This document shows positions 1 to 64,000 of a DNA stretch of 64,000 nt, one piece after another. The DNA lies in the NCBI RefSeq assembly GCF_020103725.1, contig NZ_JAHXBG010000025.1, forward strand, positions 62,001 through 126,000. The letters are read 5' to 3'. The stretch is from Hyalangium gracile (lineage in GTDB: Bacteria > Myxococcota > Myxococcia > Myxococcales > Myxococcaceae). Within the stretch, counting starts at the first letter, position 1. Every line of letters starts with the position of its first letter. The position numbers were made by a program, and so were the translations under genes. The notes below the pieces were generated by a model. That model was not told the origin of the DNA and did not search any database. It saw only the letters and a program-made list of their open reading frames with translations.

Positions 1-2
1 GG

Positions 3-647
3 CATCGGGTGCAGGTGGTGCTGTTCGGCGTGCGGATGCCCACCACGGTGCTGGAGCAGTGCGTGGCGCCGGCCCACTACGGGACCGAGCTGAAGGCCCA
101 GGCTCGGGCCCATACGGCGCACGCGCTGCTGTTCTACGTGGGAGACGAAGAGGAGCCGCTGGAGCAATACGTGGCGCTGGCGCTGGTGGCGGTGGCGCTG
201 GCCAGGGAGGGCGCCATCGTGGTGCTGAACGAGGATGCCCACACCTCCTTCCCCACCCAGCCGCTGCTCCCAGACGAGGGCGAGGATGTGGTGGACCTGC
301 TGCGGACGATGCCTCTCACCGCGCTCTACGTGGGCTTCGTGAAGCTGCAGGTGCCCGGGGCGGAGGGCGTCTGGATGCGGACGTACGGCGCTCCGAGGAT
401 GGGGCTGCCGGACCTGGCCTGGCACGCCCGGAGCGATGCCGAGGCGCACGACACCTTCGAGCTGTTCTCCGGCCTGCTGGAGTACCTGCGAGTGTCGGGG
501 GCCCGCTTCGGCCAGGGGCACACGGCGGAGTGGCAGCGGCGCCACGTGAGGATTCGAAAGCCACGCTGGAGAGAGCGCGGGTTTCTCGACAGCCCGGGAG
601 AGCTCTTCGTGCTGGAGCCAGCGGAGCCCCAGGGCCCGCGGCGCTGA
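3..647 (+). CDS. DUF4261-like protein, 5' end cut by window
   Basis: The frame is open to the first base of the window; the first possible start is a GTG at 9, but the family usually has more residues before this point, so the gene probably begins upstream. About 212 residues are visible. The segment around ALLFYVGDEEEPLEQYVALA followed by AREGAIVVLNEDAHTSFP resembles the DUF4261 family, soluble proteins of unknown role often found near surface or toxin-type loci. No catalytic motif, signal peptide or membrane segment is seen. It converges on the small membrane gene at 668-940 with a 20-base gap. The family assignment is by eye and moderate. Confidence 0.6.
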   Translation, partial: HRVQVVLFGVRMPTTVLEQCVAPAHYGTELKAQARAHTAHALLFYVGDEEEPLEQYVALALVAVALAREGAIVVLNEDAHTSFPTQPLLPDEGEDVVDLLRTMPLTALYVGFVKLQVPGAEGVWMRTYGAPRMGLPDLAWHARSDAEAHDTFELFSGLLEYLRVSGARFGQGHTAEWQRRHVRIRKPRWRERGFLDSPGELFVLEPAEPQGPRR

Positions 648-667
648 GGAGCTTCGGCTCGCCCCTG

Positions 668-940
668 CTACAGCGGCTCGCCGGGACCGAGGATGCCTCC
701 CGCCAGCAGGCACACGGCGACGGTGCCGAGCATGGCCCAGGCACTGTCGAACCTGCGCCCCACCAGGAAGCCCAGGCCGAGCGCGATCAGCGGCATGAAG
801 AGCAGCACCAGGGCCCGCGCGAGCGCCCCGAACAGCTGGAGCCACAGCACGGCCCCGGTTGCTGACTCCTCCGTCCTCGGCGGGCGGTCCCGCTCCGCCA
901 GCTTCCCCTCCGAGAGGAAGCCCTCCCGCATGAGCCTCAT
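668..940 (-). CDS. Small two-helix membrane protein in ECF sigma operon
   Basis: A 90-residue protein that starts at an ATG (938-940) overlapping the TGA of the preceding gene (937-939) in an ATGA arrangement, which is a strong sign of translational coupling. The first 30 residues are hydrophilic and charged. Residues about 31-55 and 68-88 form two hydrophobic segments (VLWLQLFGALARALVLLFMP and TVAVCLLAGGILG). No known family is recognised. As the third gene of the sigma/anti-sigma operon it may modulate or stabilise the anti-sigma protein in the inner membrane; that is inference from position only. Confidence 0.6.
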   Translation of the reverse strand: MRLMREGFLSEGKLAERDRPPRTEESATGAVLWLQLFGALARALVLLFMPLIALGLGFLVGRRFDSAWAMLGTVAVCLLAGGILGPGEPL

Positions 941-1572
941 GGCACGGCCCTCACGACGAAGGTCTCGTGGATGTGCCGGCCCTCCGAGGCATGCGAGACG
1001 TTGAGCACGTAGTGCCCAGGGGTGTGGATCCGCACGCGCAGCGGCTCGGCCTCCGCTCCCGCATCGGTGGTGAACTGGTGCAGGCACCGGGCTCCCTCGC
1101 AGCTCACGAGCTGCACCGTGGGCAGGTGCGAGGAGTGCTGGTGGAAGTCCAGCTCGGCCGGCGTCTCCAGCACCACCCGGGCCGTGCCCTCCGGGTGCCG
1201 ATCGACGGTCCACGGCAGCGCCACCCAGCCACCGCCTTCGGGAACCCGGATGGAGACCTCCCGGAGGGGCAGGGCCTCACGCACCACCTGGGCCATGCCG
1301 CCCTCTCCCGGGCGCTTCACTCCCACCGTGAGCAGCACGGCGGCCAGCGCCGCTCCCATCATCATCCAGAGTCCCAGGTGGGAGAGCCAGTTGCGCACCG
1401 GCTCCTTCGCGGGCCGGCTCGGCGACAGGCTCTTTCGAGCCTCCGCCGCCTGGAGCGCCGCGTGGATGCGCGCCTGCTGGTGCGCCGAGGGCTGCTCGGT
1501 CCGGAACGCCGCGACAGCGAAGCGGACTTCGTCCGGCAGTGGGGGAAGGCTACGGTCGTCGCGCGAGCTCAC
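937..1572 (-). CDS. Membrane-anchored protein, likely anti-sigma factor
   Basis: 211 residues. The N-terminal 60 residues are hydrophilic and presumably cytoplasmic, a single membrane helix lies at about 65-84 (LGLWMMMGAALAAVLLTVGV), and residues 95-211 look like an exported beta-rich domain with a Cys pair (CEGARC). This is the layout of anti-sigma factors, but the HxxxCxxC zinc motif of the ZAS class is absent. The gene overlaps the upstream sigma-factor gene by 23 bases and the downstream small membrane gene by 3-4 bases, so all three are probably made together. Function rests mainly on the context and topology; a FecR/RseA-type sensor role is inferred. Confidence 0.6.
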   Translation of the reverse strand: MSSRDDRSLPPLPDEVRFAVAAFRTEQPSAHQQARIHAALQAAEARKSLSPSRPAKEPVRNWLSHLGLWMMMGAALAAVLLTVGVKRPGEGGMAQVVREALPLREVSIRVPEGGGWVALPWTVDRHPEGTARVVLETPAELDFHQHSSHLPTVQLVSCEGARCLHQFTTDAGAEAEPLRVRIHTPGHYVLNVSHASEGRHIHETFVVRAVP

Positions 1573-2212
1573 GGGCGTCCTCCTCTGCGCGCACTTCGTG
1601 CGGCGTCTGGGCCTGCAAGGCCTTGAATGCAGCGCTCAGCTGGGCACGGCCTCGGAAGTGGCGGCTCTTCACCGTGCCCACCGGCACCTCCAGGATGGAG
1701 GCCACCTCCTCGTAACCCAGCTCCTCGATGTCACACAGCAGCACCACCAGCCGGAACTTCTCGGGCAGCGTGTGCAGGCACCGGAGCAGGCAGGCCGTCT
1801 GCTCCGAGTGTCCCAGCTGCACCTCTGGATCCAGCGGCTCGGAGCCGCCGGTGAAGATGGAGCCGAGCACCGACGAGGCTCCCTCGAGCATCGTCTCCAG
1901 CAAGGAGCGGCGTCGGGCCATTCCCCGCCGGTTCTCGATGAACTGGTTGCGGATGATGCCGCACAGCCAGCCCAGCAGTGAGCCCCTCCCTTGAAAGGAG
2001 TCCCGGTGCAGGAACGCTCGTACCAAGGAGTCCTGGAGCAGATCCTCCGCCTCCTGCCGCTGTCGGCAGAGGGTCAGGCAGAGCCGGTGTAGCTGGGGCA
2101 TCAACCGAGACACTTCCTCCTCGAAGCGCGCCCGGCCCTCACTCACGCGCGCCCTCGGGTCCGCATCCCTCTCCGGGGCGCTCGTCGCGGCGATGGCCTT
2201 CCCTGCTTGCAT
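1550..2212 (-). CDS. ECF-type RNA polymerase sigma factor
   Basis: 220 residues, starting at ATG 2210-2212 after a purine-rich GAGAGGA ribosome site. The N-terminal 25 residues are a low-complexity leader. Sigma region 2 lies at about 35-100 (LCRQRQEAEDLLQDSLVRAF, then WLCGIIRNQFIENRRG, the usual core-binding and -10 recognition helix). Region 4 lies at about 150-205 (LPEKFRLVVLLCDIEELGYE, then VPVGTVKSRHFRGRAQL, a classic helix-turn-helix). It directs RNA polymerase to a small regulon in response to the membrane protein encoded next. It is divergent from the SulP-Dab operon with 255 bases between, so that operon is a possible target. Confidence 0.92.
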   Translation of the reverse strand: MQAGKAIAATSAPERDADPRARVSEGRARFEEEVSRLMPQLHRLCLTLCRQRQEAEDLLQDSLVRAFLHRDSFQGRGSLLGWLCGIIRNQFIENRRGMARRRSLLETMLEGASSVLGSIFTGGSEPLDPEVQLGHSEQTACLLRCLHTLPEKFRLVVLLCDIEELGYEEVASILEVPVGTVKSRHFRGRAQLSAAFKALQAQTPHEVRAEEDARELARRP

Positions 2213-2467
2213 CGAGATCCTCTCGCCTCTGCATCACCCTGCCTCCTGTGGATGGGATGACGGTCCATCCGGTTCCCGGGGCCGTTGTCTTTTTCCGGAC
2301 CTGAGCCGAGGAGCCCTCCACGGCTCGGCGGGTTGCTTGCTGAACAAACGAGGCAAGCCCCGCGGGAACCGGAAAAAAGCTCGTTCCGTCCCCGCCGCAT
2401 TGATGAGCAGGCCCGCCGTTGGTTTCGGCATCGCACCTGCTCCCACGAGTGTGGAGGGAGTGACTTC

Positions 2468-4108
2468 ATGCAGGTCCCAACCGTTTCCGCGCCCCGAGCC
2501 GATGCCGCGGCGCCTTCCTGGAAGAGCGACATCGTCTCCGGGTTCCTCGTCTTCCTCATCGCGATGCCGCTGTGTCTGGGTATCGCGATGGCGAGCGGCT
2601 TTCCGCCTGTCGCCGGCATCCTCACGGCCGTGGTGGGCGGCGTCGTCTCCACGTGGCTGGGCAGCGCCCGGCTGACGATCAAGGGACCGGCGGCGGGGCT
2701 GATCGCCATCGCCATCGCCGCGGTGCAGGAGCTGGGCGGCGGTGACATGCGCCTGGGCTACCGGCGCGCGCTGGCCACCATCGTCCTGGCCGCGGTGGTG
2801 CAGATCCTCTTCGCGGTGCTGCGCTCGGGGAAGCTGGGAGACTTCTTCCCCTCATCGGTGGTGCACGGGATGCTGGCGGCGATCGGCGTCATCATCTTCT
2901 CCAAGCAGGTGCACACGCTGCTGGGCGTCACCCCCCAGGGCAAGGCGCCCTTCGAGCTCCTGGCGGAGATTCCCCAGAGCCTGACGCGGATGAACCCGGA
3001 GATCGCCCTCATCGGGCTCGTCAGCCTGGTGCTGATCTTCGGACACCTGGGGCTGAGCACGCGGCTACCGGCGCTCAAGCGCGTTCCGGCGCCGCTGCTG
3101 GTGCTGCTGGCCGCCGTGCCCATGGGGCTGCTCTTCGAGCTGGACCATGAGCACACCTTCACCTGGTCGCAGAACGTCTATTCGGTGGGCCCCAACTTCC
3201 TGGTCAATCTGCCGGGCAACCTGCTGTCCGCCATCACCTTCCCGGACTTCTCCGCCGTCTTCTCGGCGCCCTCGCTCAAGTACGTGGCCATGTTCGCCCT
3301 GGTGGGCAGCATCGAGTCGCTGCTGAGCGCCAAGGCGGTGGACATGTTGGATCCCCAGAAGCGGCGCTCGGACCTGGACAAGGACCTGCTGGCGACCGGC
3401 GTGGGCAACCTGATCAGCGGCCTGCTCGGAGGCCTGCCGATGATCTCCGAGATCGTCCGCAGCTCGGCCAACATCAACTATGGGGCCAGGAGCCGGCTCT
3501 CCAACTTCTTCCACGGCCTGTTCCTGCTGCTCTTCGTGGCCTTCGCGCCAATGCTCATTCACCGCATCCCGCTGGCGGCGCTGGCGGCGATGCTGATCTT
3601 CACGGGCGTGCGGCTGGCCTCGCCGAGCGAGTTCGTGAAGACGTTCCGCATCGGCGCCGAGCAGCTCGTCATCTTCACCTTCACGCTGGTGGTGACGCTG
3701 GCCACGGACCTGCTGGTGGGCGTGGCCGCGGGCATCGCGCTGAAGACGGTGGTGCACCTGTTCAACGGCGCGCCCCCGCGCAGCCTGTTCCGGCCGGAGA
3801 TCGAGACGCACCATGCCGAGGATCGCGTGGTGTTGCGGGTGCGGCACGCGGCCGTCTTCACCAACTACCTCACCATCAAGAAGCACCTGCTGCGGCAGGC
3901 GGATGCCCGGCACGTGGAGCTGGATCTGTCACACGCGCGGCTGGTGGACCACACGACGATGGAGCGGCTGCACGAGCTGGAGCACGAGTTCCGCCAGCAG
4001 GGCCGCCACTTCCGCCTCCTGGGGCTCGAGAAGCACCGGAGCCTCTCCGAGCACCCGCTGTCCGCGCGCAAGAAGATGGTGGACGCGGACCTCGGCCTCA
4101 CCTCCTGA
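2468..4108 (+). CDS. SulP-family anion transporter with C-terminal STAS-like domain
   Basis: 546 residues. The start ATG at 2468 was chosen because GGAGGGAG lies 7 bases before it; longer readings would add an unconserved leader. Residues 18-420 hold ten or more membrane helices typical of SulP/SLC26 permeases, including the substrate-site region PLCLGIAMASGFPPVAGI and the LTIKGPAAGLIAI segment. Residues about 430-530 form a soluble STAS-like tail. SulP proteins move sulfate or bicarbonate; the immediately following DabA gene (10-base gap) and the two NuoL/M-like genes make bicarbonate the better guess here. It is probably transcribed from the divergent region shared with the sigma-factor gene. 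Confidence 0.92.
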   Translation: MQVPTVSAPRADAAAPSWKSDIVSGFLVFLIAMPLCLGIAMASGFPPVAGILTAVVGGVVSTWLGSARLTIKGPAAGLIAIAIAAVQELGGGDMRLGYRRALATIVLAAVVQILFAVLRSGKLGDFFPSSVVHGMLAAIGVIIFSKQVHTLLGVTPQGKAPFELLAEIPQSLTRMNPEIALIGLVSLVLIFGHLGLSTRLPALKRVPAPLLVLLAAVPMGLLFELDHEHTFTWSQNVYSVGPNFLVNLPGNLLSAITFPDFSAVFSAPSLKYVAMFALVGSIESLLSAKAVDMLDPQKRRSDLDKDLLATGVGNLISGLLGGLPMISEIVRSSANINYGARSRLSNFFHGLFLLLFVAFAPMLIHRIPLAALAAMLIFTGVRLASPSEFVKTFRIGAEQLVIFTFTLVVTLATDLLVGVAAGIALKTVVHLFNGAPPRSLFRPEIETHHAEDRVVLRVRHAAVFTNYLTIKKHLLRQADARHVELDLSHARLVDHTTMERLHELEHEFRQQGRHFRLLGLEKHRSLSEHPLSARKKMVDADLGLTS

Positions 4109-4118
4109 GCAGGACACC

Positions 4119-7100
4119 ATGAGCCATCCGCATCACATTGCTGATCAAGTCCCCGCGGGAGAGCGCGGGGAGCGGCTGGGCCAGGCGCTGGCCCACGCAG
4201 CCCACCTGCTCCCGGTGCAGGGCCCCATCGGCGTCTTCGTGCACCACAACACGCTGCACGCCTTCCAGCACCTGCCCTTCCACGAGGCGCTGGCCACCGC
4301 GAGCGCCACACTGGGCACGGAGTCCTACCTGCCCGAGTCCCGCTACCGGGAGCTCTACCAGCAGGGGCGCATCACCGACGAGGACCTGGACGCCGCGCTG
4401 GCCGAGCGGGACTCGAGCGAGTCCGTGGTGGAGCTGGCGCCGGGACCACTCTCGCGGCGAGAGCTGGAGCGGCTGGCGCTGCTCCATCCGCTGCCCGCGG
4501 AGACGGCGGCCTCGCTGCGCTGGCGCATGGCGGAGCTGGCGGCGTCTCGGCGGCTTCGCGCGGATCTGCCCGAGGGCACGCGGGCCAGCCTCCTCCAGCG
4601 CTCGACCGAGGGGCTGCGCGCGTGGATGGACCGCGTGGGCCGGGACTGGACGGTGACGGAGCTGGCGAGCGCCCTGCTGGGCACCTCGGTGGAGGTGAGC
4701 GTCGTCATCGCCGCGGCGTCCCCGCCGAAGCTGTCCCGAGACGCCGCGCTGCGGAGGCTGGGCATCCCGGGGACAGCCATCGAGGCCTATCTGACGCGGG
4801 TGCGGGAGCTGATCGGCCGAGGCTCGGGCTCCTCCGTCGAGGTGGATGCGTGGCTGGCGGCGGAGGCGACGGTCGGGGTGCAGGCGCTGGCGGAAGCCTT
4901 TGGCGGTGATGGCAGCCTGTCCTCGCTGCGAGAGCGGCTGAGGCGAGATCCCGAGGCCTTCGCGGTGAGCGCGCTGTGGTCGGCCTGTCGCACCCCGCTG
5001 CTCCAGGTGAAGCGCCAGACGCCCGAGGACTCGCGGGAGCGGGGGCTCGGCCCTCGCGAGGTTCTGCGGGAGGTGACGGGCGAGGACGTGGGAGAGCTGG
5101 TCCACCCGCACCTCATCCGGGCGTGCGCGGCCTTCCTCGACCTGGGGGTGGCGCACTGGGCCATGCCCGATCGCGAGCGCGGGCTGTACTTCGCCTGGCG
5201 CGCCATGAAGCTCAGGGGCAGCGGCGTGCTGCCCCGGTGGCTCGACGGGCTGGAGGAGGAGCTGGCGCAGTCCGAGGCCCGGAACCTCTCGGCTCGGGAC
5301 GTGGTGCTGGCGGCGCTCGATGAGCTGGGCCTGCCCGAGACGCGGTGGGAGGACCTGCTCACCCGCGTGCTGCTCGCCCTGCCTGGCTGGGCGGGGATGA
5401 TGAGACGGCTGGAGCTCAACCCCGGTGATCGCCCCTCGGGTGCGCCACCGGCCTCGCTGATGGACTTCCTGGCCGTGCGCCTGACCCTGGAGCGCTTTGC
5501 CCTGCGCGACGTGGCGCGGCGGCGGCTGGGCTACACCGGTCCGCTGTCGGGGCTGATGGAGCATGCCCGCCGCACGGCTCCGCGGCAGGACTCCGCGCCG
5601 GAGCGCCCGGCGGAGCAGGGGAGCTGGCGCCTCTTCCAGTTCCTGCAGCTGGCGGGGATGACGGCCATGGACGTGGTGGACTTCCCGCTGAGCCGGCGCC
5701 ACGCCCTGCTCTCGTGGCTCGAGGCCTTCGACGCGACGTCCCGCCGCCGGGTGTGGCAGGAGGCCTATGAGCACCACTACCGGATGAAGGTGCTCCAGGG
5801 CGTGGGGCAGAACCGACGCCGTCCGGAGACGCTGCGCCAGGTGAGCGATGCGCGCTTCCAGGTGCTCTTCTGCATCGACGACCGCGAGGAGGGCATCCGC
5901 CGCCACTTCGAGGAGCTCAGCCCCAGGCACGAGACCTTCGGTGTAGCCGGCTTCTTCGGCGTGGCGGTGGACTACCGGGGGCTGGACGACGACAACACCG
6001 CCGCGCTGTGCCCGGTGGTCGTCACGCCTCGCCATCAGGTGGTGGAGCGCGCACACCCGGAGCACGGGCACCTGGCCGAGGCCCGCGCGAGGCTGCGCGC
6101 CTCGTGGGGCCGGATCGATCACTGGCTGCACGGCGGCTCACACTCGCTGGAGCTGGGCTGGCTGCTGACGCCAGTGCTGGGCCTGCTCTCCGTGCTGCTG
6201 ATGCCGCTGCACCTGCTCGTCCCGCACACGGTGGATCGGATGCGCCGGGCGCTGTCCCGGAAGATGCTGCCCGCGCCGCGCACGGTGCTGACGAGCCTCC
6301 GCCCGGACGAGCACTCCACGGCCACGGACGCCAAGCCCGTGGGCTTCACGGTGGCCGAGCAGGCCGACCGCGTGGCCGCCACGCTGGAGAACGTGGGGCT
6401 GGTGAAGAACTTCGCTCCGCTGGTGGTGCTGCTGGGCCACGGCGCGGTGAGCGTCAACAACCCGCACCAGTCCGCCTACGACTGCGGCGCCTGCGGTGGC
6501 CGGCACGGGGGGCCCAACGCGCGCCTCTTCGCGGAGATGGCCAACCGGCCCGAGGTGCGGGCGAGGCTGCGCCAGCGTGGCATCCACATCCCCGACACCA
6601 CCTTCTTCCTGGGAGGGCTGCACAACACCACCACCGATGAGGTGAGCCTCTCCGATACGGAGCACGTACCCGAGGCGCTCCGTGAGGAGCTGACGGCGTT
6701 CCGGCGGATGATGGACCGGGCGCGGATGCTCTCCGCGCACGAGCGCTGCCGCCGCTTCGAGTCCGCGCCGCTCACCCTCTCGCCCGCCGCGGCGCTGCGG
6801 CACGTGGAGGAGCGCGCGGTGGACCTGAGCCAGGCCCGGCCGGAGCTGGGCCACGTCACCAACGCGGCCTGTATCGTGGGCCGTCGCGCGCTGACGCGAG
6901 GGCTCTTCCTGGATCGGCGCTCCTTCCTCGTCTCGTACGACGCGACCATCGACGCCACGGGCTCCATCCTGGAGCGCATCCTGGCGGCGGTGGGGCCGGT
7001 GGGCGCAGGCATCAACCTGGAGTACTACTTCTCCTGCATCGACAACGACCGCTATGGGTGCGGCACCAAGCTGCCCCACAACCTCACCGGCATGCTCGGG

Positions 7101-7505
7101 GTGATGGATGGGGTGGAGAGCGATCTGCGCACGGGGCTGCCCCGGCAGATGATCGAGATCCACGAGCCGATCCGCCTGCTCATCCTCGTGGAGGCGAGCG
7201 TCGCGGTGCTGGCAGGCATCTATGAGCGGCAGCGCGAGCTGCGCGAGCTGATTGGAAACGGGTGGGTGCAGCTGGTGAGTGTGGATCCCGACACGGGGGC
7301 CATGCAGCGCTTCACGCCTCGCGGCTTCCAGCCCGTCACTCCGCCCGAGGCGCCGCTGCCGGTGGTCTCCGCCTCGCCCGAGTGGTACCGGGGGCAGCGG
7401 GACTTCCTGCCGCCGGCGTTGATCGACACCACGCAGGAGCCTCCCGTGAAGCGGCGCTCGGCTCCCTCTCCGCGCACTGGAGGTTCCGTCCATGCAGCTC
7501 AGTGA
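4119..7505 (+). CDS. dabA: DabA (DUF2309): carbonic-anhydrase-like subunit of Dab inorganic-carbon complex
   Basis: 1128 residues from ATG 4119, 10 bases after the SulP stop. The zinc-site pattern known from characterised DabA is present: Cys585-x-Asp587 in CIDDREEGIRR, His774 in LGHGAV and Cys789 in YDCGACGG; the 15-residue spacing between the last two matches the known protein. DabA hydrates CO2 to bicarbonate in the cytoplasm, driven by ion flow through a membrane partner. This copy is several hundred residues longer than the ~830-residue Halothiobacillus protein, mostly N-terminal to the zinc site, as in long members of DUF2309. It overlaps the next gene by 14 bases, so the two are coupled. 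Confidence 0.93.
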   Translation: MSHPHHIADQVPAGERGERLGQALAHAAHLLPVQGPIGVFVHHNTLHAFQHLPFHEALATASATLGTESYLPESRYRELYQQGRITDEDLDAALAERDSSESVVELAPGPLSRRELERLALLHPLPAETAASLRWRMAELAASRRLRADLPEGTRASLLQRSTEGLRAWMDRVGRDWTVTELASALLGTSVEVSVVIAAASPPKLSRDAALRRLGIPGTAIEAYLTRVRELIGRGSGSSVEVDAWLAAEATVGVQALAEAFGGDGSLSSLRERLRRDPEAFAVSALWSACRTPLLQVKRQTPEDSRERGLGPREVLREVTGEDVGELVHPHLIRACAAFLDLGVAHWAMPDRERGLYFAWRAMKLRGSGVLPRWLDGLEEELAQSEARNLSARDVVLAALDELGLPETRWEDLLTRVLLALPGWAGMMRRLELNPGDRPSGAPPASLMDFLAVRLTLERFALRDVARRRLGYTGPLSGLMEHARRTAPRQDSAPERPAEQGSWRLFQFLQLAGMTAMDVVDFPLSRRHALLSWLEAFDATSRRRVWQEAYEHHYRMKVLQGVGQNRRRPETLRQVSDARFQVLFCIDDREEGIRRHFEELSPRHETFGVAGFFGVAVDYRGLDDDNTAALCPVVVTPRHQVVERAHPEHGHLAEARARLRASWGRIDHWLHGGSHSLELGWLLTPVLGLLSVLLMPLHLLVPHTVDRMRRALSRKMLPAPRTVLTSLRPDEHSTATDAKPVGFTVAEQADRVAATLENVGLVKNFAPLVVLLGHGAVSVNNPHQSAYDCGACGGRHGGPNARLFAEMANRPEVRARLRQRGIHIPDTTFFLGGLHNTTTDEVSLSDTEHVPEALREELTAFRRMMDRARMLSAHERCRRFESAPLTLSPAAALRHVEERAVDLSQARPELGHVTNAACIVGRRALTRGLFLDRRSFLVSYDATIDATGSILERILAAVGPVGAGINLEYYFSCIDNDRYGCGTKLPHNLTGMLGVMDGVESDLRTGLPRQMIEIHEPIRLLILVEASVAVLAGIYERQRELRELIGNGWVQLVSVDPDTGAMQRFTPRGFQPVTPPEAPLPVVSASPEWYRGQRDFLPPALIDTTQEPPVKRRSAPSPRTGGSVHAAQ

Positions 7506-8910
7506 TTTCGAGGTGGGGCTGCTGGCCACCTCGGTGCCGCTCTGGCCCGCGCTGGCCTTCCTGCTGCTGGGGTGCACCCTGCTGGTGCACCACGCGCCGC
7601 GGGAGCGCACGGTGGCGGCCTGGGTGCTGCGGGCGCTGTGGCTGTCGCTGGTGTGCTCGGCGGGGACGGCGATCACCCTGTGGGCGCGGCATCAGGACGT
7701 GCTGGAGCTGAACGTGGGGCCGTGGTTCTCCGCCGGGGAGTACACCTTCGAGCTGTCCTTCCTCATCGATCGCCTGTCGGTGACGATGATGGTGCTGGTC
7801 AGCGCCATCACGCTGCTCATCGGTCGGTTCTCGGTGAACTACCTGCACCGGGAGCAGGGCTTCGCGCGCTTCTTCCTGCTGCTGGCGCTGTTCGCCACGG
7901 GCATGCTGCTGCTGGTGGAGGCGGGGAGCGTGGACCTGCTCTTCGTGGGCTGGGAGCTGGTGGGGCTCTCGTCGGCGATGCTGATCGCCTTCTTCCAGGA
8001 GCGGACGACGCCGGTGCGCTCGGGGCTGAGGGCCTTCACGATCTACCGGCTGTGCGACATGGGCCTGCTGCTGGGTGCGGTGCTGCTGCACCACTGGCTG
8101 GGGACGGCCGAGTGGGCGGAGGGGCTCGGGGCCAGGCCGTGGCCGGGCCCGGCGGTGGCGGTGGGCGAGGTGCAGGCGACGGTGCTGGGGCTGTGCCTGG
8201 TGCTGGCGGCCATGGGCAAGTCCGCGCAGTTCCCCTTCAGCAGCTGGCTGCCGAGGGCGATGGAAGGGCCGACGCCCTCGAGCGCCCTCTTCTATGGCGC
8301 GCTCTCGGTGCACGCGGGTGTGTACCTGCTGCTGCGGGCCGCGCCGCTGCTGGCGGGCTCGCCCGTGGTGTCCATGGTGCTGGTGGGCGTGGGGGTGGTG
8401 ACGGCGGTGCACGCCACGCTCGCCTGGCGCGTGCAGACGGACGTGAAGAGCGCGCTGGCCTACGGCGTGCTCACCCAGGTGGGGTTGATCTTCGTCGAGG
8501 TAGGCCTGGGGCTGTACACGCTGGCGCTGGTGCACCTGGTGGCCCATGCCTGCCTGCGCTGCCTGCAGCTGCTGCGGGCGCCGTCGGCGCTGCGCGAGGT
8601 TCAGGCCCGCCGGTCCGCTCTCCAGGCGGCGCAGGCCCCGTCCGTGGCGGTGGTCCACCGCGCGCTGCCCGAGGGAGTGGTGCGGGGCCTCTACCGGCTG
8701 GCGCTGGAGCGCTTCGCCCTGGAGGTGCTGCACGAGAGCTGGGCGATGCGGCCGCTGCTCCATGTCGGGCAGTGGATCGACAAGGCGGAGCGGTACTGGG
8801 TGGGGGCGCTGAGCGGCTGGAGCTCGAAGCCCGAGCCTGGCTCCACCCCGAAGCCCGAGGTGCTGGCGGCGGAGCGTTCATCGAGCGGCGAATCCACAGG
8901 AGCGGTGTGA
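7492..8910 (+). CDS. dabB: NuoL/MrpA-like proton-conducting subunit (DabB type)
   Basis: 472 residues with about 12 membrane helices of the proton-translocating NADH dehydrogenase antiporter-like family. The key residues of a working channel are present: Glu155 in FVGWELVGLSS and Lys243 in MGKSAQFPFSSWLP, followed by the conserved GPTPSSAL loop. The long C-terminal lateral helix of complex I NuoL is missing; instead residues 385-472 are a soluble tail. No other complex I genes are nearby, and the 14-base overlap with dabA indicates it is the ion-conducting partner that powers DabA. The ion is probably H+ but Na+ cannot be excluded. Confidence 0.88.
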   Translation: MQLSDFEVGLLATSVPLWPALAFLLLGCTLLVHHAPRERTVAAWVLRALWLSLVCSAGTAITLWARHQDVLELNVGPWFSAGEYTFELSFLIDRLSVTMMVLVSAITLLIGRFSVNYLHREQGFARFFLLLALFATGMLLLVEAGSVDLLFVGWELVGLSSAMLIAFFQERTTPVRSGLRAFTIYRLCDMGLLLGAVLLHHWLGTAEWAEGLGARPWPGPAVAVGEVQATVLGLCLVLAAMGKSAQFPFSSWLPRAMEGPTPSSALFYGALSVHAGVYLLLRAAPLLAGSPVVSMVLVGVGVVTAVHATLAWRVQTDVKSALAYGVLTQVGLIFVEVGLGLYTLALVHLVAHACLRCLQLLRAPSALREVQARRSALQAAQAPSVAVVHRALPEGVVRGLYRLALERFALEVLHESWAMRPLLHVGQWIDKAERYWVGALSGWSSKPEPGSTPKPEVLAAERSSSGESTGAV

Positions 8911-10454
8911 TGCAGGTGACTTCCCTTCCTCTTCTCTCGATGCTCGTGGCCGTGCCGGCGCTGGGGGCTGTGGCGCTCTGGTGGGTGCGTGCTCCTGAGC
9001 GTGCCCGCCAGTGGACCGTCGGTGTGACGGCCCTCACGCTGGCCCTGGCGGGGGTGGTGCTCGGGTTCTTCCGGACCGGGGCGGCTGGTCCCCAGTGGGT
9101 GGATGCGTGGGGGCAGGTGCCGGGGCTGGGCCTGGAGCTCCAGCTGGGCGTGGATGGAGCCAGCGTGGTGGCGCTGTGCCTCACCGCGCTGCTCACGCTG
9201 GGGCTGGTGGCGGCGGGGCCTCGGCAGCTGCTGGAGCGGCGCACGCTGGCGGTGCTGCTGCTCACCGAGAGCGCGACGCTGGGCTTCTTCTGCGCGCAGG
9301 ACCTGGCGCTGCTGACGGCCTTCTGGGTGGCCACGCTGGTGCCGGCCTGGGTGCTCGTCTCCCGGAACGCGCGAGCACAGCCGGAGTCGCGAGCGCTGCT
9401 GACCTTCCGGACGTACATGCTCGCGGGCACCTTGCCGCTCCTGCTGGTGACGGCGCTGGTGGGCGTGCTGGGCTGGCGCTCGGGCGTGCAGGCCCCGTGG
9501 GAACTGGCGGGGCTGGCGGCTCGCGGAGTGCCGGGCTCGTGGCAGCCGGTCGTGTTCGGGCTGCTGCTGCTGACGGCGTGCGTGCGGATGGCGGTGGTGC
9601 CCTTCCATTCCTGGCTGCCGGTGCTGATGGCGCGGGGGCCGTTCGGGCTGAGCCTGCTGCTGGTGAATGTGCACGCGGGGCTGTTCCTGCTGGTGCGGGT
9701 GGTGATTCCGCTGGTGCCCGAGGCGTGGGCGGCGGGTGGGACGATGGTGGTGGTGGTGGGGCTGTTCGGAGGGCTCTACGGCGCGGTGCTGGCGCTGGCG
9801 CAGGTGGATCTGCGCCGCACGGTGGGGTTCCTGATGGTGAGCCAGTCCGGGCTGATGCTGGCGGGGCTGGCGACGATGAACGAGCAGAGCGTGGCCGGCG
9901 TGTTGCTTCAGAGCGTGGCGACGGGCGTGGCGCTGACGGGGCTGAAGCTGGTGGTGGAGGTGCTCGGGGCGCGGACGGGGACCACGGACATGACGCGGCT
10001 GGGAGGGCTGGTGCGCAAGGCGCCGCGGATGGCGGCCTTCTTCTTCCTGCTGAGCTTCGCGAGCCTGGGCTTCCCGGGGACGCTGAGCTTCGTGGGAGAG
10101 GATCTGCTGCTGCACGGCGTGCTGGAGGCCCACCCGTTGGTGGCGCTACCCCTGCTGCTCACGACGGCCATCAGTGCCATCACGCTCTTCCGGGCCTTCC
10201 AGAAGACGTTCCTGGGGGGAGTAGCCCCGGAGCAGAAGCTGCTGCTCGAGACGGTGGAGGATCTGCTGCCACGCGAGCGCGTCGCGGCCCTGGGGTTGTT
10301 CGCCCTGGTCTTCGTGGGCGGGCTGCTGCCTGGGCCGCTCCTCCGGGTACGCGAGCACGCGGTGGACACCATGGTGGAGCGCGTGGCCGCTGTCCGAGTT
10401 CACGGTTTCCGCTGGGCCAGCTTCTCGAGCACGAGCTCGGCCTCCTCTCGGTAG
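8910..10454 (+). CDS. Second NuoM-like membrane subunit, channel residues degenerate
   Basis: 514 residues; the ATG overlaps the preceding stop (TGATG). About 13-14 membrane helices and the sequence VRMAVVPFHSWLPVLMARGP identify it as a NuoM/ND4-like antiporter subunit. The residues that carry protons in active members appear replaced: Val140 sits where the helix-5 glutamate is expected (FWVATLVPAW versus FWEMMLVPMY in NuoM) and Arg226 replaces the helix-7 lysine. It may be a structural or modulating partner of the dabB product. The last ~18 residues (Ser/Ala-rich SFSSTSSASSR) look unlike the family and overlap a possible antisense small gene. Published Dab systems have a single membrane subunit, so this is unusual. 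Confidence 0.85.
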   Translation: MQVTSLPLLSMLVAVPALGAVALWWVRAPERARQWTVGVTALTLALAGVVLGFFRTGAAGPQWVDAWGQVPGLGLELQLGVDGASVVALCLTALLTLGLVAAGPRQLLERRTLAVLLLTESATLGFFCAQDLALLTAFWVATLVPAWVLVSRNARAQPESRALLTFRTYMLAGTLPLLLVTALVGVLGWRSGVQAPWELAGLAARGVPGSWQPVVFGLLLLTACVRMAVVPFHSWLPVLMARGPFGLSLLLVNVHAGLFLLVRVVIPLVPEAWAAGGTMVVVVGLFGGLYGAVLALAQVDLRRTVGFLMVSQSGLMLAGLATMNEQSVAGVLLQSVATGVALTGLKLVVEVLGARTGTTDMTRLGGLVRKAPRMAAFFFLLSFASLGFPGTLSFVGEDLLLHGVLEAHPLVALPLLLTTAISAITLFRAFQKTFLGGVAPEQKLLLETVEDLLPRERVAALGLFALVFVGGLLPGPLLRVREHAVDTMVERVAAVRVHGFRWASFSSTSSASSR

Positions 10455-10585
10455 AGTGGCACGACTTCGATGGCGAGCACGTCTTCCAATTGCTTGCATG
10501 CACCTCCTGTTGCCCCTCGCCGTAGCCCCGAGGCCTCTCGCACGGGCAGTGCAGCCGGCAGGCTCCAGTGTTCAACACTTGGCAA
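10400..10585 (-). CDS. Possible small protein antisense to operon end
   Basis: A 61-codon reading frame whose last 30 residues (LEDVLAIEVVPLYREEAELV then LEKLAQRKP) look like a genuine amphipathic alpha-helix. It overlaps the 3' end of the NuoM-like gene by 55 bases tail to tail, and the NuoM-like protein's own C-terminus is compositionally odd over that stretch. An AGGAGG at about 10503-10508 would suit a TTG start near 10488 or a start in another frame, so the true start is uncertain. No family is recognised. It is reported only because the coding-like signal on the minus strand is better than on the plus strand over these bases. Confidence 0.25.
   Translation of the reverse strand: MPSVEHWSLPAALPVREASGLRRGATGGACKQLEDVLAIEVVPLYREEAELVLEKLAQRKP
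10567..10579. promoter_or_regulatory. 13-bp palindrome AGTGTTCAACACT
   Basis: A perfect palindrome around a central C (AGTGTT-C-AACACT), 157 bases upstream of the MEDS histidine kinase. Such short symmetric sites are typical operators for HTH dimers. A second, hairpin-like repeat (CCCACCC at 10589-10595 and GGGTGGG at 10608-10614) follows and could end transcription of the Dab operon. Neither has a known cognate factor. Confidence 0.35.
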
Positions 10586-10736
10586 GTCCCCACCCGGGGT
10601 GCCGAGAGGGTGGGTAGGAGAGGGGTGGTCACATTCCTGAGGGTGCGCGTGTGCGGCACAATGCCGTCAACCCCCTGCGCTGCCTGTGGCCTGCCGCACT
10701 TCGGCGCCCGACTACCGCCAGCCAGCTGTGACGGAG

Positions 10737-12221
10737 ATGCGGCGCTTCATGGATCACTCGGGCCTGGGTTGTGTGCGGGAGCTTCGGCGCGGGCAACATG
10801 CCTGCCTCATCTACGATCATGGAGAAGATCCCCACACCGCAGTGGCGCCCTTCGCCGCCGCGGGGCTCGAGGCCGGTGAGCGCTGCGTTTATGTCGTCGG
10901 CGAGCACGATCCCGCTCGCATCGAGCGCAGCCTGACGGCGGCCGGAGTCGACTTCGCGCGGCAGCTGCAACGGGGAGCGCTGGTCCTGCTGAGCCGCTGG
11001 GAAGTCTCTTTTCCCAATGGTGAGTTCGATCCCACCGCCATGATCGGCTTCGTGCGCCAGGCCATCACCCAGGCCCTGGCGGACGGCTTCACCGGCCTGC
11101 GCGTCGTCGCCGAGATGACGTGGGCACTGCAGATGGGCGTCGGCGCCAACAAGCTCATCCACTACGAGGCGCTCGGAAACCACCTGTACCCGGACGAGCC
11201 CCTGGTCGCCGTCTGCATGTACGACCGCTCCCGCTTTCCCGTGGCGGTCTGCCATGACGCCCTGCGCGTCCACCCCTGGGTCGCCGTGGGAGAGGTGACG
11301 TACGACAACCTCTATTACGAGCCACCGGCGACGGTGATCGATGGCGCCGCCGCCGACACCCGTGTGCAGTGGATGCTCGAGCAGCTGCAGCGTGTGCGCG
11401 AGGCCGAGGTCCAGCGGCGCGAGCTGTACTCCGCCCGTCTGGCGCGAGAGGAGGCCGAGGCCTCGGCCCAGGCCAAGGACGCGCTCCTGTCCATGCTGGC
11501 GCACGAGCTGCGCACGCCGCTCACCAGCATGCTCATGTACACCCAGGCCTCGCTCCGCAAGCTCGAGGCCGCGCAGGCGGCCGATCTGCCCTCACTCCGA
11601 CGCAGCCTGGAGGTCGTGGCCCGTCAGGCGACGAAGCAGGCGCGGCTGATCGACCAGGTGCTCGACGCCGCGCGTCTGGCCTCGGAACAGCTGCCGCTGA
11701 CCCTCGAGCACTGCGATCTCGCCGCCCTGGTCAGGGAGGTGGTCGAGCTCACCCAGGCCGCGGCTCCGGAACACCCCCTGGTCGTCCAGGTCTCCAGCCA
11801 GGCCGAGATGATGGCCGATCCGCTGCGCATCGAGCAGGTGCTGGTCAACCTGCTCGACAATGCTCGGAAGTACACCCCTCCTGGGACCTCGATCGAAGTC
11901 GGGATCCTCCCGGAGTCGGAGGGCATTGCCCTGGTGGTGAGAGACCATGGAGCGGGCATCCCCACCGAAGATCATGGGCGCATCTTCGAGCGGTTCCACC
12001 GCCTGCGCAGCGATCAGAAGGGCGTCGGACTCGGGCTGCACATCAGCCGCGAGATCGTCCGCATGCATGGCGGCGACCTGCTGGTCGAGACGCCCCCGGA
12101 CGGCGGGACCCGCTTCATCGCTCGCTTCCCTCGCCATGAGGCGGCCTCCCAGAAGCCCGGGAGGCAGGAGAAGGACCCTCGCTCGACTCCTCGAGCCAGC
12201 GAGGAGCACCCACACCCCTGA
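10737..12221 (+). CDS. MEDS (DcmR-type) sensory histidine kinase
   Basis: 494 residues from ATG 10737; a GTG at 10686 and an ATG at 10749 are alternatives, and the MEDS domain starts just after this point. Residues about 10-180 match the MEDS/DcmR sensory domain (RRGQHACLIYDHGED near the start, then YVVGEHDPARIERSLTAAGV), thought to bind small organic or C1 compounds. A coiled linker leads to a HisKA domain with His256 in MLAHELRTPLTS, then an ATPase domain with NLLDNARKYT, DHGAGIP and GVGLGLHIS boxes. There is no membrane segment, so it senses a cytoplasmic signal. No response regulator is adjacent; it is an orphan kinase. The C-terminal 30 residues are Pro/Glu/Ser-rich. Confidence 0.88.
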   Translation: MRRFMDHSGLGCVRELRRGQHACLIYDHGEDPHTAVAPFAAAGLEAGERCVYVVGEHDPARIERSLTAAGVDFARQLQRGALVLLSRWEVSFPNGEFDPTAMIGFVRQAITQALADGFTGLRVVAEMTWALQMGVGANKLIHYEALGNHLYPDEPLVAVCMYDRSRFPVAVCHDALRVHPWVAVGEVTYDNLYYEPPATVIDGAAADTRVQWMLEQLQRVREAEVQRRELYSARLAREEAEASAQAKDALLSMLAHELRTPLTSMLMYTQASLRKLEAAQAADLPSLRRSLEVVARQATKQARLIDQVLDAARLASEQLPLTLEHCDLAALVREVVELTQAAAPEHPLVVQVSSQAEMMADPLRIEQVLVNLLDNARKYTPPGTSIEVGILPESEGIALVVRDHGAGIPTEDHGRIFERFHRLRSDQKGVGLGLHISREIVRMHGGDLLVETPPDGGTRFIARFPRHEAASQKPGRQEKDPRSTPRASEEHPHP

Positions 12222-12241
12222 GCAGGTCCGACGAGGTCTTC

Positions 12242-12287
12242 AACCGGTCCGAACTGGTCTGCTTGTCATACCAGTTCGCGACCGGTT
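12242..12287. repeat. Inverted repeat, 17-18 base arms
   Basis: Left arm AACCGGTCCGAACTGGT (12242-12258) and right arm ACCAGTTCGCGACCGGTT (12270-12287) are complementary apart from one extra base in the middle, with an 11-base loop. It lies 20 bases after the kinase stop and about 145 bases before the repeat-protein start. Each arm also contains an ACCGGT palindrome. It lacks a T-run, so it could be a terminator of the Rho-assisted kind or a double operator for the gene that follows. Confidence 0.55.
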
Positions 12288-12430
12288 CGCTCACAGGGCA
12301 CGTCCCTGGGTGGCGTCCATCTCCAACCGGAGCAGCCAGTACCGAGACGCCCCAAAAAGAAAATGCGCGGTCCGCGTTTGAGACAGCGAGGGTCCGAACT
12401 CGGGCCCTTCTCTCCAGGAGCGGAAGACAC

Positions 12431-13648
12431 ATGAAAGCGTTCCAGCAGCTCGTCCGATTCGTCCTGCCCTGCCTCGTGGTCCTGTGGGCGCAGACGGCCC
12501 TCGCCGTCCCCGTTCAGATAGTGCCGGGGGCCTACGCCGGGAACTGGAGGCTGGGAAACGGGGATGACTACTCCGGCGTGCGGACCCTCGACGTGGCGCC
12601 CGGTTCGCACACGCTCACCGTGGGCAACCAGGGCAGCTTCACCTTCAGCGTCGCCGCCAACGGTGCCGTCACCTCCGCCAACCCCGTGGCGGCCACCGGC
12701 GCTCTCGGCCAGCTCATCTTCAACACGGCCCAGGTGAGCGTGAACCCCGCCGGCTACACCGGCACCTGGGCCATCCAGGGCAGCACCGGCATGCTCCAGG
12801 GACAGCAGTGGGTGACGCTCGTGCCAGGGCTCACCTATCTGCTGCGCGTCGGAGCCTATGGCGTCATCTTCTTCGACGTCGGAGCGGGCGGCGCGGTCAG
12901 CACCCAGGCCACGGCCTCCGCGACGGCGTCCGGCAACACGCTGACCCTGTTCTCCGCTCCCGTCACGATCGATCCCGGGCTCTATGCGAGCGGCTGGAGC
13001 CTCGAGGGCGCCTACGGGGCCGGCACGGGGCTGCGCACGCTGAACCTCGTCCCCGGCCAGCGGTACTACGTGAGCATCGCCGGCTGGGGCGGCACCTTCA
13101 TCAATGTCGCGGCGAACGGCACCGTCAGCCCCGAGTCCCCGGCCTCCGCCACGGCCTCCGGCAGCACGCTGACACTGAAGAACGCGCAGGTGAGCTTCCA
13201 CGCGCGCGACTACGTGGGCAGCTGGGGCGTGTCGAACGTGTTCAACTCCTCGCAGCTCACCGGCTCGGCGCAGCTGGTGCCTGGGGTCCAGTACCGCCTC
13301 TATGTCGGCGGCGCGGGCGGCTTCCTCTTCTTCGTCGACGGCAACGGCAACGTGAGCACGCAGGCCACCGCCTCCGCCACGTCGGCCGGCGGCACGCTCG
13401 TGCTCAACACCGCGCCCGTGCGCATCGCGCCCCGGGACTCCGCCCAGGCCTGGAGCCTCAACGCGGCCACGGTCTCCCTGCCCGTACCCTGGACCGGCAC
13501 GCACACGCTGAAGCTGGTGCCCGGCGTCAGCTACCGGCTCCACGCCGGGACGTCCCAGGCCGACTTCAACGTGAGCACCACCTGCGCACCGAGCCCGACG
13601 TACCTCGCCATCGGCAGCGCGGGCTTCGATCTGGGCTGTACGCCGTAA
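12431..13648 (+). CDS. Secreted protein of five ~75-residue tandem repeats
   Basis: 405 residues from ATG 12431 with a GGAG site 10 bases upstream. Residues 1-25 are a clear signal peptide ending ALA. The mature protein is five degenerate repeats beginning at about residues 27, 101, 177, 252 and 329, each opening with a pattern like PVxIxPGxYxGxW, then LxLVPGxxYxLxVG, then FFxVxxxGxVS and closing ASATAxGxTLxL. This is an all-beta tandem architecture, probably exported to the periplasm, outer surface or matrix. Two Cys occur near the C-terminus (STTCAPSP and LGCTP). I do not recognise the repeat family. It is monocistronic and converges on xdhC with a 10-base gap. Confidence 0.8.
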   Translation: MKAFQQLVRFVLPCLVVLWAQTALAVPVQIVPGAYAGNWRLGNGDDYSGVRTLDVAPGSHTLTVGNQGSFTFSVAANGAVTSANPVAATGALGQLIFNTAQVSVNPAGYTGTWAIQGSTGMLQGQQWVTLVPGLTYLLRVGAYGVIFFDVGAGGAVSTQATASATASGNTLTLFSAPVTIDPGLYASGWSLEGAYGAGTGLRTLNLVPGQRYYVSIAGWGGTFINVAANGTVSPESPASATASGSTLTLKNAQVSFHARDYVGSWGVSNVFNSSQLTGSAQLVPGVQYRLYVGGAGGFLFFVDGNGNVSTQATASATSAGGTLVLNTAPVRIAPRDSAQAWSLNAATVSLPVPWTGTHTLKLVPGVSYRLHAGTSQADFNVSTTCAPSPTYLAIGSAGFDLGCTP

Positions 13649-13658
13649 ACGCCTCTAC

Positions 13659-14429
13659 CTACCGGCGGGGCTGTCCACCGCGCCGCACCTGGACGAGCTC
13701 CGCGACGATGGAGACGGCGATCTCCTCGGGCGTCAGCGCGCCGATGGCCAGCCCCATCGGCGAGCGGATCCGGTCCAGCGCCGCGTCCTCCGCGCCCGCC
13801 GCCTTCAGCCGCATGCGGAAGCGCTCGGCCTTGCGCCGGCTGCCGATGACGCCCAGGTACGCCGCGGGCTTGCTCAGCAGCGCCTCCACCACGGCCTGGT
13901 CCAGCGGGTGGTCATGCGTGGTGACGCAGAAGAAGTCCTGGGCCCCGCCCGCCACCGCGCGCGCATGGTCGGCGGGGTCCTTCAGCAGCACCTCGCAGCC
14001 GGGGAAGCGCTCGGCGGAGGCCCACTCGGGCCGGGCGTCCACCACCGTGACGCGGAAGCCGACCTTGCGAGCCAGGGCCGCCAGCTCCTTCGCCACGTGC
14101 CCGGCGCCGAACACGGTCAGCCGCGCCGGTGCCCCGTGCTTCTCCAGGAACACCTTCATCCGGCCGCCGCAGCACATCCCCAGCTCGTGGGTCAGGTGCG
14201 TCTCGATGACGCGCGTCTGCTCGGGAGCTCCCAGCAGCGCGAGCGCGGCATCGATGATCTGATGCTCGATGGCGCCGCCCCCCACCGTGCCGCGCAGCGA
14301 GCCATCCCCCAGCACCACCATCTTCGAGCCCGGCTTCTGCGGCGTGCTGCCCGCGCTCTCGATGACGGTGGCCAGGACGAAGGGGTGGCCCTCGGCGACG
14401 AGGGCGGCGATCTCCGCGTAGAGGTCCAT
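13659..14429 (-). CDS. xdhC: XdhC/CoxI family molybdoenzyme maturation protein
   Basis: 256 residues. The N-terminal XdhC_CoxI domain (residues 1-75) shows ATVIESAGSTPQKPGSKMVV and GTVGGGAIEHQ. A short Cys-rich link (GMCCGGRM) follows, and the C-terminal Rossmann domain (100-245) carries the GAGHVAKELAALA nucleotide motif. XdhC proteins bind and sulfurate the molybdenum cofactor before its insertion into xanthine dehydrogenase or CO-dehydrogenase-like enzymes. No molybdoenzyme subunit gene lies next to it here; the pfkA gene ends 28 bases upstream on the same strand, so co-transcription with pfkA is possible. Confidence 0.9.
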   Translation of the reverse strand: MDLYAEIAALVAEGHPFVLATVIESAGSTPQKPGSKMVVLGDGSLRGTVGGGAIEHQIIDAALALLGAPEQTRVIETHLTHELGMCCGGRMKVFLEKHGAPARLTVFGAGHVAKELAALARKVGFRVTVVDARPEWASAERFPGCEVLLKDPADHARAVAGGAQDFFCVTTHDHPLDQAVVEALLSKPAAYLGVIGSRRKAERFRMRLKAAGAEDAALDRIRSPMGLAIGALTPEEIAVSIVAELVQVRRGGQPRR

Positions 14430-14457
14430 CGGCGTTCAGCGAGCCTTCCGTGCCCGC

Positions 14458-15495
14458 CTAGCCAAAGAACACCTGCGCCACCTTGAAGAACTCCTCGGGC
14501 ACCCGCTTGAGCTCCTTGGTGGCCATCGCCAGCTCCTCGCTGATGATCTCGTTGCCGCGCAGGGCCGCCATCTTCCCGAACTCGCCGCGCGCCACCATGT
14601 CGCACGCATGCACGCCGAAGCGCGTGGCCAGCACGCGGTCGTGCGCCGTGGGCACGCCGCCGCGCTGGATGTGGCCCAGCACCGACACGCGCGTCTCGAA
14701 GCCCGTGCGCCGCTCAATCTCATGCGCCACGATGCTGCCCACGCCACCCAGGCGCGGCCGGCCCGCCTCGTCCAGCGCGCCCGAGGTGATGAGCTGCTCG
14801 CTCTTGTCCTCGGACAGCTTCACGCGCGTGCCCTCGGCCACCACCACGATGGAGAACGAGCGGCCCGAGGCGTGCCGGCGCTGGATGTGCTCGGCCACCC
14901 CCGCCAGGTCCGCGGGGATCTCCGGCACCAGGATGACGTCCGCGCCACCCGCGATGCCCGCGTACGTGGCGATCCAGCCCACGTGCCGGCCCATCACCTC
15001 GCAGACGATGACGCGCTTGTGGGACTCGGCCGTGGAGTGCAGCCGGTCGATGGCGTCCGTGGCGATGGTCACCGCCGTGTCGAAGCCGAAGGTGAAGTCC
15101 GTGCCGTTCAAGTCATTGTCGATCGTCTTCGGCACGCCGACGATGCGCAGGCCCTCCTGGGACATGCGCGTGGCGGCCGAGAGCGTGCCCTCGCCGCCGA
15201 TGGCGATGATGGCGTGGATGCCGTTGCGCTCCACCGCGCGCTTCACCTTCTCCAGGCCGCCCTCGACCTTGAAGGGGTTGACGCGCGAGGTACCCAGGAT
15301 GGTGCCACCGCGATGCAGGATGCCGGAGGTCGTCTCCCGCGTGAGGCGGAAGTGGTTGTCTTCCAGCAGGCCCTTCCACCCATCTCTCAGGCCCATCATC
15401 TCGAAGCCGTGCTCACTGGCACGGCGGACGACGGCTCGGATGACCGCATTGAGGCCGGGGCAATCGCCCCCGCCGGTGAGGACAGCGACTTTCAT
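14458..15495 (-). CDS. pfkA: 6-phosphofructokinase
   Basis: 345 residues, full length for the bacterial enzyme. It phosphorylates fructose 6-phosphate to the 1,6-bisphosphate in glycolysis. Visible motifs are GGGDCPGLNAVIR at the nucleotide site, IGGEGT (100-104) and PKTIDND (122-128) with catalytic Asp126, and MGRHVGWIA. The residue equivalent to E. coli Gly104 is Gly103, typical of ATP users, whereas Lys123 is the residue usual in pyrophosphate users; this Gly/Lys mix defines the group III PFKs of actinobacteria and relatives that are ATP-dependent. In Myxococcus xanthus PFK is controlled by the Ser/Thr kinase Pkn4; whether that holds here is not visible. Confidence 0.95.
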   Translation of the reverse strand: MKVAVLTGGGDCPGLNAVIRAVVRRASEHGFEMMGLRDGWKGLLEDNHFRLTRETTSGILHRGGTILGTSRVNPFKVEGGLEKVKRAVERNGIHAIIAIGGEGTLSAATRMSQEGLRIVGVPKTIDNDLNGTDFTFGFDTAVTIATDAIDRLHSTAESHKRVIVCEVMGRHVGWIATYAGIAGGADVILVPEIPADLAGVAEHIQRRHASGRSFSIVVVAEGTRVKLSEDKSEQLITSGALDEAGRPRLGGVGSIVAHEIERRTGFETRVSVLGHIQRGGVPTAHDRVLATRFGVHACDMVARGEFGKMAALRGNEIISEELAMATKELKRVPEEFFKVAQVFFG

Positions 15496-15580
15496 AGGGA
15501 GTGGTTTCTAGCGCGAGCGAGGGCGAAGCAAGGGAAGGAAATTCCGGGTGACCCCTCAGAACGTCACCGGCCCCCCCAAG

Positions 15581-17008
15581 TCATCCAACCAGGGGAGGGC
15601 GCCGGGCGGCCCATGGGCGGGCACCCTCCAACTGACCGGCCAGCCGGAAGAGGGTGGCCTCGTCCCCGAAGCGGCCGATGAACTGGACCCCCACCGGCAG
15701 GCCCTCCGCGCTCCAGTGGAGGGGCACGGACATGGCGGGGTTGCCGGTGATGTTGGCCAGCGGGCAGAAGGGGGTGAAGGCGGCGGCGCGGAACAGGGGC
15801 GCCATGGGCTCGTCCGGCGGGGCGTCGAAGGTGCCCAGCGGCACGGGGGGCTCGGCGAGCGTGGGCAGCAGCCAGGCGTCCACCTCCACGAACTTCCGCG
15901 CGAAGGCCCGGGCGTAACGCTGCATTGCGTCATACGCCATCAGGTACGAGGCGGCGGTGTTTTGACGCCCCATGTCATAGAGGGCCCAGGTGAGGGGCTC
16001 GAAGGACTCGGGGGTGAGCTCGCGGCCCAGCAGCGGGGCCATCTTCTCGAGGGCGACCACGGCCCCGCTGGACCAGATGGTCATGAACGTCTGGGCCAGC
16101 ATCTCCTCGTCGGGCACCTCCAGGCTGCCCTCCTCCACCGTGTGGCCCAGCTCCTGGAGCAGCCGGACGGTGTCCTCCACGGCCTGGATGCACTCGGGGT
16201 GGACGGGCACGCCGGTGTTGGTGCGGGTGGTGAAGGCGATGCGCAGCCGGCCCGGGGGCGTGGCCACCTCCTGGGTGTAGGGGCGGGCCTTGGGCGGGGC
16301 GGCGTAGGGGGCGCCCACGTCGGCGCCGTCGGTGGCATCCAGCAGGGCGGCGCTGTCGCGCACGGTGCGGGTGAGGGCGTGCTCGGTGACGAGCCCGTGC
16401 ATGATGTCGCCCACATCCGGCCCCATGGGGAGCCGGCCGCGCGAGGGCTTCAGGCCGAAGATGCCGCAGCAGGAGGCGGGGATGCGGATGGAGCCGCCGC
16501 CGTCCCCGCCGTGGGCGATGGCCACCATGCCGCTGGCCACGGCCGCCGCGGCGCCGCCGCTGGAGCCGCCCGTGGTGTGGTCCAGGTTCCACGGGTTGCG
16601 GGTGGGGCCATGGAGCCGGGGCTCGGTGGTGGGGAGGATGCCGAACTCGGGGAGGTTGGTCTTCCCGAGGATGACGAGGCCGGCGCGCTTGTAGCGCTGG
16701 GTGAGCTCGCTGTCGTGCGGCACCACCAGGTCGGCGAAGAAGCGCGAGCCCGAGGTGAGCTTCTTGCCCGCGTAGCTGGAGATGAGGTCCTTGAGGAGGA
16801 AGGGGACGCCGGTGAAGGGGCCCTGGGGCAGCGGGCCTCGCGCCAGCTCTCGGGCCTCGTCGAACCACTGGTCGATGACGGCGTTGAGTTTCGGATTGAG
16901 GCGCTCGATGCGGGCGATGGCCGCCTCCACGAGCTCCAGGGGTTTGACTTCCTTGCGGCGGACCAGCTCCGCCTGGGCAGTGGCGTCGAGGGCAGCAAAG
17001 GCGTCCAT
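15581..17008 (-). CDS. Amidase signature family hydrolase
   Basis: 475 residues from ATG 17006-17008; a GTG four codons earlier is an alternative start. The Ser-cisSer-Lys triad of the amidase signature family is in place: Lys73 (PFLLKDL), Ser149 ([10 protein letters not shown]) and Ser173 ([11 protein letters not shown]), with the family's 24-residue Ser-Ser spacing. It hydrolyses a carboxamide; the substrate cannot be told from sequence. No GatB or GatC gene is adjacent and the C-terminal half differs from GatA, so a role in tRNA amidation is unlikely. It is divergent from nagB and upstream of pfkA on the same strand with an 85-base gap. Confidence 0.92.
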
Positions 17009-17131
17009 AGGGGCCGGCACTCTACTTCATCTTCCATACCGGAAGGGTCCTTCCCCTGAGGGCCGCGAATCGTCATATATGGACTTCAACCCTCTCGATG
17101 CCCGGATGTCCGGGCCAACCTGGCGCGTCCC

Positions 17132-17869
17132 GTGAAAGTCCGCGTCTTCGCCTCTGAGCTGGAAGCTGCTACCGCCTGCGCGGCCCACATCGCCGCCGAA
17201 GTCCGCGCCCGCCCCGAGCTGGTCCTGGGGCTGCCCACAGGGCGCTCGCCCATCAACGTCTACAAGGAGCTGGCGACGCTGCACCACCGGGGCGAGCTCG
17301 ATCTGTCCCGCGCCACCACCTTCAACCTGGACGAGTTCCTGGGGCTGCCGCCGGATGACCCGGCGAGCTTCCGCGCCTATATGGAGCGCCACCTCTTCCA
17401 GCACGTGAACCTGGCGCCCGAGCGCATCCACTTCTTCGACGGCAGCGCGCCGGACGCGGAGGCGGAGTGCGTGCGCTACGACGCCGCGGTGGCCGCGGCG
17501 GGGGGCTTTGACCTGGTGCTGCTGGGCATCGGGCCCAACGGGCACATCGCCTTCAACGAGCCCGGGGACTCGGCCCTGGCGACCAGCCACCGGGTGCTGC
17601 TGTCCCGCGAGACGCGCCAGACGCTGGCGCCGCTGGTGGGGGACGACGTCTCGCGGGTGCCCATGGCGGCGCTGACGCTGGGCGTGGCGCCGCTCATCCA
17701 GGGCCGCCAGGTGCACCTGATTGCGTTCGGCGCGAGCAAGGCCGCGGCGGTGACGGCCATGGTGCATGGCCCCATCACCCCGCGGTGCCCGGCGTCCTTC
17801 CTCCAGCTCCACCCCAACGTCAGCCTGTGGCTGGACGCGGTGGCCGCGCGGGGGCTGCAGCGCGGCTGA
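17132..17869 (+). CDS. nagB: Glucosamine-6-phosphate deaminase
   Basis: 245 residues, starting at GTG 17132. It converts glucosamine 6-phosphate to fructose 6-phosphate and ammonia, linking amino-sugar breakdown with glycolysis. Motifs are GLPTGRSPINVYKEL (phosphate binding), FNLDEFLGL with the catalytic Asp, and LLGIGPNGHIAFNEPG with the catalytic His and Glu; the C-terminal lid is complete. A 6-phosphogluconolactonase assignment is less likely because of the FNEP motif. It stands alone, divergent from the amidase gene with 123 bases between, and ends 13 bases before the convergent VWA gene. Substrate could come from peptidoglycan or prey cell walls (inference). Confidence 0.93.
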   Translation: MKVRVFASELEAATACAAHIAAEVRARPELVLGLPTGRSPINVYKELATLHHRGELDLSRATTFNLDEFLGLPPDDPASFRAYMERHLFQHVNLAPERIHFFDGSAPDAEAECVRYDAAVAAAGGFDLVLLGIGPNGHIAFNEPGDSALATSHRVLLSRETRQTLAPLVGDDVSRVPMAALTLGVAPLIQGRQVHLIAFGASKAAAVTAMVHGPITPRCPASFLQLHPNVSLWLDAVAARGLQRG

Positions 17870-17882
17870 GCCAGCGCCCGCG

Positions 17883-19553
17883 TCAGTAGGCGTTGTTCTC
17901 CGCGAAGCTCTTCATGCGAGAGGGGCGGTCGCTGGTCGAGACGGTCTGCAGCTTCCCCTCGCGCACCTGGCGCAGCAGCGAGACGAACTCCTCGCGATCC
18001 TCCAGGCCATCGGTGGCGTTCTCGGCGAGCTCCTCGGCCACGGCGAGGCTCCAGTCGCTGGCCTGCGGCGCGCCTCGGAGGATGTCCGCCGTGCCCGCCA
18101 CGGCGGTGGCGAAGCGCAGGTCCGCGGAGGCGTCATCCAGGTCGTCGTGGAGCTCCGCTCGCGCGAAGGAGAAGGTCTGCTCGGCGGCCTCGCTGCCGGC
18201 GGGCGTCTTGGCGCGCACGCGCACCGTGGCCACGTTCGTGCCCTCGCCCGTCAGCTCCACCTCGTACAGCGCGGTGACGGTGTGGCCCGCGCCGATCTCC
18301 CCCGCGTCCACCTTGTCGTCGCGGAAGTCGCGGTCGGCGATGTCGCGGTTCTCGTAGCCGATGAGCCGGTAGCCGCGCACCGCCGTCTTGTCGAACTCCA
18401 CCTGCACCTTCACGTCCTTGGCGATGACCTCCAGCGTCCCGGCCAGCTGCTCCTGGAAGACGCGGCGCGCCTCCCTGTCGCTGTCGATGTAGAAGCAGTT
18501 GCCGTTGCCCTTGTTGGCCAGCTTCTCCATCAGGTCATCCCGGTAGTTGCCCATGCCCAGGCCGATGGTGGACAGCGTCACGCCCTCCTGGACGTAGCCG
18601 CGGATGCTCTCCAGCATGGCCTCCGCCGTGACGTTGCGCCCCAGGTTGGTGTCGCCATCGGTGAGGACGATGACGCGCGAGACGACGTCCGGGCCGGCCT
18701 TCCTGGCCGCGTGCTGGTAGGCGATCTCCAGCCCGCTGCCCATGGCGGTGCCACCGCCGGCGGTGAGCGAGTCGATCGCCTCGAACAGCTTGCGGCGCTC
18801 GGAGGCCGGGGTGGGCGGCAGCACGTCCCGCACGCTGCCCGCGTAGGTGACGAGCGCCACGGTGTCCTCCTCGTTGAGGCCGTCCACCATGAGCTTCATC
18901 GCGCGCTGGGCCAGCGGCAGCTTGTCCGGCGCGTCCATGGAGCCGCTGGTGTCCGCCAGGAAGACCAGGTGCGTGGGCTTGCGCTGGCTCTTGCCGATCT
19001 TCCGCGCCTGCAGCCCGACCTTGAGCAGCTGCCGGCCCGGGGTGAAGGGAGAGGGCGCGCCCTCCAGGTCCACGCGGAAGTCCCCCTGCTCGGGCGCCGG
19101 GAGCCGGTACTTGAAGTAGTTCACCCACTCCTCCACGCGGACCGAGTCCCGGGGCGGCAGCGAGCCTCCGCTCACGTAGCGGCGGAAGAGGGCATAGGAG
19201 GCGGTGTCCACGTCCACCGCGAAGGTGGAGAGGGCATCCTCGGAGGTGAGGGTGAAGGGGTTGGGGCGCTCCGCGGCGTGGGTGTTGCCCGCGGACCGGG
19301 GCTCGGCGGCGAGCGGAGCGGCAGGTGCCGCGCCGTCGTACGCGTTGTTCTCCGCGAAGGTCCGCATCGTCTTTCGACTGAGGCGGTAGTCGCCTGGTGA
19401 GGCGCTGACGGCGTCACTGCTGCCCAGCGCCGCCGCCCGGGCCCCGAAGAGCGCGCGGAAGTTGTCACCGAAGAGGGTGACGGCGCCCACCAGGAGCACG
19501 ACGGCGGCGAGCGTGAAGACGACGACCTTGGAGATTGCTCCAGAACCCTTCAT
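17883..19553 (-). CDS. YfbK-like VWA domain protein, membrane-anchored
   Basis: 556 residues from ATG 19551-19553 (a longer reading to 19604 adds 17 residues). An N-terminal membrane helix lies at about 9-28. Residues 85-185 match the YfbK N-terminal domain (ALSTFAVDVDTASYALFRRY), 190-370 a von Willebrand A domain with the metal site DTSGSM plus downstream Thr and Asp, and 375-550 the DUF3520 domain. The domain is probably periplasmic and binds a protein partner through a metal ion. An oddity is that FAENNAY occurs at residues 66-72, just after the membrane helix, and again as the last seven residues, both times after a basic residue plus Thr or Ser. No partner gene is evident. Confidence 0.88.
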   Translation of the reverse strand: MKGSGAISKVVVFTLAAVVLLVGAVTLFGDNFRALFGARAAALGSSDAVSASPGDYRLSRKTMRTFAENNAYDGAAPAAPLAAEPRSAGNTHAAERPNPFTLTSEDALSTFAVDVDTASYALFRRYVSGGSLPPRDSVRVEEWVNYFKYRLPAPEQGDFRVDLEGAPSPFTPGRQLLKVGLQARKIGKSQRKPTHLVFLADTSGSMDAPDKLPLAQRAMKLMVDGLNEEDTVALVTYAGSVRDVLPPTPASERRKLFEAIDSLTAGGGTAMGSGLEIAYQHAARKAGPDVVSRVIVLTDGDTNLGRNVTAEAMLESIRGYVQEGVTLSTIGLGMGNYRDDLMEKLANKGNGNCFYIDSDREARRVFQEQLAGTLEVIAKDVKVQVEFDKTAVRGYRLIGYENRDIADRDFRDDKVDAGEIGAGHTVTALYEVELTGEGTNVATVRVRAKTPAGSEAAEQTFSFARAELHDDLDDASADLRFATAVAGTADILRGAPQASDWSLAVAEELAENATDGLEDREEFVSLLRQVREGKLQTVSTSDRPSRMKSFAENNAY

Positions 19554-19649
19554 GTGCGCGGACCTCGTCGAGGCGGGGGGCGTGGCACCAGCGCGGGCAT
19601 CCATCCCACGCCGCGCACGCGCGCGCGTCGGTCGTTCGTCCGAGGTCGG

Positions 19650-20366
19650 TCAACGGGAGGATGGGGGGAGGTCGGACACGCGCGAGCGGGCCTTGGGCGT
19701 GGCCGGCGGCGCGGGACGAGGCGCGGGACGCGCGGCGACGGTGGGCCGGCTCTTCGCGCTCACGGTGGGCTTCGGCGGCGGAGGCCGCAGCCGCTCATAG
19801 GCCGTCAGCACCTTCGCCACGTAGAACTCCGTCTCGCCGTTGCGCGGCACCTTCCCATGCACCGCCCCCGGCCCCGCGTTGTACGCGGCGACAGCCAGGC
19901 GCACGTCGTCGAACCTCGCCAGCTGCGCGGCCAGGTAGCGCGCGCTGGCGTCGATGGCGGGCCCCGGCTCGAACGGATCCTCCACGCTCAGCATGCGCGC
20001 GGTGCCGGGCATGAGCTGGCCGGGCCCCATGGCGCCCGCGGGGGAGATGCGGTGGGGATGCGTCTCGGACTCCACCTGCACCAGCGCGTGGAGCAGCCCC
20101 GTGGGCAGGCGGTGGCGCTGCTCGGCCTGGGAGATGAGGGGCTCGAGCGGCTCGTGTCCGCTGAGCAGGCACGCCGGCCGGTGCTTCGCATAGGCCCCCA
20201 GCGCGTGGAGCTTCTGCTCCAGGAAGGACAGGGAGAGGGGCGACACCTGGGTGTCCCCGAAGAAGGCGACGGCCAGGTTGAGCAGCACCACGGGCACCAG
20301 GGCGAGCAGCCCCAGCCACGCCCACCCCGGAACGGGGAGCCCCGCACTGATCCGCTTGCGCGCCAC
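19650..20366 (-). CDS. Membrane-anchored lytic transglycosylase (SLT fold)
   Basis: 238 residues with an N-terminal signal anchor (14-36). The SLT/LT catalytic domain spans about 75-195: the catalytic Glu99 in LVQVESETHPH, then SPAGAMGPGQLMPGTA and VAAYNAGPGAV, all hallmark motifs. It cleaves the glycan strand of peptidoglycan to give 1,6-anhydromuramyl products, in the periplasm. The C-terminal 40 residues are Pro/Ala/Arg-rich, possibly a spacer or wall-binding tail. It ends 96 bases before the VWA gene and begins 11 bases after the TetR-gene stop on the same strand, so these may form one transcript. Confidence 0.92.
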   Translation of the reverse strand: MARKRISAGLPVPGWAWLGLLALVPVVLLNLAVAFFGDTQVSPLSLSFLEQKLHALGAYAKHRPACLLSGHEPLEPLISQAEQRHRLPTGLLHALVQVESETHPHRISPAGAMGPGQLMPGTARMLSVEDPFEPGPAIDASARYLAAQLARFDDVRLAVAAYNAGPGAVHGKVPRNGETEFYVAKVLTAYERLRPPPPKPTVSAKSRPTVAARPAPRPAPPATPKARSRVSDLPPSSR

Positions 20367-20376
20367 GGCTCTACCC

Positions 20377-21120
20377 TTAAGGGCGCTTGGGCTTCCCGTC
20401 CATCTTCCGGCGCCCCGGCGCGCTGTCCGGAGGCAGCCGCAGCCCGTCCAGCACCAGCGTGGTGAGCGCGTCCGGCAGCTCCAGCGGGTTGCCGATCTCC
20501 TCCTCGCTGAGCACCGCCAGCAGCAGGCGCTCCACCGCGCCCACCACCGCGAGCCCGCTCACCGCCGGGCGGATGGGGCGCAGCAGGCCGTGGGTGTGGG
20601 CCTTCTGGGTGATGTCCACCGCGTGACGGGACACCAGCCGCGCCAGCTCCACCACCTTCACGCGCGCGCCCACGGCGGGGCCCCGGCACTCCTGCAGGTA
20701 GAGCCGCACCACGCCCGGGTACTGCAACAGCGAGCTGGCGATGATGGCCGCCACCGCCCGGTAGGCCTCGAACATGGCCTCCACGTCCCGCGCCACGGCC
20801 AGGGCTCGGCCGCACGCCTCCATCCCGTCGAGCAGCTCGCGCCGCACCGGCTCCAGCAGCGCGTCCACCAGCGCCGTCTGGTCCTCGAAGTACCGGTAGA
20901 ACGTCCCCTTGGCGACCCCGGCGGCCTGGGTGATGTCGTCAATGGTGACCCCATCCAGCCCCCGCTCGACGAAGAGGCGCAGGCCCGCCTCGCTCAGCTC
21001 CTTCATGCGCTCGCGGCGGTTGGTGTCCCGCGTGCCGCCCTGGGGACCAGGGCGCCGGGGAGGGGATTCGGCGGGTGGAGTGGACACGGACCGACGGTGC
21101 GGGTTGCGGCGTGGGCTCAT
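20377..21120 (-). CDS. TetR-family transcriptional regulator
   Basis: 247 residues from ATG 21118-21120; longer readings run through the operator and are unlikely. A basic, Pro-rich leader of ~35 residues precedes the TetR helix-turn-helix (about 38-90: LFVERGLDGVTIDDITQAAG then VAKGTFYRYFEDQTAL). The rest is an all-helical ligand and dimer domain with a poorly conserved pocket. It is divergent from the His-box hydroxylase gene, and two overlapping palindromes lie within 50 bases upstream of its start, so it probably represses itself and the hydroxylase until a lipophilic ligand binds. Confidence 0.93.
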   Translation of the reverse strand: MSPRRNPHRRSVSTPPAESPPRRPGPQGGTRDTNRRERMKELSEAGLRLFVERGLDGVTIDDITQAAGVAKGTFYRYFEDQTALVDALLEPVRRELLDGMEACGRALAVARDVEAMFEAYRAVAAIIASSLLQYPGVVRLYLQECRGPAVGARVKVVELARLVSRHAVDITQKAHTHGLLRPIRPAVSGLAVVGAVERLLLAVLSEEEIGNPLELPDALTTLVLDGLRLPPDSAPGRRKMDGKPKRP

Positions 21121-21143
21121 TTCGTTGCGATTCACAAAAAAAG

Positions 21144-21166
21144 TGACCAAATAGTCATTATTTGGT
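21144..21166. promoter_or_regulatory. TetR operator (two overlapping palindromes)
   Basis: ACCAAAT (21146-21152) and ATTTGGT (21160-21166) are perfect inverted halves 7 bases apart. Overlapping them, TGAC (21144-21147) and GTCA (21154-21157) form the TGAC-N6-GTCA pattern common to many TetR-family operators. The site is AT-rich in otherwise GC-rich DNA and sits between the divergent TetR and hydroxylase starts, next to a poly-A stretch. Confidence 0.75.
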
Positions 21167-21208
21167 GCGACACCGTAGAGGGGCCGGACGCGCCACCGGA
21201 GGCGGAGC

Positions 21209-21763
21209 ATGATTGGCATCCCATTGGGCTTGCTCTACAGCAACTTCGGCGAGTGGTTGCTGCACAAGTACGTGCTGCACGGGCTGGGGAAGAATCCCAG
21301 GAGTTTCTGGAGCTTCCACTGGCACGAGCACCACCAGAAGTCTCGGCGCAACGAGATGGTGGACGACCAGTACACCAGCCCCTGGTGGGTCTGGTCGCCC
21401 CAGTCCAAGGAATTGCTGGGGCTGGCGGCCATCGTGGCCGGGCACCTGCCGCTGTTTCCCGTGGCGCCCTTCTTCACGGCCACGGTGTGGTACTCGACGG
21501 TGAAGTACTACCGCATCCACAAGCGGGCTCACCTCGACCCCCATTGGGCGAAGGAGCACCTGCCGTGGCACTACGACCACCACATGGGGCGTGATCAGAA
21601 CTCGAACTGGTGCGTCACCCACCCCTTCTTCGACATCGTCCTGGGGACGCGGAAGGAGTTCGTGGGGGTGCAGCCCAGGGCTCCCGAGGCGGTGAAGCCC
21701 GCGCCCCGCCCGGCGACGTCCCCCGAGCCCGAGCAGGACGTCTCCGCCGCGCCTCCCCCTTGA
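21209..21763 (+). CDS. Membrane His-box hydroxylase (fatty acid hydroxylase superfamily-like)
   Basis: 184 residues from ATG 21209, with GGAGG six bases upstream. His clusters characteristic of the di-iron fatty acid hydroxylase/sterol desaturase superfamily are visible: EWLLHKYVLHG (about 15-25), HWHEHHQK (37-44), HKRAH and WHYDHHMG (about 105-127), plus THPFFD. Two hydrophobic segments (LLGLAAIVAGHLPLFPVAPF and the N-terminus) would place it in the membrane. It may add a hydroxyl to a lipid or carotenoid chain using oxygen. The last 40 residues are Pro/Ala/Glu-rich. Regulation by the divergent TetR through the operator at 21144-21166 is likely. The substrate is unknown. Confidence 0.75.
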   Translation: MIGIPLGLLYSNFGEWLLHKYVLHGLGKNPRSFWSFHWHEHHQKSRRNEMVDDQYTSPWWVWSPQSKELLGLAAIVAGHLPLFPVAPFFTATVWYSTVKYYRIHKRAHLDPHWAKEHLPWHYDHHMGRDQNSNWCVTHPFFDIVLGTRKEFVGVQPRAPEAVKPAPRPATSPEPEQDVSAAPPP

Positions 21764-21774
21764 GCAGCCCGGGG

Positions 21775-22326
21775 TCAGCGGCGCGAGCGCCTGGCTGGCT
21801 GCTTGGAGCCCTTGCCGGCCTTGCCGGTGACGCGCTGCGCTGGAGCCTTCTTGACGGACTTCCGCGTCGCTGGCTTGGAGGCCTTGCGAGCAACCACCGT
21901 CTTCGCTGCGGGCTTCTCCGCCGCGGGCTGCTGCTTCATCCCGCCGAGCACGGTGTCCAGGGCCCGGAGCGCATCCGTGGTGGTGAAGATGCCCAGCACC
22001 TCCGCGCCGCGGAGCACGACGGCCGAGCCGTACTTGTGGAGCGCCATCTCCCGGGCCACGTCGGCCAGCGGCGTCTCCGGGGCCACGGTATAGGCGTCCT
22101 GGGACATGGCCTCCTCGACGGAGACCTCCTTGGGGACCACGTCCTTGAGCGTCTCGATCAGGTGGAGATCCCGCTGAGAGAGCATGCCGACGAGCCGGCC
22201 TCCCTCGAGCACGGGGAGGTGACGGATGGCGTGGTCGTTCATCATCCGGTGGGCTTCGGTGAGCGGGCTCTTCGTCCCAATCGTGTGGACGGAGCGGGTC
22301 ATGAAGTTCTCGATGGTGTCGTTCAT
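21775..22326 (-). CDS. Tandem CBS-domain protein with Lys/Ala-rich H1-like tail
   Basis: 183 residues from ATG 22324-22326, with GAGG seven bases upstream; longer readings have no support. Two CBS motifs occupy about 5-55 (MTRSVHTIGTKSPLTEAHRM) and 70-125 (MSQDAYTVAPETPLADVARE), together a Bateman pair that usually binds adenine nucleotides. From about residue 135 the chain becomes a basic, Ala/Lys/Pro-rich tail (ARKASKPATRKSVKKAPAQR) resembling histone H1 or bacterial HU-like tails. The tail suggests binding to DNA, RNA or polyphosphate, so the protein could link nucleotide status to a nucleic acid; that is inference. It converges on the hydroxylase gene with 11 bases between. Confidence 0.85.
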   Translation of the reverse strand: MNDTIENFMTRSVHTIGTKSPLTEAHRMMNDHAIRHLPVLEGGRLVGMLSQRDLHLIETLKDVVPKEVSVEEAMSQDAYTVAPETPLADVAREMALHKYGSAVVLRGAEVLGIFTTTDALRALDTVLGGMKQQPAAEKPAAKTVVARKASKPATRKSVKKAPAQRVTGKAGKGSKQPARRSRR

Positions 22327-22613
22327 GGACTTTCCTCGGGGTTTCATGAGGCAGGTAGCAAACCGTCGGCCAACCTCTTCCCTCTGGGGAAGCTGATCCC
22401 GCTCGAGTGAGCGCGCATCCGGTGCGTGGGAGTCGGACGGGGCGCAAAGGTTGCGCTCGCCCTGCCGCCGGGGCTCGAGTGCCATCCCGTGGACAGCCCG
22501 CGACGTCTGGTCGGAGGGCAGGCAGGCGCCTGAAGCGCGGCCCCATGTATCCCCGGTGCATAGCTTCTCCCAGCGCATGCGGACCCGGCCACGCCGGGAG
22601 GAGGCGGCCGGTC

Positions 22614-23153
22614 ATGAAGATGCTGGCGGCGAAGAACCCGGAGAAGCTCATCGACTTGCTCCACGAGCGGCTCACCTTCGAGCGGACGAGCGTGAAGCTC
22701 TACGATCGCGTCCTGTCCCTGATGGCGGCCTCCGAGGAGCCGCAGATCCTCGGGATGCTGGACACGATGCAGGCCTACCGGGACGAGGAGGCCGAGCACC
22801 AGGCGTGGCTGGAGGAGCAGATCCAGGCGCTGGGCGGGGACGTGAACGCGGAGTCGGAGCGCTCCCGGCTGGTGGCCACCGAGTCGCGCGGCATCGAGGA
22901 GGTCATCCTGCGCGAGGACGTGGCGCTGCAGCACCTCTTCCACGCGCTGATGGCGGCGGAGCTGGTGGACAACGCGGGGTGGGACCTGCTGGCGGCGCTG
23001 GCGGAGGAGGCGGACGACGACGACGCGCTGGACGCCTTCACCCTGCGCCAGGCCGAGGAGGAGGACCACCTGGACTACCTGCGGCAGACGATGGCCCGCT
23101 ACGCGGAGAACCAGGTGCTCGGTGAGCGGCTCCAGCTGCCCACCGAGCCGTAG
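22614..23153 (+). CDS. Ferritin-like di-iron domain protein
   Basis: 179 residues, ATG 22614 preceded by GGAGGAGG about 10 bases upstream. The whole chain is a predicted four-helix bundle with iron-ligand pattern residues: Glu in LTFERTSVKLYD, ExxH in RDEEAEHQAW, Glu in MAAELVDNAGW and ExxH in AEEEDHLDYL. This suits the ferritin-like/rubrerythrin superfamily, acting in the cytoplasm in iron handling or oxidative stress. There is no rubredoxin domain and no signal peptide. The preceding 287 bases contain no other gene that I can support. It converges on the lipoprotein gene at 23169. Confidence 0.8.
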   Translation: MKMLAAKNPEKLIDLLHERLTFERTSVKLYDRVLSLMAASEEPQILGMLDTMQAYRDEEAEHQAWLEEQIQALGGDVNAESERSRLVATESRGIEEVILREDVALQHLFHALMAAELVDNAGWDLLAALAEEADDDDALDAFTLRQAEEEDHLDYLRQTMARYAENQVLGERLQLPTEP

Positions 23154-23168
23154 CGGTCCGGGCGCGGC

Positions 23169-23714
23169 TCAGAAGAGCAGGTCGAGCACGTCCGTCTTCA
23201 GCCAGAGGCCCGCGCACACGCGCAGGTCTCCCTGCCAGTCGCGCTGGGGCAGCACGCCGCTGGCCTCGAACGTCAGCTCCAGCTCGTCCTGGCGGATGAG
23301 CTCATTGAGGTCCAGCACGCCGCTGCCCGTGGCGGTGAGCTTCTGGGTGGAGGTCTGTCCGGCGGCGCGCCTGTACTCGAGCAGCCTGGTGGGAGCGCTC
23401 TGGCCGGGCAGGCGCAGGGCGACGCTGGCGCGCTCGATGCCGCTCAGGTCCACGTCGGTGGTGGTCAGCTCGAAGAGCCGCACGCGCAGCTCGGCCTCCG
23501 TGCTGCCGGTGGGGATGGTGGCGGTGATGTCGCCGACCGGAAAGTTGATGGTCTGGGAGACGGTCCCGGGGATGGGGATGCTGGCCGGGAACTCGAGGTT
23601 GCGCTGAAGCTTGCAGACCTCCTCGGTCTCCGCCTCGACGGAGAAGAGCGAGTCGCAGCCGGTGGAGAGCAGGGCAAGGGCGAGGAGCAGGATGCGGATG
23701 GAAGAAGGGCGCAT
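23169..23714 (-). CDS. Lipoprotein of unknown function
   Basis: 181 residues with a lipoprotein signal: hydrophobic stretch LLLALALLSTGC ending in a lipobox with Cys20. The mature part is probably beta-rich (repeating polar/hydrophobic alternation, e.g. VSQTINFPVGDITATIPTG). Two further Cys (EEVCKLQ and LRVCAGLW) may form a disulfide. I recognise no family. It starts 12 bases after the stop of the upstream beta-barrel gene, so the pair is probably an outer-membrane unit. Confidence 0.8.
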   Translation of the reverse strand: MRPSSIRILLLALALLSTGCDSLFSVEAETEEVCKLQRNLEFPASIPIPGTVSQTINFPVGDITATIPTGSTEAELRVRLFELTTTDVDLSGIERASVALRLPGQSAPTRLLEYRRAAGQTSTQKLTATGSGVLDLNELIRQDELELTFEASGVLPQRDWQGDLRVCAGLWLKTDVLDLLF

Positions 23715-23726
23715 GGGTCGCTCGGA

Positions 23727-24377
23727 TCAGAAGAGGTAGAGGAGGAAGCCCAGCTTGACGGAGGGCGTGGTGAAGCGAAGGGTGAGCGGCCTGGCGGTGA
23801 TGTCCGGATCGTTCGTGACGTCCTTCAGGAGCCGGTCCGCGTCCTCGATGGTCATCGAGCCGCGAGCCAGGCCGACGCGCAGGTAGAAGGAGAAGCGGTC
23901 CGGCCTGCCAATCTCGAGCCCCACGCTGGCGCCGCCGTAGTTGTAGCCCACGTCCTCGATGGGCACGGACGTCCGCAGGGGGATGCCGCCCAGCCGGTCG
24001 ATGAGATCGTTGTAGTTGGCGTCGAAGTAGTGGCCCACGTCCAGGTTGATGGACGGGGAGATGAAGGTGGACAGCGGGACCAGGCTGATGCCTCCGCGCA
24101 CCCCGAAGCTCAGGGTGTTCGTCGTGAGCCCGGCGTTGATGCGCAGCCAGCGCACCGGCCGCGCCACGGCGGAGACGCCGATGCCGTCCGGGGCTCCGAC
24201 GTCGAGCATCGCGCCGAGCCCGAAGCTGTCGGCGGGGTCGCTGGAGGAGTCGGCCGCGACCTCGGGGGAGGCGCTGGAGTCGTCCTGCGCCAGGGCCTCC
24301 GCGCCGGTGCCGAGCGCCAGCACGCAGGCCAGCGCCGCACCTGGGCGGGAGAGACTGAAGGCTTCACGTCTGATCAT
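23727..24377 (-). CDS. Putative outer-membrane beta-barrel protein
   Basis: 216 residues from ATG 24375-24377, selected because a signal peptide (GAALACVLALGTGAEALAQ) follows directly; longer readings add 75 unconserved residues. After an acidic/Ser linker, residues 55-216 show repeated amphipathic beta-strands (LRINAGLTTNTLSFGVRGGI, SINLDVGHYFDAN) and the chain ends in a hydrophobic aromatic residue (FLLYLF), the usual outer-membrane insertion signal. No specific family is recognised. It is followed by the lipoprotein gene and divergent from the injection-system operon. Confidence 0.75.
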   Translation of the reverse strand: MIRREAFSLSRPGAALACVLALGTGAEALAQDDSSASPEVAADSSSDPADSFGLGAMLDVGAPDGIGVSAVARPVRWLRINAGLTTNTLSFGVRGGISLVPLSTFISPSINLDVGHYFDANYNDLIDRLGGIPLRTSVPIEDVGYNYGGASVGLEIGRPDRFSFYLRVGLARGSMTIEDADRLLKDVTNDPDITARPLTLRFTTPSVKLGFLLYLF

Positions 24378-24561
24378 CGAAGTGCCTGTCTTGAGAGGAG
24401 AACGTGGCCGGGGTGGCCGGTTCTCATCATTCGTGGACGCCACCGGAAAGAGAAGCGGCGCGCCGTGCAAAAGGCCTGACGCCGCTCCAGGCCTGCGTGG
24501 ATTGAAGTCCTTTCCGGCTTTGTGCGGCTCGCGGCCGGCCTGTCGAGGCGCGAACGAGACG

Positions 24562-24577
24562 CTGCCCCGCGGGGCAG
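24562..24577. promoter_or_regulatory. 16-bp perfect palindrome upstream of injection-system operon
   Basis: CTGCCCCGCGGGGCAG reads the same on both strands and is followed by TTT. It sits 79 bases before the first gene of the contractile-injection operon in the 278-base divergent region. A dimeric regulator site is the simplest reading; a hairpin with a very small loop is the alternative. Confidence 0.4.
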
Positions 24578-24655
24578 TTTCCGTGGCGGGGATCGGGATC
24601 AACTTTCTCTGCCGTCCTGAGGGCCAGGGTGGGCCAACGCGGGGAAGGAGACACG

Positions 24656-25339
24656 ATGATCGACGAGGTCGACCAGCGCCTGAAGGCGTGGGTGGGCGAG
24701 GTGGTGGGTGATGCCTCTGTGTCCTTCGCGGTCCCAGAGCGCGGCACCCTGACGGATGGTGTGAACCTGTACCTGCTGGAGCTCGGCGCCGCGCCGCCCG
24801 CGCGCTCGGTGCGCCGCGTTCCCCTGCAGTTCTCCGTCTGCTACCTGATCACCGTGGGCGCGGAGAGTCCGCAGCGCGCGCACCAGCTGCTCGGGGAGCT
24901 CGTGTTCTCCGCGCTGGAGACGCCCGACTTCGAGGTGGATCTCAGCCCCATCCCGCTGGAGCTGTGGACGGCGCTGGCCCTTCCTCCACGGCCGGCCTTC
25001 CGGGTGCGGCTGTCCGTGCGGCGCGAGCGCGAGGAGCCGCACATCCGGCGCGTGCGCTTCCCGCTCGTCACGCAGACGGTGCCCAACGAGGCGCTGCTGG
25101 GGCGGGTGGTGGGGCCGGGGGACGTGCCCATCCCCGGGGCGCTGGTGGAGCTGCCCACGCTGAAGCTCAGCACGCGGACGGATGCGCGCGGCGGGTTCCG
25201 CTTCCCGCTCGTGCCCTCCCGAGCGTCCATCGGTCGGCTGGAGGTGCGCGCCAAGGGCGAGGTGCTCCAGGTGGGCGCGGAGGCGCTCAGCTCCGAAGAG
25301 GGGCAGCTGGTGATCCGCATGCCGTTGAAGGAGGGGTGA
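24656..25339 (+). CDS. Tube/sheath terminator-type protein (Pvc16/DUF4255) with CarboxypepD_reg-like domain
   Basis: 227 residues, ATG 24656 with AAGGAG five bases upstream; a longer reading to 24629 is unlikely. Residues 1-140 resemble the Pvc16/Afp16 N-terminal domain (MIDEVDQRLKAWVGEVVGDA, TDGVNLYLLELG), which caps the distal tube and sheath in phage-tail-like particles. Residues about 148-225 form a beta-sandwich of the carboxypeptidase regulatory type (GRVVGPGDVPIPGALVELPT then TDARGGFRFPL), an addition not usual for this cap. It is the first gene of the operon, one base ahead of the sheath gene. Confidence 0.8.
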   Translation: MIDEVDQRLKAWVGEVVGDASVSFAVPERGTLTDGVNLYLLELGAAPPARSVRRVPLQFSVCYLITVGAESPQRAHQLLGELVFSALETPDFEVDLSPIPLELWTALALPPRPAFRVRLSVRREREEPHIRRVRFPLVTQTVPNEALLGRVVGPGDVPIPGALVELPTLKLSTRTDARGGFRFPLVPSRASIGRLEVRAKGEVLQVGAEALSSEEGQLVIRMPLKEG

Positions 25340-25340
25340 C

Positions 25341-26555
25341 GTGCCGAACTACCTGACGCCCGGTGTCTATGTGGAGGAGGTCTCCACCGGGACGCGCTCC
25401 ATCCAGGGGGTGGGAACCACGACGGCTGCCTTCGTGGGCCGGGCGCCCCTGGCGGATGCGCGCCTGCACGAGGCCGTGGCCATCAACGGCTGGTCCTATT
25501 TCCTCAAGGAGTACACGCGGCCGGACACGCCAGGCACGGCCTTGTCTCGCGCCGTCCATGGCTTCTTCCAGAACGGCGGGCGGCGCTGCTTCGTCGTCAA
25601 CATCGGCGACGGCCAGCGGCTCACCGGCGGGACGCGTCGGCGCGAGGGGCTGGCGGTGCTCGAGGAGGTGCCCGAGGTGGCCATGGTGGCGGCCCCCGGC
25701 TTCTCGGACTCCGCGGCCCATGACGCGCTGCTCGCGCACGCGGAGAAGATGAAGGATCGCATCGCCATCCTGGACTCTCCCGAGGATGTGGATGACATCG
25801 CCCAGCTCACCCGGATCGCGCTGCTGGAGGCACCGGGGGCCCGGGCCGGCGAGCCGAGGACGCAAGAGCAGCCGCTGAAGGGGCTGCGCCCGCGCTTGTC
25901 GGACCAGGGGTTCGGTGCCTTCTACTACCCGTGGCTCACCACGGTGGACCCCATGTCCGGGGAGCGGGTGAACGTCCCGCCCTCCGGCCACATGGCGGGC
26001 ATCTACGCGCGCACGGACGTGGCGCGCGGGGTGCACAAGGCTCCGGCCAACGAGGTGGTGATTGGCGCGGGCAACCTCGTCAAGCACGTCACGCCCGAGG
26101 AGCAGGCGGAGCTGAACTCCAACGGCGTCAACTGCATCCGCTACTTCCCCAACCGCGGCATCCGGGTGTGGGGGGCGCGCACGGTGGCGGGCGCGGACAG
26201 CGAGTGGCGGTACCTGAACGTGCGCCGGCTCTTCAACTTCGTGGAGGAGTCCATCGCCCTGGGCACGGGCTGGACGGTGTTCGAGCCGAACGATCCAACG
26301 CTCTGGGGGAACATCCGCCGGGACGTGGGGGCCTTCCTGCTGCGGCTGTGGCGGGACGGGGCGCTGCTGGGGCGCACCCCGGACGAGGCGTTCTTCGTGC
26401 AGTGCGACGAGCAGACCAACTCGCCCGAGAGCATCGACGCGGGGCAGGTGGTGGCGCTGGTCGGCCTGGCGCCGGTGAAGCCGGCGGAGTTCATCATCTT
26501 CCGCATCGGCCAGCACCAGGGCGGCGCGGAGGTGGAGGAGGTGAAGAATGGCTGA
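25341..26555 (+). CDS. Contractile tail sheath protein
   Basis: 404 residues, starting at GTG 25341 with GGAGGGG overlapping the end of the preceding gene. The N-terminus LTPGVYVEEVSTGTRSIQGV is the standard sheath start and the C-terminus (PAEFIIFRIGQHQGG) carries the strand-exchange tail by which neighbouring sheath subunits interlock. The N-terminal and C-terminal sheath domains are both complete. Contraction of this cylinder drives the inner tube forward. There is one sheath gene only, whereas Afp and PVC particles have three. It overlaps the tube gene by 8 bases. Confidence 0.95.
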   Translation: MPNYLTPGVYVEEVSTGTRSIQGVGTTTAAFVGRAPLADARLHEAVAINGWSYFLKEYTRPDTPGTALSRAVHGFFQNGGRRCFVVNIGDGQRLTGGTRRREGLAVLEEVPEVAMVAAPGFSDSAAHDALLAHAEKMKDRIAILDSPEDVDDIAQLTRIALLEAPGARAGEPRTQEQPLKGLRPRLSDQGFGAFYYPWLTTVDPMSGERVNVPPSGHMAGIYARTDVARGVHKAPANEVVIGAGNLVKHVTPEEQAELNSNGVNCIRYFPNRGIRVWGARTVAGADSEWRYLNVRRLFNFVEESIALGTGWTVFEPNDPTLWGNIRRDVGAFLLRLWRDGALLGRTPDEAFFVQCDEQTNSPESIDAGQVVALVGLAPVKPAEFIIFRIGQHQGGAEVEEVKNG

Positions 26556-27036
26556 GGCCAAACCCCCCGAGACTCCACCGGGCCCGCGGGATCCGGGCGC
26601 GCAGCCGGGCGCCCTGGTGGACCCGTTCCGGGCGTACAACTTCAAGCTGCTCATCGACGGGGTGAACGAGGGGCACTTCACCCAGTGCACGGGGCTGCAC
26701 GCCAAGGTGGAGGTCATCCCCTACCGCGAGGCGGGCGGCGGCTCCGTGGTGCGCAAGCTGGCGGGCCCGCTGCGGCTGGGCGAGGTGACGCTGCGCTATG
26801 GGCTCACCCAGTCTCCGGAGCTGTGGACCTGGTTCCAGGCCTCCGTGAGCGGCCAGCCCCAGCGCAAGAACGTCTCCATCCTGATGGTGGGGATGGACGG
26901 AGTGACGGAGGTGATGCGCTGGAACCTGCTGGAGGCCTGGCCCGCCGAGTGGCACGGCGCGCCGCTGGATGCGCTCGGGCAGCTGGTCGCCATCGAGTCC
27001 CTCGTCATCACCTTCGAGTCCTTCAACCGTGGATGA
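26548..27036 (+). CDS. Inner tube protein (gp19/Afp1-like)
   Basis: 162 residues. After a Pro-rich leader of 22 residues, the phage T4 gp19-like tube fold begins with VDPFRAYNFKLLIDGVNEGH and continues with FTQCTGLHAKVEVIPYREAG, the signature loop, ending at ITFESFNRG. Hexameric rings of this protein stack to form the needle. The gene overlaps the sheath gene by 8 bases and the next gene by 8 bases. Only one tube gene is present; the usual second tube-initiator paralogue (Afp5 type) is not seen. Confidence 0.93.
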   Translation: MAEAKPPETPPGPRDPGAQPGALVDPFRAYNFKLLIDGVNEGHFTQCTGLHAKVEVIPYREAGGGSVVRKLAGPLRLGEVTLRYGLTQSPELWTWFQASVSGQPQRKNVSILMVGMDGVTEVMRWNLLEAWPAEWHGAPLDALGQLVAIESLVITFESFNRG

Positions 27037-28186
27037 GCGCTCCCAGAGCCGCTGGCGCGACGTGCTTGTGCGCTCCCTGGCGCGGCGGGTGAAGGCCTGG
27101 GCCGAGGCGGTCCTCGCGCAGGCCCCCGAGTCTGTCGAGCCCTCCGAGCCAGCGCCGCCGGGTCGGCGGGAGGTGGCTGCCGCGGAGCCCGTGGAGCGCT
27201 CGGTGGAGACGCCGTCCGAGGCGGCTCCTGCTCCGAGCGAGGTCAGACGCGAGGGAAGTGCGGGGGAGGCGCCGGTGCAGTGGCTGAGGGATGTGCAGGC
27301 GCGGCGAGAGGGTCCTCCTGCCGACTGGGTGGAGCGCGTTCGCCGGGGAGCGCCGCATCTGCTGGCCCGCGTCGGGCGAACTCAGGCCCCACGACCCGGG
27401 CCGGTGTCCTCCCGGCCTGTCGAGGCTCCGTCGAAGGAGCGGCCCGAGACGACTTCGGAGGAAGCACCTCAGGCTTCGGTGTCCCATCCTTATATGTCCG
27501 TGGAGACTGTGGTGCCTCCGGGGGGGGCCAGGGAGCCCGCCTTGGCCTCGGAGCCTGCGCGTTCGCAGGCGCCTCAGGAGGAGAGGCGAGCCGAGGCGAG
27601 CACCACGCCCGCTCCCGAGCAGGGCAGCGCCTCCGCTCCTCCTGTGGCACGACCGCCAGCTCCCGAGGAGCCGCGGCTTGCTCGCCGACGCGAGGAACCC
27701 GCGTCGGCGCCTCTTCCTGGGCCGTGCTCCGTTCAGCCCGAGCCTCGCCTTGAGTCGACGGGGCCGGAGCTGCCCCGACGGTCGGCCAGCCCTGCTCCGG
27801 TTCCAGGGCTGACGGCGGCTCCTGCCCAGGTCCGCTCGTTGCCCCCGGCCGAGCTTCCAGTGGCCCCTGCTGGGCCCCGCGAGCCGGCCGTCGAGTCCTA
27901 CCCGTGGAGCCCGGCATTGGCGGTGGTGCCGCCGGTGCACTCCGAGCCTGTGCTCCGTCATGAGCCCTTGGTCCCTGCGGCCCAGCTCTGGCCGGCTCTC
28001 CCGGAAGAGTCCGTGCAGCAGGCGAGGCCGTCTCCCGGTGTTTCCTCTGAGTCTCGCGAGGCTGGAGGGAGCACTCCCTGGCCGGAGCTTCCCGAGACAC
28101 CTCCCGCCGATGCCGCGGAGGGCGCGGCGCTGCTGGCCCAGTGGGAGCGGCTGAGCCGGCTCGACCGTGAACAGCGAGGCGAGTGA
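27029..28186 (+). CDS. Pro/Glu/Ser-rich, probably disordered protein of injection-system operon
   Basis: 385 residues from GTG 27029, overlapping the tube stop by 8 bases; earlier starts would lie deep inside the tube gene. Residues 1-32 (RWRDVLVRSLARRVKAWAEA) and the last 25 (ALLAQWERLSRLDREQRGE) look helical; everything between is extremely rich in Pro, Glu, Ser, Ala and Arg with no predicted fold. In Afp-type clusters a very short protein (Afp6) occupies this slot between tube and LysM genes. It could be an enlarged Afp6 analogue, a flexible tether, a length regulator or a cargo. The frame is certainly coding, as it is bracketed by coupled overlaps, but its function is unknown. Confidence 0.75.
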   Translation: MDERSQSRWRDVLVRSLARRVKAWAEAVLAQAPESVEPSEPAPPGRREVAAAEPVERSVETPSEAAPAPSEVRREGSAGEAPVQWLRDVQARREGPPADWVERVRRGAPHLLARVGRTQAPRPGPVSSRPVEAPSKERPETTSEEAPQASVSHPYMSVETVVPPGGAREPALASEPARSQAPQEERRAEASTTPAPEQGSASAPPVARPPAPEEPRLARRREEPASAPLPGPCSVQPEPRLESTGPELPRRSASPAPVPGLTAAPAQVRSLPPAELPVAPAGPREPAVESYPWSPALAVVPPVHSEPVLRHEPLVPAAQLWPALPEESVQQARPSPGVSSESREAGGSTPWPELPETPPADAAEGAALLAQWERLSRLDREQRGE

Positions 28187-28938
28187 TGGAGCGCGTGGCC
28201 TTTCTCCTCGAGCCGAGCGGTGAGCGCATCGGCGCCCTCCTCAATCCCGAGACGCTCGTGATGCGCCGCACCGCGGGCCTCCGGACGAGACGCGCCTTGA
28301 GCGGGGGGATTGCAGGAGGCGGAGCCATGGATGAGCCGCTCCTCTTCACCGGAGGGGGCACTACGGAACTGCTGCTGGAGCTGCTCTTCGACGTGTCGCT
28401 GCTGGGCTCCTCCGTCCAGACCGAGGATGTGAGGGCGCTCACCCAGCCGCTCTGGCGGCTCGCGGAGAACAGCGTGGCGGAAGGGGGCTTCGGGCGTCCT
28501 CCCCGGGTGCGGCTCGTGTGGGGCAAGCGGCTCAATGAGCCGGCGGTGGTCGCCTCCATCGCGGAGCGGCTGGAGCACTTCACCGCCTCCGGTGCGCCTC
28601 GACGCTCCTGGGTGCGCATGCGTCTGGTGCGCATCGAGGAGACGCTCTCCGAGTCCTCCGAGGCTCCCCCCGTGGCAGCCGGTCTCACCGCCGAGCAGGT
28701 GACGGAGCAGCTTCCTCCAGAGTCCTTCGAGGCCCATGAGGTGGTGGGCGCGGGAGCCTCGCCCGGACAGCCGCCCGTGGCCGGACAGCGCCTCGATGAG
28801 ATCGCCCACCAGTACTACGGGGATCCGGCGCTCTGGCGACTCGTCGCCTCGCTCAACGGCATCGCAGACCCGATGCGCATCCCAGCGGGCACCGTGCTCC
28901 GGCTGCCCTCGGCCAGCGCGCTCCGGGGGGGCTCATGA
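28186..28938 (+). CDS. Tube-baseplate adaptor with LysM domain (Afp7/Pvc7-like)
   Basis: 250 residues; ATG 28186 overlaps the previous stop (TGATG). The N-terminal 150 residues show the CIS tube-protein pattern: FLLEPSGERIGALLNPETLV, then LLFDVSLLGSSVQTEDVRAL and RLVWGKRLNEPAVVASIAER. The C-terminal residues about 200-245 are a LysM domain (RLDEIAHQYYGDPALWRLVA then IPAGTVLRLP). In phage gp53 and Afp7 this protein joins the tube to the spike hub. The LysM domain here probably acts in assembly rather than in peptidoglycan binding. It ends in an ATGA overlap with the spike gene. Confidence 0.9.
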   Translation: MERVAFLLEPSGERIGALLNPETLVMRRTAGLRTRRALSGGIAGGGAMDEPLLFTGGGTTELLLELLFDVSLLGSSVQTEDVRALTQPLWRLAENSVAEGGFGRPPRVRLVWGKRLNEPAVVASIAERLEHFTASGAPRRSWVRMRLVRIEETLSESSEAPPVAAGLTAEQVTEQLPPESFEAHEVVGAGASPGQPPVAGQRLDEIAHQYYGDPALWRLVASLNGIADPMRIPAGTVLRLPSASALRGGS

Positions 28939-30452
28939 GTCGCTTCCGTGGGTTGCCCGCCGTGACGATCGAGCTGGGAGGAACGTCCCTCCCGGCCACG
29001 GAGCTGCGGGCCTTGAGCTCGGTGCGGGTGCAGCAGCGGCTGTCCCTGCCCACCCTGTGCGAGCTGACCTTCGTCGATCCTCGCGGGACGCTCGCGTCCA
29101 GCGGCGTGGCGCCCGGCACGTCGCTGCGAGTCTCCACCGCTGCGCAGGCCGAGCCGCTCTTCTCGGGCGAGGTGACGGCGATCGAGTACGCCCACGTGGC
29201 CGGTGGAACGCGAGAGGTGCGCGTGCGCGGCTACGACCTGCTGCACCGCCTGCGCAAGCGCCAGCCGGTACGGGCGCACGTGCAGGTGTCGCTGCGGGAT
29301 GTGGCCCGAGAGCTGGTGGCGGACCTGGGGCTCTCCGTCGAGGCCGACGCGCCGGGGCCGCTCTGGCGGCAGCTCGTGCAGCACGGGCAGTCGGACCTCG
29401 ACTTCCTGGCCGAGCTGGCGGACCGCTGTGGCGTGTACCTGGTGCTCCGGGATGGCGCTCTGCGGCTGCTCACGCTGGAGGGGGAGGGCGAGCCGCTGCC
29501 GCTGCTGCTCGGCGAGACGCTCCTGGAAGCCACCGTGGAGGTGAACGGAGATCCCGCGTGTCGCGCGGTCTCCGCGGACGGGTGGGATCCGCTGAGAGCC
29601 CGACACCACTCGGCCCGAGCGTCCCAGGCCCGACAAGGGCGACGGGTGCAGGTGGATGCGCCGCCCGAGCTCCTCGGAAGCCCGGGCGAGCGGGCCCTCG
29701 TCAATGAACTGGCGGAGGCAGATACCCACGCCGAGGCCGCGGCCCAGGCGGAGCTGGACCACCGCAGCGCGCGAGAGGTGGTGCTCACGGCGCTGGCGGA
29801 GGGAGACGCGAGGCTGCGCCCGGGAGCACGGGTGGAGGTGCGCGGCATCACTCCCGCCGTGTCCGGACGCTACGTGCTCACCGCTGTGAACCACGTCCTG
29901 GATGCGCAGCGAGGCTTCGTCTCGGAGCTGTCCTCGGCTCCTCCGGCGCGAAGGCCTCGGACACGGGCCTCGGCCGCGACGCTGGGCCTGGTGAGCCGCG
30001 TGGACGACCCCGAAGGCCTGGGCCGGGTCCGGGCCACGCTGCCCGCGTATGGCGGCGTGGAGACGGAGTGGATGCAGGTGATGAGCGTGGGCGCGGGCGC
30101 GGGCCGGGGGCTGGTGATGCTGCCGGACGTGGGCGACCAGGTGCTCCTCGTCCTGGCGGATGGAGACCCGGCTCGGGGCGTGGTGCTGGGCGGGCTCTTC
30201 GGTGAGCACGCTCCCACGGACCCGGGCGTCGAGGGCGGCTCGGTGCGGCGCTACTCGGCTCGGACGGCGGGGGGACACAAGCTCGTGCTGGACGATGCCG
30301 GACGCACGCTGCGGCTGGAGGATGGGACGGGCAGCTACCTGGAGCTGACGCCCTCCGGCGCGCGCCTCCACTCGAAGGTTCCCCTGGACATCGAGGCCCC
30401 CGGCCAGCCGGTGGTCATTCGCGGGCACTCCATCGACTTCCGGAGAGGGTGA
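28935..30452 (+). CDS. VgrG-like spike/hub protein
   Basis: 505 residues. The N-terminal half (20-340) resembles the gpD/gp27 hub domains (FSGEVTAIEYAHVAGGTREV, QHGQSDLDFLAELADRCGVY). Residues about 355-430 are the gp5 OB-fold/Phage_base_V domain (GLVSRVDDPEGLGRVRATLP, LPDVGDQVLLVLADGDPARG). The remainder (430-505) is a short beta-helix-type spike that ends soon after, without a fused effector. A trimer would plug the tube at the centre of the baseplate. It corresponds to Afp8/Pvc8. Start and stop overlap neighbours in the ATGA/TGATG manner. Confidence 0.92.
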   Translation: MSRFRGLPAVTIELGGTSLPATELRALSSVRVQQRLSLPTLCELTFVDPRGTLASSGVAPGTSLRVSTAAQAEPLFSGEVTAIEYAHVAGGTREVRVRGYDLLHRLRKRQPVRAHVQVSLRDVARELVADLGLSVEADAPGPLWRQLVQHGQSDLDFLAELADRCGVYLVLRDGALRLLTLEGEGEPLPLLLGETLLEATVEVNGDPACRAVSADGWDPLRARHHSARASQARQGRRVQVDAPPELLGSPGERALVNELAEADTHAEAAAQAELDHRSAREVVLTALAEGDARLRPGARVEVRGITPAVSGRYVLTAVNHVLDAQRGFVSELSSAPPARRPRTRASAATLGLVSRVDDPEGLGRVRATLPAYGGVETEWMQVMSVGAGAGRGLVMLPDVGDQVLLVLADGDPARGVVLGGLFGEHAPTDPGVEGGSVRRYSARTAGGHKLVLDDAGRTLRLEDGTGSYLELTPSGARLHSKVPLDIEAPGQPVVIRGHSIDFRRG

Positions 30453-30793
30453 TGCGCTTCCTGACCGTCGACGCGCTGGTGGTGTGCGCCCATGAGCTGG
30501 GGAAGGTGGGGCTCCTGGCCTCGCAGTCCTGGGTGACGGTGGAGGGGCGCCCGGTGCTCGTGCGCGCGGACCCGGAGGGACGGCCCATCGCCGGGTGCCC
30601 GAACATCGGCCCCACCATCAAGCCCTGCACGAACACGCTGGCGGTGAAGGTCGGCTACTCCTCGCTGATCCGCATCGATGGGAAGCCCGTCTGCCTGGAC
30701 TCCTTGAAGGGGCTGACGGATGGCACGCCGCCCGGTGTGGTGGAGTACAAGGTGAACGCCCCCGGGCAGACGCTGGTGACGGAGGCCGGATGA
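30452..30793 (+). CDS. PAAR-like spike tip protein
   Basis: 113 residues from ATG 30452, overlapping the spike stop. It belongs to the PAAR-like group by position and pattern: CPNIGPTIKPCTNTLAVKVG, with a repeated C-x-N motif and a following IDGKPVCLDSLKGLTDG. PAAR-type proteins form the sharp, metal-bound point on the spike trimer. The order (spike then tip) differs slightly from Afp, where gp25 lies between the two. No effector extension is fused to it. It overlaps the gp25 gene by 4 bases. Confidence 0.8.
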   Translation: MRFLTVDALVVCAHELGKVGLLASQSWVTVEGRPVLVRADPEGRPIAGCPNIGPTIKPCTNTLAVKVGYSSLIRIDGKPVCLDSLKGLTDGTPPGVVEYKVNAPGQTLVTEAG

Positions 30794-31221
30794 ACGCGCC
30801 CCGGTACCGCGCCTGGCGCTTCCTGCACCCGGACCTCGACTTCGGCGAGGAGCGGTCGGGCCTGCGCACCACGCCCACGGGCTCCGTGGACATGGTGGCC
30901 GAGCACGCCGCCGTCCGTCAGGCCGTGCTGCTCCTGCTCACCACGGTGCCGGGCGAGCGCGTGATGCGGCCGGAGTACGGCTGCGAGCTGCACCGGCTGG
31001 CCTTCTCGCCCAACGACGACACCACCGCGGGGCTCGCCATCCACTACGTGCGCCGCGCGCTGGAGCGCTGGGAGCCTCGCATCCAGCTCCTCCAGGTGGA
31101 CGCGGGCCGCAGCCCCGAGGATGCGTTCCGGTTGGACGTGTCCGTGGAGTACCGGGTGCGCGCCACGCAGCGCGCGGAGCGGTTCGTCTATCCCTTCACG
31201 CTCGCGGGAGGAGGCCGCTGA
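30790..31221 (+). CDS. Baseplate wedge protein gp25-like
   Basis: 143 residues from ATG 30790 (ATGA overlap with the tip gene). The GPW/gp25 fold is plain: VDMVAEHAAVRQAVLLLLTT, VPGERVMRPEYGCELHRLAF and ALERWEPRIQLLQVDAG. It forms the inner ring of the baseplate and initiates sheath assembly (Afp9/Pvc9). It ends at TGATG, with the next start sharing one base. Confidence 0.92.
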   Translation: MNAPRYRAWRFLHPDLDFGEERSGLRTTPTGSVDMVAEHAAVRQAVLLLLTTVPGERVMRPEYGCELHRLAFSPNDDTTAGLAIHYVRRALERWEPRIQLLQVDAGRSPEDAFRLDVSVEYRVRATQRAERFVYPFTLAGGGR

Positions 31222-33812
31222 TGTCGCTCCCGTCTCCCCAGTTGGATGATCGGACGTTCCAGCAGCTGCTCGAGCAGGCGCGGGGCCACATCGCCCAGGC
31301 CTGCCCGGAGTGGACCGACCTGAGCCCCCATGACCCGGGCATGGTGCTGCTGGAGGCCTTCGCCCACCTCACGGAGACGATGCTCTACCGGCTCAACCGG
31401 CTGCCGGAGAAGGCCTACGTGGAGTTCCTCCGGCTGCTGGGCGTGCGTCTCCAGCCTCCGGCGGCCGCGTCCGTGACGCTGAGCTTCAGCGTGAGCCGCC
31501 CGGCCGAGCGCCCGGTGGACATCCCTCGGGGCACCCGAGTCACCCTGGCGCGCGCGGGCGCGGGCACCGAGCCGGTGATCTTCCTCACCGGGGACGCGGC
31601 ACGCATTCCCGCGGGCGGGAGCGAGGTGGAGGTGCGGGCGTTCCACTGCGATCAGGTGGATGCGGAGCTCGCGGGCCAAGGCACGGGGCAGCCGGGCCTG
31701 ACGGTGCGGGCTCGGCGGCCACCCATCGTGGCGCCCACGGGGGACTCGCTGGACCTGGTGGTGGGCGTCGAGGCCGAGCCCGACGAGCTGGACGGCCGCG
31801 CCCCGGCGCGTCAGCACGAGGGCCGCACCTACCGCATCTGGAGGGAGGTGGAGGACTTCGCCTACCTCGCGCCGGACGAGCCCGCGTACGTGGTGGACCG
31901 GATGACGGGCACCATCACCTTCGCGCCCTCGGCTCGCATGACCGGAGAGGACGGCACGCTCACCGAGGCCCGGGCGCTGGCGGCCATTCCGCGGGCCGGG
32001 CGCGCCATCCGGCTCTGGTACCGGCGAGGCGGAGGCGCCTCGGGCAACGTCGCCGCGAGCACGCTGGAGGTGCTCAAGGATCCCATCCCCGGCGTGAAGG
32101 TGACCAACCCGCATCCCGCGGTGGGCGGGAGGCCGGCGGAGACGCTGGAGAACGCGCTGGTGCGAGGGCCGCAGGAGCTGCACTCGCTGCGGCGGGCCAT
32201 CACGGCGGAGGACTTCGAGCTGCTCGCGCTCCGGGCCTCGGGAGCGGTGGCGCGCGCCAAGGCCGTCACCCTGGCGCAGATCTGGGCGCATGCGCCCGCG
32301 GGGACGGTGGAGGTGCTGCTGGTCCCCCACCTGCCGCCGGAGCTGCAGGGCCGCCACGGAGAGGGAGTGACGGTGACGGCGCTGCGCCAGCACGAGACGG
32401 AGGAGGCGCGAGCCCGCATCCAGCGAGAGCTGGAGGAGCGCCGTCCGCTGGGCACGGAGTGCTGGGTGGACTGGGCGCGCTACAAGGTGCTGAGCGTCAT
32501 GGCGCGCGTGGTGGCCCATCGGGCGGAGGACGCGCAGGCGCTGCGGCAGCGCCTCCTGGAGCGCCTCTATCGGACGCTCACGCCGCTGCCCTCCGCGCTG
32601 CGGCCGGGAGGCTGGGGCTTCGGCCAGGCGCTCCGGGCCTCGCATGTCTACGACATCCTGCTGTCCGAGCCGGGCGTCAGCTACGTGGACCGCGTGCGGC
32701 TGCGCGTGGACGAGGTACCCCAGGATGTCCGCACGCTCGCCCAGGACCACTTCCAGCCGCGCACCTTCTACGCCGGAGGCAGCGAGGCCCTGTTCCGCTC
32801 GGTGAACGCGGGCGATGGATGGGAGCCCGCGGGCCGCTTTCCGGGAGAGCAGGTGGAGGTGGTGGAGGCCCACCCGTCGCGCGCCGGCCTGGTGGCGGTG
32901 GCGGCCCGGCTCGTGGGGGACACGCAGCAGCGCTCGCGGCTGCGCGTCTCCTCGGACTGCGGTGAGACGTGGGAGCGCGCCACGCACACGCTGGACACCG
33001 TCGAGGACCTCGCGTGGACGATGCGAGACGGAACGCCCGTGCTGCTCATCGCCACGCGCGTGGGGCTCTTCGAGCTGGCGATGCGGCCTGGAGCCACGCC
33101 GCTCCAGGTGCTGGTGGATCCGAACAACCAGGACCTGGGCTTCTTCGCGGTCGCCGCCGCGGCGGAGGTGCGGGGCGGAGTCAGCGTGGCCGTCGCGGGA
33201 ATGGGGCAGGCGGGAGTCTTCCTCTCCAGCGCGGGTGGCCGGGGCGGGGGCTTCCGGCACATCGGCCTGAGAGGGCAGGACGTCCGCGCCCTGGAGGTGC
33301 AGCGGGACGGGCCTCGAGCCTTCCTCTGGGCGGGGCTGGCGGCGGCGAGCGGCTCGGACCCAGGCAAGGGCTGTCTGAGCCGCGAGCTGCTGGGGAACGC
33401 CGATCCACCCGACGGGTGGCGCGCGTACGACAAGGGCTGGGACGGAGGGAGCTGTCTGGCGCTCGCCTTCGCGGGCTCGACCGTCTACGCGGGCTCGCAC
33501 CGCGCGGGCGTGCTGTGGCAGGACGCGAGCCGTCCCAACGCCCAGTGGCAGCGGCCGGACGTGGGCAGCGGCCTGCCGCTCCGTGAGGCCGAGCGCCTCT
33601 TCCAGCCGGTGTTCGCGCTGGCCACCTCGCCCGAGGGCCCGCCGCTGCTGGCCGGAGGCCCGGGCGGTGTCTTCCGCCGGCCCGAGGGGAGCGAGCGGTA
33701 CGAGCCCTGCTCCACGCGCGAATTCACCGAGAAGGTGACGCTGCCGCCTACCTGGCTCCTGTGCTCCGGCTCTCACGAGCTGGAGGTGGTGACGGACGAT
33801 GAGGAGCGCTGA
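31221..33812 (+). CDS. Baseplate J/gp6-like protein fused to Asp-box beta-propeller
   Basis: 863 residues. The first ~505 are a baseplate J/gp6 wedge protein (Afp11-like): SPHDPGMVLLEAFAHLTETM at 35-55, PRGTRVTL near 95, VVDRMTGTITFA near 227 and AITAEDFELLALRASGAVAR near 330. Residues ~510-850 are a beta-propeller-like region with repeated blades; one blade holds a canonical Asp box, SDCGETW at 578-584, and others are related (FRSVNAGDGWEP, FLSSAGGRGGGFRHIG, YAGSHRAGVLWQD). Known wedge proteins of this type end without a propeller. The fused domain would decorate the rim of the baseplate and could bind sugars, a membrane protein or replace tail fibres. It overlaps the next gene by 14 bases. 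Confidence 0.88.
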   Translation: MSLPSPQLDDRTFQQLLEQARGHIAQACPEWTDLSPHDPGMVLLEAFAHLTETMLYRLNRLPEKAYVEFLRLLGVRLQPPAAASVTLSFSVSRPAERPVDIPRGTRVTLARAGAGTEPVIFLTGDAARIPAGGSEVEVRAFHCDQVDAELAGQGTGQPGLTVRARRPPIVAPTGDSLDLVVGVEAEPDELDGRAPARQHEGRTYRIWREVEDFAYLAPDEPAYVVDRMTGTITFAPSARMTGEDGTLTEARALAAIPRAGRAIRLWYRRGGGASGNVAASTLEVLKDPIPGVKVTNPHPAVGGRPAETLENALVRGPQELHSLRRAITAEDFELLALRASGAVARAKAVTLAQIWAHAPAGTVEVLLVPHLPPELQGRHGEGVTVTALRQHETEEARARIQRELEERRPLGTECWVDWARYKVLSVMARVVAHRAEDAQALRQRLLERLYRTLTPLPSALRPGGWGFGQALRASHVYDILLSEPGVSYVDRVRLRVDEVPQDVRTLAQDHFQPRTFYAGGSEALFRSVNAGDGWEPAGRFPGEQVEVVEAHPSRAGLVAVAARLVGDTQQRSRLRVSSDCGETWERATHTLDTVEDLAWTMRDGTPVLLIATRVGLFELAMRPGATPLQVLVDPNNQDLGFFAVAAAAEVRGGVSVAVAGMGQAGVFLSSAGGRGGGFRHIGLRGQDVRALEVQRDGPRAFLWAGLAAASGSDPGKGCLSRELLGNADPPDGWRAYDKGWDGGSCLALAFAGSTVYAGSHRAGVLWQDASRPNAQWQRPDVGSGLPLREAERLFQPVFALATSPEGPPLLAGGPGGVFRRPEGSERYEPCSTREFTEKVTLPPTWLLCSGSHELEVVTDDEER

Positions 33813-34317
33813 GATTCTTCGCCTGCTGCCCGGCGTCTTCCAGCGGACCGCCCGCCAGGGCAGCCCGCTGCTGGCGCTGCTGGGCGTGATGGACGTGCTG
33901 CATGTGCCCTCGGAGGCGGCGCTGGAGGAGCTGGACGCGCTCTTCGACCCGCGCCGGGCGCCAGAGCGCTTCGTGCCCTTCCTGGCGCGCTGGGTGGACC
34001 TGGACCTGCCGGTGACGACGGGCCTGGGACGCCTGCGCGAGCTGGTGGCCGCGGGGGTGGAGCTGTCTCGCTGGCGGGGCACGGCGCGGGGGCTGCTGCT
34101 GTTCCTGTCCACCGCCACGGGCCGCAAGGACTTCGAGCTGGACGAGCGGGTGCCGGGCCCGGACGGCCTGCCCCGGCCCTTCCACATCCGCGTGCGCGCC
34201 CCGGCCGAGCTGGCGCCCCACCGCCCGATGCTGGAGCGGATCATCGAGCTGGAGAAGCCCGCCTACGTCACCTACGAGCTGCACTTCGGGCAGCTCCCGC
34301 AGCCAGGAGCGAGTTGA
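33799..34317 (+). CDS. Baseplate protein, phage P2 gpI-like
   Basis: 172 residues. Sequence features are typical of gpI/Afp12-type baseplate proteins: EILRLLPGVFQ at the start, ALEELDALFDPRRAPERFVP, FLARWVDLDLP and the short GRLRELVAAGVELSRWRGTA helix, then LEKPAYVTYELHF near the end. It would complete the wedge with the J-like protein. It overlaps the J gene by 14 bases and the following membrane-protein gene by one base, so all are coupled. Confidence 0.85.
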   Translation: MRSAEILRLLPGVFQRTARQGSPLLALLGVMDVLHVPSEAALEELDALFDPRRAPERFVPFLARWVDLDLPVTTGLGRLRELVAAGVELSRWRGTARGLLLFLSTATGRKDFELDERVPGPDGLPRPFHIRVRAPAELAPHRPMLERIIELEKPAYVTYELHFGQLPQPGAS

Positions 34318-35381
34318 TGCCACGCGCCTTCGACATCACGGCCGCCACGGAGTCGGTGAACCTGAGCGCCTCGGGGCAGGGAGAGCTGGCCTTCACGGTG
34401 TCCAACGCGCTGCGTGCGCCGGTGCGCGCGCGGGCCACGGTGATGATGGCGGGGCAGGCCCAGCGCGAGTGGGCGAGCGTCTCCGGAGGCGAGGAGCGGG
34501 ACTTCGCGCTGGACGGGACGCAGCAGTTCACCGTGAAGCTCCAGGTGCCACCCGGGACGCCGCCGGGCCGCTACACCTTCCACCTGCTGGTGACGAACGT
34601 GGCCAACCCGGACGAGCAGTACGCGGACGGGCCCACGGTGGCCTTCATCGTGCCCGAGGCGGCACCTCCCCAGAAGAAGCCGTTCCCCTGGTGGATCGTC
34701 GTGCTGGCGGCCGGGGTGCTGCTCATCGTCGGAGCCGTGGTGGCCATCCTGGCCGGCCGGGGAGGCCCGGACGTGGGCGAGCCCTGCGAGGGCGCTGAGT
34801 GCGGCAAGGGGCTGGCGTGCTCGGGCGCGGACGGAGGCGTGTGCCTGGGAGAGGACGGCTTCAAGGGCTGCAAGGAGGACGCGCAGTGCCTCTCGCTGCG
34901 GTGCGCGGAGGGCCGGTGCGCGGAGGCGGAGCTGGGGCGCAACTGCGGCCCCGGGGACACCTGTCCGGCCCGACAGAAGTGCACCACGCTGCAGGGGACT
35001 CGCACGTGCCTGCGGGTGCCGGAGGAGGCCTGCTCGGGAGATGGACAGTGCTCGAGCCTCTACTGCAAGGACGGCAGGTGCACGCGGGACGATGGCAAGT
35101 GCGAGGGCAACGACGAGTGCCGCCCGCCCTCGCTCTGCCACACGAACAAGCTCTGCCTGCTCCCCGATGGCCAGGACTGCACGACCAACGGTGTGTGCAT
35201 CTCCGGGTTCTGTCAGGGCGGCAAGTGCCAGCAGGCTCCGATGACCTGTACACCGCCCTGCTCCCGGTTCTTCTCCTGCGTCGCCGGACGCTGTGTCCGG
35301 TTCGAGCTGCTCCCCCGGGTCAACGAGGAGATCTTCAAGGCACCGGGCCGGGGCGTCATCTTGAAGCCCCGGAACGAGTAG
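34317..35381 (+). CDS. Membrane protein: Ig-like domain, one TM helix, 28-Cys exported domain
   Basis: 354 residues from ATG 34317, sharing one base with the preceding stop, so it belongs to the injection-system operon. Residues 1-113 look like an immunoglobulin-type beta-sandwich (QFTVKLQVPPGTPPGRYTFH, LLVTNVANPDEQY). A PQKK basic stretch precedes one membrane helix at about 125-147. The positive residues on the N-terminal side and absence of a signal peptide predict N-in, C-out. The exported part (155-326) has about 28 Cys in CxxxxC repeats like eukaryote-type disulfide modules (CSGDGQCSSLYCKDGRC). It could anchor the cytoplasmic particle to the inner membrane or mark its docking site. No homologous family is recognised. 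Confidence 0.75.
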   Translation: MPRAFDITAATESVNLSASGQGELAFTVSNALRAPVRARATVMMAGQAQREWASVSGGEERDFALDGTQQFTVKLQVPPGTPPGRYTFHLLVTNVANPDEQYADGPTVAFIVPEAAPPQKKPFPWWIVVLAAGVLLIVGAVVAILAGRGGPDVGEPCEGAECGKGLACSGADGGVCLGEDGFKGCKEDAQCLSLRCAEGRCAEAELGRNCGPGDTCPARQKCTTLQGTRTCLRVPEEACSGDGQCSSLYCKDGRCTRDDGKCEGNDECRPPSLCHTNKLCLLPDGQDCTTNGVCISGFCQGGKCQQAPMTCTPPCSRFFSCVAGRCVRFELLPRVNEEIFKAPGRGVILKPRNE

Positions 35382-35407
35382 CCACCTGACTTCACCTCGG
35401 TACGCCC

Positions 35408-35893
35408 ATGCCTGCTCCGAAGCCTCTCACGGTGGTGCTCATCCTGGCGGTGTTCGCGTGCGTCGCCCTCTACGTGCTGGGCGTGGGCCTGGGCGCGACG
35501 GACAACTCCCGTGCGGGCCGAGCGTCCATGTCGAAGGAGGAGCGCCAGCGCTTGCGCGAGCGCCTCATCCGTCCGCGCCCGGTGAAGGTGGAGGAGCTGC
35601 GAGCGGACTGCCCGATGGCTGGCGGTGTGCTCACCCTGGAGCAGGGGAGGTCCTGCCAGGTGACCATCGAGGAGACGGGCGCGCGAGGGCGCACGCTGGA
35701 GGTGGCGCCAGCGGGGCCTGGCTCGGGCGGTGTCTCCCTGCAATTCACGCCGAAGAGCAAGCCCGCGCTTCCGGTCTCGGAGGACCTGCTGAAGGAGCCC
35801 CGGAAGCTCGACGTGATGAAGGAGGGAGGCGAGCTGCTCCTCACCTGCCGCACCGCCGGGACTGGCGGACGCTGTCAGGTGCGGCTCCCGTAG
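35408..35893 (+). CDS. Signal-anchored protein at end of injection-system operon
   Basis: 161 residues, 26 bases after the preceding stop on the same strand. A membrane helix lies at 7-29 (TVVLILAVFACVALYVLGVG). A basic stretch (SKEERQRLRERLIRPRP) follows and then a beta-rich domain with four Cys (ADCPMAG, RSCQVTI, LTCRTAG, GRCQVRLP), likely two disulfides outside the cytoplasm. No family is recognised. The spacing suggests co-transcription with the Cys-rich membrane protein, perhaps as its partner. It converges on the membrane gene at 35897 with three bases between. Confidence 0.65.
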   Translation: MPAPKPLTVVLILAVFACVALYVLGVGLGATDNSRAGRASMSKEERQRLRERLIRPRPVKVEELRADCPMAGGVLTLEQGRSCQVTIEETGARGRTLEVAPAGPGSGGVSLQFTPKSKPALPVSEDLLKEPRKLDVMKEGGELLLTCRTAGTGGRCQVRLP

Positions 35894-35896
35894 CGC

Positions 35897-36673
35897 CTAC
35901 GCCGCCACGCGCTTGAGGCGCAGCACCTTCAAGATGGAAACGAGCGCGCCGACGAGCAGCACGACGGCCCAGATGAGCGCGAGCACGGAGACGACGATCG
36001 CCCCCAGGGCATCCGTGATGCTCACCAGCACGATGGGCACGAACCCGTGAAGGAAGCTGACGATCGCGTTCGCGAGCAGGGAGGTGAGGATCAGCAGCAC
36101 CAGTCCCTTGTTCTGCAGGAAGCGCTGGTGGGCCAGCACCAGGAACACCGCGGCCACGACCTTGAGGACCATCAGCAGGCCGAGCGTGCCGGCGGCCCCA
36201 CCTCGATTGAAGAAGCCCCACACCGCCAGGTAGGCGATGGTGCCGAAGGGCACCGCGGTGAACAGGCCCACCATCAGCATCAGCAGCCCGATCGCGGCGA
36301 ACAGCATCCCCAGGCCCGCGAGCAGCGCTACCACCGCGCCGATGAGCGTCACCAGGCCTTGCACCCGGCCGTGGACGCGCTCGGGGATGAGCAGGCTGGC
36401 CCCCATCAGCGCCAGGGTGAGCAGCAGCAGCCCGTCCAGCAGCGCGAGGTACGGAATGCCGAGCCCGGGAGTCGGCGGGTTGTCCTTCTGGACCCGGAGG
36501 ACCTCATTGAGGTCCACGTCGTCCTGCGCGCCCTCCTCGCGGATGGAGGCCTGCAGCGCCTGCGGATCCGGCGCCTTCGTGGGGAGCAGAACGGGGGAGC
36601 CCACCTCGACGAGCACCGCGAGCACCAGGCACACCAGCGACACGATGAAGAAGGGTTTCCGCAGCTTGTCCAT
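35897..36673 (-). CDS. Polytopic membrane protein of unknown function
   Basis: 258 residues. An N-terminal helix (8-30) is followed by a hydrophilic, acidic loop (31-70) and then five or six further hydrophobic segments to the C-terminus (e.g. LALLDGLLLLTLALMGASLL, VVALLAGLGMLFAAIGLLML, VVSVLALIWAVVLLVGALVS). The C-terminus is basic (LKVLRLKRVAA), suggesting it is cytoplasmic. No family is recognised. It ends three bases from the end of the convergent injection operon and is divergent from the gene at 36760. Confidence 0.75.
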   Translation of the reverse strand: MDKLRKPFFIVSLVCLVLAVLVEVGSPVLLPTKAPDPQALQASIREEGAQDDVDLNEVLRVQKDNPPTPGLGIPYLALLDGLLLLTLALMGASLLIPERVHGRVQGLVTLIGAVVALLAGLGMLFAAIGLLMLMVGLFTAVPFGTIAYLAVWGFFNRGGAAGTLGLLMVLKVVAAVFLVLAHQRFLQNKGLVLLILTSLLANAIVSFLHGFVPIVLVSITDALGAIVVSVLALIWAVVLLVGALVSILKVLRLKRVAA

Positions 36674-36759
36674 TCAGCCCCCCAGCGGACACTCCAGGCG
36701 CCGTGCCCCGTGGAGGATAGGCAGTCGGCTGCCGGTCCCCGATATGCTCCCGGGTGCGA

Positions 36760-38058
36760 ATGTCCGAGCGAGCACGAGCCTCCCCGGCGCACCCGTCGCC
36801 TCCTGAACGGGAGCTGTCCGCCGAGGATGTCCGCCGGCGGCTCGAGGGCCGGATGGAGCTCCTCGAGTCCGCTCGGAAGCGCCATGCCGCGCTGGAGAGG
36901 CGGCTGAGTGGCGTCGCCTGGAAGCGTCGCCTGCGTGCCCACCCGGAGCTCCTCGGCGAGGTGCTCGAGCAGGAGAACGCGCTGGAAGAGGCGATGGCCC
37001 GAATCCGCCGGCGCATGGAGGTGGAGGGCTGGCCCGAGACGCTTCCGGCGCTCGAGTCGCTCCGTGAGGTGCAGCGGCTCCGAGCGCGCCTGGGGACGCT
37101 CGTCCGAAAGCGGTTGGCGGAGCTGGCGGTGCCCGTGGGCGAGCCGGACTTGCGGAAGGAGCTGGCCTCGCTGCGCGGCACCCTCCAGGCGTCTCCCATC
37201 TCCGCGCCCGTGGACAACGAGACGCGCATCCTGGAGATGAAGCGCCACAGCTCCATCCCTCCGCCCCTGCTCGTCCTCGTCTTCCTCCTCGTCCCACTGC
37301 TTCGCCTGGTGGCGGCCTTCTCGGGGCCGGCGACCATCCTGGTCTTCGCGGGACTGCTGCTCTCCCTCATGGCACTGTACGCGTCTCGAGCGGGGGAGTT
37401 CTGGCTCACCAGCGAGCGGCTCGTCTGGAAGCCCGTCGTCGGAGAGCCGGTCGCGGTCTCCCTGCGCTCCATCCGCGCGGGAGGCATCCAGGTGGAGCGC
37501 CTCTCCCGGAGCGTGCGCGTGGAGGGAGACCGCATCGTGCACGTGCGGTACGCGGAGCCGGTGGAGAAGCTCGCGGCGCTCCTCGAGATGCACCGCCAGC
37601 CGCCCTTCCTGGGCGCGAGCCGGAGCGGCCAGCGACTGCCGCGGGTGAGCCTCTACGAGGCGACGCTCCAGGAGGGCCCCGGAGCACCGGCCCGCCAGGG
37701 GCTCGCGGTCCTCCGTCCCCAAGGTGTCTCCTTCGTGCCGCGGGGAACGGGGCGCGAGGCCCTGAAGGCTCTGACGGGCGTTACCCCACCCGAAGGCCTG
37801 AACCTCGAGGCGGCCTGGCTCCTGGAGGAGCTGCGCTGGCTGACCGACGCGGAGTTCGACGCGAGCCTCGCTCGGGTGGTGGAGGCCACCGGCGGCGTGC
37901 ACTGGTCCGCGTGGGAGGCTCGTCGCGCGAGGGGGCAGCCGCTGTGGAAGGAGATCCACATCACCCGTGGCGCACAGTCGCTGGTCGGCAAGGTGGACTG
38001 GTCGCAGCAGGCCGCCGCCGAGCGGGTCTTCGACTCCTGGCCCTCGGCCGAGCCCTGA
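36760..38058 (+). CDS. Coiled-coil membrane protein with PH-like domain
   Basis: 432 residues from ATG 36760 (a GTG two codons earlier is possible). Residues 20-160 are charged and heptad-like, rich in Arg/Glu/Leu, likely a cytoplasmic coiled coil. Two membrane helices lie at about 167-190 and 193-210 (PLLVLVFLLVPLLRLVAAFS). Residues 213-285 resemble a bacterial PH domain (EFWLTSERLVWKPVVGEPVA, VSLRSIRAGGIQVERL), followed by ~150 residues of unknown fold. bPH domains mediate protein or lipid contacts at membranes. No link to neighbours is clear and no specific family is recognised. Confidence 0.7.
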   Translation: MSERARASPAHPSPPERELSAEDVRRRLEGRMELLESARKRHAALERRLSGVAWKRRLRAHPELLGEVLEQENALEEAMARIRRRMEVEGWPETLPALESLREVQRLRARLGTLVRKRLAELAVPVGEPDLRKELASLRGTLQASPISAPVDNETRILEMKRHSSIPPPLLVLVFLLVPLLRLVAAFSGPATILVFAGLLLSLMALYASRAGEFWLTSERLVWKPVVGEPVAVSLRSIRAGGIQVERLSRSVRVEGDRIVHVRYAEPVEKLAALLEMHRQPPFLGASRSGQRLPRVSLYEATLQEGPGAPARQGLAVLRPQGVSFVPRGTGREALKALTGVTPPEGLNLEAAWLLEELRWLTDAEFDASLARVVEATGGVHWSAWEARRARGQPLWKEIHITRGAQSLVGKVDWSQQAAAERVFDSWPSAEP

Positions 38059-38072
38059 CACGCCTGTCAGGG
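38053..38072. terminator. 8-bp hairpin at stop codon
   Basis: CCCTGACA (38053-38060) and TGTCAGGG (38065-38072) form a perfect 8-bp stem with a CGCC loop; the TGA stop of the preceding gene lies in the left arm. There is no T-run after it, so it is a likely but not classic terminator. Confidence 0.4.
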
Positions 38073-38173
38073 AGGGCAGGACATCCCTGCGCCCGCCGGA
38101 TGTAAAATCAGCGGGTTGAGCTGGGAACGGCGCTTGCTTCGGCGCGAGCACCCCCATTCCTCAGGAGAGAGAC

Positions 38174-39595
38174 ATGATGCGAAGGCTCCTCGTCGCGCTG
38201 ATGGCGACGGCGTTCACGCTGGCTGGCTGTGGCGGTATCGGGACGGGCGGTTTCGCGGACTTCGGAGCGACTGCCGGAGGCGCGCAGGACATCGGGCTGG
38301 CGAGGACGAAGATCGCCCAGGGCCAGGTGCCCGCTCCGGAGGACTTCGTCGCCGAGGGGCTCTACTCGGAGCACGACCTGCCGCTGCAGGGCCCGGCCTG
38401 CAACCAGGTGCTGTGCCTGCGCACGGCGACGGGCATCGCGCCGGCCCTCGACACGGGGCGTCAGGAGGTGTTCGTGCAGGTGGGCTTCTCCTCCAACGTG
38501 GACCCGGCCACCTTCCGCCGCAAGCCGTTGGACGTGGCGCTGGTCATCGACCGGTCCGGTTCCATGAGCGGCGAGCCGATGGAGGCGGTGAAGGAGGCCG
38601 CGCGCAAGCTGGTGGAGAAGCTGAACGAGGACGACACCTTCGCGTTGGTCGTCTTCGACGACGAGGTCGACACGCTGGTTCATCAGCGGTCCGCGGGCGA
38701 CCGCTCGGAGCTCCTGAGCGCGATCGACAAGATCAAGCCGCAGGGCAGCACCTGCATCGAGTGCGGGCTGAAGGAGGGGTTCAAGGAGCTGGCCAAGAGG
38801 CCGGCGGATGCGGCGCGGGCCCGCCGGCTCTTCCTCTTCACGGATGCGATGCCCAACGTGGGCGCCACGGGCGAAGGCGAGTTCATGGACTTGCTGCGGA
38901 GCCACTCCCAGCAGGGCCGGGACACGACGGTGTTCGGAGTGAACATCGCGTTCGGGCAGGAGCTCGTGACGAAGATCTCGGCGGTGCGCGGCTCGAACTA
39001 CTTCTTCTTGAGCAACGCCGAGCGGACGCGGACGGTGTTCGACGAGGACTTCGACTTCCTGGTGACGCCCATCGCCTATGACCTGCGCATGGCGCTCACG
39101 CCCGCCGAGGGCTTCCGGGTGGAGGCGGTGTACGGCGTGCCGGGAGTGGACCCGGGCGCGAGCCTGGCCGAGATGGATGTGGCCACCGTGTTCCTCTCGC
39201 GGCGCCGGGGCGCCATCGTCGCGCGCCTGAGCGCGAGCGGCGAGGTGCAGCCAGGCCAGCAGCTGGTGTCCAGCAACCTCTCCTTCCAGCCCCTGGAGGG
39301 GGAGGCGCCTCCCGCCGTCACCCTCACCGCGCGGTACGAGGGCAGCGAGCCGCTCAGCTCCACGTCGACGTGGTACTCGCAGAACTCGGTGCGCAAGGCG
39401 GTGGCGCTGACGAACTTCATCCTGGGCGCGCGGCAGGCCTGCGAGCACTGGAACAAGGGCGAGAAGGCGGCGGCCCGCGAGCTGGCGGACCGGACGGCGA
39501 CGCTGTTGCAGGCCGAGGCGCAGGCGCTGGACGACGCGCCGCTGCGCGCCGAGGCGGAGCTGGCCAGGAAGCTGGCCGAGCTGATGGTGCCCTGA
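38174..39595 (+). CDS. VWA-domain lipoprotein
   Basis: 473 residues, ATG 38174 six bases after AGGAG. The signal peptide ends in a lipobox (TLAGC, Cys19). Residues about 120-300 form a von Willebrand A domain with a full metal site (VIDRSGSMSG, then a Thr in STCIECGL and Asp in FLFTDAMPN), preceded by a beta-rich region and followed by a beta-sandwich and a helical tail (400-470). This matches lipid-anchored VWA proteins related to inter-alpha-trypsin-inhibitor or TerY-like groups that bind partners outside the inner membrane. It has no obvious operon partner. It is distinct from the YfbK-like protein at 17883-19553. Confidence 0.88.
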   Translation: MMRRLLVALMATAFTLAGCGGIGTGGFADFGATAGGAQDIGLARTKIAQGQVPAPEDFVAEGLYSEHDLPLQGPACNQVLCLRTATGIAPALDTGRQEVFVQVGFSSNVDPATFRRKPLDVALVIDRSGSMSGEPMEAVKEAARKLVEKLNEDDTFALVVFDDEVDTLVHQRSAGDRSELLSAIDKIKPQGSTCIECGLKEGFKELAKRPADAARARRLFLFTDAMPNVGATGEGEFMDLLRSHSQQGRDTTVFGVNIAFGQELVTKISAVRGSNYFFLSNAERTRTVFDEDFDFLVTPIAYDLRMALTPAEGFRVEAVYGVPGVDPGASLAEMDVATVFLSRRRGAIVARLSASGEVQPGQQLVSSNLSFQPLEGEAPPAVTLTARYEGSEPLSSTSTWYSQNSVRKAVALTNFILGARQACEHWNKGEKAAARELADRTATLLQAEAQALDDAPLRAEAELARKLAELMVP

Positions 39596-39631
39596 GCCGC
39601 CCGCCGAGGGCGTCGGACCGGGTTGGTGGTC

Positions 39632-39691
39632 CACTGTTCGGAAACGTCGGGGGTTTTGGAGCCTGAAAAGTCCCGACGTTTTCGCACAGTG
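39632..39691. repeat. 60-base hairpin with 20-bp arms between convergent genes
   Basis: The arms 39632-39651 and 39672-39691 are complementary at 18 of 20 positions; the inner 10 bp (AAACGTCGGG with CCCGACGTTT) are perfect. The 20-base loop contains GGTTTT and GAAAAG which can pair further. The right arm gives TTTT in the plus direction and the left arm AAAA, so it may end transcription from both sides (VWA gene and membrane gene). The length is more than a simple terminator needs. Confidence 0.65.
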
Positions 39692-39705
39692 AGGAGCGGA
39701 AGCCT

Positions 39706-40308
39706 TCACACCAGGGAGGCGGGCCGCTTCAGGCGGGCGAAGAGGATGACGTGGGAAGCGACGATGAGCGGCACCACGTAGAGCGGCACCATGGGCCAGG
39801 GGGCCTGCCCGAACGACGCCATGGCGCGGGGATCGCCGAAGAAGAGGATGCGCTGGGCGGCGACCAGCACGGCGAGGATGTCCACGAAGCCCACGACATT
39901 GAAGACCCACAGCGCGCGCGCCCGCAGCGGGGTCCGCGCCGGGGTGAACAGGACGAGTGCCGCGAGCAACCCTGCGATGATGTCTCCCACCCCGGCGCCC
40001 AGGGCGAACTCCGCGGGCAGCCGGCCCCGTGAGAGCTCGATGAGGAAGCCCGCGCCAATGAAGGCCCGGAGCATGTGCAGCCACAGATAGCTCGGGAGCC
40101 CGAGTCTCTCGAAGAACGCGCGCGCCGCCGGAATCCTTCTCCAGGACAGCAGCACGACCGTGGTTCCTCCCAGGATGCACAGGGGAATGAGGATGGGGCG
40201 CTCGGGGCTGACGAGCCCGATCAGGCTCAGGAGGAAGGCTGCCAGGCCCCACGCGACGAGCGAGAGCCTCCCCCGTCTGTCCGCCTCCCCGGAGCTGTCG
40301 GCCCCCAC
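39706..40308 (-). CDS. Six-helix membrane protein of unknown function
   Basis: About 200 residues taking GTG 40306-40308 as start; a longer reading to 40467 exists but its N-terminal part is the antisense of a clear HTH-coding stretch and is rejected. Membrane helices include SLVAWGLAAFLLSLIGLV, IPLCILGGTTVVLLSW, GDIIAGLLAALVLF, ALWVFNVVGFVDILAVLVA and PLYVVPLIVASHVILFARL. The family is not recognised. It converges on the VWA lipoprotein with the 60-base hairpin between them, and its start abuts the Fis-type HTH fragment on the other strand. Confidence 0.65.
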   Translation of the reverse strand: MGADSSGEADRRGRLSLVAWGLAAFLLSLIGLVSPERPILIPLCILGGTTVVLLSWRRIPAARAFFERLGLPSYLWLHMLRAFIGAGFLIELSRGRLPAEFALGAGVGDIIAGLLAALVLFTPARTPLRARALWVFNVVGFVDILAVLVAAQRILFFGDPRAMASFGQAPWPMVPLYVVPLIVASHVILFARLKRPASLV

Positions 40309-40474
40309 GGGGACGGGGACCCTGCGGGAGCAGGTCGCCGCGTTCGAGCGCTCGCTCATCGCCCGAGCCCTGGAGGAGGCGGGCGGCAACCAGTCGGAGG
40401 CGGCACGGCGGCTCGGGCTGACCCGGGTGACGCTGATCGACAAGCTCAAGCGCCACGGGCTGCGCAAGGGCTGA
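40304..40474 (+). pseudogene. Orphan Fis-type HTH fragment (sigma-54 activator C-terminus)
   Basis: The 50 residues before the stop at 40474 are a textbook Fis-family DNA-binding end of an NtrC-type activator: LREQVAAFERSLIARALEEA, GGNQSEAARRLGLTRVTLID and KLKRHGLRKG. No ATG, GTG or TTG start sits at the right place; upstream in frame the sequence is the antisense of the membrane gene. No receiver or AAA+ domain lies nearby on either strand. It therefore looks like the left-over 3' end of a deleted activator, although a small Fis-like protein using an unusual start cannot be excluded. Confidence 0.6.
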
Positions 40475-40530
40475 CGACAGGCACACCGTACGGCTTGTCA
40501 GGACCCGTCGCGTGCAATACGCCTGGGGGC

Positions 40531-41934
<1,404 letters not shown>

Positions 41935-41946
41935 GGCGCGCCCGGC

Positions 41947-43197
41947 TCAGGACACCATGCGCGTCTTGATGTCGGTGTTCAGCCCCGCGATGGCCTCGCT
42001 CACCTGGGCGGACACGTCCTGGTCCAGGTCCATCACCAGGTAGCCGATGTTGGCGTCCGTGCTCAGCACCTGCGCGTGGATGTTGGCGTTCAGGTCCGAG
42101 ACGATGCGGTTGATGTCGCGCAGCACGCCCGGGATGTTGCGGTGCACGTTGAGGATGCGGTGCGTGCCGGGGATGAGGGGCACCTCCACCTGCGGGAAGT
42201 TCACCGCGCCGGTGGTGGCGCCCGACTTCACGAACTTGATGAGCGAGGTGGCCACCTCGCGGCCGATGGACTCCTGGGCCTCCTCGGTGGAGCCGCCGAT
42301 GTGCGGGGTGAGCACCACGTTGGGCAGGTTCTGCAGCTCGGTGCGGAAGCCGTCGCTGTTCGTCTCGGGCTCCTCCGGGTACACGTCCACCGCCGCGCCG
42401 CCCAGGTGCTTGGAGCGCAGCGCCTCGGCCAGCGCGGGGATGTCCACCACCGAGCCGCGGCTGGCGTTGATGAGGCACGCCCCCTTCTTCATCCGCGCCA
42501 GCTCCGCCGGGCCGATCATCATGTTCGTGGCCGAGGTGGCCGGCACGTGCAGGGTGACGAAGTCCGACTCGGCCAGCAGCTCGCCCAGCGTGGGCACCGA
42601 GCGCGAGTTGCCCAGCGGCAGCTTCGTCATGATGTCGTAGTACACGACGCGCATGCCGAGCGACTCGGCCAGCACGCCCAGCTGCGAGCCAATGTGCCCG
42701 TAGCCGATGATGCCCAGCGTCTTGCCGCGCACCTCGTGGCTGCCCGTGGCCACCTTGCGCCACTGGCCCGTGTGCACCTCGCGGCTGCGGTCGAACAGCT
42801 GGCGCGTCAGCACGATGATCTCCGCGATCACCATCTCCGCCACGCTGCGCGTGTTGCTGAACGGCGCGTTGAAGCAGGGAATGCCGTGGCGGTTGGTGGC
42901 CGTCAGCTCGATCTGGTTGGTGCCGATGCAGAAGGCGCCGATGGCCAGCAGGCTCTCCGCGTGGGCCAGCGCGCTCTCGGGCACGTTCGTCTTGCTGCGG
43001 ATGCCCAGCAGGTGCACGCCCTTGAGGCGCTCGGTCAGCTCCTCGGGCTTGAGCGCGCCCTGCACCCGCTCCACCACGAAGCCCTCGGCCTTCATCAGGT
43101 GCTCGGCGGACGGGTGGATGTTCTCCAGCAGGAGGACGCGGAGGGGGACCTTGTTGCTGACGGGCGAGGACGGGTTGGGGAACCGGGGTGTGCTCAT
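41947..43197 (-). CDS. serA: D-3-phosphoglycerate dehydrogenase with ACT domain
   Basis: 416 residues. It oxidises 3-phosphoglycerate with NAD+, the first step of serine synthesis. The NAD-binding motif GIIGYGHIGSQLG, the catalytic Arg in NASRGSVVD, Glu in VYPEEPETN and His in LTPHIGGSTEEAQ are all present. The C-terminal ~75 residues (345-416: GTHRILNVHRNIPGVLRDIN) are an ACT domain, allowing inhibition by serine as in E. coli SerA. The length matches the E. coli short form. It is convergent with the D-2-hydroxyglutarate-type dehydrogenase. Confidence 0.95.
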   Translation of the reverse strand: MSTPRFPNPSSPVSNKVPLRVLLLENIHPSAEHLMKAEGFVVERVQGALKPEELTERLKGVHLLGIRSKTNVPESALAHAESLLAIGAFCIGTNQIELTATNRHGIPCFNAPFSNTRSVAEMVIAEIIVLTRQLFDRSREVHTGQWRKVATGSHEVRGKTLGIIGYGHIGSQLGVLAESLGMRVVYYDIMTKLPLGNSRSVPTLGELLAESDFVTLHVPATSATNMMIGPAELARMKKGACLINASRGSVVDIPALAEALRSKHLGGAAVDVYPEEPETNSDGFRTELQNLPNVVLTPHIGGSTEEAQESIGREVATSLIKFVKSGATTGAVNFPQVEVPLIPGTHRILNVHRNIPGVLRDINRIVSDLNANIHAQVLSTDANIGYLVMDLDQDVSAQVSEAIAGLNTDIKTRMVS

Positions 43198-43318
43198 GGC
43201 GCTCCGCGTTAGATCTCACGGAGCGGACTGTCAAGCCTCGCTCTCGCCTCTTCGCAGAGCGGACGGGCTCCGCGGGAGCCGGAGGACGCAATGGCGGACA
43301 GTTACCGCGCTGCCGTGG

Positions 43319-43351
43319 GGCGCGGGCGGGCCAGGGGGTGCCGCCCGCGCC
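43319..43351 (-). terminator. 11-bp GC-rich hairpin after protease gene
   Basis: GGCGCGGGCGG (43319-43329) and CCGCCCGCGCC (43341-43351) pair perfectly over 11 bases with an 11-base loop, beginning 12 bases past the stop of the minus-strand protease gene. It lacks a T-run. A Rho-assisted terminator is likely. Confidence 0.5.
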
Positions 43352-43363
43352 AGGGAAGCAGGG

Positions 43364-45016
<1,653 letters not shown>

Positions 45017-45173
45017 GGACAGCCACTCCTTGGGGGATGGGAACACAGCCCGCCTGCCGAGCGGCCAGGCGGGTGGCGCATGATGCACGAAACGGCTTTC
45101 CCTGTCTTCACGCCAAGTGCGGCTGAATCAGTATTTCAGGAAGACTGTTCAACGGCAGCGAGACTGAAAAACC

Positions 45174-45551
45174 TCACTCATCGTCCGGGTTCTTCAGCCA
45201 GCCGAGCGCGTCGTCGCGAGACTCGAAGGTGCGCGCGGGGATGGTGAGCATGGCCTGCTTCGTCATGCGCCAGGCCTGGAGGCCGGAGGCCGCCGTGGAG
45301 ACGACGCGCGCCGAGCGCTTCATGCCCTTGAGCTGGGCGTACGCGTTCAGCTTGGCCATCACCGCCACCATGTTGGAGGGCATCACGCGCAGCTGGGACT
45401 GATCCACCAGCGCGCTCCAGTCGCCGGCCAGCTCCTCGATGGCGGTCCGGACGCGGGCCAGGTAGTCGTCCACGTCCTCCTGCGTGGGCTGGGACGGGTA
45501 GACGACCTCGAGGATGCGATCGGGCTGGTGGACGATGATCTGGAAGGGCAT
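45174..45551 (-). CDS. Hypothetical STAS/SpoIIAA-like protein
   Basis: 125 residues from ATG 45549-45551 (longer reading to 45572 possible). The alternation of strand and helix (FQIIVHQPDRILEVVYPSQP, VDDYLARVRTAIEELAGDWS, ALVDQSQLRVM, then MVAVMAKLNAYAQLKGMKRS) and the final TFESRDDALGWLK resembles SpoIIAA-like proteins, which are soluble and often bind lipids or partners. There is no catalytic motif or signal peptide. It is monocistronic. The call is structural guesswork from pattern. Confidence 0.6.
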   Translation of the reverse strand: MPFQIIVHQPDRILEVVYPSQPTQEDVDDYLARVRTAIEELAGDWSALVDQSQLRVMPSNMVAVMAKLNAYAQLKGMKRSARVVSTAASGLQAWRMTKQAMLTIPARTFESRDDALGWLKNPDDE

Positions 45552-45816
45552 GAGGGCGTGCTCCCATACCACACGGCGCCGACGAACGCCGGGGGGCCGA
45601 TCATCCTAACCCTCTCCGGGCCGACAGTTCGACTCCTCTCCTGATGCGTTGGAGCAGCCCTCCGAAGTGCCCGGAAGGACAGGGCCCCGCCCGCCCGCCG
45701 CCGGGGGCCGCCCGGGCCAAAAATGTCAGACCTGACTGGTAGTTACGTCGCTGCCGGCGGATCGGAGTCGACGCGCCAGAGGGGTGCGGCGACGGTCTGA
45801 CCGGCAAGGGGGTTTC

Positions 45817-46155
45817 ATGCGAACGAAGCTGTACGTTCTGGGCGCGGTGCTGGGTGTCGCGCCGGGCCTGCTGCCGGTGGTGTCCACGCTGTGGGTTCCG
45901 CCGTCGCAGGAGACAAAGCAGGACTCGCGCGGGGCCTCGCGCAAGGGGCGCGGGGCGGGCCGGACGAGCCCGGCGCCTGCGGGCAGTGGCTCTGGCGTGG
46001 CGGCGCCTCCGGGCGCTGGCTCCGCGGAGCCGGGTGCACCCACGCACCCGTGCGAGCTCATCACCCTGGTGAAGGTGCCGTGCGACCCGAGCACGGGCGC
46101 CTGCGAGTACACCTACTGGCAGTGCCCCGAGGCGGTGAAGCCGCTGAAGGCATGA
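45817..46155 (+). CDS. Small secreted protein of unknown function
   Basis: 112 residues from ATG 45817. The first 25 residues are a signal-peptide-like hydrophobic stretch (KLYVLGAVLGVAPGLLPVVS). A Ser/Gly/Ala/Pro-rich linker (45-75) leads to a short C-terminal part with four Cys (HPCELITLVKVPCD, GACEYTYWQCPEAVK), suggesting a small disulfide-bonded exported peptide. I recognise no family. It converges on the S9 peptidase gene; two hairpins lie between. Confidence 0.6.
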   Translation: MRTKLYVLGAVLGVAPGLLPVVSTLWVPPSQETKQDSRGASRKGRGAGRTSPAPAGSGSGVAAPPGAGSAEPGAPTHPCELITLVKVPCDPSTGACEYTYWQCPEAVKPLKA

Positions 46156-46159
46156 GCCA

Positions 46160-46235
46160 CGGCGCTCGGCTCGGCTGAGCGCCGGTTCTCGAAGTGAGTG
46201 CGGCGGAGCTGGCTTACGGGCTGGCTCCGCCGCAC
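46160..46235. terminator. Two consecutive hairpins between convergent genes
   Basis: First hairpin: CGGCGCTC (46160-46167) with GAGCGCCG (46177-46184), 9-base loop. Second: GTGCGGCGGAGC (46198-46209) with GCTCCGCCGCAC (46224-46235), a perfect 12-bp stem and 14-base loop. They fill the gap between the end of the plus-strand small secreted-protein gene and the end of the minus-strand peptidase gene, so together they probably act as terminators in both directions. Neither has a T-run. Confidence 0.6.
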
Positions 46236-46248
46236 GCGTCTGGGGCGG

Positions 46249-48219
46249 CTAGTTCGTCGGCGAGGTGCCGGACTTCTTCAGGTACTGCTCGAGGAAGCCG
46301 AGCATCCGCGAGTAGGCCTCCGCCTCGTTCTTCTTCTTGGTGAAGCCGTGGCCCTCATCGGGGAAGACGACGTACTCGACGGGGACCTTGTTCTTCTGCA
46401 CCGCCTGGACGATCTCGTCCGACTCCGGCTTGATGACGCGCGGATCATTGGCGCCCTGGATGACGAGCAACGGCCTCTTGATCTTCTCGGCGTGGAAGAG
46501 CGGCGAGATGTCCCGGAGCATCTGCTCCTGCTTCTCCGGGTTGCCCACCTCCTGGTAGAGCGCCTCGCGGATCGACTCCCAGTAGGGCGGCACGCTCTTG
46601 AGCGTGCGCAGCCAGTTGGACACGCCGAAGATGTCCACGCCCACGTTGAAGGCGTCCGGGTGGAAGGCGAGCGCCGCCAGCGTCATGTAGCCGCCGTAGC
46701 TGCCGCCCGCGATGCCGACGCGGCTGCCGTCCACGTAGGGCAGGCTGGCCAGGTACTTCTTGGCCTCGATGCAGTCGAGCAGCGGCTCCTTGCCGTGCTT
46801 TTGATCATCCGCGGTGAAGAACGTCTTGCCGTAGCCGGAGCTGCCGCGGTTGTTGATGCCCAGCACCACGTAGCCGTGGTTGACCAGGAACTGGATGAGC
46901 GGCGAGTAGCCCTTGCGCGTCTGCCCACCGGGGCCGCCATGCACGAAGACGATGGCGGGCGCCTTGTTCTCCGCCGTGGCCTGGTGCGGCTTGAAGAGGA
47001 TGTTGGGGATCTCCATCCCGTCGAAGGACTTGAAGCGCACCACCTGCGCCTCCACCAGGTCCTCCGCGTCGAGATGCGGGCTCAGCGTGTTGGTCAGGCG
47101 CGTGGCCTTGCCGGTGCCGAAGTCGTAGACGTAGAGGTTGCTCGGGGAGCGATCGCCGTTGTGGTAGAAGGCCATCCGCTTCTCGCTGCGCGCGATGGCC
47201 ACCGAGGTGATGTCTCCCTCGGGCAGCTGCGGCAGCGCCACCTGCTTGCCGGCCTTCATGTCATGGAGCCGGATGACGGTGCGGCCGTCCTCGTTGATGC
47301 CGGAGACGCGGTAGGCGCCCGTCCGGGAGAAGTACGTGTACATGATGTCCCAGTCGGCGCGCTCCACGTCCTCCGACTTGCCGGTGGCCAGCGTGTAGCG
47401 GGCCACGCGCTTGAACTCCGAGCCATCGTCGGTGAGGTAGTAGAGGGCGGTGGAGGCCGGATCGAACTCGGCCGCCGAGTACATCGCCGTGCCCTGGTGG
47501 GGGGTGATGTGCTTCAGCTCCTTCTTCGCCACGTCATAGAGGTAGATGTTGCTGTCGGCCGTGGTGCGCGGCTTGTCGAGGGCGATCCACTTCTCGTCCC
47601 GGGAGATGTCGGACGGCTGGTAGCCCGCGTCGTTCTGGTAGAGCAGGGTGCGCTCGTACGTCTTCACGTCGTACTTGTAGAGATCGAAGAACTTCGGATC
47701 CCGCTCGTTGGTGAGGACGTAGAAGGCCGAGTAGTCATCCGCCTTCCAGCCGAAGAACTGGGCCTTGACCTTGGTGCCCGGCGTCAGGTCCTTCTCCTTG
47801 CCATCCGGGGTGCGGACGTAGAGGTGGTTGTCCTCGTTGCCGCCCTGGTCGTGGGTGAAGAGGATGCGCTCGTCATTGGGGAAGTAGCTGACGGCGAAGG
47901 TGGACTCCTTCTTGGACTGCGTGAGCGCCGCGGGCTTGCCGCCGCTCACCGGCACGCTGTAGGCGTTGAAGATGCCGCTCTCGTTCGAGGAGAAGAGGAG
48001 CTTCTTCTCGTCCGGGGAGAAGGAGGCGCCGGCCAGCTTCGTGGTCGCCATGAAGTGATCGATGGCGTACTGCTTCGACGGCCGCGCCGCGGGCTTCACC
48101 GGCTTCGAGGCGGGGGCGGTGGCCTCGGGCTTCTTCGCGGGCGCCGCGGGGGGTGCGGCCAGGGCCAGGGTGGGCACCAGCGCCACCGCGGCGACCACTC
48201 GGGAGATGAGGGACGACAT
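46249..48219 (-). CDS. S9 family peptidase (prolyl oligopeptidase-like), secreted
   Basis: 656 residues. A signal peptide (MSSLISRVVAAVALVPTLALA) and Ala/Pro/Lys-rich linker precede a WD-like beta-propeller (about 50-385) and the alpha/beta-hydrolase catalytic domain (390-650). The nucleophile lies in GIAGGSYGGYMTL; the oxyanion region is FVHGGPGGQTRKGYSP; the acid Asp is in IQGANDPRVIKPESD and the base His in PDEGHGF. It removes or cuts peptides near proline or small residues, probably in the periplasm or medium. It is monocistronic, with a 354-base upstream region. Confidence 0.92.
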   Translation of the reverse strand: MSSLISRVVAAVALVPTLALAAPPAAPAKKPEATAPASKPVKPAARPSKQYAIDHFMATTKLAGASFSPDEKKLLFSSNESGIFNAYSVPVSGGKPAALTQSKKESTFAVSYFPNDERILFTHDQGGNEDNHLYVRTPDGKEKDLTPGTKVKAQFFGWKADDYSAFYVLTNERDPKFFDLYKYDVKTYERTLLYQNDAGYQPSDISRDEKWIALDKPRTTADSNIYLYDVAKKELKHITPHQGTAMYSAAEFDPASTALYYLTDDGSEFKRVARYTLATGKSEDVERADWDIMYTYFSRTGAYRVSGINEDGRTVIRLHDMKAGKQVALPQLPEGDITSVAIARSEKRMAFYHNGDRSPSNLYVYDFGTGKATRLTNTLSPHLDAEDLVEAQVVRFKSFDGMEIPNILFKPHQATAENKAPAIVFVHGGPGGQTRKGYSPLIQFLVNHGYVVLGINNRGSSGYGKTFFTADDQKHGKEPLLDCIEAKKYLASLPYVDGSRVGIAGGSYGGYMTLAALAFHPDAFNVGVDIFGVSNWLRTLKSVPPYWESIREALYQEVGNPEKQEQMLRDISPLFHAEKIKRPLLVIQGANDPRVIKPESDEIVQAVQKNKVPVEYVVFPDEGHGFTKKKNEAEAYSRMLGFLEQYLKKSGTSPTN

Positions 48220-48573
48220 GCAACCTCCTGCTACGGGGAAGGGGACGGGCCGGGAGACCCGCTCGCACTCTGATGGATGGCTGGCCAGATACGAGAAAAC
48301 GGCCGGTTCGATTGCGCCCCCAAGCCTGCCTGCTCTCCAGGCGTGGGGCCGCCACCCAACCTCCTGGGAGGGACACTATTCCCAGGCCCGGGGGCGAGGC
48401 GGTGCCGCGCGGCCGGTAATTCCGGGAGGGGCGAGACGGAAAATCCTTCCGCACTGTGAGGAAGCAAGAGCGCAACCCTGTGAATTGCCTGAGCCCTTCG
48501 GGTGGCACGCCGGACGCAATGCCCCTGCTCGCACTGGCAGAGCGTTTTGTCGGGGGGTGGAGGCGTGCCCAGG
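48220..48573. other. 354-base intergenic region with no gene
   Basis: The region lies between the divergent S9 peptidase and MshEN-type genes. Short open frames here have no coding character. It contains a candidate sigma-54 site (listed separately) and several GC-rich stretches; I see no RNA gene or riboswitch. Confidence 0.5.
48503..48516 (+). promoter_or_regulatory. Candidate sigma-54 promoter
   Basis: TGGCAC followed by GCCGG and ACGC keeps the invariant GG and GC of a -24/-12 promoter 10 bases apart, 58 bases before the start of the MshEN-type gene. The two bases before the -12 GC (AC instead of TT) are not ideal, so this is a weak call. Confidence 0.25.
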
Positions 48574-49080
48574 ATGCGACTCGGAGAGTGGCTGGTTCAC
48601 AACGGCGCCCTGACGCCCGAGCAGGTGCAGACCATTCTGGCGTACCAGTCACAGTGGAAGTGCAAGTTTGGCGAGGCGGTGCTCAGCCTGAACATCCTGC
48701 CGCGCGAGGTGTTTCTGCGGCTGCTGGCGGGCCACCTCAACGTGCCATTCATCCGCTCGGATCAGCTGGACAAGGTGCCGGCCTCCATCATCCATGCGGT
48801 GCCGGCGGAGGTGGTCTCCCGCCTGCGCATCTGTCCGCTGAAGCTGCGGCAGACCGGCTCGCGGGGCTCCATCTTCATCGCCACGCACCAGCCGGAGAAC
48901 CTGAAGCTCATTGACGAGGTGTCCTTCGCCACGAGCCTCATCGTCCAGCCCGTGCTCGCGTTCCAGGAGGACATCGAGCGCACCCTGCGCCGTCACGGCC
49001 TCATCGCCGGGCGCCACGTGGAGCCCATCGAGCTGCCTCCGGAGGAGGACTTCCGGTGGGACCACAGCCGCTACCGCTGA
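48574..49080 (+). CDS. Stand-alone MshEN/GspE N-terminal-like domain protein
   Basis: 168 residues from ATG 48574, GGAGG ten bases upstream. The start MRLGEWLVHNGALTPEQVQT, then ILAYQ, fits the first 24-residue MshEN motif (RLG-xx-L-xxx-G ... L-xx-Q), and FGEAVLSLNILPREVFLRLL then AGHLNVPFI fits the second in degenerate form. The rest (85-150) matches the remainder of the type II secretion ATPase N-domain. MshEN domains bind cyclic di-GMP; here there is no ATPase attached. It may be a small c-di-GMP effector or a protein-interaction module. It is followed by the alpha/beta-hydrolase gene 149 bases on. Confidence 0.8.
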   Translation: MRLGEWLVHNGALTPEQVQTILAYQSQWKCKFGEAVLSLNILPREVFLRLLAGHLNVPFIRSDQLDKVPASIIHAVPAEVVSRLRICPLKLRQTGSRGSIFIATHQPENLKLIDEVSFATSLIVQPVLAFQEDIERTLRRHGLIAGRHVEPIELPPEEDFRWDHSRYR

Positions 49081-49229
49081 GCCTGGCCGCCTGCTCCCAG
49101 AGGCCAGGCGGATGTCCAGGCGCATGCGTTCCCGAGCGGGGGCCCTGTGCCAGACCCGTGTGGCACGCGGGAAGCATCAGGCGTGCTCGCGGGGTTCCGC
49201 TTCCTGGTTGACTCCCTCTCCCAGACACC

Positions 49230-50078
49230 ATGCCTTTCCTGACCATTCGCGGTGTGCAGCTCTACTACGAGGACACGGGTGGGCCCGGCGAGCCGATCGT
49301 CTTCAGCCACGGGCTGCTGTGGAACTCGAACCTCTACTCCCGGCAGATCGAGGCCCTGAAGGGGCGCTATCGCTGCATCGCCTATGACCATCGCGGACAG
49401 GGTCGAAGCACGGCTCCGCCGGGCAAGGGCATCGATCTGCGCACCGTCTACGAAGATGCGGTGGCCTTCATCCAGGCGCTGGGGCTGGCGCCCTGTCACT
49501 TCGTGGGCCTGTCCATGGGCGGCTTCGTGGGGCTGCGCGTGGCGGCGCGCCACCCGGAGCTGCTGCGCTCGCTGACGCTGCTGGACACCTCCGCGTGCTC
49601 CGAGTCGCTGTGGAACCTGTCGCGCTACTGGCTGCTCACGGCGACGACGCACTGGCTGGGGCTGCGCCCGGTGGTGGACCGGCTCATGTCCATCTACTTC
49701 GGGCAGACCTTCATGAAGGATCCGGCGCGGGCCGCGGAGCGGGAGGAGCTGCGCCGGCAGCTGCTGCAGAACCCGCGGGACGTCTGGCGGGCCATGCAGG
49801 GCGTCATCACCCGGCGAGGCGTCACCGAGGAGCTGTCGCGCATCAGCACGCCGACGCTCATCCTGGTGGGTGAGGAGGACGTGGTGACGCGGCCGGAGAT
49901 GGCCGAGACGCTGCACACGCGCATCCAGGGCTCGCGGCTGGTGCTGCTGCCTCACGTGGGGCACATGTCCAACCTGGAGCAGCCGGAGCTGGTGAACCGG
50001 GCCATCCACCGGTTCCTGTCCGGGCTCGCGCCTCGGCAGGAGGAGTTCGGCGTGATGGCCTCCGCCGCGCCACCGTAG
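49230..50078 (+). CDS. Alpha/beta-fold hydrolase
   Basis: 282 residues. The nucleophile elbow GLSMGGFVG, the oxyanion-loop motif FSHGLLWNS, the acid in LVGEEDVVTRPEMAE and the catalytic His in PHVGHMSNLEQP form the expected triad. A helical cap (about 125-200) lies between. The pattern is that of esterase, lactonase or C-C bond hydrolases such as 3-oxoadipate enol-lactonase; I cannot name the substrate. It is cytoplasmic, without signal peptide. Confidence 0.88.
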   Translation: MPFLTIRGVQLYYEDTGGPGEPIVFSHGLLWNSNLYSRQIEALKGRYRCIAYDHRGQGRSTAPPGKGIDLRTVYEDAVAFIQALGLAPCHFVGLSMGGFVGLRVAARHPELLRSLTLLDTSACSESLWNLSRYWLLTATTHWLGLRPVVDRLMSIYFGQTFMKDPARAAEREELRRQLLQNPRDVWRAMQGVITRRGVTEELSRISTPTLILVGEEDVVTRPEMAETLHTRIQGSRLVLLPHVGHMSNLEQPELVNRAIHRFLSGLAPRQEEFGVMASAAPP

Positions 50079-50206
50079 CAACCCTCGCGCGTCGTGTCTG
50101 CTGTCCTGACGCAGGGCGCCATGTCTACTGGCTGCCGAGGGAGCACCCATTGCACCAGGGGGCAGGATTGGAATGGCCTACATGGGCATCTCGCGTTTTC
50201 GTGTTG

Positions 50207-51229
50207 ATGCACAATCCCTTTCCTCTACGACTGAAGACGTCGGAGCTCGTCCGCGGCATCGGGCGGAACGCCCTGGTCGCGCCGGTCTCCGACTGGACAA
50301 GCCAGGGCGAGATGCTCGCTCAAGCGACCTCCTGGCTGGATGGCATCTACAGACAGCTCGCCAATGGGGGAGATGTGCAAGCGGGGATGCTGACCCTGCA
50401 CCACGGTCTCTTCCACCTGCGCCGACAATGGAGCCGCAAGGACTGGCGCAAGTTCTGTCTCGAGGCGGCGAGGGTCCACCCGCTGAGAGAGCTGCTCCAC
50501 CAGTGCCCCTTCACGCGCCACGGCTATGAGCGGCCACGGGGCTACGCGGGGGATGCGGCACTCATCGACTACCTCTACGCCGAGCGGGTGGGAGAGGAGC
50601 ACCACCTCCACCCCGGGGGCCACATCTACCGCTTCATGTACCAGCAGCCGAGCCCTCGCAGCGTGCGGGAGCGGCGGGTGCTGCTGGCCAGGGAGATCGA
50701 CACGGTGGCCTCGCAGGTGCACAGGCCCCGCATCCTCTCCGTCGCCTGTGGGCACCTGCGAGAGGCCGAGCTGTCCCACGCCGTGAAGGAGCACCGCGTC
50801 GGCGAGTTCATCGCCTTCGACCAGGATCCGATGAGCCTGGCCGAGGTGGCGCGCCAGCACCCGGAGACGGCCATCCGCCCGGTGTGCGGCTCGGTGCGCG
50901 CCCTGCTCACGGGCCGCACCGTGTTCGGACACCTGGACCTCGCCTACTCGGCGGGCCTGTACGACTACCTGTCCGACAACACCGCCCGGCGGCTGACGCA
51001 GCTCCTGTTCGACATGCTCAACCCGGGTGGGCGCCTGCTCGTGGCCAACTTCGCCACCTGCCCGGAGGCCGGCTACCTGGAGGCCTTCATGGACTGGTGG
51101 CTCATCTACCGCGATGAGGACCAGATGCAGGCCCTCACCCTGGACATCGATCCGATGCAGCTGGCCTCCACGCGCATGTTCCGCGACAGCGAGCAGAACG
51201 TCATCTACCTGGAGCTGACGCGGCGCTGA
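50207..51229 (+). CDS. Class I SAM-dependent methyltransferase, PhcB-like group
   Basis: About 340 residues from ATG 50207; there is no clear ribosome site and the start is uncertain. The N-terminal half is helical and contains RPRGYAGDAALIDYLYAERV, a motif that I associate with methyltransferases annotated as extracellular-factor (3-hydroxypalmitate methyl ester) biosynthesis proteins such as PhcB. The C-terminal Rossmann fold shows ILSVACGHLREAEL (SAM motif I), GEFIAFDQDPMSL and LLFDMLNPGGRLLVANF. It could methylate a fatty acid or small signal. Its last 29 bases overlap the end of the convergent hybrid-kinase gene, so the two are physically interlocked. Confidence 0.75.
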   Translation: MHNPFPLRLKTSELVRGIGRNALVAPVSDWTSQGEMLAQATSWLDGIYRQLANGGDVQAGMLTLHHGLFHLRRQWSRKDWRKFCLEAARVHPLRELLHQCPFTRHGYERPRGYAGDAALIDYLYAERVGEEHHLHPGGHIYRFMYQQPSPRSVRERRVLLAREIDTVASQVHRPRILSVACGHLREAELSHAVKEHRVGEFIAFDQDPMSLAEVARQHPETAIRPVCGSVRALLTGRTVFGHLDLAYSAGLYDYLSDNTARRLTQLLFDMLNPGGRLLVANFATCPEAGYLEAFMDWWLIYRDEDQMQALTLDIDPMQLASTRMFRDSEQNVIYLELTRR

Positions 51230-54200
51230 GCGGCTTGTCCGCCGCGGCGGGCTGCTCGGGGCCGCTCAGGGGCAGGGTGACGGTGAAGGTGGCGCCCTGA
51301 CCCGGGGTGCTCTCCACCTCCACCGTGCCTCCGAGCGCCTGGACGATCTCCCGCACCAGCCACAGGCCGATGCCGAACCCGCCATAGTGACGCACGGAGA
51401 CGGCGCGCTCGAAGCGCTCGAAGATGCGCGCGGTGTCCTCCGGGGCGATGCCGATGCCCTCATCCTTGACCTGGAGCCGGGCGTGCGTGGCGTCCGAGGT
51501 GATGGTCACCTGGATGCGCTTGCCCGCCCCGTACTTCGTGGCGTTGGTGAGCAGGTTGCCCACCACCTGCTCCAGGCGCATGGCGTCCCACTTCCCCACC
51601 ACACTGCCCGTGGCGTACAGCTCCACCGGGCACTCGGCGCGCGCCAGCATCTCTCGCGCGCGCTCGACGACGCCGCGCACCAGTGTCACCAGGTCCACCT
51701 CCTCGAGCTTGCCGAGCAGCTGGCCCTGCGCCACGCGCGAGATGTCCAGCAGCTCGTTGACGAGCCGGCCCAGGCGCTGCGTCTGCATGTTGGCCGACTC
51801 CAGCTTGTTGGCCACGCGCTCGGGCGGCATCGTCTGGGCGGTCTGCCGCACCTGTGACATGAGCCCCTGGAGGTGGAGCTGGAGCGAGGTGAGCGGCGTC
51901 TTCAGCTCGTGCGCCGCGATGGAGAGGAAGTCGTCGCGGCGCCGCACCGCCTCCTGCTCCTCGCGGTAGAGCCGGCCCCGCTCCTCGGAGAGGGCGGCCA
52001 TGCGCTCGAAGCCCTCCGCGTTCTCCAGCGCCACGCTGGCCAGCGTGGTGATGAAGCCCGTGAGCTTCTCCTCGTCCTCGCTGAACAGCTCGCCCACCTG
52101 GCGGTGGCTGGCGCAGACGCAGGCCACCGTCTTGCCGCGCACCTGCAGCGGCGCGCACAGCAGCGAGCGCACGCCGATCATCTCCATGCTGTCGCTCACG
52201 CCGCCGGGCATGCCCTGGCCCATGATGGCCGGGCGCCCCGTCTCCAGGGCCCGGGTGATGGCGGTGCGGCTGACGCCCTCGGCCGCCCGGACGTCCTCGG
52301 GCAGCACGTCCGCGGGGTCCAGCACCACGCAGTGCTCCGCGCGCAGCAGCTCCAGCATGGACTGGCGTACCGCCTCGAACACCGCCTCGCGCGTGAGGGC
52401 CGAGGCGATGCGTCGGCCCGCCTCCAGCACGCGGGGGAAGCGATCGGCCAGCGAGAGCGTCTCCAGCCGCTCGGGCGTGGCGCCGGGGGCGAGCGACTCC
52501 TCGCTCAGTCCCTGCTCCATGTCCTGGAGCTCCCGGGTGGCCGCCCGGAGATCGTCCCCGGCCTCGGGCCAGCCGAGCTCCCGGCCCACCTGTCCGCGCG
52601 CCAGCAGCGTCTGGGCGCGCTCGTGGCGCATCTTCAGCTCCTCGGCCACCTGGAGGCTCTGGTCCAGCCAGCGGCGGGCCTTCCGGGTGCGGCCGCTCAT
52701 GGCCGCCAGCAGGCCCTTCTCCCGCAGGGCGTGGGGGAGGTTGTTGCGGTAGGTGCGCGCCACCTTGTGGGCTCGCTCCGCGGTGCGCTCGGCCTCCGCG
52801 AGCAGGGCCGCGCGCCGGGCGGGCGCGTACGAGGAGATGCCCTCCAGGCGACGGCGCCGCGCGGTGGCGAGCCAGCCCGGCACGGACGAGACGTACTCAT
52901 TGCGCAGGTGGGTGTGCTCCACCAGCCGCTCGGCCTGCTCGAGCGTGGTGACGGCGCCCTCCGCGTCGCCCTCGTGGAGCTGGCGGATGGCCTCGGCCAT
53001 GAGCACGCCCGCGCGCGACTGCGGGTCCGCGCTGGGGTTGGCCAGCTCCGCCTCCAGCAGGCTGCGCGGAAGGCGGCCCCCGGAGGCCTTGCCCCACGCC
53101 TCCAGCGCGAGCCGCGCCGCGTAGCGATCTCCGATGGCCAGCGCCGCCTGGTGGAGCTGCTGGGCGGAGCTCAGCGCCTCCTTCAGCCGACCGAGCCGGT
53201 AGAGCGCCATGGCGAGCTGGAAGTGGGCGTTGTTCACCTCCCACCGGTCGCCGGTGCGCTCCAGCAGGCGCATGGCCTCGCGGATGCGCTCGATGCACTG
53301 CTCGAAGCGGCCGGAGCAGTACATGGCCAGCCCGTAGAAGTGCAGGGACTGGCCCTGGCCCCACAGGTCCCCCATCTCCCGGCGCATCGCCAGCGAGCGG
53401 CCCACGTAGTCGATGGCGCGCTCGAACCACGGCAGCACCGTGGCCACGGGCGAGTGCTCCGAGTAGGCCTGGGCCAGCTCGGGCGTGGGCGGGTAGCGCT
53501 CGGCGATGTTCAGCTCGCGCAGGTGCGCCCAGAGCACGGCCATGCGCCCGCGCTGGTACCAGTAGCCATAGGCCAGGCGGCTATAGAGGTGGACGGCCAG
53601 CAGGTCCTCTTCGCTGTTTTCCAGCGGCCGGCGCGCGAGCCACAGGCTGGGCAGCAGCGTGTGTCCGGCCTGGACGGCCATCTCCCACACGGCGCCCATC
53701 CCACGCAGGGCGTTGCTGTCCGGCACCCAGCGCCCGAGCAGCTTCAGCCCCTTCTCGAGCGCCGCGTTGCCCTCGTCTCCCTTGCCGCGCTTGAAGGCCA
53801 GCTCTCCCAGCTTGGACCAGGTGCGCGCCTGCTCCACGCGGGTGCTGGCCAGGCTCTGGGCGAGCTCCAGCTGCGGCTGCGCCTCCTCATAGCGGCCGCG
53901 CAGCATCAGCACGTCGCCCAGCCCCGCGGCGATGCGGTAGCGGGTGCTGGTGTCCGCGCCGGCGGCGCCGCGCTCGGCGATGCGGTAGTTGAGCTCGGCG
54001 GTGGCCAGGGCGAACTGCTGCCGGGCCTTCTCCGCCGCCCCCAGCGCGTACGGCAGGGCCTGGGTGTACTCGCCCGCGGCGTCGAAGTGGTAGGCCAGCT
54101 CGAAGGGGTCCGCCATCGGACTGCTGGCGATGGCGCGCGCCGTCAGCCGGTGCAGCTCCTTGCGCTCGTCCGGGAGCAGCAGCCCCAGCAGCGCCTCGCG

Positions 54201-56201
54201 CAGCTTGTCGTGGACGAAGGTGTACCGGTCCCGGCTGTCCTCCCACAGCATGTGGCGCCGTCGCGGCTCGGCCAGCGCCGCCTCCACCCGCTCGCGGTGC
54301 GTGCCCGACAGCGCCGCCACGCGCTCCAAGTCGAAGACCTTTCCGAGCACCGCGCCCACCGAGAGCAGCCGCAGCGAATCGGCCGGCAGCCGCTTCAGCC
54401 GGCGCACCAGGAAGGAGGCCGCCTGCCGCGAGGAGCGCACGTGCGCCATCGCGTCCGGATCCACCTGCCAGCCCTCGGGGCCGGGCACCAGCGCGCCGTC
54501 CTCCACCAGCCCGTGGAGCACCGCCGAGGCCATGAAGGGGTTGCCCTCGGACAGCCGGGCCACCAGCTCCGTGGCCTCGGGGGGCAGGGCGCCCGCCATG
54601 GACTCGGCCATGCGCGCCACGTCGGCGGCGCCGAACGTCGCCAGGCGCAGGTGCACGCTGGGCTTCAGCCGCCTCAGCATGTGGCCGGGCCCCGCCTCCT
54701 CGCTGCGGAAGGACACCACGAGCATGGCGTGCCCATCGCTCCGGCTCTGCTGCCAGCTCTCGATGGCCCGCAGCGTGAGCTCGTCGGCCCACTGGCAGTC
54801 ATCCAGCAGCACCACCGCCGGCTCCGCCTCCGTGCCCAGCGCTCCCAGCAGCGCGGTGAGGGCGCGGATGCCGCGGCTCTCGCCGAAGGACTCGGGGCCC
54901 AGGCTCTCCTGCGGCGCCGGGCGCAGCACCGGCTCCAATTGAGGCAGCACGGTGGACAGCGCCGAGGCCTGCTCTCCCAGTCGCTGGCGCAGCAGCTCGC
55001 CCAGCAGGGGCTTCTCGCGCGCCGCCGCGGCGATGCTGGCGGCCACGCCGGTGAAGAGCTGGAAGGGCCGCTGCGCGGCCTGATCCAGCGCCTGGCCCTG
55101 GAGCACCCAGGCTCGATGGTGCACGGCGCGCGCGGAGAGCTCCTCCAGCAGCCGGCTCTTGCCGCCGCCGGACTCCGCCTCCACCACCACCAGCCGTCCC
55201 GGCTCGGAGCGGGTGCGCTCCAGCTCGCGCTCCAGCACCGCCAGCTCCTCGTGGCGGCCGACGAAGGAGGGCTCGGTGAGGCTGCGGCGGTGGTCATGCG
55301 AGCCGGTGACGAGCTCCGGCTCCGCCTCGCCCTGGGAGATGGCCTCGTCCAGGGCGCGCAGATCCGCCAGGGCGGACTCGGCGGACTGGTACCGGTCCGT
55401 CGGGTCCGTCTGGAGCAGCCGGCCCACCAGCTCCTCCAGCGCGCGAGGCACCTCCACGCCGCCGCTGCGCAGCTTCGGGCGCGCCGCCAGGTGCTGGCGC
55501 AGCACCTCGCCCACGGAGCTTCCGTCGAAGGCGGGACGGCCCGAGAGCGCCTCGAAGAGCACGATGCCCACGGAGTACAGGTCCGAAGTCGTCTCCACCG
55601 GACGGTTGAGCAGCCCGGCCTGCTCCGGCGAGAGGTAGCGCGCGGTGCCCACCGGCAGGTCCCTCAGCGACGGATCCAGCCGCTCGCTGCGCGACAGGCC
55701 GAAGTCCACCAGGGTGGCGCGCTCCAGCGGCTGGCCGTCGACGATGATGTTGGCGGGCTTCACGTCCCGGTGGAGCACGCCGTGGCGGTGGGCCTCGGCC
55801 AGCGCGGCCAGGATGCACTGTCCCAGGGTGAGCACTTCCGCCAGGGTGAGGCTGCCGTGTGTGAGCCGCTCCTCGAGCGTCTCCCCGGGGATGTAGGGCG
55901 TCACCAGGTAGAGGAGATCTCCCGACACGCCCATGTGGATCATCGGCGCCAGGAAGCTGCTGCGCAGCTCGGCCAGCACCGCCGCCTCGTGCTCCAGCCG
56001 CTGGCGCGCGGTGGGGGCCAGGGTGCCTGTAGGTGTCAGCTTGATGACGACCCGGCCCCCGGTGCGCAGGTCGCTCCCCAGCCAGGTCGAGATTCCCCGG
56101 CCCGCCTTCATGCGCTGGAGGATCTCGAAGCGGTTGCCCAGGCGCCGCCCGGGGAGAGGTTCTCCATGAGCGGCGCTGGCCTGTGGAAAGCCGTCTGCCA
56201 T
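51201..56201 (-). CDS. Giant hybrid sensor: Ser/Thr kinase, AAA ATPase, TPR region, GAF, histidine kinase
   Basis: 1666 residues from ATG 56199-56201. Residues 25-290 are a Hanks-type kinase with the catalytic HRDVKPANI and DFGLS motifs; the glycine loop (KAGRGIST) is weak. Residues ~311-690 are a STAND/AAA ATPase with Walker A ESGGGKSRLLEEL and Walker B AVVLLDDCQWAD. Residues ~700-1180 are TPR-like helical repeats. A GAF domain lies at about 1240-1390, and the C-terminus is a histidine kinase with His1431 in IAAHELKTPLTS, NLLTNATKYG, DEGIGIAPED and GFGIGLWLV boxes. The same architecture is known as the two-component hybrid sensors of fungi and myxobacteria. No response regulator or receiver domain is attached or adjacent. 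It is probably cytoplasmic. Confidence 0.93.
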   Translation of the reverse strand: MADGFPQASAAHGEPLPGRRLGNRFEILQRMKAGRGISTWLGSDLRTGGRVVIKLTPTGTLAPTARQRLEHEAAVLAELRSSFLAPMIHMGVSGDLLYLVTPYIPGETLEERLTHGSLTLAEVLTLGQCILAALAEAHRHGVLHRDVKPANIIVDGQPLERATLVDFGLSRSERLDPSLRDLPVGTARYLSPEQAGLLNRPVETTSDLYSVGIVLFEALSGRPAFDGSSVGEVLRQHLAARPKLRSGGVEVPRALEELVGRLLQTDPTDRYQSAESALADLRALDEAISQGEAEPELVTGSHDHRRSLTEPSFVGRHEELAVLERELERTRSEPGRLVVVEAESGGGKSRLLEELSARAVHHRAWVLQGQALDQAAQRPFQLFTGVAASIAAAAREKPLLGELLRQRLGEQASALSTVLPQLEPVLRPAPQESLGPESFGESRGIRALTALLGALGTEAEPAVVLLDDCQWADELTLRAIESWQQSRSDGHAMLVVSFRSEEAGPGHMLRRLKPSVHLRLATFGAADVARMAESMAGALPPEATELVARLSEGNPFMASAVLHGLVEDGALVPGPEGWQVDPDAMAHVRSSRQAASFLVRRLKRLPADSLRLLSVGAVLGKVFDLERVAALSGTHRERVEAALAEPRRRHMLWEDSRDRYTFVHDKLREALLGLLLPDERKELHRLTARAIASSPMADPFELAYHFDAAGEYTQALPYALGAAEKARQQFALATAELNYRIAERGAAGADTSTRYRIAAGLGDVLMLRGRYEEAQPQLELAQSLASTRVEQARTWSKLGELAFKRGKGDEGNAALEKGLKLLGRWVPDSNALRGMGAVWEMAVQAGHTLLPSLWLARRPLENSEEDLLAVHLYSRLAYGYWYQRGRMAVLWAHLRELNIAERYPPTPELAQAYSEHSPVATVLPWFERAIDYVGRSLAMRREMGDLWGQGQSLHFYGLAMYCSGRFEQCIERIREAMRLLERTGDRWEVNNAHFQLAMALYRLGRLKEALSSAQQLHQAALAIGDRYAARLALEAWGKASGGRLPRSLLEAELANPSADPQSRAGVLMAEAIRQLHEGDAEGAVTTLEQAERLVEHTHLRNEYVSSVPGWLATARRRRLEGISSYAPARRAALLAEAERTAERAHKVARTYRNNLPHALREKGLLAAMSGRTRKARRWLDQSLQVAEELKMRHERAQTLLARGQVGRELGWPEAGDDLRAATRELQDMEQGLSEESLAPGATPERLETLSLADRFPRVLEAGRRIASALTREAVFEAVRQSMLELLRAEHCVVLDPADVLPEDVRAAEGVSRTAITRALETGRPAIMGQGMPGGVSDSMEMIGVRSLLCAPLQVRGKTVACVCASHRQVGELFSEDEEKLTGFITTLASVALENAEGFERMAALSEERGRLYREEQEAVRRRDDFLSIAAHELKTPLTSLQLHLQGLMSQVRQTAQTMPPERVANKLESANMQTQRLGRLVNELLDISRVAQGQLLGKLEEVDLVTLVRGVVERAREMLARAECPVELYATGSVVGKWDAMRLEQVVGNLLTNATKYGAGKRIQVTITSDATHARLQVKDEGIGIAPEDTARIFERFERAVSVRHYGGFGIGLWLVREIVQALGGTVEVESTPGQGATFTVTLPLSGPEQPAAADKPLSAASAPGR

Positions 56202-56618
56202 TCGGTGCCCTCGCCCTCCCAGCGCATTGCCGCGGCAATGCGGTCGGCTGCGCGTCGTCCCTGCGACAAGCTTGGTGCCGGAACGGTCCATGCCAAGGGG
56301 TCAGCGGAGACCGACGCGGATCCGCCGTCCTGGCGTTCAACAAACCTGCGCGGGTTCCATCCCACTTGCTCGCAAGGGGGCCCACGCCGGCTCGGAGAGC
56401 AGCCGGACGAGCATCCTTGACGCAGTGCGCACAGCCCCGCGCAGGGACTCCTGGGATCAGCGGAACCCCATCACCCGGGGCCTGACTTCTGGGAGCGAGA
56501 ACCCACACGCGAGGTCCGCCATTCGCGTGTGGCTTGACACCCCCAGGCCCACAGCCGAAAAGCCCGGCGCAAGGCGGCAGCCTGGCAGTTTCCTCCTCGG
56601 CCGCCCAGGAGCCCGGCA
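56202..56618. other. 417-base divergent intergenic region
   Basis: The region lies between the hybrid kinase and the tyrosine-catabolism operon. It contains no supported gene. The part near the operon has one -35-like TTGACA; the rest holds nothing that I can name. Confidence 0.5.
56534..56562 (+). promoter_or_regulatory. Candidate promoter of tyrosine-catabolism operon
   Basis: TTGACA (56534-56539) is a perfect -35 element; 17 bases on lies GAAAAG (56557-56562), a poor -10. The site is 57 bases before the TTG start of the first gene. Myxobacterial -10 elements are often weak, so the call rests on the -35. Confidence 0.3.
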
Positions 56619-57593
56619 TTGAAGCTCGCCACCCTCAAGGATGGGACTCGTGACGGACGGCTGATCGTCGTCAACCGCGACAGCACGGCGTACGCCCTGG
56701 CCACCCCCGTGGCCCTCACGCTGCAGAACGCCTTGGATGACTGGGCGCGGGCGGAGCCGCAGCTGCGCGCCCTGGCGGATCAGCTCGAGGCGGGGACCGT
56801 GCAGAGCCGCCCGCTGGACGTGAGCGCGCTGCTGGCCCCGCTGCCCCGCGCCTACGAGTGGATCGACGGCAGCGCGTTCCTCAACCACGTCATCCTCGTG
56901 CGCAAGGCGCGCAACGCCGAGCCCCCACCCACGCTGAAGACGGATCCGCTGGTGTACCAGGGCGGCTCGGGCGAGTTCCTGGCGCCCACGGCGGACATCC
57001 CGCTGGGGGACGAGGCGTGGGGCCTGGACTTCGAGAGCGAGGTCTGCGTCATCCTGGGCGACACGCCCCAGGGCACGAAGGCCGCCGAGGCCGGCAAGCA
57101 CATCCGGCTGGTGATGCTCTGCAACGACGTGTCGCTGCGCAACCTCATCCCGGACGAGCTGGCCAAGGGCTTCGGCTTCTTCCAGAGCAAGCCCGCCACC
57201 GCCTTCAGCCCCTTCGCCCTCACCCCGGACGAGCTGGGGCCGGCGTGGAAGGAGGGGCGGCTGCACATGCGCGTGCGCTCCACCCTCAACGGCCAGCTCG
57301 TGGGCGACACGGAGGCGGGGGAGATGCACTTCTCCTTCCCCGAGCTCATCCAGCACATCTGCAAGACGCGCGGCTTCACCGCGGGCACCATCGTGGGCAG
57401 CGGCACCGTGTCCAACGAGGACCGGGCGCGCGGCATCTCCTGCCTGGCCGAGCGGCGGATGATCGAGACCATCGAGGAGGGCAAGCCGAAGACGCCCTTC
57501 ATGAAGCCGGGAGACACCATCCAGATCGAGGTGCTGGACGGCGCGGGCAAGAGCCTGTTCGGCCGCATCTCGCAGAAGGTGGTGAAGCGATGA
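56619..57593 (+). CDS. fahA: Fumarylacetoacetase (FAH family)
   Basis: 324 residues from a TTG start (56619-56621) with AGGAG seven bases upstream. It splits fumarylacetoacetate into fumarate and acetoacetate, the last step of tyrosine breakdown. The N-terminal domain (MKLATLKDGTRDGRLIVVNR) is that of the short bacterial FAH type, and the metal-site residues appear as DFESEVCVILGD and NDVSLRNL, with the GSGTVSNED signature near the C-terminus. First gene of a four-gene operon; its TGA overlaps the next ATG. The symbol is assigned by operon context and family. Confidence 0.9.
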   Translation: MKLATLKDGTRDGRLIVVNRDSTAYALATPVALTLQNALDDWARAEPQLRALADQLEAGTVQSRPLDVSALLAPLPRAYEWIDGSAFLNHVILVRKARNAEPPPTLKTDPLVYQGGSGEFLAPTADIPLGDEAWGLDFESEVCVILGDTPQGTKAAEAGKHIRLVMLCNDVSLRNLIPDELAKGFGFFQSKPATAFSPFALTPDELGPAWKEGRLHMRVRSTLNGQLVGDTEAGEMHFSFPELIQHICKTRGFTAGTIVGSGTVSNEDRARGISCLAERRMIETIEEGKPKTPFMKPGDTIQIEVLDGAGKSLFGRISQKVVKR

Positions 57594-58237
57594 AGCTGTA
57601 CAGCTACTGGCGCTCGTCCTGCTCGTGGCGGGTGCGCCTGGGGCTGAACCTCAAGGGGCTGGCCTACAGCTACGAGGCCGTGCACCTGCTCAAGGACGGC
57701 GGGCAGCAGAACGCGGAGGCCTACCGTGCCCTGAACCCCATGCGCACCGTGCCCACCCTGGAGTTCGAGGAGGGAGGCGTGGTGCGCCGGCTCTCCCAGT
57801 CGCTCGCCATCCTGGAGTACCTGGAGGAGCGCTACCGGACGCCCGCGCTGCTGCCGGCCGACCCGCTGCTGCGCGCGCGCACGCGGATGCTGGCGGAGAT
57901 GGTGAACTCGGGCATCCAGCCGCTGCAGAACCTGTCGGTGCTCCAGTTCGTGAAGGGCGAGCTGAGGAGCGACGACAAGGCGTTCGCGGCGCACTGGAAC
58001 GTGCGGGGCCTGACGGCGCTGGAGGCGGCGGTAAAGGAGACGGCGGGCAGTTACTGCATGGGGGACACAGTGTCGTTGGCGGACATCTGCCTGGTTCCCC
58101 AGCTCTACGGGGCCCGGCGTTTTGGAGTAGACCTGACGCCCTATCCCACGCTCACGCGCATCGAAGCAGCGTGCGAGAAGCTTCCCGCCTTCCAGGCGGC
58201 GCATCCCGACCGGCAGCCCGACGCGGTGCCGGCCTGA
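57590..58237 (+). CDS. maiA: Maleylacetoacetate isomerase (zeta-class GST)
   Basis: 215 residues from ATG 57590, overlapping the previous stop by 4 bases. The thioredoxin-fold N-terminus carries the zeta-class signature SYWRSSCSWRVRLGLNLKGL, then ALNPMRTVPTLEFEEG and QSLAILEYLEERY, followed by the all-helical GST C-terminal domain. Using glutathione or a similar thiol, it isomerises maleylacetoacetate to fumarylacetoacetate. Followed by hppD after 29 bases. Confidence 0.95.
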   Translation: MKLYSYWRSSCSWRVRLGLNLKGLAYSYEAVHLLKDGGQQNAEAYRALNPMRTVPTLEFEEGGVVRRLSQSLAILEYLEERYRTPALLPADPLLRARTRMLAEMVNSGIQPLQNLSVLQFVKGELRSDDKAFAAHWNVRGLTALEAAVKETAGSYCMGDTVSLADICLVPQLYGARRFGVDLTPYPTLTRIEAACEKLPAFQAAHPDRQPDAVPA

Positions 58238-58266
58238 CAGTTCGAGATTTCTTGGAGGAGCCAACC

Positions 58267-59427
<1,161 letters not shown>

Positions 59428-59430
59428 GCC

Positions 59431-60591
59431 ATGTTCGAGCGTCGCGTCGTCGGGAAGGTGCCGCGCAAGCACCACATCCAGTTGAGGGATGAGAAGGGCA
59501 CCCTGATGTACGAGGAGTGCATCACCCGCGACGGGTTCGAGGGGCCCTACACCATTGCCTACCACCAGAAGGCTCCGCACACGCAGGGCCTGTCGGAGGC
59601 GGGGCATGGGTGGAAGGCGCCGGAGGCCGTCACGGGGCGCGCGCTGGCCAAGCGGCACTACAAGACGCAGGAGCTCAAGCGCGTGGGTGGGGCGCCCATC
59701 GACGCGCGGGTGCCGCTGCTCTTCAACGCCGACGTGACGCTCGGGGTGGTGCACCCCACGGAGGAGGACCCCGTCTACTTCAACAACGCGGACGGGGACG
59801 ACCTCTTCTACATCCACGAGGGCAGCGGGGTGCTGCGCACGCCGCTGGGGGACCTGCGCTTCACGGCGGAGGACTACGTCTTCGTGCCGCACGGGATGGT
59901 GCACCGGTTCATCCCGGACAAGGGCGTGGCGCAGTACTGGCTCTCCATCGAGTGCAAGGGCGGGCTGCACCTGCCCCGGCAGTGGCGCAACGAGGTGGGG
60001 CAGCTGCGGATGGACGCGCCCTACAGCCACCGGGACTTCAAGGTGGTGGAGTTCACCGGGCCGCAGGACGAGGGCATCCGCGAGCTGGTGGTGAAGCGCG
60101 GGGATGTGTTCCACGGGTTCCGCTACCAGCACTCGCCGCTGGACGTGGTGGGGTGGGACGGGACGGTGTACCCGTGGGCGTTCCCCATCCTGAACTTCCA
60201 GCCGAGGGCGGGCCTGGTGCACCTGCCGCCCACGTGGCACGGGACGTTCGCCGCGCGCGGGGCGCTGATCTGCTCGTTCGTGCCTCGGGTGGTGGACTTC
60301 CACCCGGAGGCCATTCCGTGCCCGTACCCGCACAGCTCGGTGGACTGTGACGAGTTCCTCTTCTACTGCCGGGGGAACTTCACCAGCCGGAAGGGCGTGG
60401 GGCCGGGCAGCGTGAGCCACCACCCGATCGGCGTGGCGCACGGGCCGCACCCGGGCGCCTACGAGGGGAGCATCGGCCACAAGACGACGAACGAGCTGGC
60501 GGTGATGCTCGACACGACGCTGCCGCTGCACCCCACGGCGGCGGCGCTCACGGTCGAGGATCCGAACTACCAGAACAGCTTCATCCCGTAG
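59431..60591 (+). CDS. hmgA: Homogentisate 1,2-dioxygenase
   Basis: 386 residues. It opens the homogentisate ring to maleylacetoacetate. It is of the short, cupin-type bacterial class: DDLFYIHEGSGVLRTPLGDL and YVFVPHGMVHRFIPDKGVAQ in the first cupin half, then FCRGNF-type iron region (VDFHPEAIPCPYPHSSVDCD) and the C-terminal SVSHHPIGVAHGPHPGAYEG. With hppD, maiA and fahA it completes the route from 4-hydroxyphenylpyruvate to fumarate plus acetoacetate; the aminotransferase is not in the window. Confidence 0.94.
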   Translation: MFERRVVGKVPRKHHIQLRDEKGTLMYEECITRDGFEGPYTIAYHQKAPHTQGLSEAGHGWKAPEAVTGRALAKRHYKTQELKRVGGAPIDARVPLLFNADVTLGVVHPTEEDPVYFNNADGDDLFYIHEGSGVLRTPLGDLRFTAEDYVFVPHGMVHRFIPDKGVAQYWLSIECKGGLHLPRQWRNEVGQLRMDAPYSHRDFKVVEFTGPQDEGIRELVVKRGDVFHGFRYQHSPLDVVGWDGTVYPWAFPILNFQPRAGLVHLPPTWHGTFAARGALICSFVPRVVDFHPEAIPCPYPHSSVDCDEFLFYCRGNFTSRKGVGPGSVSHHPIGVAHGPHPGAYEGSIGHKTTNELAVMLDTTLPLHPTAAALTVEDPNYQNSFIP

Positions 60592-60706
60592 GGCTGGTAC
60601 AGGAGAGAAGGGCGCTTGTCTGCCCGGCTGTCAGCACGGGCATTGCCGGGAGTCCCTCGGGGTTCGGAAAGCCACGGCGCTTCCACCCTCAAGGAGACAC
60701 CCGCAC

Positions 60707-61240
60707 ATGAAGACCATCGCGGCACTCATCTGTCTGTTGGGCCTGCTGGGAACCATTCCGGCGCATGCAGCCGAGTCGACGGACGTGCTCGGCCGGCAGG
60801 TCCCCGTCGGACAGGGGAGGCCAGCGCTGGTGCTGTACGCCAACCGTGGCACCCGTGACGAGCTCCGCACCACGGCCTATCCGTTCATCTACGGACTGCG
60901 GGGGGCGCAGCCCATCATCGTCGTCCACGTGGACCTGCGAGATGTCCCGGGCCTCTTCAAGGGGCTGGCTCGCAAGGAACTCGTCAAGAGCTACCGCTCG
61001 TCGCTCGAGGAGATGCGGCGGCTGTTCCGCGAGAAGGGCGAGGCGCCGCCCGTCGATCTGGAGTCCTCCTTCTTCCTGGTGGCTGACTCGAAGGGCCACC
61101 CTCACGATGAGCTGGGGCTGAAGAAGGGGTTCGACCAGGTCGTCGCCCAGGCGCTGAGCCCCTCGGGCCAGGAACTGGCGCGGGGGCCCTTTCCTCAGTC
61201 GGCCCCTGCGATTGGCAACGCCATCGGGGCGAAGCCGTAG
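60707..61240 (+). CDS. Secreted protein, thioredoxin-fold-like but Cys-free
   Basis: 177 residues with a signal peptide (MKTIAALICLLGLLGTIPAHA) and an AAGGAG-type site in front of ATG 60707. The mature part reads like a thioredoxin/YtfJ-type fold (PALVLYANRGTRDELRTTAY, IIVVHVDLRDVPGLFKGLAR, SSFFLVADSKGHPHDELGLK) but no redox Cys is left after signal cleavage. It may bind rather than reduce. It lies 115 bases after hmgA on the same strand; read-through is possible. Family assignment is uncertain. Confidence 0.65.
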   Translation: MKTIAALICLLGLLGTIPAHAAESTDVLGRQVPVGQGRPALVLYANRGTRDELRTTAYPFIYGLRGAQPIIVVHVDLRDVPGLFKGLARKELVKSYRSSLEEMRRLFREKGEAPPVDLESSFFLVADSKGHPHDELGLKKGFDQVVAQALSPSGQELARGPFPQSAPAIGNAIGAKP

Positions 61241-61315
61241 GCCGGCGCTTCGAATCCTGAGGTCACTCTCGCTTTGGGGAGCCCCCTGCGCGAAGATCCC
61301 GGGGAAAGGCGACCC

Positions 61316-61747
61316 TTGTTGATCGACACCCTGCGAAAGCAGCACCAGGAACTCATCCGGCTGGCCGGGCAGATGGACGACATGCTCGCGCGCGGGGACG
61401 AGGCCGGTGCGCGCGGGGTGCTCGCCTCGCTGTCCCAGGTGCTGCGCGCCCACCTCTCCCTGGAGGATCAGGAGATCTACCCCGGGCTCATCCGCGCGGC
61501 CCAGGTGAGCCAGGACGAGCGGATGCTCGAGACGGCCCGGACCTTCGCCAGCAACATGCAGCGCATCACCGAGTCGCTTCGGGACTTCGTCTCCCGGCAC
61601 GAGGCCAGCTTCCACCTCGAGCGCTTCCGGGCCGGCTGGGGCGCCCTCAGCACCGTGCTCGCCTCGCGCATCGCGTCCGAGGAGAAGACCCTCTATCCAC
61701 TCTACGAGCGGCGCGTCGGTGCCAGGGCCCGAACCTCGAGTCCCTAG
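61316..61747 (+). CDS. Hemerythrin HHE-domain-like protein
   Basis: 143 residues if the TTG at 61316 is used (GGAAAGG seven bases upstream); TTG at 61274 would add 14 residues. The chain is a four-helix bundle with the HHE pattern: TLRKQHQELIRL near the N-terminus, LRAHLSLEDQEIYPGL (HxxxEDxxxYP), then RHEASFH and SEEKTLYPLYER. Such proteins bind di-iron and oxygen or NO and act in cytoplasmic stress responses or as iron stores. Its stop overlaps the stop of ygfZ by 4 bases on the other strand. Confidence 0.8.
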   Translation: MLIDTLRKQHQELIRLAGQMDDMLARGDEAGARGVLASLSQVLRAHLSLEDQEIYPGLIRAAQVSQDERMLETARTFASNMQRITESLRDFVSRHEASFHLERFRAGWGALSTVLASRIASEEKTLYPLYERRVGARARTSSP

Positions 61748-62808
61748 CTGAACGGCAGCGGCGCTACCTTCACCGTGGGCCCCTCGGCCAGCGTCAGCTC
61801 CGTGCCCGGCTCCAGGTGGTCCCGGTGCACATAGGCCAGTGCCACCCGCTGCCCCTGGACCGGAGAGCGCACCACGCTCGTAATCCAGCCCACCTTCTTC
61901 TCGCCCTTGCGCAGCTCCGTCCCCGGCCGGGCCTCCACCTCACCCAGCAGCAGGCCCGCCAGCTTGCGGTTCATGTGGCCGCGGAAGGTGGCTCGGGCGA
62001 TGACTTCCTGCCCGATGTAGCAGCCCTTGTTGTAGGAGATGGCGTGCGTGAGGTTCGCCTCCAGCGGGATGGTCGTCTCCACCATGTCCTGCCCGAAGCG
62101 CGGCACCCCCGCCTCCACCCGGAGCAATTCCAGCGCCTGGAAGCCCAGCGGCTTCAGCCCGTGCGCCCCACCGGCCTGGACCAGCGCCTTCCACACCGCC
62201 TCCAGCGCCCCTCGGGGCACCAGCAGGTCCACCTGATGCTTCTCGAAGCTCGGGTGGCCCACCAGCAGCACCTGCGCCCCCGCCAGGGGGGCTGCCCGGG
62301 TGGCGTTGGCCGCCAGCGGCTCGAAGGGGCTGCCCAGCGCGGCACCCAGCACCTCGGCCGTCCGGGGCCCGAGCAGCCTCAGGAGGCCCCACTCGCCCGT
62401 GGCCTCATGCAGCTCCGCGTCCTCGGAGATGAGGTACTTCTCCAGGAACTCCCGGACCTTGGCGCCTTGCCCCGGCTCCATGTCCAGCAGCAGGTCCGCC
62501 TCCCGCTTGAGCACCCGGGCGTCCGCTACCATGGCTCCCTTGGCCGTGATCATCGCCGTGTAGGCCGCCGCGCCGGGGGCCAGGCCCTTCACGTCCTGCG
62601 TCACCATGCCGTGCAGGAAGCTGGCCCGGTCCTCCCCCGTTATCCGGAGCGTCTCCCGGTAGGAGGCGTCATGGAGCGCCACGGCCTCTCGTGCCGCTCG
62701 ATACTCGGCCTCCGAGTCTCCATAATCGGCCGCCACTTCACGGCCTCCCACCTCCGTGAAGCGGGCGCCCGCCTGCTCGTGAAGAAAATGAAGCGTCAGC
62801 GGTTCCAT
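61744..62808 (-). CDS. ygfZ: YgfZ/GcvT domain protein
   Basis: 354 residues from ATG 62806-62808; a long in-frame extension upstream has no coding character. It is a folate-binding GcvT-like protein. The hallmark YgfZ motif KGCYIGQEVIAR (with the essential Cys) is present near residue 258, with an N-terminal GRE-type domain (ALHDASYRETLRITGEDRAS, FLHGMVTQDVKGL). YgfZ helps build or repair iron-sulfur clusters, such as in MiaB. The DUF1989-like C-terminal beta-barrel is complete. It is divergent from the cupin gene. Confidence 0.92.
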   Translation of the reverse strand: MEPLTLHFLHEQAGARFTEVGGREVAADYGDSEAEYRAAREAVALHDASYRETLRITGEDRASFLHGMVTQDVKGLAPGAAAYTAMITAKGAMVADARVLKREADLLLDMEPGQGAKVREFLEKYLISEDAELHEATGEWGLLRLLGPRTAEVLGAALGSPFEPLAANATRAAPLAGAQVLLVGHPSFEKHQVDLLVPRGALEAVWKALVQAGGAHGLKPLGFQALELLRVEAGVPRFGQDMVETTIPLEANLTHAISYNKGCYIGQEVIARATFRGHMNRKLAGLLLGEVEARPGTELRKGEKKVGWITSVVRSPVQGQRVALAYVHRDHLEPGTELTLAEGPTVKVAPLPFS

Positions 62809-62846
62809 GCCCGTCGCTATATAGACGCCCAGGAGCGAATGCCACG

Positions 62847-63173
62847 ATGGATGTGAAGCACCTGTCCGCCTTCCAAGGCTTCTCGGCCGAGAAGCTCCAG
62901 AAGCACAACGTGTTCCAGTCCGGGCGCTTCTTCCTGGACGTCTACTGCCTGGCCCCAGGCCAGGCCCAGAAACCCCACCGGCACCCCATGTCCGACAAGG
63001 TGTACGTCGTGCTGGACGGGCGCTGCCGCTTCCGCATCGGCGCCGAGGAGGAGTCCCACGGCCCCGGTGCCTCCGTCTTCGCCCCCGCCGGGGTGGAGCA
63101 CGGCGTAACCAACGAAGGGCCGGACAACGCCCGGCTCCTCGTGCTGATGACCCCGCCTCCGGAGCACGCATGA
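62847..63173 (+). CDS. Small cupin protein
   Basis: 108 residues. The two cupin motifs are plain: PHRHPMSDKVYVVLDGRCRF (metal-binding His pair, spaced HxH) and GASVFAPAGVEHGVTNEG (third His). It is a single-domain, cytoplasmic beta-barrel that could be an isomerase, a dioxygenase or a sugar/metabolite binder; no more can be said. It starts 39 bases from the divergent ygfZ start, and its last 4 bases overlap the VKOR-like gene start (ATGA), so these two are coupled. Confidence 0.85.
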   Translation: MDVKHLSAFQGFSAEKLQKHNVFQSGRFFLDVYCLAPGQAQKPHRHPMSDKVYVVLDGRCRFRIGAEEESHGPGASVFAPAGVEHGVTNEGPDNARLLVLMTPPPEHA

Positions 63174-64000
63174 GCAAGAAGGCCAACCCGCCCCCTCCCG
63201 TTCCCTCCCGCGGCGCCGTGGCGCTGCTGGTGCTGGGGCTTGCCGAGAGCGCGCTCGCCCTCTTCCAGTGGTCCCAGCTGCTCACCCTGCGAGCCGGCGG
63301 CGCCACCGTGTGCAGCGTCAACGAGCGCGTCAACTGTGAGACGGTCTGGAACACCCCCTTCGCCAGCCAGGTGCACGACACGCTCGGCATCCCCGTGGCG
63401 GGCCTGGGCCTGCTCTGGGGCCTGGTGGCCACCGGGCTGGCCGGCCTGTACCTGGCGTGGCGCAAGAGCGGCCACACCGTGCGCCCCGCCGTCAACGGCC
63501 TGAGGATGACGGCCGCCGTCGGCGTGGTGACCAGCGCCCTGCTCGGCGGCGTGAGCGCCTCGGCGGGTGCGGTGTGCCTCACGTGCCTGGGCACCTACGG
63601 GCTCGTGCTCGCCTTCGCCCTCGTGGCCTGGAAGGGGCTGCCCGGTCCGGTGGTTCCCCTGGCTGGAGAGTGGGGCCGGGCGCTCCAGTGGTCCGGTGGC
63701 TTCGCCGTGGCCGGCTTCATCGCCCTGAGCGTTCCGGGCCGCGCCACCCCCAAGGCCTCGGCCGCCGAGGAGTCGCTGCCGGAGATCACCGCCGATCCGG
63801 CCTCGCTCGAGGCGTACCTGCGGGGCCTGCCCGCGAGGGATCAGCAGCAGGTGTCCAACGCGCTCGCGCAGTACCGCCAGGGCAAGCCGCTGCCGGCCAA
63901 GGCGGCCGCCCGCCGCCGTGAGGGCCCGGTGGACGCGCCCGTGAAGATCGTCGAGTGGACGGACCCCCTGTGTCCCCACTGCAAGATGCTGGTGGAGGCC
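63170..64000 (+). CDS. VKOR-thioredoxin fusion, 3' end cut by window
   Basis: 277 residues are visible and the frame runs open past the last base. It begins with a vitamin K epoxide reductase-like domain of four to five membrane helices (residues 15-190), with loop Cys48 and Cys56 (CSVNERVNCETVW) and the active-site pair Cys136-Cys139 (CLTCLGTYG). A periplasmic linker leads to the start of a thioredoxin/DsbA domain with a CPHC motif (DPLCPHCKM), which continues outside the window. VKOR-Trx fusions reoxidise DsbA-like proteins using quinones and so form disulfides in exported proteins. It is coupled to the cupin gene by an ATGA overlap. Confidence 0.88.
   Translation, partial: MSKKANPPPPVPSRGAVALLVLGLAESALALFQWSQLLTLRAGGATVCSVNERVNCETVWNTPFASQVHDTLGIPVAGLGLLWGLVATGLAGLYLAWRKSGHTVRPAVNGLRMTAAVGVVTSALLGGVSASAGAVCLTCLGTYGLVLAFALVAWKGLPGPVVPLAGEWGRALQWSGGFAVAGFIALSVPGRATPKASAAEESLPEITADPASLEAYLRGLPARDQQQVSNALAQYRQGKPLPAKAAARRREGPVDAPVKIVEWTDPLCPHCKMLVEA

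Follow-up and report, generated by a model that had tools for sequence, protein, structure and literature searches.

The locus considered here raises the question of what a second antiporter-like membrane subunit could contribute to an inorganic-carbon pump when residues expected along its proton path have been replaced. Dab pumps are thought to use the proton-motive force, making CO2 hydration one-way. Schmid et al. (J Bacteriol, 2021) reportedly described DAC complexes built from one, two or three subunits, and the three-subunit class is said to have been tested in E. coli, where all subunits were needed. The window, i.e., the whole stretch of 64,000 nucleotides of Hyalangium gracile DNA that was analysed, carries a dabA gene followed by two genes for membrane subunits, named B1 and B2 hereafter. 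The features on which the analysis relies are the following:

2285..4108, + strand: SulP/STAS anion transporter (PF00916, E 2.3e-60; PF01740)
4113..7505, + strand: DabA, 1130 aa, carbonic-anhydrase-like cytoplasmic subunit (PF10070, E 2.1e-254)
6171..6173, + strand: DabA Pro687, occupying the position of the finger Glu444 that is essential in DAB2 (alignment)
7492..8910, + strand: B1, 472 aa, NuoL/DabB-like; TM1-11 followed by an amphipathic tail, TM12-15 absent (PF00361)
7954..7956, + strand: B1 Glu155, equivalent to NuoL Glu144, in TM5 (alignment)
8218..8220, + strand: B1 Lys243, equivalent to NuoL Lys229, in TM7 (alignment)
8910..10454, + strand: B2 (the "y" subunit), 514 aa, NuoM-like (PF00361 and model)
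9327..9329, + strand: B2 Val140, replacing NuoM Glu144 in TM5 (alignment)
9585..9587, + strand: B2 Arg226, replacing NuoM Lys234 in TM7 (alignment)
10098..10103, + strand: B2 Glu397-Asp398, TM12 carboxylates at the site of NuoM Glu407 and NuoL Lys399-Asp400 (alignment)

On the forward strand, the genes succeed each other in the order SulP-STAS, DabA, B1, B2 and then a MEDS histidine kinase. The B1 reading frame overlaps the end of DabA and the B2 start overlaps the B1 stop (TGATG), which suggests translational coupling. The window DabA aligns to PDB 9rd0_A (E 2.7e-76) with all its zinc and catalytic residues in place (C587, D589, H776 and C794), and this Cys, Asp, His, Cys (CDHC) set was found in 181 of 181 aligned loci. 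With a catalytically equipped DabA and a NuoL-like B1 adjacent to it, the locus matches the Dab/DAC inorganic-carbon complexes. Membership in respiratory complex I was rejected, B2 being located between DabA/B1 and the MEDS histidine kinase, with no redox-subunit neighbours; other PF00361 genes of the same genome are found on contigs C5 and C6. The SulP-STAS gene, whose true start is uncertain, lies directly upstream of DabA, and SulP is found beside DabA in many related loci; a role of its product as bicarbonate transporter is possible. The MEDS-domain histidine kinase downstream of B2 occupies positions 10686-12221.

B2 is encoded by an intact reading frame containing one complete PF00361 match (profile positions 1-293 of 294, E 7.9e-37). 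When placed over NuoM/ND4 chains, its AlphaFold2 model (pLDDT 91.2, pTM 0.90) gives Z values of up to 48.3, the top match having an rmsd of 2.2 over 479 residues; this superposition concerns the fold only, the residue equivalences being taken from sequence alignments. A pseudogene is excluded by the full reading frame and the high-confidence predicted fold. When B2 was aligned with a PDB NuoM chain and with E. coli NuoM, Val140 fell on NuoM Glu144 and Arg226 on NuoM Lys234, in agreement with a preliminary description of the window. Other channel positions are changed as well, with NuoM K265 replaced by His, H322 by Gln and H348 by Thr, leaving B2 without equivalents of the TM8 Lys and the TM11 His. 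Glu397 is retained at NuoM Glu407 in TM12 and is followed by Asp398, both residues being invariant in 34 B2 sequences. B2 is therefore NuoM-like in its fold and in its TM12 Glu, while it lacks the TM5 Glu and the TM7 Lys. As one channel position is still held by a Glu, the proposal that this subunit has lost its proton-path residues holds for the N-terminal half only.

B1 (PF00361, E 2.1e-39; match to DabB2 of PDB 9rd0_B, E 1.1e-33) presents the reverse picture. Glu155 and Lys243, said to be kept in the first subunit, do align to NuoL Glu144 and Lys229 and do not vary among 34 B1 sequences. Its PF00361 match ends at profile position 225 of 294, which indicates a truncated subunit, and a hydropathy scan of the window B1 found no TM-like segment after TM11; the AF2 model has a pLDDT of 77 with a poorly modelled tail. 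Set against a two-gene locus of the DAB2 type, the window thus lacks TM12-15 after TM11 and has Pro687 instead of the finger Glu444, in an alignment that is less certain for the finger than for the other regions. Another finger Glu, E680 (codon at 6150), lies seven residues upstream of Pro687; a Glu at this -7 position is found in Myxococcaceae-type DabA, that of the window included, i.e., in 22 of the 78 three-gene loci. The finger hairpin is still hydrophobic, without the Glu.

The functional weight of these residues can be appreciated from DAB2 of Halothiobacillus neapolitanus. According to the available excerpts of the 2026 structural study (PMC13144422), the proton entrance of DAB2 is located partly on the catalytic subunit. 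TM4-11 of DabB2 resemble the NuoL cytoplasmic half-channel, TM12-14 are displaced and admit the DabA finger, and finger Glu444 stands at the place of NuoL Lys399/Asp400, its replacement (E444A or E444Q) abolishing DAB2 activity (PMC13144422, excerpts). The active DabB2 carries Ile151 in place of the TM5 Glu, and I151E halved growth (PMC13144422, excerpts). As a consequence, the TM5 Glu is unusable as an activity test for Dab, the important site being TM12 or the finger, and the pair of TM5 Glu and TM7 Lys cannot be taken as the mark of an active subunit, as the preliminary description had done.

The distribution of these features was then considered in a survey sampled by DabA search, which is not a census. 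A DabA turned up in 45 of the 195 genomes from the window's phylum and in 83 of the 369 from a class containing Nitrosomonas. The named scan covered the 80 best-scoring of 580 relatives, and these 80 loci came from Myxococcota, Planctomycetota, Acidobacteria, Verrucomicrobia, Proteobacteria, Actinomycetota and one Chloroflexi MAG. In total, 181 DabA loci were classed by their best DabA profile and their neighbours, eight of them being put into the five-gene class by hand owing to contig ends or fused genes, and collapsing near-identical DabA (97% or more) left 174. These were divided into 78 three-gene loci (DabA-B1-B2), 42 two-gene loci, 31 five-gene loci (in the order NuoM-like x, DabA, B1, B2-like y, NuoM-like z), 7 DAB1-like loci, 4 loci in which B1 and a C-half-only B2 are fused, 11 cut loci (twelve before redundancy reduction, held as a separate class) and one odd locus, L224, kept apart. 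The "two-gene" class takes in cut contigs on which no DabB is visible (L043, L046, L051 and L058). Gapped rows were dropped from the count of each site (for B2, 2 at TM5 and 5 at TM12), and the counts of TM-like segments are approximate, since the simple hydropathy scan that was used detects 11 such segments in NuoM and 13 in NuoL. The unusual cluster L224 has a DabA with a finger Asp, with NuoM-like and DabB-like genes further downstream.

Among the readable B2 and y orthologues, a TM5 acid was found in 0 of 101, which discards chance or a sequencing error as the origin of Val140 and Arg226, and the TM7 position was occupied by Arg in 89 cases, Ala in 7 and Lys in only 4 of 103. On sequence grounds, a complete antiporter-type channel in B2 can thus be ruled out, the N-half residues being gone in all 101. 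The TM12 break, in contrast, contained a carboxylate in 98 of 98 orthologues, and Asp, Glu or His stood at the NuoL-Asp400 site in the same proportion (98/98), even if the identity of residues 407/408 varied (ED, TE, AH, EH). Hence, the loss of the proton path proposed for B2 is general in the N-half and does not extend to TM12. The opposite pattern was observed in the x and z subunits of five-gene loci, where TM5 Glu and TM7 Lys are conserved (49/49 each) while a titratable residue occurs at the Asp400 site in only 1 of 46. This is further illustrated by mean entropy, which reached 2.50 bits in the N-half of B2 vs 2.10 in its C-half, compared with 0.96 vs 1.08 for x and 1.14 vs 1.12 for z: the N-half of B2 is less constrained than its C-half, unlike in x and z. 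The y clade does form one side of a branch, albeit with an SH-aLRT of only 73 and long branches. Since x and z keep all the tested TM5, TM7, TM8 and TM12 channel residues, five-gene complexes might move several protons per CO2. Such clusters (L102, L107, L109, L112, L127, L136, L149, L152, L158, L161, L163 and L169) were observed in Nitrosomonas, Nitrotoga, Methylobacter, Crenothrix and Rubrobacter.

The state of the partner proteins follows the locus class. The finger Glu444 of DabA was present in 41/42 two-gene and 7/7 DAB1-like loci, and in none of the 78 three-gene and 31 five-gene loci, 14 of the latter having Asp. Conversely, the TM5 Glu of the L subunit was found in 78/78 three-gene and 28/28 five-gene loci vs 0/37 two-gene and 0/7 DAB1-like ones. 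No TM-like segment follows TM11 in 74 of 78 three-gene B1, whereas three or more do in 37/37 two-gene DabB and 6/7 DAB1-like subunits. On the DabA tree, the finger state and the TM5 state change a single time each; being one deep split, hence one event preserved over a long time, their joint loss lends no independent statistical support, and co-occurrence was discarded as a statistical proof. The DabA of L043, on a short contig, scores as two-gene type yet has Gly at the finger Glu site. In the DAB1-like loci (L223, L225, L226, L229, L230, L236 and the second DabA of L242), the finger Glu is kept, with Arg at the NuoL Lys229 site in 7/7 and no TM5 Glu.

Natural truncations and fusions give a complementary view of B2. 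In seven loci (L052-L057 and L085), B2 is only 336-357 aa long and misses part of the N-half while keeping Glu-Asp, as does the 390-aa B2 of L081. In L086, L087, L218 and L221, B1 and a C-half-only B2 form one chain, in which the TM12 acid is kept except in L221; these four loci, seemingly counter-examples without a visible B2, proved to possess its C-half fused to B1. In L123 and L228, an extra hydrophobic segment joins B1 to a full B2; the like fusion in L094, through an Arg-Ala repeat, is less certain.

Taken together, B2 keeps its TM12 carboxylates where B1 is without TM12-15 and DabA without the finger Glu, so that the losses look complementary. In complex I, NuoM TM12 adjoins NuoL TM5. 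From the observed residues, predicted fold, gene order and natural fusions and truncations, we infer that B2 may be a half-channel donor rather than a second channel, its TM12 acid completing the half-channel of B1 into one composite proton path, a reading to which we give a probability of about 50%. B1 (TM1-11) would carry the cytoplasmic half-channel, with a Glu155/Arg186/Asp189/Lys243 gate, Lys319 and His348/His352, while the C-terminal half of B2 would present Glu397-Asp398 in a broken TM12. The two subunits would most likely meet as NuoL and NuoM do in complex I, so that the B2 TM12 acid faces the B1 TM5 Glu; the proton route would start at B2 TM12 on the periplasmic side, cross the gate of B1 and run out of B1 in the direction of DabA. 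This single path would drive vectorial CO2 hydration by a DabA-B1-B2 complex. The parts outside the interface would have decayed, namely the charged residues in the N-half of B2, the TM12-15 region of B1 and the finger Glu of DabA, which does the job of the TM12 acid in two-gene DAB2. One composite path is favoured because the kept residues would meet at an interface of the NuoM-to-NuoL type and the lost ones would lie outside it. The full statement, in which two incomplete antiporter-like proteins have discarded opposite halves and share a path at their interface that replaces the DabA finger carboxylate, is put forward tentatively, at somewhat less than even odds. B2 would then be a distinct and widespread class of Dab subunit, defined by a missing TM5 acid together with a titratable residue where NuoL has Asp400. 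The initial picture of an active and a degenerate subunit would survive insofar as the two are functionally unequal, B2 not being simply degenerate given its retained TM12 carboxylates.

Several observations do not fit half-channel donation easily. The alternative finger Glu at -7 is one of them, and full-length B2 retains its N-half as a folded domain. Among 23 five-gene loci, 12 have a finger Asp and no B2 carboxylate at 407/408, and 7 have neither, with only His408 and an acid at 405; a strict rule of "finger acid or B2 407/408 acid" was thus rejected, as 91 of 98 loci fit it and 7 do not. Moreover, in the actinobacterial five-gene B1s of L144 and L169, TM11 is followed by four TM-like segments although a B2 is present, and the L221 fusion is without the TM12 acid.

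The same missing TM12-15 of B1 could also be explained if B2 docked at the C-terminal end of the B1 bundle, close to TM9-11 and the DabA finger, and filled this gap, its TM12 acid replacing Glu444. The C-half-only B2 that follows B1 in L086, L087, L218 and L221 and the finger hairpin that remains hydrophobic without its Glu are in line with such docking; nevertheless, the constant TM5 Glu of B1, lost in two-gene DabB, would be left unexplained, TM9-11 of a full-length B2 would be redundant and L144 and L169 combine post-TM11 segments with a B2, which makes it a fairly unlikely arrangement. A purely structural or assembly role, with Glu-Asp serving helix packing or a salt bridge, would account for the lost TM5, TM7, TM8 and TM11 channel residues and for B2 always adjoining B1 in classified three-gene loci. 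It is judged unlikely, because the identity of residues 407/408 varies while the TM12-break carboxylate and a titratable residue 408 persist throughout (98/98), which fits protonation better than packing, and because the DabA Glu that B2 would replace is functionally essential in DAB2. Finally, B2 as a second working channel, moving more ions per CO2 as proposed in 2017 for multi-subunit operons (PMC5700660, excerpts), could accommodate the TM7 Arg, as Arg also replaces this Lys in other DabB subunits (7/7 DAB1-like and 4/37 two-gene). This is highly improbable in view of the uniform absence of a TM5 acid (101/101), the TM11 His missing in nearly all and the N-half being truncated or missing in some lineages.

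If the three-gene class had indeed moved its proton entrance to the NuoM-like subunit, it would provide a natural experiment on the residues coupling protons to CO2 hydration. This would suggest that ion stoichiometry cannot be read from the number of genes, and the C-half-only B2 fused to B1 would offer naturally shortened forms in which to see how little of an antiporter module suffices. The arrangement, proposed as new for Dab complexes, is not so at the gene level: the available excerpts of PMC5700660 (2017) describe COG3002 (DabA) with a NuoL homologue behind it, as well as COG1008 (NuoM) and a sulfate permease, and offer the guess that more membrane subunits mean more ions. A B2-type subunit is unmentioned in the available excerpts of PMC10880623, PMC8438413, PMC12628692 and PMC13399641, and a search of openly licensed papers found no description of the B2 residue pattern or of its complementarity with B1 and DabA. 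The gene arrangement is thus already known, while the residue complementarity was not found in this openly licensed literature.

Among known systems, the COG3002 "clade C" operons (YbcC, NuoL, NuoM and sulfate permease) have the same gene content and share the DabA-before-NuoL order; their account differs in proposing extra ion translocation, without residue analysis in the available excerpts (PMC5700660). Two-gene DAB2 (PDB 9rd0; PMC13144422, excerpts) shares the zinc and catalytic residues of DabA and the cytoplasmic half-channel residues of the NuoL-like subunit, and has a single membrane subunit with TM12-15, a finger Glu444 that completes the channel and a TM5 Ile. The window locus, in contrast, has no finger Glu444 and no TM12-15 in B1, keeps the B1 TM5 Glu and adds a NuoM-like subunit. 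With respect to complex I, B2 resembles NuoM (ND4) in its fold and TM12 Glu, and B1 shares with NuoL (ND5) the residues of TM1-11, TM5 Glu and TM7 Lys among them. However, NuoM keeps the TM5 Glu, TM7 Lys and TM8 Lys and NuoL has TM12-16, and these subunits are encoded with redox subunits, whereas B1 and B2 are encoded with DabA.
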